Below are positions 1-36,177 of a stretch of 36,177 bases of DNA, piece by piece (the stretch's first letter is position 1; each line of letters starts with the position of its first letter). Source of the stretch: an uncultured Opitutia bacterium. Its GTDB lineage: Bacteria; Verrucomicrobiota; Verrucomicrobiia; Opitutales; Opitutaceae. The DNA is taken from the NCBI GenBank assembly GCA_903896015.1, contig CAITWF010000063.1:1-36177 (forward strand), read 5' to 3'. The notes below the pieces were generated by a model. That model had not been told where the DNA came from and made no database searches. It saw nothing but the letters and a program-made list of their open reading frames with translations. The position numbers and the translations under genes were made by a program.

Positions 1-1841
1 AGGACGGCCTTGTAGGGCGCGGCACCAAACGCGATGACGCTCGTCCAGAGCGACGATTGGAACCAACCGCGGTGTTGGTCGCTGCCCTCGAGATAAAGAT
101 CAGCGGGCCACTGCGTGCCGCCTTGGTGGCGCTTGAGCACGGCGGCGTGCGACGAACCGGAATCGATCCAGACGTCGAGTGTGTCGCGACCGCACGTGAG
201 CGCGGACGGTGCGGGCCAGCCGGTGGGGAGGGTCACGCCTTCCAAGAGTTGCGCGGGCGTGGAGTCATACCACAAGTTCGTGCCGTGTTCGGCAATCTTG
301 TCGGCGACGGCGCGGACGACGGAGGCATCAAGGTGGGCGTTTTTCTTTTCGTCGTAGAACGCGACGATCGGCACGCCCCATGAGCGTTGGCGGCTGATGC
401 ACCAATCGGGACGCGACTCAACGGCACCGCGGATGCGTGCCTCGCCCCAAGCGGGAATCCAGCCTTGGTGGGCGGCGATTTTTTTGATCTCGGAAAGCGC
501 GGTGTCGCGGACGCCGGCCTTGTCGAGCGAGACGAACCACTGATCGACGGCGCGGAAAATGATCGGAGTCTTCGAGCGCCAGCAGTGCGGATAGCTGTGG
601 GCGTATTTCGCCTTCGCGAGGAGTGCGCCGGCTTCGGCGAGCTTCTTCAGGACGGCGAGATTCGCGGGCGACGGCTTCTTCGTCGCGAGGTCCTCAACGG
701 TTTCGAGCGTCGTGAGGCCGACGAGATCGGCGGGGACTTTGCCGTCGTCGAGATAGCGGCCGTCGTCACCGACAGGGCAGTAGATCTCGAGTTTGTATTT
801 GAGACCCGTGAGATAATCCTCGGCTCCGTGGCCCGGCGCGGTGTGCACGGCGCCCGTGCCGCTGTCGGTCGTGACGTAATCGGCGAGCACGACAGGCGAA
901 GCGCGATCGATGAACGGATGGCGCGCGGCGAGATGCTCGAACGATGCGCCCTTGATCGTTTGCAGAATGGTGGGCTGGGTTTCGATCTTTGCAGCCTTCA
1001 GGACCGACGCGAGCAGTGCGCCGGAAACAATGATCCGTTCCGCGCCGAGATCGGCGACAACGTAATCGATCTCGGGGTGGAGCGCGATCGCGAGGTTGGC
1101 GGGAATGGTCCACGGAGTCGTCGTCCAGATGACGATCGAGAGCGGCTTGTCGGCAGGGAGATTGAATTTCTTCGCTTCGTCGGCCGGCACGGCGAACTTC
1201 ACCCAAATCGCGATCGAGGTGTGGTCCTTGTATTCGATCTCGGCTTCGGCGAGCGCGGTCTCGAAGGGGATGCTCCAGTAAACGGGTTTCTTGCTGCGGT
1301 AAACGAGGCCCTTTTCGACGAAGGCGGCGAATGTGCGAATGATGTCTGCCTCGTAGGCGGGTGCTTTCGTCTTATACTCGTGCTGCCAGTCGGCGACGAC
1401 GCCGAGCCGCTTGAACTGCGCCGTTTGCTTCGCGATCCACGACTCGGAAAAGGCGTCACACCGCGCGCGGAGTTCGGCCGTCGTGAGCGTGAGCTTTTCG
1501 TCGCGGACTTCTTTGGAAACTTTCTGCTCGATCGGCAGACCGTGGCAGTCCCAGCCGGGCACGTAGGGCACGCGGTAGCCCCGCATCGTCTTGTAGCGGT
1601 TGACGAAATCCTTGAGCGACTTGTTCAGCGCGGTGCCGATGTGAACGTCGCCGTTGGTGAAGGGCGGTCCGTCGTGCAGCACAAAAACTCGGTCGCTGCC
1701 GGCGCGTTTGTCCTGAATCAGATCGTAAAGGCCAATCTTTTCCCAATGGGCCACCCGGCCCGGCTCGCGCTTCGCCAGATCGGCGCGCATGGGGAAGTCG
1801 GTTTTCGGAAGCTGCAGCGTGTCTTTCAGATCTTGCGCCAT
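1..1841 (-). CDS. ileS: Isoleucyl-tRNA synthetase, N-terminal part (cut by window edge)
   Basis: Class I aminoacyl-tRNA synthetase that charges tRNA-Ile with isoleucine in the cytoplasm. I translated the minus strand from the ATG at 1841; it is open for 613 codons to the window edge. Near residue 50 there is HDGPPFTNGDVHIGTAL, which contains the HIGH-type ATP-binding signature, followed by the family stretch VPGWDCHGLPIEQKV. The CP1 editing domain is recognisable (VIWTTTPWTIPANLAIAL; later DSGTGAVHTAPGHGAEDY). The segment CISRQRSWGVPIVAFY and a DVWIDSGSSH stretch are also typical. The KMSKS loop, anticodon-binding domain and C-terminus lie beyond position 1. A long open frame on the opposite strand is a GC-driven shadow. 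It is the last minus-strand gene after the hem and barrel genes; separate transcription is likely given the 137 nt gap. Confidence 0.97.
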   Translation of the reverse strand, partial: MAQDLKDTLQLPKTDFPMRADLAKREPGRVAHWEKIGLYDLIQDKRAGSDRVFVLHDGPPFTNGDVHIGTALNKSLKDFVNRYKTMRGYRVPYVPGWDCHGLPIEQKVSKEVRDEKLTLTTAELRARCDAFSESWIAKQTAQFKRLGVVADWQHEYKTKAPAYEADIIRTFAAFVEKGLVYRSKKPVYWSIPFETALAEAEIEYKDHTSIAIWVKFAVPADEAKKFNLPADKPLSIVIWTTTPWTIPANLAIALHPEIDYVVADLGAERIIVSGALLASVLKAAKIETQPTILQTIKGASFEHLAARHPFIDRASPVVLADYVTTDSGTGAVHTAPGHGAEDYLTGLKYKLEIYCPVGDDGRYLDDGKVPADLVGLTTLETVEDLATKKPSPANLAVLKKLAEAGALLAKAKYAHSYPHCWRSKTPIIFRAVDQWFVSLDKAGVRDTALSEIKKIAAHQGWIPAWGEARIRGAVESRPDWCISRQRSWGVPIVAFYDEKKNAHLDASVVRAVADKIAEHGTNLWYDSTPAQLLEGVTLPTGWPAPSALTCGRDTLDVWIDSGSSHAAVLKRHQGGTQWPADLYLEGSDQHRGWFQSSLWTSVIAFGAAPYKAV

Positions 1842-1960
1842 TCGGGAAAAAGGGGGCGAGGCTAGGTCGCTCCGAGGGAGAGTCAAGGGGGGAGGCGGCG
1901 CGGAATTTGCGCCGCTTGACGCGGACGAAAATTGTGCGAGGGGCCGCGGGGGGCGACGGG

Positions 1961-1978
1961 AAAAAACGGCGGCGCCGC
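1961..1978 (-). terminator. Weak terminator candidate after the barrel-protein gene
   Basis: Read on the minus strand, a 10-base palindrome GCGGCGCCGC begins right after the stop codon of the gene ending at 1979 and is followed by CG and six T. The palindrome can form only a short stem, so this is a weak call. A second hairpin, GCGGCGC and GCGCCGC with a 7-base loop at 1895-1915, lies further downstream without a T run. Confidence 0.3.
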
Positions 1979-2767
1979 TCAGTGATTCAGCGGCCAGCCG
2001 AGCATGAGCTTTACGACGAGTTTGTCGGTCGCGGAGTTTAGCCCCGCGCCGATGCCGAACTCGACGTTGGTCTTGCCGCTGTAGTCGATCACGGCGAAGA
2101 GCGATTGCTGCTGCTGGTTGCCGGAGAGAAAATGGTTGAGCGGTCCGTAGTCGGCGTAGTGCTCGACGGCCGCAGCCCACGTTTCGGAAAAATTGTAGCC
2201 GAGGCGGATCGCGGGCGCGAAGTCCAGCCGACTCAGGCCGTCGAACGTCGTGTCGAGAATCGGGTTGAAGATGAAGTCCACCGGGCCGCTGCGCCAGCCG
2301 ACGATCGGGCGGATCTCGCCGGTGATGCGTTTCCTATCCCAGCGGCGGGCGTTGCGGCTGAGTTCGAAATTAACTCCGTAGAAGAAACTCAGCTTCTCGG
2401 CGTGCGGCACGGCGAACGTGGCACGCAGTTTCGCGCTGTCGGCGAGGTAGTGGGCGTCGTGCGTGCGCGAGTAGACGAAAAAGTAGGCGCCAAGCTCACA
2501 CCACTCATTCACGCCGTAGGCGAACTCCGGCACGCCGTTGAGCGAATGGTTCGGCACGATGCCGCCGGGCAGTTCAGCGGTCGTGGCGCCTTGAAACGTG
2601 AAGTTGTTGTGCAGCGTGAGCGAAAATTCGCCGGGCGCGGCGAGTTCGCCGGTGTAGACTTGGATTTCGTCCGTCTGCGCCTGGGCGGCGAGCGGCCAAG
2701 CGCCGAGGGCGGCGAAGATGACAGCGGCGAAGCAAGAGGGGAACGACGTGAACGGGAGCGGCTTCAT
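1979..2767 (-). CDS. Secreted outer-membrane beta-barrel-like protein, function unknown
   Basis: 262 residues. The first 30 residues form a clear Sec signal peptide (KPLPFTSFPSCFAAV, then a hydrophobic core ending in AAQA). The rest shows alternating polar and hydrophobic strands with many aromatic girdle residues (FAYGVNEWCELGAYFFVYS, FSFFYG-type strands, IRLGYNF, WAAAVEHYADYG), which is typical of small outer-membrane barrels of the kind often annotated as 'transporter' or MetA-pathway-of-phenol-degradation proteins. It does not end in the usual aromatic residue (the last residues are WPLNH), so the fold call is an inference. It lies 84 nt downstream of hemG on the same strand; there is no sign of a functional link to heme synthesis. 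I do not recognise a substrate. Confidence 0.75.
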   Translation of the reverse strand: MKPLPFTSFPSCFAAVIFAALGAWPLAAQAQTDEIQVYTGELAAPGEFSLTLHNNFTFQGATTAELPGGIVPNHSLNGVPEFAYGVNEWCELGAYFFVYSRTHDAHYLADSAKLRATFAVPHAEKLSFFYGVNFELSRNARRWDRKRITGEIRPIVGWRSGPVDFIFNPILDTTFDGLSRLDFAPAIRLGYNFSETWAAAVEHYADYGPLNHFLSGNQQQQSLFAVIDYSGKTNVEFGIGAGLNSATDKLVVKLMLGWPLNH

Positions 2768-2851
2768 GCGGAGGGGAAAGTCGCGCGAGTGTGCCGAGGC
2801 GAGGGATGATTTCCAGCCCGCGATTCTGAAAAGTTGTTTAGTGAAAACTGC

Positions 2852-4222
2852 TCACGTGCCGGCGCGTGCGGCGAGTTTTTCTCCGGCGGCGAGGCAGGCG
2901 GGCAAGGCGATTCCATCGCGCGCCTGACCGCCGAGAAATAGTCCGGGATGAGCGCCTTCGCAGGCCGTCATGGCGGCGAGGTGGGACTCGTAGCCGAGGT
3001 TGTATTGGGGAATCGCGCGGGGCCAGAAGGTGTGACGCTGAAACTTGGGCGCGCCCGACACGCCGAGCAACTCGCGCAGATCGCGTTCGACGAGGGCGAG
3101 CAACTGGTCGGCGGGCAGCCGCGCGATTTCGGGCTGGCGGGCGCCGCCGGCCATGACCGTGAGCGCGACGTGGCCATCGGGCGCGCGACCCGGAAACAGA
3201 GATGACGAGAAAAGAATGCCGAGCACCGAGCGGCGCTCGATCGCGGGCGCGAGGACGCCAAAGCCATCGAGGGGATGGGCGATTTGCTCGCGACGATAGC
3301 CGAGAAAAAGTGAAGCGACCGGTGGGTGGTCGATCGCGTCGAGCGAAGCCAGCGGTCGCTCGCCGTGGGTGCCGAAGCGGAGTTGCGCGAGCGCGGGCGC
3401 GGGGAGCGCGGCAACGATTGCATCGAAAGGTTCGGTTTGGGTCGAAGTGCCGTCATGCCAGACGACACTCCACCTTGCGGCGGGCACCAGCGCTTCAAGG
3501 CGGGCATTGAGCGTGAGTGCGCCAGCGGGCAGACGCGCGGCGAGTGCGTCGGGCAGCGCCTGCAGTCCGCGCCGAAACGAGATCATTCCGCCGCGTGGTT
3601 CGCCGCGGGCCTTGCGCGCCTTGGCGGCGGCCATGGCCCCGCGGATGAGCGAGCCGTGCCGCCGCTCCAGCTCCCAGAGCTGCGGGAACGAATGGCGCGC
3701 GGAAAGTTTTAGCGGATTGCCGGCGTAAACGCCGCCGACGAAAGGGTTCAAGCCGAAGTCGACGAGCTCCTGGCCGACGTGGGAGCGGACGAATTCCTCA
3801 AGGCTGAGATCGCTCGTGCGCACACGCGGGCGACAAAGCGGCTCCATCATCAGGCGGAGTTTCGCGCCGAACGAAAATAGCGGTGTGCGAAAAAACGACC
3901 CTGGGCCTGACGGCGTGGCGAGCGCCGCGCCACCGCGCACGATGTAGCGATTTTTTGCGGCCGGATTGGCTTCCAGACATTCGCTCGCGAGACCGAGTTC
4001 GCCGATTAATTTAGCGAGCACGGGCTCGCCGGTGAGGAGGGAGTTTGGGCCACCCTCGATCAACCAGCCGTCAGTCAACTCTGAACGCACCGCGCCGCCG
4101 ACGCGACCCGTCGCCTCAAACACGCGCACGCGGTGCCCCGCCTGCACGAGGCGGAACGCGGCGGTCAGGCCGGTGACCCCAGCCCCGAGGATGGCGATCG
4201 ATTTGGAAGAGGTGGCGGGCAC
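2852..4222 (-). CDS. hemG: Protoporphyrinogen oxidase (FAD-dependent)
   Basis: 456 residues, GTG start at 4222. It oxidises protoporphyrinogen IX to protoporphyrin IX, the penultimate step of heme synthesis. The N-terminus has the FAD dinucleotide-binding fold (IAILGAGVTGLTAAFRLVQAG, residues 9-29, with an acidic EATGRVGG end of strand 2) and the C-terminus has the second FAD motif (LGGQARDGIALPACLAAG). The middle has the ISFRRGLQALPDAL stretch of the family. Length fits the HemY-type, FAD-containing, oxygen-using enzyme rather than the flavodoxin-like HemG of E. coli. Because hemF is next door, the classical protoporphyrin branch is more likely than the coproporphyrin branch. Gene order is hemF, hemE, hemG on one strand, with 73 nt from hemE. 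The enzyme is usually membrane-associated; no strong membrane helix is visible. Confidence 0.93.
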   Translation of the reverse strand: MPATSSKSIAILGAGVTGLTAAFRLVQAGHRVRVFEATGRVGGAVRSELTDGWLIEGGPNSLLTGEPVLAKLIGELGLASECLEANPAAKNRYIVRGGAALATPSGPGSFFRTPLFSFGAKLRLMMEPLCRPRVRTSDLSLEEFVRSHVGQELVDFGLNPFVGGVYAGNPLKLSARHSFPQLWELERRHGSLIRGAMAAAKARKARGEPRGGMISFRRGLQALPDALAARLPAGALTLNARLEALVPAARWSVVWHDGTSTQTEPFDAIVAALPAPALAQLRFGTHGERPLASLDAIDHPPVASLFLGYRREQIAHPLDGFGVLAPAIERRSVLGILFSSSLFPGRAPDGHVALTVMAGGARQPEIARLPADQLLALVERDLRELLGVSGAPKFQRHTFWPRAIPQYNLGYESHLAAMTACEGAHPGLFLGGQARDGIALPACLAAGEKLAARAGT

Positions 4223-4295
4223 AGCGCTGCGAGATTACGCGATAGACGCATCGGCCGCTCATCACGTTTTGCGGTTTCCGCGCTGTTTGTGGCCA

Positions 4296-5327
4296 TCACT
4301 TCCAGTGGGTGACTGTGTCTACGAGCGCCTGCATGCACTCGATTTTTGCGTGGGGCATGATGCCGTGGCCAAGATTGAAGATGTGGCCGGTCGTGCCGCG
4401 CATCGATCCCAGCAGGCGCGACGTTTCGCGACGGACGATTTCAGGCGTTGTGTTGAGTAAAACGGGATCGAGATTACCCTGCACGGCGACGTTGGCGGGC
4501 AGCGTGCGGCGGACGATCGCGAGATCGTTGGTCCAGTCGACACTGATGGCGCGGGCGCCGGAAAACGCCTGATCGGCGAGGTGGGGCGCGGTGCCTTTCG
4601 CGTAGAGAATGATCGGAAAATCCTTCGGCAGCGCAGCGATGATCGCGCGGATCCATTTGAGTGAGGCGGCCTCGTAGTCCGGTCCGGCGATGATGCCGCC
4701 CCACGAGTCGAAAATCTGAATCGCATCGGCACCGGCGCGGATTTGCATTTCGAAATAGGCGATGAGCGCGGCGGTGACTTTTTCGAGGAGCGCATCGAAG
4801 GTTGCGCGGTGAGTGTAGAAGAGCTGCTTGATGCGCTCGAATTCCTCGGAGCTGCCGCCTTCGACCATATAGGTGGCGAGCGTCCATGGCGAGCCGCCGA
4901 AACCGAGGAGCATTTTTTGGCCGGCGAGTTCCTTTTTAAGCAACGCGAGCGTATCGGCCACGTAGCTCAGCCGATCGGGCACGGCGGACGGTGCGGAGAG
5001 TTTTTCGATCTGCGCGCGGGTCTCGAGGCGGAACTCCATCGCGATGCCGCCTTCGTCGCGGAATTTGTAGCCCTGACCGAGCGCTTCGGGGATTACGAGA
5101 ATGTCGGAGAACAAAATCGCGGCATCGATCCCGGGGAAGCGCTGCAGGGGTTGGAGCGTAACTTCAGCCGCGAGCGCGGGGGTGCGCACCATTTCGAGGA
5201 AGGACGACTTCGCCTTCAGCGCGCGGTATTCGGGCAGATAGCGGCCAGCTTGTCGCATCACCCACAGGGGCGGGCGGTCAAGTGGTGCGCAGTTGATCGC
5301 GGAAAAGAATCGGTCGCGGGAAGTCAT
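4296..5327 (-). CDS. hemE: Uroporphyrinogen III decarboxylase
   Basis: 343 residues from an ATG at 5327, the usual family length. It removes four acetate carboxyls from uroporphyrinogen III to give coproporphyrinogen III in the cytoplasm. Both family signatures are present: RPPLWVMRQAGRYLPEYR at residues 18-35, carrying the substrate-contacting Arg and Gln, and GFGGSPWTLATYMVEGG at 142-158. The Asp of ILFSDILVIP (residue 75) matches the catalytic aspartate. The C-terminus FNLGHGIMPHAKIE is typical. It lies between hemF and hemG and supplies the substrate of HemF, so the three genes cover consecutive steps although their order is not strictly the pathway order. Confidence 0.97.
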   Translation of the reverse strand: MTSRDRFFSAINCAPLDRPPLWVMRQAGRYLPEYRALKAKSSFLEMVRTPALAAEVTLQPLQRFPGIDAAILFSDILVIPEALGQGYKFRDEGGIAMEFRLETRAQIEKLSAPSAVPDRLSYVADTLALLKKELAGQKMLLGFGGSPWTLATYMVEGGSSEEFERIKQLFYTHRATFDALLEKVTAALIAYFEMQIRAGADAIQIFDSWGGIIAGPDYEAASLKWIRAIIAALPKDFPIILYAKGTAPHLADQAFSGARAISVDWTNDLAIVRRTLPANVAVQGNLDPVLLNTTPEIVRRETSRLLGSMRGTTGHIFNLGHGIMPHAKIECMQALVDTVTHWK

Positions 5328-5333
5328 GAAGAG

Positions 5334-5396
5334 GAGATAGCCGCAAAAAGCCGCAGAAGGCGCAAAAGAGAAAACATCCGCTTTCTTGCGATTTTC
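5334..5396. repeat. Purine-rich short-period tract between hemF and hemE
   Basis: The 83-nt gap between hemF and hemE holds repeated GCCGCAAAAA, GCCGCAGAAG and GGCGCAAAAG units, followed by a partly complementary TTTCTTGCG. Such 'CGCAAAGA-like' degenerate tracts are common between genes in some environmental bacteria. Whether this copy is dispersed in this genome cannot be seen from the window. Confidence 0.35.
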
Positions 5397-5410
5397 TGCG
5401 CGTTTCGCGT

Positions 5411-6370
<960 letters not shown>

Positions 6371-6445
6371 TCATCCGCCGCTTGACGACTTTGCTAGGCT
6401 TCGGGTTCGACAAGCGCGGTGCGTCCGTGCTGCCTCAACCTCTCC

Positions 6446-7165
6446 ATGGACTCACCTGTGCTCACAACCGTCGCCCTCACGGGCTTCAGCGTGGCGTTTT
6501 TCCACGCGGCTATTCCGACGCACTGGCTGCCCTTCGTGCTGACCGCGCGGGCGCGCGGGTGGAGCCGCTCGCGGACGCTTGCCGTCACAGCGCTGGCGGG
6601 CGCGGGGCACGTGCTCGTGACGACGCTGCTCGGCCTCGCGATTGCGTGGCTGGGTTTCCAACTCGACGAAAAAATTGGTGCGGCGTTCCCGTGGATCGCG
6701 GGCGGGTTGCTGTGGGCGATCGGAGGTTTTTATCTTTGGCGCCATTGGACGGGACAGGGCATCTGCCATCATCACCCGCCGGGCAGCCACCATCATGCCG
6801 ATGAACATTGTGCGGACGAAAAAGACCATAGTCACTGGGAAGAAGAGTTGAAGGACACGCCGATCGTTTCGACGGGCGCCGGCGAATGGGCGGCGATTAG
6901 CGGACTCTTTGTGATGCTCACGCTTTCGCCGTGCGAGGGATTCCTGCCGGTCTACCTCTCCGCCGCGCATTTCGGCTGGTTCGGCTTCTGGGTGCTGAGC
7001 GCCATACTCGCAATCGCGGCAATCGCGGCGATGTTGTTGTTCACTTGGCTGGCGCTGCTCGGATTCGAGAAGATCGAGGTGAAAAGTTTCGAGCGCTACG
7101 AGGCCGCGCTGCTCGGCGGATCGTTTTTTGTGCTCGGGGCGCTCGTGGTGTTGATCGAGCGTTGA
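6446..7165 (+). CDS. NicO/UreH-like six-helix membrane protein with His-rich loop
   Basis: 239 residues from the ATG at 6446; a GTG at 6419 would add nine residues without family support. Six predicted helices are arranged as 3+3, as in the LysE/DsbD/NicO superfamily. The first helix has FHAAIPTHWLPF, similar in kind to the HxxxxDH metal motif of nickel/cobalt transporters, and helix 4 has LTLSPCEGFLPVYL. Between the halves lies a soluble loop rich in His, Asp and Cys (ICHHHPPGSHHHADEHC), typical of RcnA/NicO-type metal carriers. Likely role: export or uptake of a divalent metal such as Ni or Co; substrate and direction are unknown. It is transcribed away from the heme genes and converges with the D-Ala-D-Ala carboxypeptidase gene, 15 nt apart. 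Confidence 0.72.
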   Translation: MDSPVLTTVALTGFSVAFFHAAIPTHWLPFVLTARARGWSRSRTLAVTALAGAGHVLVTTLLGLAIAWLGFQLDEKIGAAFPWIAGGLLWAIGGFYLWRHWTGQGICHHHPPGSHHHADEHCADEKDHSHWEEELKDTPIVSTGAGEWAAISGLFVMLTLSPCEGFLPVYLSAAHFGWFGFWVLSAILAIAAIAAMLLFTWLALLGFEKIEVKSFERYEAALLGGSFFVLGALVVLIER

Positions 7166-7180
7166 ACGCGGCCGGCGGAC

Positions 7181-8218
7181 TTATTTTTTCCCGGCGGGGA
7201 GCGAGAATTTCACGGTGGGTGAGCCGTCGTCGGTCGGAGCGGATGGGGTTGCGGTCGCTTTGGTCGGCGCAGGCGTGACCGGCGACGGTGTCGCGGCGGT
7301 GGCGGACACAGCGGCAGCCGTCGTGAACTCGGGCGACAGCGGCGGGAGCGCGGCGAAACCGCGGTCGATGAACTCGGTCACTTTCAGATCGCGGGTCTTC
7401 GAATCGGGGCTGCCCATCACGACGACGATCACGCGGTGATTACGGCGCAGCGCGGTGGCGGAGAGGCAGAAGCCAGCGCCGTTGGTGAAGCCCGTTTTCA
7501 GGCCGTCGACACCTTCGACGTGACCTATGAGGTGATCGTGGTTGACCATGTCCATCGGCTTGGCGCGGACGCCCTCGCCGAATTTTCTCATGCGCACCGA
7601 GGTGTATTTCAGCACGTCGGTTTGGGTGATGAGATAGCGGCAGAGGGCCGCGAAGTCGCGCGGTGTGGTGAGGTCGCCGTCGGCAATTCGGCGGCTGGCG
7701 GGCGGGAGGCCGTGGGGCGATCGAAAGGTCGTGTGCGTCATGCCGAGTTCGCGGGCCTTGGCGTTCATCAAATCGACGAACGCAGGCACGGAGCCGGCGG
7801 CGGTGCGGGCGAGCGCGTAGGCGGCGTCGTTCGCAGACTGGATCATCATCGCGTAGATCAACTCTTCGACGGGAAATGTCTCGCGCGGATCGAGGTAGAC
7901 CTGGGTGCCGCCGATTGCGGCGTCGGCGTTGGTGACTTTCACGGGCGTGGCGAGCGTGAGGGCGCCACCGGCGAGTTTGTCGTGCAGCACGGCGAAGGTC
8001 ATGAGCTTCGTCATACTCGCCGGCGGGCTGACTTCATCGGCGCGGTCTTCGAAGAGGACTCCACCGGTGGCGGCATCAAGTATGATGGCGCCTTTGTAGG
8101 CGGTCGCGTTGTCGGGCGAAGCGGGGCGCGTGGGTGCGGAGCGTTTGGGCGCGGCGAGGGCGGCGAAAGGAACGAGGGTGGCGAGAAAAAGTGCGGCGGC
8201 GAATCGCGGGAAAACCAT
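7181..8218 (-). CDS. Secreted D-alanyl-D-alanine carboxypeptidase (S11 family)
   Basis: 345 residues when started at the ATG at 8218; upstream in-frame codons only extend into low-quality Arg-rich sequence ahead of the signal peptide. A signal peptide covers residues 1-23 (core AAALFLATLVPFAALA). The penicillin-binding active-site triad is complete: S68-M-T-K71, S128-A-N and K241-T-G. It trims the terminal D-Ala from peptidoglycan pentapeptides in the periplasm. The C-terminus is a Pro/Thr/Ala-rich tail (about residues 290-345) instead of the PBP5 C-terminal domain and amphipathic anchor, so it is probably soluble. It is third in a minus-strand run after the TPR and YdeI-like genes, 68 nt from the latter. 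Confidence 0.92.
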   Translation of the reverse strand: MVFPRFAAALFLATLVPFAALAAPKRSAPTRPASPDNATAYKGAIILDAATGGVLFEDRADEVSPPASMTKLMTFAVLHDKLAGGALTLATPVKVTNADAAIGGTQVYLDPRETFPVEELIYAMMIQSANDAAYALARTAAGSVPAFVDLMNAKARELGMTHTTFRSPHGLPPASRRIADGDLTTPRDFAALCRYLITQTDVLKYTSVRMRKFGEGVRAKPMDMVNHDHLIGHVEGVDGLKTGFTNGAGFCLSATALRRNHRVIVVVMGSPDSKTRDLKVTEFIDRGFAALPPLSPEFTTAAAVSATAATPSPVTPAPTKATATPSAPTDDGSPTVKFSLPAGKK

Positions 8219-8286
8219 TTGCGCGAAAAAGAGAAATTTCCCTCGCGGCGCGAGGAGAATCGCGGTGCGGGGCCGCGATTTACGTT

Positions 8287-8865
8287 TCACTGGATCCGGC
8301 GACCAGCCGCCGACGCAGCGATCACGCGTTCGAGCCATCGGACTCGGGTGGCTGGCTGCTTCGGGGTGACGATTTTGTGGATCGCTAGCCGGCGGTAGCC
8401 GGGAGGCTGGGCGGAGAAAAACGCCCAGGCTGCGCGGTGCGCGCGAATTTTTTTGACGAAGGCGGGCGGCAGGTTCGCGGGAGGGCGCTCATACGACGCG
8501 GTGCCGGTATTTTCCGCGCGGCGGGCGGCGAAGACGGCAAGTCCGGCGGCGTGCATCCGGCCCGACACGCTGAGTCGGGCGACATGGCGGACGTTGACAT
8601 TGCTCCAGTGACTACCGGTTCTGCGCGGGGTGAACCGATGCGTGAACGACTCGGCGTCGAGTTTGCGGACAATGCCGTCAATCCAGCCAAAGCAGAGCGC
8701 TTCGTCGACGGCTTCCAGGTAAGTCATACCGCTGCGACCGGAGGATTTTTTGTAGAATCCGATGTGAATTTCGCCGGCCGTGGCGTGATGGCTTTCCAGC
8801 CACCGTCGAAACTCGGCCGCTGATGCGAAGTGCCTCACGGACACGGCGGCGAGCGGGGCGCTCAC
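8287..8865 (-). CDS. YdeI/OmpD-associated family protein
   Basis: 192 residues, GTG start at 8865. It resembles the YdeI/OmpD-associated family (named for bacteriocin protection): an N-terminal FASAAEFRRWLESHHATAGE, then IHIGFYKKSSGRSGMTYLEA, LCFGWIDGIVRKLD and the Arg-rich RFTPRRTGSHWSNVN block, ending with a helical domain that contains ENTGTASYERPPANLPPAF. The biochemical role of the family is not known. Its start codon shares GTGA with the stop of the upstream TPR gene (4-nt overlap), so translation is probably coupled. No signal peptide; likely cytoplasmic. Confidence 0.88.
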   Translation of the reverse strand: MSAPLAAVSVRHFASAAEFRRWLESHHATAGEIHIGFYKKSSGRSGMTYLEAVDEALCFGWIDGIVRKLDAESFTHRFTPRRTGSHWSNVNVRHVARLSVSGRMHAAGLAVFAARRAENTGTASYERPPANLPPAFVKKIRAHRAAWAFFSAQPPGYRRLAIHKIVTPKQPATRVRWLERVIAASAAGRRIQ

Positions 8866-10106
8866 TCTGCGGGCGGGGGCAGGCCGGTCGACTTGAGCGC
8901 GCCGGCGACCGCGGCGTGGAGGCGTTGCGAGCGTCCTCGGTAGCGCATCACCAGCCAGCCCGACAGCGCGACGACGACGATTGCGACGATACCGTCGATC
9001 AGCGCGATGAGATAGGAGCGATCCTGCGCGAGATCGGCGGCGGCGGCGCGCAAGCGCGCCTCGTGGACAGCGACCTGAGTGCGCAGCTGGTCGATGGCTT
9101 GCTGCTTTTGCAGCAGATCGAGGCGCGCTTCGAGTTCGGTGGCGCGGAGGCGGGCCCGCTCGCCGACCAGTTGCTCGCGCTCGGCGGCGGCGCGGCGCTG
9201 GCTGCCGAGCGCCGCGGAGAAATCACCCACTCCCTCCTGCACTTGTGCGAGATTGGAATAAAACTCAGCCAGTACAAAATGCGCGCCAATCGATTCGGCA
9301 AGCGGGCGCACCGCGAGGAGGCGGGGCAGCGCCTCGTTGGCGCGGCCGAGTCGGCGCAGGATGCCGGCAATGGAGACGACCGTGCGCACCTGGCCGCTGA
9401 GGTCCTTGTTTTCGACGCGCGCGGCGAGGATTTCCTCGTAGCGTTGCAGCGCACCGGGCAAATCACCGCGCGCGGCGACGACATCGGCGATGTTGACGAG
9501 CGAGTTGACGGTATTCCAAGGGCGGCGTTGCTTGGCCCAATAAGCGCGGCATTCCTCGAACGCTTTCAGCGCTGTATCGTAGTGACCGGCGCGCGCCTGA
9601 CTCACACCGATGGCCGTGAGCGCGGCAATGCGAACTTCCTCGTCGCCGGCGAGCTGGGCAAACCGCAGCGAACTCTCCGCGTGCGACCGGGTGCGCGCGT
9701 CGTTATTCATCGCTTCGTAAACCTGGCTCAGGTAGCGATGGGCTTGGGCGCGGATGCGGTTGCTATCCAATCTTTCGGCGAAATCGAGGAGGCGCTCGGA
9801 GTATTCGATGGACGAGTCGCTGTCGCCCATCAGGTAATTGTCGTAGGCGAGATGGCGCACGAATTGGACCTGATCGTCGATCGTGCCGGCGCGCTCCGCG
9901 AGCGCGAGCCCCTGCCGGGCGGCCACTATGGCCTCGGCGAACTTAGATGCCGTGTAGGTCTCGCGGTGCTGCTTTTCTGCATTTTCCAACGCCGCCCTCA
10001 CGCCGAGGGGATCGGGCACGGTCGGCGCAGTTTGTGCGCGGAGGACAAAGGCGCTTAGCGCCAACGTCAGGATGGCGAATCGACGAATGCTCCTGCCGAA
10101 AATCAT
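8862..10106 (-). CDS. TPR-repeat membrane protein without an output domain
   Basis: 414 residues from the ATG at 10106, chosen because a signal peptide or first helix (RRFAILTLALSAFVLRA) follows directly. Residues about 40-310 are degenerate TPR helices in the DNRIRAQAHRYLSQVYEAM and RIAALTAIGVSQARAGHYD style. A coiled coil follows (RLRATELEARLDLLQKQQAI), then a membrane helix (SYLIALIDGIVAIVVVALSG) and a short basic tail of about 30 residues. This is the layout of the periplasmic TPR input half of many histidine kinases, diguanylate cyclases or LuxR regulators, but the cytoplasmic output domain is absent. The stop overlaps the start of the YdeI-like gene by 4 nt. An inverted repeat lies upstream of the start. 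Function unknown. Confidence 0.8.
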   Translation of the reverse strand: MIFGRSIRRFAILTLALSAFVLRAQTAPTVPDPLGVRAALENAEKQHRETYTASKFAEAIVAARQGLALAERAGTIDDQVQFVRHLAYDNYLMGDSDSSIEYSERLLDFAERLDSNRIRAQAHRYLSQVYEAMNNDARTRSHAESSLRFAQLAGDEEVRIAALTAIGVSQARAGHYDTALKAFEECRAYWAKQRRPWNTVNSLVNIADVVAARGDLPGALQRYEEILAARVENKDLSGQVRTVVSIAGILRRLGRANEALPRLLAVRPLAESIGAHFVLAEFYSNLAQVQEGVGDFSAALGSQRRAAAEREQLVGERARLRATELEARLDLLQKQQAIDQLRTQVAVHEARLRAAAADLAQDRSYLIALIDGIVAIVVVALSGWLVMRYRGRSQRLHAAVAGALKSTGLPPPAE

Positions 10107-10142
10107 GGGGTTTGCGACATGGTGGACGTAACCACGGTGCTG

Positions 10143-10168
10143 ATTTGCGACGCTAAATGGCGTCAAAT
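10143..10168. promoter_or_regulatory. Imperfect dyad upstream of the TPR gene
   Basis: The core is GACGC, a 6-base spacer and GCGTC at 10149-10164. On the minus strand the arms extend as ATTTGACGC and the complement of ATTTGCGACGC, identical apart from a 2-base insertion. It lies about 37-62 nt upstream of the TPR start codon, a fitting place for an operator or a leader hairpin. No known binding site is recognised. Confidence 0.3.
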
Positions 10169-10280
10169 GCGAGCCTCAAAAATGACGTATTCCCCAGTAG
10201 ATCTGGCCGGAGGGCGGAGCGCACCCCGGCGCGCCATGTTTTAATTCGCGCGCACCCGGGAACGCGTGATCCTGCTCCGC

Positions 10281-10295
10281 GCCACCGTGCGTGGC
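10281..10295 (-). terminator. Small hairpin just after prfC
   Basis: GCCAC, a 5-base loop and GTGGC, beginning 3 nt beyond the prfC stop on the minus strand. There is no T run, so it is a weak terminator candidate. Confidence 0.25.
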
Positions 10296-10297
10296 CC

Positions 10298-11914
10298 TCA
10301 ACCCTGCTCAAGCGGCAGATCGCTGAGTTTTACGTCGGAGTTTTTTTCGAGAAAATAGCGCATCGTCCACTCGTTCGGAAAAAGCACGACGGGCTGGTCG
10401 AGCTTGTCGGTGCCGAACGCCACGCCGCTGGGGACGATGAAGCGCGATAGATCGGGCAATTTCGCGCCGTCCGTTACTGGGGCGAGCCACCTCATGAGCG
10501 TCCACGGCGACGGGTCGAGGCGCGAGGCGGCGTTGTATTCGCTTTGGAGGCGGAATTGCACGACTTCGAATTGCAGCGGGCCGACGGCGGCGAGAAGCGT
10601 CGAGGTCGTCATGCCGGCGCGTAGCGTGATCGATTGGACGACGCCTTCCTGCAGAAGCTGCTCCAGGCCGGCGCGGAATTTTTTGGCGTCGGAGGGATTC
10701 GGGTTCGCGATGAACGTGAACACTTCCGGCGGAAAGCGCGGAATTTCGTCAAAGAGGATCGATTTGTCCTCGGTGAGCGTGTCGCCGATGCCGAGCACGT
10801 CGTGGCCAACGAGGCCGATGACGTCGCCGGGCCAAGCTTCGTTGACCGTTTCGCGTTCCTGCCCGAAGAGTTTCGCAGAGGAGGAGAGTCGAATGTTTTT
10901 CCCGGACTTCGGGTGCGCGACCATCATGTCGCGCTCGAATTTCCCCGAGCACACGCGCACGAACGCGATGCGATCGCGATGCTTCGGATCCATGTTGGCC
11001 TGAATCTTGAAGACGAAGCCGGAGAATTTTTTCTCCTCGACGGGAACGATGTGAGACTCGGCGCCGACGACGGATTTCCGCGGTGCGGGAGGGACGGAAT
11101 CGTGGAGAAAGCCGTCGAGCAGGAGCTGGATGCCGAAGTTGTTTACGGCGCTGCCAAAGTAGACGGGTGTCTGCTTGCCCGCGCGCACCGCTGCGAGATC
11201 GAACGGGTGGCCGGCGCCGTCGAGCATCTCGAGCTGTTCCTTCACTTGCTCGTAGGTGTAGTCGTCGAGTTTCTCGCGCACGATCGGGTCGTCGAGCGAG
11301 GTGACGTTGACGGGCGCCTGATATTTGCCGCCTGCGACGCGCTCGAAGAGGTGAACTTCCTTCGTGCGGCGATCGATCACGCCTTTGAATGAAGGGCCGT
11401 TGCCGAGGGGCCAGATGACAGGCGAGGACTGGAGGCCAAGGACGGTCTCGAGTTCGTCGAGCAGCTCGAGCGGGTTGCGCGTCGGCCGGTCGCACTTGTT
11501 CATGAACGTGAAGATGGGCACGCCGCGGCGGCGGCAGACTTCGAAGAGTTTGCGCGTCTGGGCCTCGACGCCCTTCGCCGCGTCAATCACCATCAGCGCG
11601 GCGTCGACGGCTGTGAGCACGCGATAGGTATCTTCGGAAAAGTCCTTGTGGCCGGGGGTGTCGAGGAGGTTGACCGCGTAGCCGGTGTAGTCGAATTGGA
11701 GAACGGTCGAGCTGATCGAGATGCCGCGCTGCTTCTCGAGTTCCATCCAATCGGAGGCGGTGGCGCGCTGCTGCTTGCGCGCGGTCACTGACCCGGCGAG
11801 GTGGATGGCGTTGCCGTAGAGCAGGAACTTTTCGGTCAGCGTCGTCTTGCCCGCATCAGGGTGCGAGATGATCGCGAAGGTGCGACGGCGGGCAATTTCT
11901 TGGGTGGGAGACAC
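10298..11914 (-). CDS. prfC: Peptide chain release factor 3 (RF3)
   Basis: 538 residues, GTG start at 11914, standard length for RF3. This translational GTPase removes RF1/RF2 from the ribosome after peptide release. GTP-binding motifs are intact: G1 SHPDAGKTTL (residues 17-26), switch region RGISISST, G3 DTPGH (85-89) and G4 NKCD (139-142). The C-terminal domains carry the RF3-specific VGPLQFEVVQFRLQSEYN and the FPNEWTMRYFLE end. It belongs to RF3 rather than EF-G or TypA because of the KQQRATASDWMELEKQRGI segment. It stands alone on the minus strand, with a hairpin in its leader and the FAD monooxygenase gene diverging from it. Confidence 0.97.
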   Translation of the reverse strand: MSPTQEIARRRTFAIISHPDAGKTTLTEKFLLYGNAIHLAGSVTARKQQRATASDWMELEKQRGISISSTVLQFDYTGYAVNLLDTPGHKDFSEDTYRVLTAVDAALMVIDAAKGVEAQTRKLFEVCRRRGVPIFTFMNKCDRPTRNPLELLDELETVLGLQSSPVIWPLGNGPSFKGVIDRRTKEVHLFERVAGGKYQAPVNVTSLDDPIVREKLDDYTYEQVKEQLEMLDGAGHPFDLAAVRAGKQTPVYFGSAVNNFGIQLLLDGFLHDSVPPAPRKSVVGAESHIVPVEEKKFSGFVFKIQANMDPKHRDRIAFVRVCSGKFERDMMVAHPKSGKNIRLSSSAKLFGQERETVNEAWPGDVIGLVGHDVLGIGDTLTEDKSILFDEIPRFPPEVFTFIANPNPSDAKKFRAGLEQLLQEGVVQSITLRAGMTTSTLLAAVGPLQFEVVQFRLQSEYNAASRLDPSPWTLMRWLAPVTDGAKLPDLSRFIVPSGVAFGTDKLDQPVVLFPNEWTMRYFLEKNSDVKLSDLPLEQG

Positions 11915-11955
11915 AGGGAGGAACGCGTGGGGGGTGCGAGAGAAGAATGAAGTCA

Positions 11956-11973
11956 GGCAGCAAACCGGCTGCC
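11956..11973 (-). promoter_or_regulatory. Leader hairpin upstream of prfC
   Basis: GGCAGC and GCTGCC with a 6-base loop, 42-59 nt upstream of the prfC GTG on the minus strand. It may be a leader structure in the 174-nt divergent region shared with the FAD monooxygenase; no T run follows it in either direction. Confidence 0.3.
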
Positions 11974-12088
11974 CGGTGGCGAGGGAAGTTTATTTGTTGG
12001 GCTCGGAAAGCGCGCCGGGCGAAACGGTTTGCGGGCGGAGACGACGTGTGCAGCCTTGGAGGATGATGCGCGTCTGCCGGAACAATCG

Positions 12089-13249
12089 ATGGGTTTGCGT
12101 TTCCGCCTTTTGGTCGTGAGCAAAAAATTCATCATCGTAGGCGGGGGAATTGGCGGTCTGGCCGCGGCGGTCGCGTTGCGGCGAGCGGGCTGCGAAGCAG
12201 AGGTCTACGAACGCGCGCCGGCGTTTCGGGAAGTGGGTGCCGGCGTGAGCCTGTGGCCTAACGCTACGCGGGTGCTGCGCATGTGGGGCGTGCTGGAGCG
12301 GGTGCTGGCGCGCGGAGCGGAGGTCACGCGTTTCGATTTGCGGCGGGCGGAGGGCGTGCGCTTGGCATCGATCGCGATGAGCGGGTTCGACACGCCGGCG
12401 GTCTGCGTGCATCGCGCGGAGTTGCACGCGGCCTTGCTCGCCGAGTTGCCGGCGGCGTGTCTAAAAACGGATCACACGCTGGAGTCGTTTGCAATGGCAG
12501 GTGCGGGAGTAGTCGCGCGGTTTTCCGGTGGGCGTGAGGCGAGGGCGGACGGCCTCATCGGGGCGGATGGCATTCACTCGGTCGTGCGGGCGCAGTTGCA
12601 CGGGGCGGTTGCCCCGACGTTTCGCGGCTACAGTATCTGGCGCGGGCTTGCGCCAGCGATCGAGGGGATCGCGCGCGGTCCGATCTCCGAGACGTGGGGC
12701 CGCGGTCAGCGTTTTGGGATCATGCCGATCGGGCCAGATCGCATCTGTTGGTATGCGACTTGCAATGCGCGCGCCGCGCAGGCCGACGCGCCGGGCGGAC
12801 GCAAACGCGAGGTGCAGGAGCTTTTTGCCGATTGGCACGCGCCGATCGGTACATTGATCGCGGCGACCCGCGAAGCGGACATTTTGAGAAACGATGCGCG
12901 CGATCGGCCGGCGCTCCGGCGCTGGGGCCGCGGGTGCGTTACGCTGCTCGGCGACGCGGCTCATCCGCTCACGCCCAACGTTGGCCAGGGCGCATGCCTC
13001 GCGATTGAGGATGCGGCGTGTCTGGCCAAGGCGCTGGCCGGAGAGGAGGACGTGGCGGTGGCATATCGCGCCTACGAAGCGCGGCGTAATGCGCGGACGG
13101 CCTTTGTGGCTCGGCAGTCGCGGCGCATCGGCGCGATTGGGCAATGGGAGCATCCGTGGATGGTGCGAGGGAGAAATTTTATCACGCGACTCTTGCTCGC
13201 TGGCGCCCCGCCCGCGCGGCTAAACCCGGTTTACGCCTACGAAGTCTAG
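12089..13249 (+). CDS. FAD-dependent monooxygenase (aromatic hydroxylase type)
   Basis: About 386 residues from the ATG at 12089; a GTG at 12116, directly before KKFIIVGGGIGGLAAAVAL, is an equally good start, and neither has a ribosome binding site. Features of the p-hydroxybenzoate/salicylate hydroxylase family are present: the GxGxxG FAD fold at the N-terminus, the GADGIHSVVR (DG) motif near the middle, and the late GD motif CVTLLGDAAHPLTPNVGQGA (FAD ribityl contact). It uses NAD(P)H and O2 to hydroxylate or epoxidise a small organic substrate; the substrate cannot be told from sequence. No catabolic genes are nearby, so it may be a stand-alone or secondary-metabolism enzyme. It is divergent from prfC. 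Confidence 0.88.
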   Translation: MGLRFRLLVVSKKFIIVGGGIGGLAAAVALRRAGCEAEVYERAPAFREVGAGVSLWPNATRVLRMWGVLERVLARGAEVTRFDLRRAEGVRLASIAMSGFDTPAVCVHRAELHAALLAELPAACLKTDHTLESFAMAGAGVVARFSGGREARADGLIGADGIHSVVRAQLHGAVAPTFRGYSIWRGLAPAIEGIARGPISETWGRGQRFGIMPIGPDRICWYATCNARAAQADAPGGRKREVQELFADWHAPIGTLIAATREADILRNDARDRPALRRWGRGCVTLLGDAAHPLTPNVGQGACLAIEDAACLAKALAGEEDVAVAYRAYEARRNARTAFVARQSRRIGAIGQWEHPWMVRGRNFITRLLLAGAPPARLNPVYAYEV

Positions 13250-13380
13250 GTGCGAACTTTCGGGCGGTGGATGGATTTCAGGCCGCTTAGGTGCCGCAGA
13301 CGGAGCAGACGCGACGGCGACCGGGCCCGATGCAGATGAGAACGGCTCAAGTTTTCGCGGAAGTTGCCGATTCCGTGGCT

Positions 13381-13497
13381 ATGAAGGCAATCCTGTCGAT
13401 CGCCGTTTACCTCGTGCTCGTCGTGGCGCTGGGTCTTGTCACCGCGCTGACGACCCGTCGCAAAAACGACGAGCCCGAGTGTGCGGAAGATTTTTGA
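13381..13497 (+). CDS. Possible 38-residue single-helix membrane peptide
   Basis: An ATG at 13381 opens a frame for a peptide with one hydrophobic helix (AILSIAVYLVLVVALGLVTA) followed by a charged tail with TRRKNDEPECAEDF. Positive residues directly after the helix and an acidic tail are what a small membrane protein shows. It ends 42 nt before the rlmI-like gene, on the same strand. There is only a poor GGAAG about 17 nt upstream. The frame extends upstream to 13291, but that part is Arg-rich and unconvincing. Could be chance; conservation would decide. Confidence 0.4.
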   Translation: MKAILSIAVYLVLVVALGLVTALTTRRKNDEPECAEDF

Positions 13498-13539
13498 ACG
13501 AGACATTTTTTCGTCGCGACACGCCGTAAACCCGTAACC

Positions 13540-14721
13540 GTGGGCGACGTGTCCGCCACGCCAACGCTCAAACTCAAGCCCAACGCCAAGCCCCGCGTCC
13601 TCTCGGGCCACCCGTGGGTGTTTGCCAATGAAGTCGATGCGCTGCTGCCGGCGGAGTATGACGGCGAGGTCGTCGAGTGCCGCGACCGCGCGGATCGGTT
13701 TCTGGGCAGCGGCATCTACAACTCGAAATCGCAGATCATCTGGCGACGCTTCAGCCGTGAGCGCGCGGCGTTGAATGGCGCGTTTTTGCGTAGCGCGATC
13801 GAGCGCGCGGTCGCGCGACGCGACGCTGCGGACAACCGGCGGCTCGTGTGGTCGGAATCGGACGATTTGCCTGGCCTCGTCGTCGACCAATTCAGCGATG
13901 CGCTCGTCGTCCAGATTCAGACGGCGGCGATGAATAAGCGCTCGCAGGTGGTGGGCGACATGCTCGCCGAGGTGGTGAAGCCCGCGGAAATTATTTTCCG
14001 CAACGACGCGCCGATTCGGCGTCTCGAAGGCTTGCCGATGGAGGTGCATACGCGCTCCGGGCAGCCGTGGGAACCGCGCTGGATGACGATCGATGGCTTC
14101 GACTACTGGCTCGATTTGCAGAGCGGGCAGAAAACGGGATTTTACCTCGACCAGCGTCCGCAGCACGCGGCCGTGGCGAAGTATTGCGCGGGCAAACGCG
14201 TGCTCGACGCCTTCTGCAACCAGGGCGCGTTCGCGCTGCATGCGGCTCGCGCCGGTGCCCGGGAAGTCCTCGGTTTGGACAGTGCGGAAGATGCCATCGC
14301 AGCCGCGCGGCAAAATGCGATTAGGAATCGCGTGGCCGGATCAATGAAGTTTGAAGTCGCGAACGTGTTCGACTGGTTCAACGACCCGGTCCGCGCCGGC
14401 GACGGCCTGTGGGATGTAATCGTGCTCGACCCGCCGCCGTTTGCGAAATCGAAGAGCGCACTTGAGGGCGCGTTGCGCGGCTACAAGGAAATCAATCTGC
14501 GGGCGCTCCAGCGGCTTGCGCCCGGTGGTCTGCTGGCGACCTATACGTGCTCGCATCACATGCAGGATGCGGAAATTCGCAGTGTGATTGCCGGCGCAGC
14601 AACCGATGCCAAGCGCAAGGTGCGCGTGGTCGAGTGGAGCCACCAGCCGCCTGATCATCCGGTGCTCGTGACGATGATGGAGAGCGAATATCTCCGCGGC
14701 TACATTGTGCGCGCCGAATAA
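13540..14721 (+). CDS. rlmI: Class I SAM-dependent rRNA methyltransferase, RlmI-like
   Basis: 393 residues, GTG start at 13540. An N-terminal PUA-type RNA-binding domain (KLKPNAKPRVLSGHPWVFAN near residues 10-30) and a central EEHEE-like segment (GLVVDQFSD, 112-120) precede a Rossmann methyltransferase: motif I VLDAFCNQGAFALHA (221-235), acidic VLGLDSAEDA and motif IV LDPPPF (296-301). The YTCSHHM segment places a Cys at about 337, where the RlmI family has the catalytic cysteine. RlmI makes m5C1962 in 23S rRNA; the orthology is inferred from domain order and motifs. A second GTG at 13549 is a possible start. It precedes two CheY-like genes on the same strand with an 84-nt gap. Confidence 0.88.
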   Translation: MGDVSATPTLKLKPNAKPRVLSGHPWVFANEVDALLPAEYDGEVVECRDRADRFLGSGIYNSKSQIIWRRFSRERAALNGAFLRSAIERAVARRDAADNRRLVWSESDDLPGLVVDQFSDALVVQIQTAAMNKRSQVVGDMLAEVVKPAEIIFRNDAPIRRLEGLPMEVHTRSGQPWEPRWMTIDGFDYWLDLQSGQKTGFYLDQRPQHAAVAKYCAGKRVLDAFCNQGAFALHAARAGAREVLGLDSAEDAIAAARQNAIRNRVAGSMKFEVANVFDWFNDPVRAGDGLWDVIVLDPPPFAKSKSALEGALRGYKEINLRALQRLAPGGLLATYTCSHHMQDAEIRSVIAGAATDAKRKVRVVEWSHQPPDHPVLVTMMESEYLRGYIVRAE

Positions 14722-14805
14722 CCCGTGTGCGCCGAAGCGGCTGCGGGCGAAGCCCGGCTGTGATGCGAGGCTTGCGACTCGTGCGCGCTTCCCGATAGTG
14801 GCGAG

Positions 14806-15207
14806 ATGGCCAGACCGACGAACGCGTTGATTGTCGACGACGAGGCGCATGTGCGTGCATTTGTTCGCATGTTGCTCAAGCAGGTCGGCATTACCGATGC
14901 GTGGGAGGCGAGCGACGGCGCCCAGGCGATCGCGATGGTTGCGGAGCACAATCCTGAACTCGTGATGCTCGATATCAATCTGCCGGTGATGAACGGCATC
15001 GAGGTGCTCCAAGCGCTCCAGGACGAGCGGCCGGAACTGCCGATTATCATGCTCTCCTCGCAGAGTTCGATGAAGACCGTGATGGAGTGCGTTAAGCTCG
15101 GCGCGGTCGCCTATATTTTGAAACACAGCCCGTCCGCCGAGGCGCAGAAGATGTTGCGTGAGGCGATCGAGGGTCTTGCTGAGGAGGACGCCACGGAAGC
15201 CGGGTGA
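14806..15207 (+). CDS. Stand-alone CheY-like receiver protein 1
   Basis: 133 residues, one receiver domain and no output domain. Key residues: acidic pair D11-D12 (LIVDDEAHVRAFV), phospho-acceptor D56 (VMLDINLPVMNG), S84/S85 in MLSSQSS at the Thr/Ser switch position, and K106 in YILKHS. A purine-rich GGCGAG sits just before the ATG. It probably acts by phosphorylation-dependent binding to another protein. Similar in sequence to the next gene (DDExHVRA, SSQS, Y-(I/V)-LK), so the two are likely a tandem duplication. No histidine kinase gene is in the window. Confidence 0.92.
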   Translation: MARPTNALIVDDEAHVRAFVRMLLKQVGITDAWEASDGAQAIAMVAEHNPELVMLDINLPVMNGIEVLQALQDERPELPIIMLSSQSSMKTVMECVKLGAVAYILKHSPSAEAQKMLREAIEGLAEEDATEAG

Positions 15208-15249
15208 GGCGCGCTCAAGTCAGGGAAAATCCGGCCGATATTCAGGGTT

Positions 15250-15690
15250 GTGAATTCGCTCGATCCTCATCCGGAGGTCGCGGCGTCCTCCGACGCTCGC
15301 GCCCGCATCACCGCGCTCATCGTCGACGATGAGCCGCACGTGCGCGCCTACTTGCGCCTTGTGCTGCGCTCGCTCGGCGTAGTCACGATTTGGGAGGCGG
15401 GAGATGGGACAGAGGCGTTGCAGCTGTTCGCCGTCCACGAGCCGACGGTCGTGCTCCTCGATGTCAACATGCCTTTGCTCGGCGGCGAAGGCGTCGTGCA
15501 GGAGCTGGCGCGAAATTTTCCAAGCGCGGCGGTGATCGTCGTCTCCTCCCAGAGCGAACATCAATTGATTAAACGCTTCGCCGAAATCGGCGCGATCGGC
15601 TATGTGCTCAAACAGCAGCCGCGCGAAGTGGTGACGGAAATGATCGCCGAAGCGCTCGACTCGCTCGACCTTGACGGCGAGGCGCCCTGA
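15250..15690 (+). CDS. Stand-alone CheY-like receiver protein 2
   Basis: 146 residues, GTG start at 15250, 42 nt after receiver 1. Receiver landmarks: D26-D27 (LIVDDEPHVRAYL), phospho-acceptor D71 (LLDVNMPLLGGEG), S99 in VVSSQSE, and K121 in YVLKQQ. Compared with receiver 1 it has an extra N-terminal stretch of about 15 residues. No output domain. It converges on the secreted coiled-coil gene, with 7 nt between the stops. Confidence 0.92.
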   Translation: MNSLDPHPEVAASSDARARITALIVDDEPHVRAYLRLVLRSLGVVTIWEAGDGTEALQLFAVHEPTVVLLDVNMPLLGGEGVVQELARNFPSAAVIVVSSQSEHQLIKRFAEIGAIGYVLKQQPREVVTEMIAEALDSLDLDGEAP

Positions 15691-15697
15691 GGCGAAA

Positions 15698-16378
15698 TCA
15701 CCGCATATTTTTTTCGAGATCGCGCCGGAAGGCGCGGAGTTCTTCGAGCTGCTTTTGCAGTTCGGCCCGTTCGTCTTTCGTCTTCGCGTGCGCGATCGCC
15801 TCAATGAGATCGCTCTCATCCTGCATCATCGAGACGCGCTCCTTTGCGAGGTTGGCGCGGTAGTCGGCGGACTGGCCGCCGAGGATCGAGAGGGACTTGG
15901 AAACTTTCGAGTCGTTGAGCGCCTTGTCGAGTTCGGTGGGCTTCGTAAGCGCCTGCTCGCGGGCGATGTCCTGCTGCTGCTGAGCCAGCTGCACGTCGAG
16001 GACGGTGATGCGCCCTTTTTTGACTTCGACTTTCGGGAGCACGGAGGCCGGCTGCGCAGCGGCGGTCGCGTTGGCGGCGGCGCTGGCCGTGGATTTTTTG
16101 TCCGCAGGCTTATCGGTCGGCTTTGGCTCGGAGGTGGCGATGGCGGGGGGGGGCGCGAGCGGATTGATTTCCTCTTTGGCTTTCGCGGTCGGTGCGGGCA
16201 CCGGATTTTTCGCGGCCTCGGCAGCGCGGTGCTTCGCGTCCTCGAGCATAAGCGCCTTCATCGATTCCTTTGCGTACGGTTTCGCGGGGGCAGCGTCGTC
16301 CGGCTTTTGCACGGGTTCGTCGGCCGCGATCGCGAGAGAGGCGGCGGCGAGAACGAGGCAGGCGAGGAGAGGCTTCAT
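15698..16378 (-). CDS. Secreted Ala/Pro/Lys-rich protein with C-terminal coiled coil
   Basis: 226 residues from the ATG at 16378, which places a signal peptide (KPLLACLVLAAASLAIA) at the N-terminus. Residues about 30-130 are low-complexity, rich in Ala, Pro and Lys and probably disordered. The last 90 residues are helical and heptad-like (LAQQQQDIAREQAL, then ERVSMMQDESDLIEAIAHAK and DERAELQKQLEELRAFRRDL), which suggests a periplasmic coiled coil. I recognise no family. It follows eno on the same strand, but a good terminator separates them, so it probably has its own expression. Confidence 0.75.
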   Translation of the reverse strand: MKPLLACLVLAAASLAIAADEPVQKPDDAAPAKPYAKESMKALMLEDAKHRAAEAAKNPVPAPTAKAKEEINPLAPPPAIATSEPKPTDKPADKKSTASAAANATAAAQPASVLPKVEVKKGRITVLDVQLAQQQQDIAREQALTKPTELDKALNDSKVSKSLSILGGQSADYRANLAKERVSMMQDESDLIEAIAHAKTKDERAELQKQLEELRAFRRDLEKNMR

Positions 16379-16384
16379 AAACCG

Positions 16385-16414
16385 AAAATGGCGGCGGCCC
16401 AATGGACCGCCGCC
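16385..16414 (-). terminator. Rho-independent terminator after eno
   Basis: On the minus strand GGCGGCGG and CCGCCGCC form a perfect 8-bp GC stem with a 9-base loop, followed by A and four T. It starts 12 nt after the enolase stop codon. It is the clearest intrinsic terminator in the window. Confidence 0.6.
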
Positions 16415-16425
16415 ACGCGGGGAAG

Positions 16426-18878
<2,453 letters not shown>

Positions 18879-18984
18879 CTCGGTGTTGACCCAATTCAGC
18901 CCGGCGCGCCGAGGCAACCAAAAGCGGAGGGGAGTTTCGGGCCGCGGGCGGTTTGGATTTGCCAAGTCGGCGCCGGAAAACAGG

Positions 18985-19428
18985 ATGCCGGCAATGTCCG
19001 CCGCCATCCCGTCCCCGCAGTCCACCGGTGTCGCGCCGAAAGATGCCGTGCTTTTGGTCGACGACGAGCAGCCGTTGCTCGACGTTTTTCGCGCGGCGCT
19101 TGCGCCGAAATTTGATGTCACCACCGCAATCACCGCGCGCGAGGCCGACCTGATTCTGCACAAGAAATTGTTTAAGGTCGTCGTCGCCGATCACTTGATG
19201 CCCGGCGGCAATGGCATGAATTTTCTCACCCGCGCGCGCGAAGAATATCCGCACATGCAGCGCATCCTCGTGACCGGCTACATGAAACCGGAAATGCTCC
19301 TGCGCAGCGTCAACGAGGCCGCGCTGTTCCGCTACCTCCTCAAACCGGTGGCGATCGCCGAGTTGATTTCGGTCGTCGCAGATGCGGTGAAGGCGCACGA
19401 CGCCAGCCTGGCCGCGCAGAGAAAGTAG
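18985..19428 (+). CDS. Stand-alone receiver protein 3
   Basis: 147 residues from the ATG at 18985 (a second ATG is at 18994); the open frame reaches 18883 but would overlap the ankyrin gene start region. Receiver landmarks: D26-D27 (VLLVDDEQPLLDVF), phospho-acceptor D69 (VVADHLMPGGNG), T97 in LVTGYM and K120 in YLLKPV. The D-H-L-M-P-G-x-(N/D)-G and TGY pattern resembles receivers of RpfG/HD-GYP and related two-component proteins, but no output domain is present. It forms a pair with the next gene, 15 nt away. Confidence 0.92.
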   Translation: MPAMSAAIPSPQSTGVAPKDAVLLVDDEQPLLDVFRAALAPKFDVTTAITAREADLILHKKLFKVVVADHLMPGGNGMNFLTRAREEYPHMQRILVTGYMKPEMLLRSVNEAALFRYLLKPVAIAELISVVADAVKAHDASLAAQRK

Positions 19429-19443
19429 GCGGGAGGTCCGCGC

Positions 19444-19833
19444 ATGACCAACGATCGCCCGAGTCCGCCGCGCCGGGCCGTGGTGTTGATTGTCGATGAC
19501 GAGGCGGCCGTGCGCGACGTGCTCGCGCTGGGATTGGGCCGGCACTTCGACACCGAAGGCGCCCGCTCGACGAACGAAGCCGATTTGATGCTGGCGACCC
19601 GCGAGTTCGATGTGATCGTCTGCGATCACCTGATGCCGGAGGAGGAAGGATTGCCGTTTCTCATTCGCGCGCGAAAGCGCTTTCCGAAAGTGCAACGCAT
19701 TCTGCTGACCGGCTATATGAACCCCGAACTGCTCTCGCGCAGTACCGAACTCGCCGGTCTCGCCGGGGTGCTGATGAAACCCGTCGCGACCGAGGAACTC
19801 GTCGAACTGATCCGGATGGTGCTGCCGCGTTGA
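19444..19833 (+). CDS. Stand-alone receiver protein 4
   Basis: 129 residues, preceded by a good ribosome binding site (GGGAGG, about 8 nt before the ATG). Landmarks: D18-D19 (VLIVDDEAAVRDVL), phospho-acceptor D61 (VIVCDHLMPEEEG), T89 in LLTGYMNPE and K112 in LMKPVAT. It shares DHLMP, (M/V)QRI and TGYM-(K/N)-PE with receiver 3, so the two are paralogues by tandem duplication. It converges with uvrA, with only 5 nt between the stop codons. Confidence 0.92.
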   Translation: MTNDRPSPPRRAVVLIVDDEAAVRDVLALGLGRHFDTEGARSTNEADLMLATREFDVIVCDHLMPEEEGLPFLIRARKRFPKVQRILLTGYMNPELLSRSTELAGLAGVLMKPVATEELVELIRMVLPR

Positions 19834-19838
19834 AGCGA

Positions 19839-22800
19839 TTACGCGCGGAGCTTCCTGCGCAGGAATGGTGCTGAGGGGCTGCGCTTCACTTTGAGCAGTC
19901 CGACGAGATCACCCTGATAAATCAACTCGCCGCCATCGGGCCCGCCGACTGGACCGAGTTCGACGATGTAGTCCGCCTCCGCCAGCAGATCGAGATGGTG
20001 CTCGATCACAACGACGGTGTGACCCTGCTCGACGAGCGAGTGTAACACGCGGATCAGCTTTTCGCAGTCGCTCAGATGCAAACCGATCGTCGGCTCCTCA
20101 AGCAGGTAAAGGTTTTTCGGGAGTTGGCCGCGGCTGCGTTCGCGATAGGTCGCGAGGCCGGCAGCGAGTTCGGTGACGAGTTTGAGGCGTTGCGCTTCGC
20201 CGCCGCTGAGGGTCGACGAACTCTGACCGAGCGCGAGATAGCCGAGCCCACAATCGACCATGAGCTGGCAGACCTGCGAAAGCTGCGAGTGAAAATCGAA
20301 AAACACCGCAGCCTCTTCAAACGTCAGCTGCAGCACCCGTCCGATCGTTTTATTTTTCCAGGTGATGTCGGCGAGTTCGGGGCCGTAGCGCAGGCCGCGG
20401 CAATCGTCGCAGGGCAGGTAAGTGTCGGGCATGAACGCCATCTCGAGCTTGATGCGACCCGCGCCTTCGCATGTCGCGCAGCGTCCGCCGGTGGTGTTGA
20501 ACGAAAAACGCGACGCCGTGTAGCCGCGCATCTTCGCCTCCGGCAGCGAAGCGAAGAACTGCCGCACAAGATCGAAGATGCCGAGATAGGTAGCCGGGGT
20601 GGAACGCGGCGTCTTGCCGATCGGCGCCTGATCGACTTCGACGACGCGTTTGAAACCGCCAACGCCGCGTAACTCGCTGAACATCGGCTCCGGGTCGGCG
20701 GCGTGCGTGGCTTTGGCGAATTCGCGGCCAGAGAGTTTGGATTTACCTTTCGCGATCGCGTGGGCGACGGCGGGGTGGAGCACGTCGCGGAAGAGCGTGG
20801 ATTTTCCCGCGCCACTCGGGCCGGCGGCCATGATGAGGCGGCCGAGCGGGAGGCGCAGATCGAAGTTCTTCAGGTTGCGGAAGCGGACGCCGCGCAATTC
20901 GAGCCAGTCGACGTTTGCGATCGGTCGGCGTTTACCAAGCAGCGGATGGTTGATGCCCTTCGCGAGGAAAATTCCGGTGAGCGATTTGTCGCTCGCCTTG
21001 ATTTCGGCCGGCGTGCCCTGCGCCAGAATTTCGCCGCCGTGAATGCCGGCCGCCGGCCCGAGATCGATGATGCGGTCGGCGCGCTCCATCAGCTCGTCGT
21101 CGTGCTCGACGACGAGCACCGTGTTGCCCTTGTCGCGGAGGGTTTCGAGCGTGGCGATCAGGCGCTGGTTGTCGCGCGCGTGCAGGCCGATGCTCGGTTC
21201 ATCGAGCACGTAGAGCACACCGGCGAGGTTGGTGCCGAGCTGCGCGGCCAGCCGGATGCGCTGCGCTTCGCCACCCGAGAGTGTTTCGGTCGGCCGATCG
21301 AGCGAGAGGTAGCCGAGCCCCACGTGATCGAGGAACTTCAGCCGCTCCTCGATCTGAGGGACGATGTCTTGCGTGATCAACTTGCCGCGGGCGTCGAGTT
21401 CGAGTGCACGAAGTGTAGTGAGAAGGTTGGTGGGCGTGCAGGCGAGCAAACCGGGTAGCGAAATCGGTGGCTGCTTGGCAACGGTGCGGAGGGGCAGCTT
21501 GACGGAGCGACCGATGCGATTGAGCCGCACGCCGTGGCAATCAGGGCAGGGTGTGCCTTCGTCGGAAATTTCTTCAGCCGAATCTACGCCGAACACGCGC
21601 AGCTTCGCGAGCGGATCGGCATTTTCCTCGTCGTCGGGCACGAGCATCCACGGGAACACCCGCCCGTGTCCGCGGCACGTCGGGCACCAGCCGCGCGGCG
21701 AGTTGAAGGAAAAGTTCTTGGGGTCGAGTTCCGGAAAGCTCTCGCCGGTCTCGATGTCAGTGCGCGTCGTCGAGAACCACGAGAGCACATCGCCCTGCGG
21801 GGTGAGGAGGAAACAGGCGCCTTTGCCAATCTTGAGCGCGCGATCGAGGGCAGGGCCGTGTTTCGCCTCGGTGCGCAGATCGGCGACCACGACCTCGATA
21901 TCGTGCTCCTTGTAGCGATCGAGTTTTTGGAACGCATCGACGCGCGTGAGCCGGCCGTCGGCGCGCATGAGCTCGAAGCCCTGCTTGCTGATCCATTTCG
22001 CAATCGGCTCGTGGTGGCCTTTGCGACCGCGAATGAGCGGGGAGCAGAGATAAAGGTGCTTGGCCTTTTTCGCCTTCGGCGTGGCGAGCACCCGGGCTAG
22101 GAGATTTTTTAACTGGCCGACCGACCGCGGTTGGACGGGTTTATCTGTTTCGGGGTGATGCTGGATGCCGAGGCGCGCATAGAGGAGGCGGAGGTATTGG
22201 GCGACCTCGGTGATCGTCGCGACCGTGGATTTGCGCGAGCCGCGCGTGACGCGCTGCTCGATCGCGACCGTCGGCGGGATGCCCGTGAGCCGATCGACGG
22301 CGGGGCGGGGGAGCTGTTCGACGAATTGCCGCGCGTAAGGTGACATCGACTCCATGAACCGCCGCTGGCCCTCGGCAAACACGATGTCGAACGCGAGCGT
22401 GGACTTGCCTGAGCCCGAAACGCCCGTGACGACCGAAAGCTGGTGATGCGGGATCGTGAGCGAGAGGTTTTTCAGGTTGTTCTCGCGCGCGCCCGTGATG
22501 ACGAGGTCGCCCGTCGCGAGCGTGAGAGGCGCTTGATAAGGCGCGGCATCCTCGGCGGCGATGAGACCGCGATCGCCTTCGGCGAGTGCGGCGCGGAGGA
22601 ACGGGGAGGTTTCCGTCGTGGCCGTCGCGACCTGCTCCGGCGTGCCTTCGGCGACGATGCGGCCGCCGTTCGCTCCGGCATCGGGACCGACCTCGATGAT
22701 CCAGTCGGCCGATTTCAGCACGTCGAGGTTGTGCTCGATCACGATGACGCTGTGCCCGCGATCGACGAGTTGCTGGAGCACGGCGAGCAGGCGTTTGACG

Positions 22801-25481
22801 TCGTGGCGGTGGAGGCCGGTGGTGGGTTCGTCGAGCAGGAGCAGCGCGCCGCTTTTGGAGGCTGCGTCGCTGTCTCCGGTAAATGTCCCGAGGTAGCGCA
22901 CGAGTTTCAGCCGCTGCGATTCGCCGCCGCTGAGCGTGTTGAGCGGTTGACCGAGCGTGAGGTAGCCGAGGCCGACGGAATCGAGCGAAGCGAGGCGCCT
23001 TTGGATTTCGGGAACCTCGGCAAATAGCGGCAGCGCGTCGCCCACCGACGTGTTGAGCAGATCGGAAACGGAGCGGCCGTTCCACTGGATCGCGAGCACC
23101 TCGGGTTTAAACCGACGCGATTCGCACACGGGGCAAGGCACAAACACGTCCGACAGAAACTGCATCTCGACACGTTCGTAGCCGAGGCCCTGACAGTGAT
23201 CGCAGCGACCGTCGCCGCTGTTGAATGAAAAACTCGACGGACTGAGGCCGGCTTCCTGCGCGGCAGGCGTAGCGGCGTAGAGTTCGCGAATGAGTTCCCA
23301 CGCCTCGGTGTAGAGCGCAGGATTCGATCGCGGAGTGCGCGAGAGCGGCGACTGATCGACGAGGACGATTTCGCCGAACTCCTCATCGCCCGTGATTTTT
23401 TCAACCACGGCGGCGTCCTCGGTGAGTTGGAGGCGTTGCGCGAGCAGGCCTTGGTAGATCACGTGATCGAGCAGCGTGGATTTGCCGGAGCCGGAGACGC
23501 CGCTCAGGCAGACGAGCCGCTGGAGCGGCACGCGGAAAGAGACGTCGCGGACGTTGTGCTTCGTGGCACGAGTGAAATGCAGCGAGGGATGCGTCGCATC
23601 GATTGGGCGGCGCGTGGAAGGTGTCTCGATTGATTCGCGGCCAGAGAAATATTTTCCGGTGATGCTGTCCGGCGAGGTGAGCATCGCAGGCACCGTGCCT
23701 TGAAACACGATGTGTCCGCCGCGTCCGCCCGGCTCGGGTCCGACTTCGATCACGTGATCGGCGGCGCGAATCATCGCCTCGTCGTGCTCGACGACCACGA
23801 CGGTGTTACCGGTGTCGGTGAGGGTGCGGATGATTGCGATGAGGCGATCGATGTCGCGGGGGTGGAGGCCGACGCTGGGCTCGTCGAGGACGAAAAGCGT
23901 ATCAACGAGCGACGTGCCGAGGCACGAGGTAAGGTTGACGCGTTCGACCTCGCCGCCGGAGAGCGTCTTCGACTGGCGGTCGAGCGTGAGGTAGCCGAGG
24001 CCGACCTGCTCAAGGTAGCGTAGCCGCGTGAAGATCGATTCGTAGGCGAGCTCGGACTGGCGATCGCCGGTCTTCGGGCGCGCGTCGGCGAGGCCGGCGA
24101 GTAGATCGGAGACGGGCAATTGGTAGAGTTGCGGAAGCGTCTGGCTGCGCCATTTCCAGCAGATTGCCTCGGGCTGGAGGCGCTGGCCGCCGCAGTCGGG
24201 GCACGGATTGTAGGCGCGGTAGCGCGCGAGGTAGACGCGCACGTGCATCTTGTAGGTCGTCTTCTCCAGCCAGCGGAAAAAGCCCTTCAACCCATACCAA
24301 TACTGCGGCCACTTCTTGCCGGACTCGTCGCCGTAGTCGGGTTCGCCCTCGATCACGAAGCGCTGCTGCTCGGGCGTGAGCGAGGCGAACGGGACATTGG
24401 TTGGGATTTTTTTCTTCTTGGTGAAGACGAGCAAGTCCTTCTTCGACTCGCCGTAGATTTCGCTCTCCCAGCACTTGATGACGCCGTCGTCGATCGAGAG
24501 TGAGAGGTCGGGCATCGCCATGCGGTAATCGATTTCGATCACGCGACCGAAGCCGCGGCATTTCGGGCAGGCCCCGAGCGGAGAGTTGAAGGAGAAGAGT
24601 GCGGGCGTCGCCGCGCGAAAGGTCCGCCCGGTTTTCGGCGAATGCAGGCCGCGCGAGAAATGTCCGACTTCGGCGAGAGAGTCGGCGGCGAACACATGGA
24701 CCTGGCTCGTGCCGAAATGCAGCGCCGTTTCGATCGCTTCGAGGGCGCGGGATTTTTGCGCCCCTTCGAGCGCGAGACGATCCTGCGCGACGAAGAGTGC
24801 GGTTGCGTTTGCGAGCGGCTTCGCGTGGGCGAGGAGGTCGTCGATTTTTTGGACGGCGAGGCAGTCGGCTTGTGGGCGCTCGCCGCTACGCGCGAGGACA
24901 CGGACGTAGCCTTGGTTTTTGAGATTCGTAAGAATCTCCGGCCACGTGAGGTTCGCCGGCTTCGTGACCTTGAACGCGATGATGACGGATTTGCCAGCGT
25001 GCGCGACGAGTGACTTCGCCCAGATGGTTTCGGGATTGTCGTCTTCGACCTTTTCGCCGGTCGCAGGATCGAAGCACTCGGCGACTTGGCTGAACCAAAT
25101 TTTGAAGAAGTCGGTTAGCTCCGTCATCGTGCCGACAGTGGAGCGCGAGGTCTTGACGGTGTTGGTCTGCTCAATCGCGATCGAGGGGCGGATGTTTTCG
25201 ATCGAATCGACCTTGGGTTTATCCAGCAGGTCGAGGAACTGGCGCGTGTAGGCCGAAAACGTCTCGACGTAGCGGCGCTGGCCTTCCGCGTGGAGCGTGT
25301 CGAAGACGAGCGAGGATTTGCCCGCGCCGCTCAGACCGGTGACGACGACATAGCGCCCAAGTGGCAGATCGAGATCGAAGCCCTTGAGGTTGTTCTGGCG
25401 CACGCCGCGGAGGCGGATGCACTCGGGCTTCGACAGCGGGCGGGTGGACTTTGCGGTTGGTTTGACCACGGAGGCGGACAC
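19839..25481 (-). CDS. uvrA: Double-length UvrA (tandem excinuclease ABC subunit A)
   Basis: About 1,880 residues, twice the usual UvrA length (about 950). No ATG is available; the GTG at 25481 (or 25469) starts just before the first family sequence. Two complete UvrA units are joined head to tail. Walker A motifs lie at about 49-57, 661-669, 1020-1028 and 1554-1562; LSGGE signatures at about 507, 850, 1401 and 1758; each half also has the AEGQRR block. All four CxxC...CxxC zinc modules are intact (starting near 305, 760, 1266 and 1668). The second half has an insertion like the UvrB-binding domain (LIRGRKGHHEPIAKW); the first half has a more diverged counterpart. Cassette 4 has LEEPTIGL where LDEP is normal. 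UvrA recognises DNA lesions in nucleotide excision repair and loads UvrB; double-length forms are known in several phyla, and their role is less clear. Confidence 0.93.
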   Translation of the reverse strand: MSASVVKPTAKSTRPLSKPECIRLRGVRQNNLKGFDLDLPLGRYVVVTGLSGAGKSSLVFDTLHAEGQRRYVETFSAYTRQFLDLLDKPKVDSIENIRPSIAIEQTNTVKTSRSTVGTMTELTDFFKIWFSQVAECFDPATGEKVEDDNPETIWAKSLVAHAGKSVIIAFKVTKPANLTWPEILTNLKNQGYVRVLARSGERPQADCLAVQKIDDLLAHAKPLANATALFVAQDRLALEGAQKSRALEAIETALHFGTSQVHVFAADSLAEVGHFSRGLHSPKTGRTFRAATPALFSFNSPLGACPKCRGFGRVIEIDYRMAMPDLSLSIDDGVIKCWESEIYGESKKDLLVFTKKKKIPTNVPFASLTPEQQRFVIEGEPDYGDESGKKWPQYWYGLKGFFRWLEKTTYKMHVRVYLARYRAYNPCPDCGGQRLQPEAICWKWRSQTLPQLYQLPVSDLLAGLADARPKTGDRQSELAYESIFTRLRYLEQVGLGYLTLDRQSKTLSGGEVERVNLTSCLGTSLVDTLFVLDEPSVGLHPRDIDRLIAIIRTLTDTGNTVVVVEHDEAMIRAADHVIEVGPEPGGRGGHIVFQGTVPAMLTSPDSITGKYFSGRESIETPSTRRPIDATHPSLHFTRATKHNVRDVSFRVPLQRLVCLSGVSGSGKSTLLDHVIYQGLLAQRLQLTEDAAVVEKITGDEEFGEIVLVDQSPLSRTPRSNPALYTEAWELIRELYAATPAAQEAGLSPSSFSFNSGDGRCDHCQGLGYERVEMQFLSDVFVPCPVCESRRFKPEVLAIQWNGRSVSDLLNTSVGDALPLFAEVPEIQRRLASLDSVGLGYLTLGQPLNTLSGGESQRLKLVRYLGTFTGDSDAASKSGALLLLDEPTTGLHRHDVKRLLAVLQQLVDRGHSVIVIEHNLDVLKSADWIIEVGPDAGANGGRIVAEGTPEQVATATTETSPFLRAALAEGDRGLIAAEDAAPYQAPLTLATGDLVITGARENNLKNLSLTIPHHQLSVVTGVSGSGKSTLAFDIVFAEGQRRFMESMSPYARQFVEQLPRPAVDRLTGIPPTVAIEQRVTRGSRKSTVATITEVAQYLRLLYARLGIQHHPETDKPVQPRSVGQLKNLLARVLATPKAKKAKHLYLCSPLIRGRKGHHEPIAKWISKQGFELMRADGRLTRVDAFQKLDRYKEHDIEVVVADLRTEAKHGPALDRALKIGKGACFLLTPQGDVLSWFSTTRTDIETGESFPELDPKNFSFNSPRGWCPTCRGHGRVFPWMLVPDDEENADPLAKLRVFGVDSAEEISDEGTPCPDCHGVRLNRIGRSVKLPLRTVAKQPPISLPGLLACTPTNLLTTLRALELDARGKLITQDIVPQIEERLKFLDHVGLGYLSLDRPTETLSGGEAQRIRLAAQLGTNLAGVLYVLDEPSIGLHARDNQRLIATLETLRDKGNTVLVVEHDDELMERADRIIDLGPAAGIHGGEILAQGTPAEIKASDKSLTGIFLAKGINHPLLGKRRPIANVDWLELRGVRFRNLKNFDLRLPLGRLIMAAGPSGAGKSTLFRDVLHPAVAHAIAKGKSKLSGREFAKATHAADPEPMFSELRGVGGFKRVVEVDQAPIGKTPRSTPATYLGIFDLVRQFFASLPEAKMRGYTASRFSFNTTGGRCATCEGAGRIKLEMAFMPDTYLPCDDCRGLRYGPELADITWKNKTIGRVLQLTFEEAAVFFDFHSQLSQVCQLMVDCGLGYLALGQSSSTLSGGEAQRLKLVTELAAGLATYRERSRGQLPKNLYLLEEPTIGLHLSDCEKLIRVLHSLVEQGHTVVVIEHHLDLLAEADYIVELGPVGGPDGGELIYQGDLVGLLKVKRSPSAPFLRRKLRA

Positions 25482-25535
25482 GGATGGACGCGGGCGCCGG
25501 GAACGCAACTCAGAGTGCGCGTTGAGGCAAGACTG

Positions 25536-25553
25536 CTGACAGGACGCTGTCAG
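25536..25553 (-). terminator. Perfect hairpin over the deoR stop codon
   Basis: CTGACAG and CTGTCAG with a 4-base loop, extendable to 10 bp with one mismatch (25533-25556). It overlaps the stop of the DeoR-type gene on the minus strand and precedes uvrA by about 55 nt. No T run follows, so it could be a weak terminator, an mRNA end or a protein site. Confidence 0.35.
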
Positions 25554-26332
25554 TAGCGCCCGGACTTCTTCTCGGTGAGCGTCAGCTTCGCGCCTGCGGC
25601 GTTGATCGCGCGGCTCACGGCGGGGGTCGGACGGGTGTTGGTCACGATGGTGAAGCGCGACTCGAACGGGGCGGTGAGGTTGAGGGCTTTGCGGCCGAAT
25701 TTGGAATCGTCGAGTGCGAAGATAGTGCGCTCGGCGGCGGCGATCATTTTTCGCTGGGCGGCGACGATGAGGGCGTTGTGGTTCCACACGCCGTTTTCCG
25801 TGATGCCGGCGCCACCGAGGATCGCGAGGTCGGCGTGAGTTTGCTCGAATGATTGTTCGCAGAGCGGACCGATCAGCACGCCGAGGCGAGAGTAGATGCT
25901 GCCGCCGGTGACGATCGTTTCGACGCTGCCGATTTCGCTGAAGAGCGAGGCGATCGGGAGAGAGTTGGTTATGACTTGGAGATGTTTGTCGGCGAGCAGG
26001 CGGGCGACCGTGTAGGTCGTGCTGCCGCCGTCGAGAATAACCGTCATGCCAGGCTGTACTTGCTCGGCGATCAGGCTGGCGATGGCAAATTTCTCATCGG
26101 GAAAGCGCTGGTTGCGGGCGATGAAATCGTATTCCTGCGTGATCGCATCGGTCTCAATCAAGGAGGCGCCACCGTGATGGCGGCGGACGACGCCACGGGC
26201 TTCGAGTTGATCGAGGGCGCGACGGACAGTCGAGAGCGAGCCGCTGAATTTCTCGGCGAGCGTGCGGAGGTCGGCGTATTTGTGTTCGCGGATGTGGCGC
26301 TCGATGAGGTCGGTGCGTTGCTTGTTGGTCAT
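25550..26332 (-). CDS. DeoR-family transcriptional regulator
   Basis: 260 residues from the ATG at 26332 (MTNKQRTDLIERHIRE), the standard DeoR start. The N-terminal winged helix is seen as DLRTLAEKFSGSLSTVRRAL, followed by the family signature QLEARGVVRRHHGGASL. The C-terminal sugar-phosphate sensor domain has ILDGGSTTYTVARLL, ITNSLPIASLF, IVTGGSIYSRLG and FALDDSKFGRKAL, as in DeoR-type repressors that sense phosphorylated sugars. It lies 10 nt after the glycosyltransferase stop and so is likely in one transcript with it. Its target genes are not evident; no sugar catabolic operon is in the window. Confidence 0.93.
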   Translation of the reverse strand: MTNKQRTDLIERHIREHKYADLRTLAEKFSGSLSTVRRALDQLEARGVVRRHHGGASLIETDAITQEYDFIARNQRFPDEKFAIASLIAEQVQPGMTVILDGGSTTYTVARLLADKHLQVITNSLPIASLFSEIGSVETIVTGGSIYSRLGVLIGPLCEQSFEQTHADLAILGGAGITENGVWNHNALIVAAQRKMIAAAERTIFALDDSKFGRKALNLTAPFESRFTIVTNTRPTPAVSRAINAAGAKLTLTEKKSGRY

Positions 26333-26342
26333 AGGGCCGGCG

Positions 26343-27464
26343 CTACTGGGTCGCGAGGAGTCGGTGAAAAAGTTCGAGATAGGCGCCAACTTGCCGCGCG
26401 GGATCGAAGTTGTCGCGGGTAAATTTTCGCGCGTCGGCGGAGCGTTCGGCGTGGGCGATCGCGGGCTCGCTCATGCGGCGGGTAAGCGTGTCGCGAAACG
26501 CCCGGCGATCTTCGCGGGCGATCGCCCAGCCGGTGCGGCCGGGGACGAAGCATTCGCGAATGCCCTGCGCCTCGTAAGCGACCGCGAGGAGACCGTGCGC
26601 CTGCGCCTCGATGAGGAAGTTCGAGAGCGCCTCGCTCCATGAGGCGTGCACGGCGAGATCGGCGGCGCAGTAGAGCGACGTGGGATCGCGGTGGAACCCG
26701 AGAAACTTGACGCGGGCGCCGAGATTTTTTTCCACGACGAGTTTCTCGCAGGCGGGACGCGCGGGACCGTCGCCGGCGAGCCAGAGCTGCCAGTCGAGTT
26801 CGAGCGGGAGGCCGGCAGCGATCTCGATGAGTTCGCGCTGGTTTTTTTCGGGGCGGAACATCGCGACGTTGAGCATGACGCGCGTCGTCGGCTTGGCGGC
26901 GTGTTGCGCGCGGAGCGGCTCGTTGCGCCAAAGCGCGGACTCCGGCGGGAAAACGAGAGAGTTGCGGATGACGGAGATTTTTTCGGCGGCGACAGCGTAG
27001 CGGTAGACGAGGGTGTCGCGGGCGTCGGCGCTGTTGGCGACGACGTGATCGACGCGGCGCAGGGAAAGCCGGAAACGAGAAGGGAGCGGTTTGCCGGTTC
27101 GCATCGTGGCGATGACGCGAGTTTTGACCGGCTCGAATTGTGGAAGGCGTTCAACAATTTCGCGCAGATGCTGTATGCGGTAGGCGTGGCAGTTGGCCAT
27201 GCGGCCCATGCAGAGCACAATTTCGGGCCTCGCTCGCCGCACGAAGCCGACAAGCCCCGGAGCGAACCAATCGAGATGAAAATCGAACGGCTGGAGGGAG
27301 CACCGCTTTACGTTCAGAGCGACCGTCGAGGCCAGCGCGCCACCGGGGCGAAACGTGAGGAGTGTCGTTTCCTGTCCGGCCGCGGCGAAGGCGTTGGCGA
27401 GCAGAACCGACTGCCGCTCGGTGCCGCCGCTGCGGAGGTGGTCCTGGACGACGAGGATTTTCAT
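26343..27464 (-). CDS. Group 4 (GT-B) glycosyltransferase
   Basis: 373 residues from the ATG at 27464. GT-B fold: the N-terminus ILVVQDHLRSGGTERQSVLL matches the 'GGxE' acceptor-side loop of GT4 enzymes; the C-terminal domain has NVAMFRPEKNQRELIE, WLAGDGP, VKFLGFHRD and the E-x7-E donor-binding element in SEALSNFLIEAQAHG. It would transfer a sugar from a nucleotide-sugar to a cell-surface glycan or lipid; donor and acceptor unknown. Likely cytoplasmic or peripheral. Same strand as the DeoR gene, and divergent (34 nt) from the four-helix membrane protein gene. Confidence 0.93.
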   Translation of the reverse strand: MKILVVQDHLRSGGTERQSVLLANAFAAAGQETTLLTFRPGGALASTVALNVKRCSLQPFDFHLDWFAPGLVGFVRRARPEIVLCMGRMANCHAYRIQHLREIVERLPQFEPVKTRVIATMRTGKPLPSRFRLSLRRVDHVVANSADARDTLVYRYAVAAEKISVIRNSLVFPPESALWRNEPLRAQHAAKPTTRVMLNVAMFRPEKNQRELIEIAAGLPLELDWQLWLAGDGPARPACEKLVVEKNLGARVKFLGFHRDPTSLYCAADLAVHASWSEALSNFLIEAQAHGLLAVAYEAQGIRECFVPGRTGWAIAREDRRAFRDTLTRRMSEPAIAHAERSADARKFTRDNFDPARQVGAYLELFHRLLATQ

Positions 27465-27498
27465 TGCGCGGGCCAATGACCGGGGAAACGTTGCGCGC

Positions 27499-27906
27499 GT
27501 GAACTCACCTTTTCTTCAACTGCTGATGCGCTGGGCCGTCCTCGCGCTGGGGGTGGTGCTGGCAACGAAGCTTGTGCCCGGCATCGCATGCGACAACGGC
27601 GGCACGCTGCTCGCGGTCGTGGTTCTGCTGAGTTTCTTCAACGCGATTCTAAAGCCGCTGATGGTGCTGTTCACGCTGCCGTTCATTTTGCTCACACTGG
27701 GGTTCGGCGTGCTGGTGATCAATGCCTTGTTATTTCTGTTCGTGGGGCGGCTGGTCGATGGGTTTCATGTCGCTGGGTTTTGGCCGGCGCTGTGGGGCGC
27801 GTTTGTGGTGAGCGTGACCAACTGGTTGGTGAGTGGGTTCATCAAGAATTCGGCCCGGCCGGCGCCGCCGGCGAAGAAGAAGCCAGACGATGTGATCGAT
27901 ATTTGA
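27499..27906 (+). CDS. Four-helix membrane protein (phage holin 4 superfamily type)
   Basis: 135 residues from a GTG at 27499; further upstream the frame runs antisense through the glycosyltransferase and is not coding. Four hydrophobic helices with a short basic C-terminus (PPAKKKPDDVIDI). The stretch LVPGIACDNGG, then LLSFFNAILKPLMVLFTLPF and LGFGVLVINALLFLFVG, is typical of the widespread 'phage holin family 4' (PF04020-like) proteins. These are generally chromosomal membrane proteins of unknown role, not prophage genes, and no phage genes lie nearby. It is 52 nt upstream of lpdA. Confidence 0.87.
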   Translation: MNSPFLQLLMRWAVLALGVVLATKLVPGIACDNGGTLLAVVVLLSFFNAILKPLMVLFTLPFILLTLGFGVLVINALLFLFVGRLVDGFHVAGFWPALWGAFVVSVTNWLVSGFIKNSARPAPPAKKKPDDVIDI

Positions 27907-27958
27907 GCGGTGGCGAAAATCCGTTTGACGGTTTTGTCCGCCGTGCGACGGTGGGAGC

Positions 27959-29365
27959 ATGGCTGACAACACAGACTACGATCTCATCGTCATCGGCGGC
28001 GGACCGGCGGGCTATGCGGGCGCGATTCGCGCGGGCCAGCTCGGCAAAAAGGTCGCGTGCATCGAGCTCGAGCGCGCGGGCGGGACGTGCCTCAACTGGG
28101 GCTGTATCCCGACGAAGGCGCTGTTGAAGAGCGCGGAGTTTTACCGCTCGCTGGCGAAGGCGGAGAGTTTCGGCGTGGGCGTGAAGGACGTAAGCTTCGA
28201 TTTTGCGAAGGTGATGGATCGATCGCGCGGCGTAGCGAGCACGATGGCGAAGGGGGTCGAGTTTCTGTTTCGCAAGAACAAGGTCGATTACTTCGTCGGT
28301 CGCGCGCAGGTCAGTGCGCCGGGCCTCGTCGAGATCACGGAAGGCGAGCAGAAGTGGAAATTCTTCAAGACGAAGAACGTGCTGCTCGCGACCGGCTGCA
28401 AGCCGCGTCGCCTGCCCGACGTGCCGGTTGACGGCGTGCGCGTGATGACGTCGCGCGAGGCGCTGGAGCCGCGCAAGTCGCCGCCGAAATCGATCGCGAT
28501 TCTCGGGGCCGGAGCGATCGGCGTGGAGTTCGCGTATTTTTTCAACGCCTTCGGCTCCAAGGTCACGCTGATCGAAATGCTGCCGCAGGTCGTGCCGGTG
28601 GAAGACGAGGATGTGGCGAAAGCGCTGCAGCGCTCGTTCGAAAAGCAGGGCATCACCGTCCACGTGAACACCAAGGTCGACAAAGTCCGCGTTGGAAAGG
28701 ACAAGGTTGAGCTCACGCTCCTCAAAGCCGGCGAAGCCAACTCGACCGAGATCGAAGCGGAGACGCTGCTCATCGCGATCGGAGTGACGCCGAATCTCGA
28801 GGGCGCGCTCGGCAAGGCCGTGAAGCTCGAACTCGATCGCGGCTACGTCAAAGTAAACGACAACTACGAGAGCAGCGTAAAAGGCATCTACGCGGCGGGC
28901 GACATCATCGGGCCGCCGTGGCTCGCGCACGTCGCGACCTATGAAGCGGTCAATGCGGTGTCCGGAATGTTCGGTCACCACAGCGGCGGCCGCGTGAAGA
29001 TCTTTCCGGGCGCGACGTATTGCCAGCCGCAGATCGGCAGCACCGGCCTCACCGAGAAACAGGCGAAGGAAAAGAAACTCGACTATAAGGTCGGAAAGTT
29101 TCCGTTCACCGCCTCGGGCAAGGCCGTTGCCGCGGGCGACTCAGAGGGATTCGTCAAAGTCATCAGCGACACCAAGACCGGCGAGATTTATGGCGTGCAC
29201 ATCCTCGGCAACGAGGCGCCGGAGTTGATCGCGGAATACGTGCTCGCGATGAACTCCGAGCTGACAGTCGACGAGGTGCACCGTTCGATCCACGCGCACC
29301 CGACGCTGAGCGAAGCGTTGATGGAAGCCGCCGCCGCGACGAGCGGAGAAGCGATCCATATTTAA
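27959..29365 (+). CDS. lpdA: Dihydrolipoyl dehydrogenase (E3)
   Basis: 468 residues, with GGGAG just before the ATG. It reoxidises the lipoyl groups of pyruvate and 2-oxoglutarate dehydrogenase and the glycine cleavage complex, passing electrons to NAD+. It has the FAD fold (DLIVIGGGPAGYAGAIRA), the redox disulfide C44 and C49 in GGTCLNWGCIPTKAL, the NAD fold (SIAILGAGAIGVEFAYFF), the second FAD motif (GIYAAGDIIGPPWLAH) and the dimer-interface active-site H447 with E452 in HPTLSEALMEA. All catalytic residues are present. It is apart from any dehydrogenase complex gene in this window. Confidence 0.97.
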   Translation: MADNTDYDLIVIGGGPAGYAGAIRAGQLGKKVACIELERAGGTCLNWGCIPTKALLKSAEFYRSLAKAESFGVGVKDVSFDFAKVMDRSRGVASTMAKGVEFLFRKNKVDYFVGRAQVSAPGLVEITEGEQKWKFFKTKNVLLATGCKPRRLPDVPVDGVRVMTSREALEPRKSPPKSIAILGAGAIGVEFAYFFNAFGSKVTLIEMLPQVVPVEDEDVAKALQRSFEKQGITVHVNTKVDKVRVGKDKVELTLLKAGEANSTEIEAETLLIAIGVTPNLEGALGKAVKLELDRGYVKVNDNYESSVKGIYAAGDIIGPPWLAHVATYEAVNAVSGMFGHHSGGRVKIFPGATYCQPQIGSTGLTEKQAKEKKLDYKVGKFPFTASGKAVAAGDSEGFVKVISDTKTGEIYGVHILGNEAPELIAEYVLAMNSELTVDEVHRSIHAHPTLSEALMEAAAATSGEAIHI

Positions 29366-29436
29366 ATTTTGCCAGCCGCCTCGTCAGTGGCGGGTTCGGT
29401 GGGCTGAAGCTGTGGCCTCAGCGGGCGCATTGCAGG

Positions 29437-31314
29437 TCACCGGTGCAACCTACTGAGAAAACGGGCGACATTTACGACGTCGGCGTCGTCGAGGTATTCG
29501 TGACCAGCCATGGTAGTGCCAGGCACGCCGAATTTGATAATCTTCGTGATCGCCGTGAGAGGGCTTGAGTCGTCAGGGGCAATTCGCCGCCACGCGTCAT
29601 GGGAAAAATCGGGTGGTTTAAGAGTAAGTTTGGCAGAAAGCGGTCCGTCGCCACGAGCTTCTGGACCATGGCAAGCGGCGCACAATTGAATGAAGAGTTG
29701 CCGGGCCTTCCGCTCGTTAGGCGCGCTCGCAAGCGCATTCGCCGAGGGCTCCCATTTCGTGATACTTGCCATTCGTTGCCCGATCGTTTCGGGGCCGAGC
29801 GATGAAAGATAGACGACGAGTGAATCGCCACGTGAACCGCCCGCCTCAAACAATCCAGCATAGCTTGGCATACGTGACCCTGGCGTTAGCAATTGCGGTC
29901 CGATCAGATGCAGTCGCTGCCACTCGGGCGAACGCCGGTTGCCCACGTTCGTCAAGTCCGGGCCCTGCCGGCGGAGGCCGAGTAACGGAGGCGTCTCGGT
30001 GAGGCGCTCCGTCAGCGGTTGGGCCGGTCCCCACCACAGAATTTCCTGTGCAACGTTGGGACGGAGATATTGCGAGTGGCACGTGATGCAGCCCTCGGCG
30101 ATGTAGACCTCGCGTCCGCGGGCAATCATTCCGTCGTCCGCGCGTGTCTTACCAGACGCCAGGCCGAACACGCCGATCACCATCGCGGCGAGCATCGCCG
30201 ATTTTCTCCTCTGGATGCCACTCACGACTAGCGACGAAAAAACAAAGACGACGGCGATACCGACAAACCAAGCGGGAATTGCGTGCAGGTCCTGCACCAT
30301 CCCGATGCCCAGCGCCGATCCCATCCAGCCGGCCACCGCAAAGAGCGCCGCGGCCAGCAAAGGTCGGGCGCGCCAAGCGGGATAATAAACCAGCGCGACC
30401 GAGTAAGCCGACACGCCTGCCGTGTAGAGCACGCGGGCGCCGGCGAAAGTCCCCGCGGCTCCACCGAGCGCGAGATCGGCGGCGGCTAGCAGAGCCATCG
30501 CCACGCCTGCCGTGACCGTGATGAGTTGGAAATCAAGCGCGAATCCTGCCACGACCGCACCCACCAGATGCGTGATCGCGTTGCCATAGAGGATCCACGA
30601 TCCGGTCCACGTCTGGGCGCGCAAATGAGGCGTGTGTTGCAAAATGTAGAAACCCGCTGAATCGAGCCAGACGAGCGCCAGAAAAATTAAACCCCACAGC
30701 AGCCAGTTCAACCGCTCGCGCGCCGGAATCTCGACAGAGCCGGGATGCATATTACGCGCGGCCCACACTCCCAGCAGCGCGAGTCCCGCCGAAATTTCCG
30801 TTTGCACCACCGGCGTCGCTTCAAACGCAACCGGCAAATTCACGATCGCATACGCGAGCCCGGTGCCGAGGCCGCACCATAGGCCGAGGCGCTTCGCGCC
30901 GACCACCGAGCGCAATCCCGCGGACAGCGTCACCGTTGTCCAGCCCAAGCTGAGTCCCACACCGGCGATCGTGAGCCAAAGCTCCGCTCGTCCCGCGAAC
31001 ACCGTGGCAATCGCCGAGAGCGCACAACCCGCAAAGCCGCCCGCCAATGCGCTCTGGAAACGATCGAGGCGGAAGTGGCTCGCCGCCAGAAAACTGCCGG
31101 CGACTCCGCCTGCGCACAGCATGGTCAGCAACGGACGCAGGGCGAGCTCGCCGCTGAACCAAGGCTTGGCCAGTTCCAGCAGTGCGAATTCGGCGAACAG
31201 CAGGAAATATCCGTAGGTCGCGGCAATCGCGACCACGGTGGCCCTTATCGCCGCGGAGTGCGACGGGAGTGACTTTTGATCAGGAGGCACCGGCGTTCTC
31301 CGTTTTCTCTCCAC
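29437..31314 (-). CDS. MFS-like membrane domain fused to CcoO-like and second cytochrome c
   Basis: 625 residues, GTG start at 31314 (another GTG is at 31290). Residues about 20-368 hold twelve hydrophobic helices with an MFS-like 6+6 layout. A further helix (about 372-387) leads to a periplasmic part. There the first heme-c site CITCH is at 409-413 in GREVYIAEGCITCHSQYLRP, followed by GPDLTNVGNRRSPEWQRLHL and the Met ligand of RMPSY (482); this closely follows CcoO, the mono-heme subunit of cbb3 oxidase. The second site CAACH is at 545-549, with a possible Met ligand at 602 (GTTMAGHEYL). A fusion of a transporter-like domain with CcoO and CcoP-like parts is not the normal cbb3 layout. The start overlaps the upstream CcoN-like gene by 35 nt. 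The function of the membrane domain is unknown; copper import of the CcoA type is one possibility only. Confidence 0.85.
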   Translation of the reverse strand: MERKRRTPVPPDQKSLPSHSAAIRATVVAIAATYGYFLLFAEFALLELAKPWFSGELALRPLLTMLCAGGVAGSFLAASHFRLDRFQSALAGGFAGCALSAIATVFAGRAELWLTIAGVGLSLGWTTVTLSAGLRSVVGAKRLGLWCGLGTGLAYAIVNLPVAFEATPVVQTEISAGLALLGVWAARNMHPGSVEIPARERLNWLLWGLIFLALVWLDSAGFYILQHTPHLRAQTWTGSWILYGNAITHLVGAVVAGFALDFQLITVTAGVAMALLAAADLALGGAAGTFAGARVLYTAGVSAYSVALVYYPAWRARPLLAAALFAVAGWMGSALGIGMVQDLHAIPAWFVGIAVVFVFSSLVVSGIQRRKSAMLAAMVIGVFGLASGKTRADDGMIARGREVYIAEGCITCHSQYLRPNVAQEILWWGPAQPLTERLTETPPLLGLRRQGPDLTNVGNRRSPEWQRLHLIGPQLLTPGSRMPSYAGLFEAGGSRGDSLVVYLSSLGPETIGQRMASITKWEPSANALASAPNERKARQLFIQLCAACHGPEARGDGPLSAKLTLKPPDFSHDAWRRIAPDDSSPLTAITKIIKFGVPGTTMAGHEYLDDADVVNVARFLSRLHR

Positions 31315-32548
31315 GAAGCGATTGCCACCACCAGACTATCGACACGCCCAGCAAAGCCACTCCGGTCAACAACCGCACGGCGTAGATCGCCTGCGTCCAC
31401 CGAGCCGCCAGAAACACGTCATCCCAATGATCGGGCTCGAACCAACCGAGCGCCAGCAACATTGCCACCTGCACGACACACGCGCCCTGCCAGAGCCAGA
31501 AATGCCGCAGCGCTTTCAACCCGCGCAGCTCCACCAGCACGGCAATATTCGCGCACGTCACGAGTCCCGCCATCGCGAGATGGGCGTGGCCGACCATTGC
31601 GTTGGTGTATTTCAATCGCTCGGAGACGCCGGGGAGAAACGTCCAAAACCCCGAAAGAACGAGCGCCGCCCACCACCCGAAGGCTGCGGCCCACCAGCGT
31701 CGCGCCGCAGGTTCGCCGTTGCTGCCGCCAAAGTAGGTCCAAGCCAGCGGCAGCCAGCCGAGCAGCGTGGCAAGCCCCACGATCTGCGCCGTTTCGTGAT
31801 GCGACGCATCACCGTGCTCGATCGCGATGCAGACCAAAACCGAGCACAAAAAATATCCCCAATACCACGCCCGCCGATTTTTTCGGCTGATGCCAAGCAC
31901 TTCGGCGATGAAGCCATAGATCGCGACGATGCCGAGTGTCGATGCCAGCAGCCGCGCGCCGGTTGCGCCGCCGCTGTCAGGATTTACGCTGGGATAAACA
32001 TCGCGACCGGCCGCCCAGTGCACCGCGTTCGGTACCACTAACAAAACGATCAGCAACCCAATTCGCGCCGCGCATCCCGCCTGGCTGAATTGATCGCGGC
32101 GCCACCAGACATGCGCGGAGAGCAGACTCCACAAAAACAGCATCGCCACCGGCAGCAGCGGTCGGGCCCATCCATGCCATTCCAGAAAAGGCTTGCCGCT
32201 CGAAATTCCCGAAAGCCACGAAAGCCCGCCGAGCGCGAGAGCGAGCGACCAGGCGCCGAGCGCAATTCGCGCCTGCCCGACGGCCTGCGGGTGACGGACG
32301 TCAACGCACCACGCGAGCAGCACGCCGACCAGCGGCAGCGCACACGAGCCATAGAGCTGCCAGTCGAGATGGAGCGGAATCCAGCGCCCATAGGTCCACG
32401 AGCCGAGCGCCGAATTCAGCGCGGGCCAGACCAGAAGCGCTGCGAGCAACACGCCGACGGCATTGCCGGCGGCAAGCCAGCCAAACGTGTGTCGGGCGAC
32501 GACGTGCGAGATGTCGGCGTGGCGCCCGCGGTCTCGGTTTGAGCTCAC
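31280..32548 (-). CDS. CcoN (cbb3 oxidase subunit I) homologue, probably without a copper-B site
   Basis: 422 residues, GTG start at 32548 sharing GTGA with the ATPase stop. About twelve hydrophobic helices. Helix 2 has YGRWIPLHLDWQLYGS with H60, matching the low-spin heme His of CcoN (GRLRPLHTNAV-type). The late helix AMVGHAHLAMAG has H321 and H323, matching the HxH pair that binds both hemes. In contrast, where CcoN has GHNAVGFF (copper ligand and helix 6), this protein has GATGARLL, and the helix-7 His pair is replaced by IEHGDASHHETAQ, so at least one and probably most copper ligands are missing. My alignment is by eye. Length is somewhat below the usual 450-480 of CcoN. Likely a b-type cytochrome that passes electrons to or from the cytochrome c protein encoded next. 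Confidence 0.8.
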   Translation of the reverse strand: MSSNRDRGRHADISHVVARHTFGWLAAGNAVGVLLAALLVWPALNSALGSWTYGRWIPLHLDWQLYGSCALPLVGVLLAWCVDVRHPQAVGQARIALGAWSLALALGGLSWLSGISSGKPFLEWHGWARPLLPVAMLFLWSLLSAHVWWRRDQFSQAGCAARIGLLIVLLVVPNAVHWAAGRDVYPSVNPDSGGATGARLLASTLGIVAIYGFIAEVLGISRKNRRAWYWGYFLCSVLVCIAIEHGDASHHETAQIVGLATLLGWLPLAWTYFGGSNGEPAARRWWAAAFGWWAALVLSGFWTFLPGVSERLKYTNAMVGHAHLAMAGLVTCANIAVLVELRGLKALRHFWLWQGACVVQVAMLLALGWFEPDHWDDVFLAARWTQAIYAVRLLTGVALLGVSIVWWWQSLRGEKTENAGAS

Positions 32549-33222
32549 GAATCAAACACCTTTCCGTCGCGCACCCGCAACCGCCGGTGACACGCCTCGG
32601 CAAAGCGGCGTTCGTGGGTAGCCAGCACGACGGCAAGTCCGTAGCTGACGGCTAATTCTTTCAGCAGCGAAAAAATCAGTTCGCCCGTCACTTCATCCAG
32701 CGAGCCCGTCGGTTCGTCGGCCAGCAAGAGCCGCGGCGCATTCATGAGCGCGCGGCAAATCGCCACGCGCTGACGCTCGCCGCCCGAAAGATCCTGAATG
32801 CGGTGATCGAGCCGATGCGCGATGCCGACCTGCTCGGCGAGCAGTTGCAGCCGCGCGGTCGTCTTCGCGGCCGGCTGACCGACAGCCAGCGCTGGCACGC
32901 GCAGATTTTCCGCGACCGTCAGATCGGCGATGAGATTGTGCAGTTGAAAAACGAATCCCAGATGCCGCCGCCGCAGTTCCAGCCGGTCCGACTCTAGCCG
33001 GGGGTCAAAACCGCACACTCGCAACTCTCCGCGTTCCGAAATATCGAGTCCGCCGATGAGATGCAGCAAGGTGCTCTTACCCGATCCCGAAGCGCCCCAC
33101 AATGCGACGATTTCACCGGCTCGCACCTCGAGCGACGCGCCCTGCAATACCGGCACGCGTCCGCCATCGTAGGCCTTCCACGCATCGCGCACCGCGACGA
33201 TAATTTCGCCCGGCTCACTCAT
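32545..33222 (-). CDS. ABC transporter ATPase, LolD/MacB type
   Basis: 225 residues from the ATG at 33222 (MSEPGEIIVAVRDAWKAYDG); the longer frame overlaps the permease too far. Walker A GASGSGKST at 43-51, Q-loop VFQLHNLI near 91-98, signature LSGGERQRV at 145-153, Walker B LLLADE at 165-170, D-loop SLDE and switch H203 (ATHERR). Sequence style (LRRRHLGFVFQLHNLIADLT, NAPRLLLADEPTGSLD) is that of LolD, MacB and related ATPases. It powers the FtsX-type permease encoded upstream, which it overlaps by 8 nt; its stop overlaps the next gene by 4 nt. Confidence 0.95.
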   Translation of the reverse strand: MSEPGEIIVAVRDAWKAYDGGRVPVLQGASLEVRAGEIVALWGASGSGKSTLLHLIGGLDISERGELRVCGFDPRLESDRLELRRRHLGFVFQLHNLIADLTVAENLRVPALAVGQPAAKTTARLQLLAEQVGIAHRLDHRIQDLSGGERQRVAICRALMNAPRLLLADEPTGSLDEVTGELIFSLLKELAVSYGLAVVLATHERRFAEACHRRLRVRDGKVFDS

Positions 33223-34327
33223 AGCGCAGGGCCTCCGCCGGCTGAATGCGCGATGCAAATCGTGCCGGATAAATCGCCCCACAGACCGCCGTGACGATCG
33301 CAGTCACAATGATCCCGGCCACAACGGCGAGCCCGACATTGGCCTGTACGTAGCCCTGAAACAGCGGGATGTGCGGCAGTGTGGCCAGGACCGCCGCACC
33401 GAGCGCAAAGCCCAAAGCGAGTCCGGCGAGCGCCACTGATACCGCTTCGCCAAAAATCAGCGCCGCGACCTGCAACTCCGAAAAGCCGCACACCCGCAGC
33501 ACCGCGATTTCACGGATGCGACTGAAGACGGAGAGCAGCATCGTGTTGGCGACTCCGAGGCCGCCGAGGAAGAACGCGCAGAGCCCGACGGCCCAGGCCG
33601 TCATCTTCATGACCCGAAAGGAATGGTAGCTCTGGTTGAACTCGCGGTTTTCGAGCGCGATCAATCCGGGATGCGCCGCCTCCACCGCACGCTTAAACGC
33701 GTCGCCCGCCGATCGATCCCGCAGCTTCACGGCCAGCACCGAGCACACGCCCGCGCGGTGGAAAAAATCCTGGGCGGCCGCCAACGGAAGAAAAACTCCG
33801 CCATCCTCGAAACCATTTTCCGTTTTCAGGATGCCCGCGACGCGCAAGGTCGTCGCGCCGATCGGCACGTCGTCGCCGAGGTGCGCGTGCAAAAACTCGG
33901 CGGCGCGCGAACCGAGAAAGATTTCGCCCGGGTGGCGGCCAAACTCCGCGCGGCCGCCTGCGATCCACTCGGCGCGTTCAAGTCGAGAATCATCCGCCGC
34001 CACGCCAAAACAGGTGATCACTGGAAATCCTGGGGAAGACACGATGCCAAACAGCAGCGGTTGGGCGGTGGCGACATTGGGCAGCGCGCGAATCGCCGCA
34101 CTGTCTTGATCGCGCACGGCACTGAAGAATAGGTCGGAAACGTTTTTCTCGAGCACGAGATAGTGGCTGTCCGTGGCGAGGATTCGCTCAAACATCCCGA
34201 TGGCCCCATTCACGATGCCGAGGATTGTGAGCATGGCCGCCACACCGAATCCAATGCCGGCCACCCCGATTAGCGCGCGCAGGCGGTGCCGGCGCAGGTT
34301 CACGAGTATGAGCGAGAGAAACTGCAT
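33215..34327 (-). CDS. ABC transporter permease, FtsX/MacB/LolC type
   Basis: 370 residues, ATG at 34327, one nt after the stop of the prenyl synthase gene. Layout: one N-terminal helix (LRALIGVAGIGFGVAAMLTILG, about residues 16-37), a periplasmic MacB-like core domain of about 190 residues, and three C-terminal helices containing the FtsX pattern GLGVANTMLLSVFSRIREIAVLR and ending in IYPARFASRIQPAEALRYE. Permeases of this group do not import solutes. They couple ATP use to moving lipoproteins, lipids, peptides or hydrophobic molecules, or to working on periplasmic partners. Here the partner may be the YceI protein or an isoprenoid; this is inferred from context. Confidence 0.93.
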   Translation of the reverse strand: MQFLSLILVNLRRHRLRALIGVAGIGFGVAAMLTILGIVNGAIGMFERILATDSHYLVLEKNVSDLFFSAVRDQDSAAIRALPNVATAQPLLFGIVSSPGFPVITCFGVAADDSRLERAEWIAGGRAEFGRHPGEIFLGSRAAEFLHAHLGDDVPIGATTLRVAGILKTENGFEDGGVFLPLAAAQDFFHRAGVCSVLAVKLRDRSAGDAFKRAVEAAHPGLIALENREFNQSYHSFRVMKMTAWAVGLCAFFLGGLGVANTMLLSVFSRIREIAVLRVCGFSELQVAALIFGEAVSVALAGLALGFALGAAVLATLPHIPLFQGYVQANVGLAVVAGIIVTAIVTAVCGAIYPARFASRIQPAEALRYE

Positions 34328-34328
34328 C

Positions 34329-35222
34329 TCAGGCAGCGATGAACATCCGATAGCGGCTCATCAAGAGCCGTTCGTGCCAATCAGCCAGATAAGTCCACTT
34401 CGCATCGCGTTCGCGCAGTTGCTTCACCTGCAACTCCGCCAGCCCGAGCAGACGCGCGATGCGCTGACGCGTCAGTGGTGCGCCGAGAGCAATCGTCAGG
34501 TTGGGCCGGCTGAGTGCGGCATCACGGCCAGGCGTTTTACCGATCGCACCCGTCGGGGCTGCGACATCGAGCAGATCGTCCATGGCCTGATAGGCCAGGG
34601 CCCAGTAAATACTCAGCGCGTGCAACGTTCGCCGTTCGCGCGGCCACGCGCTCGACGGCAACAACGGCAGTGTGATCGCGAGTCCCAGCAGCGCGCCGGT
34701 TTTTCGCCATGCGATCCGGCCGACCTCACGGGAAGCGCGGAGCCCGCGGCTAAACCGCAGATCCCATGCCTGCCCGCAAAGGATACCAGCGGCGCCGAGA
34801 GCGGAGTCGACGAGTTCGCAGGCTTGCTCGCGCACGGCGGCCGATTCCAGCAGGAATGCCCGTTGGACGAGCGCATAGGCGCGATTGATCAAGCTGAGCG
34901 CGGTCAGGATCGCCGTCGATTCGCCATACGTGCGGTGTAGGCACGGCAGCCCGCGGCGCAATTCAGCGTCATCCATGCAGGGCAGGTCGTCGAGGATGAG
35001 CGAGGCCTGATGCCAGTATTCCAAGGCACAGGCGAGTTGCTCTGCTGTGGCTGCCTCCAGGCCATGACTTTTGGCCGCAGCCATGACCAATCCCGCACGC
35101 ACCATGCGGCCCGGATTCGAAACCGCTTTCGCGAGGGCGTCGCACAAGACGGGCTCGGTGGTCGCTTCGCCGGGGTTGTTGGCGGAAAGCACGCGCGCAA
35201 CCTCCTCCGAGTTCTCAATCAT
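34329..35222 (-). CDS. Prenyl (isoprenyl) diphosphate synthase
   Basis: 297 residues, ATG at 35222. First Asp-rich motif DDLPCMDD at 78-85 with RRG following (bacterial farnesyl/geranylgeranyl type, DDx4D); second Asp-rich motif DDLLD at 215-219, followed by GAIGKTPGRDA, the Lys-rich end usual in the family. It condenses isopentenyl diphosphate with allylic diphosphates; product length cannot be fixed from sequence (IspA-like C15-C20 range is likely by motif type). The N-terminal AGLVMAAAKSHG replaces the usual RP-(L/M)-x-x region in part, so activity should not be taken for granted. It lies 18 nt after the YceI gene and 1 nt before the permease gene. Confidence 0.88.
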   Translation of the reverse strand: MIENSEEVARVLSANNPGEATTEPVLCDALAKAVSNPGRMVRAGLVMAAAKSHGLEAATAEQLACALEYWHQASLILDDLPCMDDAELRRGLPCLHRTYGESTAILTALSLINRAYALVQRAFLLESAAVREQACELVDSALGAAGILCGQAWDLRFSRGLRASREVGRIAWRKTGALLGLAITLPLLPSSAWPRERRTLHALSIYWALAYQAMDDLLDVAAPTGAIGKTPGRDAALSRPNLTIALGAPLTRQRIARLLGLAELQVKQLRERDAKWTYLADWHERLLMSRYRMFIAA

Positions 35223-35240
35223 CGTCGGGTGCGCGTGCAG

Positions 35241-35813
35241 TTACGGCGCTGCCACGGCACCGGCCAGATGGAATCGCACCGTGACTAGCGGATCGACTTT
35301 CAGCACGGCGAACTTCCGGATGACAGGCAGACCGAATACGCGGGTGTCGACGACGGCTTCTCCGTCCACGGTCACGCGGGCCCCCTCGCGGGCAATCGAT
35401 GCGGGGAACGAAATATCGTGAGTCGAGCCATGGAGCGTCAACCGGCCTCGGACGGTGAATTTTTCCGGAGAGACGGCGGTAAGCGAATCCAGCGTGAAGT
35501 CGCCGTCGGGAAACTTTTCGGTCTGCTGCCACTCGTTCATTTCCCGATCCCGCTTCTCATTCCCGGTCTTCACGTCGGAAAAATGAAACGCGACCTTGGA
35601 GGTGGTAACGGCCCCCGTGTCACGATCGACCAGAACCGTCGCGACGTAGTCCGCCAGTTTTCCGACGAACGAATCGGCGGTCGCCTTCACCGCGATCTCC
35701 ACGTGTGAGCTAGCCTTGTCGATCGTCAGCGGGGCCTCCGCGGCCGACATGGTCACAGCAAGCAGACTTGCGGCGAAGATAGAGAGCAGGCCGGAGAACG
35801 GTTTCATCGTCAT
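35241..35813 (-). CDS. YceI-family periplasmic protein
   Basis: 190 residues; the ATG at 35807 (MKPFSG) is an alternative start that better fits a signal peptide. The signal peptide ends near SAAEA. The mature part is the YceI lipocalin-like barrel: LTIDKASSHVEIAVKA, FHFSDVKTGNEKRDREMNE (typical D-x-x-T-G-N-x-x-R-D), KFPDGDFTLDSL, GRLTLHGSTHDISFP, and the C-terminal FGLPVIRKFAVLKVDPLVTVRF. Known YceI proteins bind polyisoprenoids or isoprenoid quinones inside the barrel and are often next to b-type cytochromes. It is the first gene of the six-gene operon and precedes a prenyl diphosphate synthase, which fits an isoprenoid ligand. Confidence 0.93.
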   Translation of the reverse strand: MTMKPFSGLLSIFAASLLAVTMSAAEAPLTIDKASSHVEIAVKATADSFVGKLADYVATVLVDRDTGAVTTSKVAFHFSDVKTGNEKRDREMNEWQQTEKFPDGDFTLDSLTAVSPEKFTVRGRLTLHGSTHDISFPASIAREGARVTVDGEAVVDTRVFGLPVIRKFAVLKVDPLVTVRFHLAGAVAAP

Positions 35814-35872
35814 AGAAAATCACGGTCTGCCTGTCGCCGGCCCGCGCGAATACCATGCGACCCGCTCGCTTG

Positions 35873-35901
35873 AGTATAGCGTGAAGCGTGCCGTCCGCGA
35901 A
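35873..35901 (-). promoter_or_regulatory. Promoter candidate for the six-gene operon
   Basis: On the minus strand a TATACT -10 box lies at 35873-35878, about 60 nt before the YceI start, with TTCGCG at 35896-35901 as a weak -35 box after a 17-base spacer. The -10 matches the consensus closely; the -35 matches three of six. The rest of 35814-36038 holds no gene that I can support. Confidence 0.4.
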
Positions 35902-36038
35902 GGAGCTGAGGTTGATCGAAGAGTCTTTGCATAATTTGGACCTGGAACGTCGCATCCACACTATTGCTGCATGCAGAGCGTGGCAACCGAGACCGGGCTG
36001 CACCAAGCATGTTCCGCGAGAAGAACACCGCTGGGTTC

Positions 36039-36177
36039 GGCTTTGTTGCATTAAGCCAGGGAGAAGCCCGCCGCGGTTAGGCCGCGACGGGGAAGACCTG
36101 GGGATGATGGGTCGCGCGGGCGACCGGCTGGAGGTCCGGGACGAGCCGGGCCTTAGCCAGCGCAACTTGCGTACTCA
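36039..36177. mobile_element. End of an IS5/IS903-like insertion sequence (partial)
   Basis: GGCTTTGTTGCATTAAGC at 36039-36056 matches 15 of 18 bases of the IS903 terminal inverted repeat as I remember it. The element would extend rightward past the window edge. Twenty bases inside the repeat a minus-strand open frame ends, as expected for a transposase C-terminus near the end of the element. The target duplication and the other end are outside the window. Confidence 0.45.
36077..36177 (-). CDS. Possible transposase C-terminus (partial)
   Basis: A frame open from the right window edge to a TAA at 36077-36079 encodes about 33 residues (ending LQPVARATHHPQVFPVAA). It is too short to recognise a family by itself. 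The call rests on its position just inside the IS-like terminal repeat. Confidence 0.3.
   Translation of the reverse strand, partial: STQVALAKARLVPDLQPVARATHHPQVFPVAA

What the first reader, a model, noticed from the sequence alone, without database searches (positions are those of the whole stretch)
29437..35813. Six-gene operon linking a YceI lipocalin, prenyl synthase, ABC exporter and CcoN/CcoO-like cytochromes
Six minus-strand genes are packed with gaps of 18 and 1 nt, then overlaps of 8, 4 and 35 nt. The order is YceI protein, prenyl diphosphate synthase, FtsX/MacB permease, LolD-like ATPase, CcoN homologue, MFS-CcoO-cytochrome c fusion. I know of no named system with this set. YceI proteins bind isoprenoids or quinones, the synthase makes isoprenoid chains, the ABC pair typically moves hydrophobic or lipidated molecules, and the last two genes look like an electron-transfer module. 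Hypothesis: a system that makes or moves an isoprenoid cofactor for a dedicated membrane redox complex.
Basis: partly seen in the sequence, partly recalled or inferred. Interest (0 to 1): 0.82.

Follow-up and report, generated by a model that had tools for sequence, protein, structure and literature searches.

The report
Conserved envelope lipid-redox gene cluster
A six-gene set that makes a short isoprenoid, moves lipids through the cell envelope and contains a respiratory-type cytochrome that seems to have lost its usual copper site is kept together across Verrucomicrobiota, and it may be an independent way of protecting or recharging membrane lipids with electrons.

Summary
The six genes are real and at the stated places, and they form a conserved set. 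Of 25 verrucomicrobial loci found through the CcoN-like gene (window included), 18 carry all six in the same order and strand, over three families. In one genome the set lies on three contigs yet is complete. In a 387-genome sample all 17 genomes with the cluster-type prenyl synthase, and 17 of 18 with the permease, also have the CcoN-like gene.

The CcoN-like protein has the cbb3/NOR fold and keeps three haem-ligand histidines in 25 of 25. The helix-VI CuB histidine is missing in 21 of 25, the window included; no sequence has the full CuB triad as aligned. It is not a canonical cbb3 oxidase; 23 of 25 hosts carry one separately. CcoO-type cytochrome c follows in 25 of 25, with an MFS domain in 22. 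The synthase is of the short-chain class and is usually a third copy; 19 of 25 hosts lack squalene/phytoene synthase. Some loci add envelope-lipid enzymes, a stress-type two-component system or, once, an HpnN-like exporter instead of the ABC pair.

Best reading: it works like BcnA-LcoA (YceI lipocalin plus haem-b cytochrome against lipid peroxidation), built from other parts. Function is inferred, not shown.

The parts
35241..35813 (-). YceI-family secreted lipocalin (190 aa, signal peptide by eye)
   Evidence: PF04264 E 1.7e-18; profile of 12 orthologues matches solved YceI lipocalins, best 5ixh E 3.8e-17, which PMC9113575 names as BcnA
34329..35222 (-). short-chain prenyl diphosphate synthase (297 aa), both Asp-rich motifs kept
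   Evidence: PF00348 E 9e-36; profile hits FPPS/GGPPS chains at up to 4e-50, octaprenyl/hexaprenyl synthases at about 1e-21 to 1e-24; D78, D79, D84 and D215, D216, D219 invariant in 11 of 11
33215..34327 (-). MacB/LolCE-type ABC permease (370 aa)
   Evidence: MacB_PCD 3.8e-18 and FtsX 3.8e-15; mean column identity 71% over 13 members, against 45-56% in my other alignments, whose members differ
32545..33222 (-). LolD-like ABC ATPase (225 aa from ATG)
   Evidence: ABC_tran 2.4e-33; best NCBIfam LolD 208.8 bits, below its cut-off 307.75
31280..32548 (-). CcoN-like membrane protein with haem-ligand histidines but without the canonical CuB triad (422 aa)
   Evidence: profile to CcoN 9g6b/3mk7 E 4e-5 and 7e-5; model pLDDT 82, Z 23-25 to cNOR and cbb3 subunit I; H60, H321, H323 in 25 of 25; Ala at the helix-VI CuB position
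29437..31314 (-). MFS-fold domain fused to a CcoO-like cytochrome c and a second cytochrome c domain (625 aa)
   Evidence: FixO 1.8e-23 and Cytochrom_C 1e-12; MFS fold Z 29.5 over 330 residues; MFS and CcoO are separate genes in L023-L026

Best explanation
The operon is an envelope lipid-redox maintenance module. The synthase makes a short-chain prenyl diphosphate that feeds an isoprenoid lipid (product unknown). The MacB/LolCE-type ABC pair, or in one lineage an HpnN-like RND exporter, takes that lipid or a damaged lipid out of the inner membrane. The YceI lipocalin carries it through the periplasm. A cbb3-derived cytochrome complex (CcoO/cytochrome c haems, CcoN-like haem b and a second haem on H321, with MFS and often a DUF4345-like protein as membrane partners) passes electrons from the cytochrome c pool to the isoprenoid or to lipid peroxidation products. 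It would thus work like BcnA-LcoA, in which a YceI lipocalin and a haem-b cytochrome keep down lipid peroxidation, but with a heme-copper-oxidase relative in place of cytochrome b561. Shown here: the gene set, its conservation and co-occurrence, the fold, the conserved haem-ligand positions, the missing helix-VI CuB histidine. Inferred: complex formation, substrate, direction of electron flow, protective role.
For: One unit: 18 of 25 loci keep all six in order. In G259 YceI-PPS, the ABC pair and CcoN-DUF4345-MFS-CcoO lie on three contigs, far from contig ends, all kept. 17 of 17 genomes with the cluster-type synthase have the CcoN-like gene, which 20 of 387 have (hypergeometric 6e-27, relatedness of genomes ignored); permease 17 of 18. 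Redox wire without canonical oxidase site: haem ligands 25 of 25, helix-VI His 4 of 25, distinct clade 99/98. Isoprenoid handling: three synthases in 21 of 25 genomes, and two in exactly the three that have none in the cluster or elsewhere of that type; isopentenyl diphosphate isomerase in 2 of 25 loci; HpnN/BstA-like exporter, below family cut-offs, instead of ABC in L054. Envelope-lipid and stress context: LtaS/EptA-like sulfatase plus PAP2 in 4 of 25, NAPE-PLD-like hydrolase in 7 of 25, response regulator plus kinase in 10 of 25, whose L022 members score best, below cut-off, against the heavy-metal CopR/CopS models; each 0 of 20 in controls. Analogue: a YceI lipocalin plus haem-b cytochrome lowers lipid peroxidation (PMC9113575: abstract, passages and discussion read).
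Against: No step is tested biochemically. The isoprenoids named for known YceI structures are octaprenyl compounds or ubiquinone-8, while this synthase is of the short-chain class, so its product need not be the YceI ligand. I recognised no gene in the loci that would use the prenyl diphosphate. After helix VII, His is common: H245 17, H250 22, H251 19 of 25, with a His-His pair at 250-251 in 18 of 25; this leaves room for a non-canonical metal site, and if that pair were the CuB pair in another register, one sequence (L025) would have a full triad. Cytochrome b561 family members are still found elsewhere in 15 of 25 genomes, so the cluster does not simply replace them. ABC is missing at the locus in L050, L052, L054 and L058, the synthase in L018, L048, L053 and L058. 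The lipid and stress neighbours occur in a minority of loci and not beside the window's copy. G200 has the ABC pair without the CcoN-like gene.
Confidence: 0.39

Rival explanations
1. One reading: the operon makes and installs a dedicated isoprenoid cofactor for its own membrane redox complex; YceI and ABC are cofactor chaperone and exporter.
For: Same gene set and co-occurrence.
Against: The cytochrome module persists without the synthase in G022, G400 and G169 (L018, L048, L053) and without YceI in G400's locus; an obligate cofactor route would hardly be so dispensable. Short-chain product class.
Confidence: 0.2
2. A divergent terminal reductase: the complex reduces O2, NO or another small molecule at haem b3 with a non-canonical metal or none; the other genes serve its assembly.
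For: cbb3/NOR fold, Z 23-25; haem b3 proximal His kept; His-His pair after helix VII in 18 of 25 and helix-VI His in 4 of 25; CcoO/cytochrome c partners.
Against: No complete CuB triad as aligned in 25 of 25; 23 of 25 hosts already have a strong CcoO elsewhere; does not explain YceI, synthase and lipid exporter.
Confidence: 0.16
3. Electrons run the other way: YceI delivers a reduced isoprenoid or quinol that the CcoN-like complex oxidises into the cytochrome c pool, making it a periplasmic quinol:cytochrome c oxidoreductase.
For: Two haem-c domains able to hand electrons on.
Against: I recognised no quinone-modifying gene in the loci; in canonical cbb3 the flow is from c to b (recalled).
Confidence: 0.12
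4. The genes share only regulation or a mobile island and not a joint process.
For: Patchy presence among relatives: 12 of 57, own genome included; G200 keeps the ABC pair alone.
Against: Order kept over three families, co-retention in G259 after break-up, 17 of 17 and 17 of 18 co-occurrence, 0 of 20 in control windows.
Confidence: 0.05

Closest known systems
BcnA-LcoA (YceI lipocalin plus cytochrome b561) lipid peroxyl radical detoxification, Burkholderia cenocepacia (PMC9113575)
   Same: YceI lipocalin next to a haem-b type membrane protein; best solved match of the YceI profile is BcnA 5ixh; that pair is linked in many species and sometimes fused according to the paper
   Different: The cytochrome is a CcoN relative with haem-c partners and not b561; own prenyl synthase and ABC exporter; no phenotype known
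cbb3-type cytochrome c oxidase CcoNO(P)
   Same: Fold, haem-ligand histidines, CcoO mono-haem subunit, extra cytochrome c domain
   Different: Helix-VI CuB His missing in 21 of 25 and no full triad as aligned, separate clade, MFS domain fused to CcoO, no separate CcoP, CcoQ or assembly gene among the six
LolCDE / MacB-type ABC exporters
   Same: Permease with MacB core and FtsX domain, LolD-like ATPase
   Different: A single permease gene; below the LolCE (86 of 362 bits) and LolD (209 of 308 bits) cut-offs
HpnN/BstA hopanoid and sterol exporters
   Same: An HpnN-like RND protein follows in the operon of L054, which lacks the ABC pair
   Different: Score below the HpnN and BstA cut-offs; that host has no squalene/phytoene synthase homologue, so a home-made hopanoid or sterol cargo is unlikely
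CcoA, MFS copper importer for cbb3
   Same: MFS protein tied to a CcoN relative
   Different: The MXXXM plus HXXXM motif pair is absent in 19 of 19 (motifs from passages of PMC5829832)

Membership tests
BcnA-LcoA system | YceI-family secreted lipocalin in the locus | tested here: met
   PF04264 E 1.7e-18; best solved match BcnA 5ixh; YceI in 23 of 25 loci
BcnA-LcoA system | cytochrome b561 (LcoA) gene adjacent | tested here: not met
   No PF01292 hit among the six window proteins nor at the cluster places of the 25 genomes; hits lie elsewhere
BcnA-LcoA system | loss of the genes raises membrane lipid peroxidation | not testable with these tools
   needs mutants; known for B. cenocepacia (PMC9113575)
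cbb3-type cytochrome c oxidase | haem b and b3 histidines (H60, H321, H323 here) | tested here: met
   25 of 25; aligned to CcoN; roles of the residues recalled
cbb3-type cytochrome c oxidase | CuB ligands: helix-VI His and helix-VII His-His | tested here: not met
   helix-VI His 4 of 25; His-His at the aligned place 0 of 25; a His-His pair six residues further on in 18 of 25, so at most 1 of 25 (L025) has all three in any register
cbb3-type cytochrome c oxidase | CcoO mono-haem subunit | tested here: met
   FixO E 1.8e-23; PF02433 at the cluster in 25 of 25 genomes
cbb3-type cytochrome c oxidase | oxygen reduction | not testable with these tools
   biochemistry needed
LolCDE lipoprotein exporter | LolC/LolE permease and LolD scores above family cut-offs | tested here: not met
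   one permease, 86.4 of 362.45 bits; ATPase 208.8 of 307.75 bits
Short-chain prenyl diphosphate synthase (FPPS/GGPPS) | class similarity and two Asp-rich motifs | tested here: met
   no NCBIfam equivalog cut-off is reached
Short-chain prenyl diphosphate synthase (FPPS/GGPPS) | product chain length | not testable with these tools
   enzyme assay needed
Carotenoid or hopanoid biosynthesis locus | squalene/phytoene synthase in the genome | tested here: not met
   PF00494 absent from the own genome and from 19 of 25 hosts in all; present in 6, all of family f23
[quoted passage not shown]
   no sequence of 19 holds both motifs

The most novel reading that the evidence does not exclude
The CcoN-like complex is a new class of heme-copper-superfamily enzyme: with CuB gone, the b3-type haem becomes a peroxidase-like site open to the membrane that takes electrons from cytochrome c through CcoO and reduces lipid hydroperoxides, or a dedicated isoprenoid antioxidant delivered by YceI and the ABC pair. 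A respiratory oxidase would thus have been turned into a membrane lipid-repair enzyme with its own isoprenoid supply.
Probability: 0.13. Interest if true: 0.9.

Novelty: new variant of a known kind. Interest (0 to 1): 0.7.

Why it matters
How Gram-negative bacteria cope with lipid peroxidation is little known; the abstract of PMC9113575 calls it virtually unknown. This set ties isoprenoid synthesis, a lipid-type exporter, a periplasmic lipocalin and an electron-transfer complex into one operon, and it does so with a respiratory-oxidase relative that has lost the canonical oxygen site. If the reading holds, it is a second origin of the lipocalin-cytochrome principle and a new job for the heme-copper fold. 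The operon gives a compact target for knock-outs and purification in related isolates.

Tried and rejected
Standard cbb3 oxidase: rejected because no sequence of 25 has the CuB triad as aligned and the clade is separate. A separate strong CcoO is found in 23 of 25 hosts; G044 and G370 have only weak further hits, so there the cluster holds the best FixO match.

Corrected on checking: I first took CcoN, the DUF4345-like gene, MFS and CcoO to be one fused protein in L055-L057, because one ORF of 1,123-1,133 codons covers them. One search shows that the DUF4345-like gene between them is read in another frame with its own start and stop, so the link in the long ORF is out-of-frame sequence. A fusion of CcoN with MFS-CcoO is therefore not shown, and DUF4345 is not fused. 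The MFS-CcoO fusion stands (18 of 25 loci; 4 have separate genes, 3 lack MFS). With this, and with the His-His pair at 250-251, I lowered the best reading from 0.42 to 0.39 and the novel case from 0.15 to 0.13, and raised the reductase rival from 0.13 to 0.16.

Carotenoid, squalene or hopanoid pathway: PF00494 absent from 19 of 25 hosts, own genome included. CcoA-like copper import: motif pair absent. Quinone-tail synthesis: the synthase groups with short-chain and not long-chain enzymes.

The first gene call put genes on the wrong strand in GC-rich loci such as L021 and L024; I retrained it on homologous regions and checked L018, L021 and L024 frame by frame. The about 160-aa neighbour protein looked thioredoxin-like by eye, but the L055 member has no Pfam or NCBIfam match and no Cys is invariant, so no redox role is claimed; 'REDOXIN' in my scripts is only a label. 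Promoter- and terminator-like sites were no more frequent than in shuffles. The one genome-contig scan returned a single locus, L016, probably the same contig as G001's; the plasmid search found no match; I had no route to other phyla.

Literature: searches listed no paper that I could recognise as describing this gene set or a CuB-less CcoN-like protein; only listings were seen, apart from PMC9113575 (abstract, passages, discussion) and PMC5829832 (passages). One search is no test, since 627 papers held any two of its terms and ten were listed. Only open-licence papers are held.

G001, G014, G020, G029 and G044 came from the relatives search and are not in the 387-genome tallies. The E-value limits (1e-60; 1e-70) were set by me to keep out other synthases and permeases; the weakest accepted hits were 1.7e-83 and 2.7e-170. 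The second structure model has low confidence beyond about residue 345, so only its MFS part was used.


Full report
WHAT WAS CHECKED. The window is the whole contig C63 of a 4.96-Mb genome in 123 contigs. Its closest relative here, G001, has a contig of the same length (117,976 bases) as CAIMFY010000083.1, an 'uncultured Opitutae bacterium'. Six minus-strand ORFs lie as described. Pfam gives YceI, polyprenyl_synt, MacB_PCD plus FtsX, ABC_tran, and FixO plus cytochrome c for five of them; the CcoN-like protein has no hit at E 0.1 and only COX1 at E 0.34. The window ends 364 bases upstream of YceI. In G001 the next gene upstream on that strand lies 238 bases away and is none of the families described here, so six genes appear to be the whole set there.

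CONSERVATION. The CcoN-like gene was found in 12 of 57 relatives and in 20 of 387 genomes sampled over the phylum, the own genome counted in both; together 25 genomes in four families (f1, f9 of the same order, f23 of the same class, f44 of another class). Around it, YceI, synthase, permease, ATPase, CcoN-like and CcoO follow in the same order and on one strand in 18 of 25 loci, in families f1, f9 and f23. This counts L023 and L026, where other genes are inserted near YceI. The seven exceptions: L018 (no synthase), L048 (no YceI, no synthase), L053 (no synthase, no MFS domain), L050 and L052 (no ABC, no MFS domain), L054 (no ABC), L058 (only CcoN-like, DUF4345-like, MFS-CcoO). A DUF4345-like gene was detected between CcoN and MFS in 17 of 25 loci (the Pfam match of the L022 member is weak, E 0.03). 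MFS and CcoO are one protein in 18 of 25 loci and separate genes in L023-L026. Twenty control windows of 20 kb from 12 of these genomes contained none of 15 tested families at my thresholds (0 of 20; MFS-CcoO was not among the 15).

CO-OCCURRENCE. In the same 387 genomes the cluster-type synthase occurs in 17, all 17 with the CcoN-like gene; the hypergeometric figure is 6e-27, with relatedness of genomes ignored. The cluster-type permease occurs in 18, 17 of them with the CcoN-like gene. The exception is G200, which has the ABC pair, a YceI hit about 8 kb away and no CcoN-like gene. The most telling case is G259: YceI and synthase on contig 14 (with the NAPE-PLD-like gene and the 160-aa protein), the ABC pair on contig 45, CcoN-DUF4345-MFS-CcoO on contig 79, each well inside its contig. 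The modules are kept although they are no longer neighbours.

THE CcoN-LIKE PROTEIN. A profile of 12 members matches solved CcoN chains (9g6b E 3.7e-5, 3mk7 E 7e-5). The predicted structure (pLDDT 82) matches cNOR and cbb3 subunit I at Z 23-25 over 378-394 residues, quinol NOR at 20-22.5 and other heme-copper oxidases at 17-19.5. H60, H321 and H323 are invariant in 25 of 25; by alignment to CcoN these are the haem b and b3 ligands (roles recalled from cbb3 structures). The helix-VI His of CuB is present in 4 of 25 only (L023-L026, one group in the tree) and otherwise Ala, Ser, Thr or Gly. At the place aligned with the helix-VII His-His pair (244-245) 0 of 25 have two His; L022 has a pair at 245-246. 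But His is common just beyond: H245 17, H250 22, H251 19 of 25, and a pair at 250-251 in 18 of 25. So no sequence has the triad as aligned, at most one (L025) in a shifted register, and a non-canonical ligand or metal cannot be excluded. The family is separated from canonical CcoN with support 99/98. 23 of 25 hosts also have a strong CcoO elsewhere; the own genome has a fused canonical CcoN-CcoO on contig 55.

THE PARTNERS. The MFS part has the MFS fold (Z 29.5 over 330 residues); the CcoA copper-import motif pair is absent in 19 of 19. The synthase keeps both Asp-rich motifs in 11 of 11 and falls in the FPPS/GGPPS class. 21 of 25 hosts have three PF00348 places, G362 has four, and G022, G400 and G169, whose clusters lack the synthase, have two; G259 keeps it elsewhere. 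Squalene/phytoene synthase is absent from 19 of 25. The YceI profile has B. cenocepacia BcnA (5ixh) as best solved match (naming from PMC9113575). Neighbours that recur: response regulator plus histidine kinase, 10 of 25 (the L022 pair scores best against heavy-metal CopR/CopS models, below cut-off); LtaS/EptA-like sulfatase and PAP2 with best match to lipid-A phosphatase, below cut-off, 4 of 25; NAPE-PLD-like hydrolase, 7 of 25 (human NAPE-PLD 4qn9 E 3e-65 for the L055 member); an unannotated about 160-aa protein, 8 of 25; isopentenyl diphosphate isomerase, 2 of 25. In L054, from another class, the ABC pair is missing and the operon runs on into a NAPE-PLD-like type of metallo-hydrolase (Lactamase_B_2) and an HpnN-like RND exporter.

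HOW IT MOST LIKELY WORKS. The parts fit a chain: make an isoprenoid, pull it or another lipid out of the inner membrane, carry it in the periplasm, and exchange electrons with it through a haem-b/haem-c complex. PMC9113575 (abstract, passages and discussion read) shows that BcnA (YceI) and LcoA (cytochrome b561) lower membrane lipid peroxidation and proposes that LcoA re-reduces a quinone bound to BcnA. I propose that this cluster works like that pair, with the CcoN-like complex in LcoA's place and with an own supply and extraction route. Substrate, direction of electron flow and phenotype are inference. It is not a member of the BcnA-LcoA system as described, since the b561 gene is absent, nor of cbb3 oxidase, since the CuB triad is not met.

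NOVELTY AND LIMITS. My full-text searches listed no description of this gene set or of a CuB-less CcoN-like protein (open-licence PMC papers only). All positive genomes are from one phylum, as the tools gave no route to others apart from plasmids (no match). The co-occurrence figures rest on related genomes; the patchiness within the family and the G259 case argue against pure inheritance by descent.

Noticed in passing
L055:9379-12771, L056:7178-10549, L057:7181-10582: In three genomes of genus g83 the CcoN-like frame stays open through a DUF4345-like gene that is read in another frame, and continues into the in-frame MFS-CcoO. Either a long fusion with a nested overlapping gene or a chance lack of stop codons.
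   Followed up: partly
L094:5069-6499 (G000:C43): A further CcoN-like paralogue in the same genome in which the haem-ligand positions look lost by eye (no HxH motif), followed by CcoO-like and cytochrome c ORFs and preceded by a protein that looks like ActF of alternative complex III (recalled, not searched).
   Followed up: partly
L056:1903-4461: In G350 the canonical CcoN-CcoO gene lies about 2.7 kb from the cluster's end.
   Followed up: no
window:19839-25481: A double-length UvrA (1,880 aa; 1,819 bits to the 943-position UvrA model, three matched stretches).
   Followed up: partly
window:2852-6325: Haem biosynthesis genes in a row: protoporphyrinogen oxidase, hemE, oxygen-dependent coproporphyrinogen oxidase, about 23 kb from the operon.
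   Followed up: partly
L096:1840-2505 (G000:C12): A second YceI gene in the genome (149.8 bits), without a cytochrome b561 that I could recognise by eye among the ORFs listed beside it; no PF01292 hit on that contig.
   Followed up: partly
L058:4809-7513: Opposite-strand trio beside the split cytochrome module that looks like type III polyketide synthase, FAD oxidoreductase and methyltransferase (by eye only).
   Followed up: no
L055:5514-5999 and relatives (A5): About 160-aa protein family, most with a signal peptide by eye, with the motif FALPKM(K/R)KY, near the cluster in 8 of 25 loci; no Pfam or NCBIfam match for the L055 member.
   Followed up: partly
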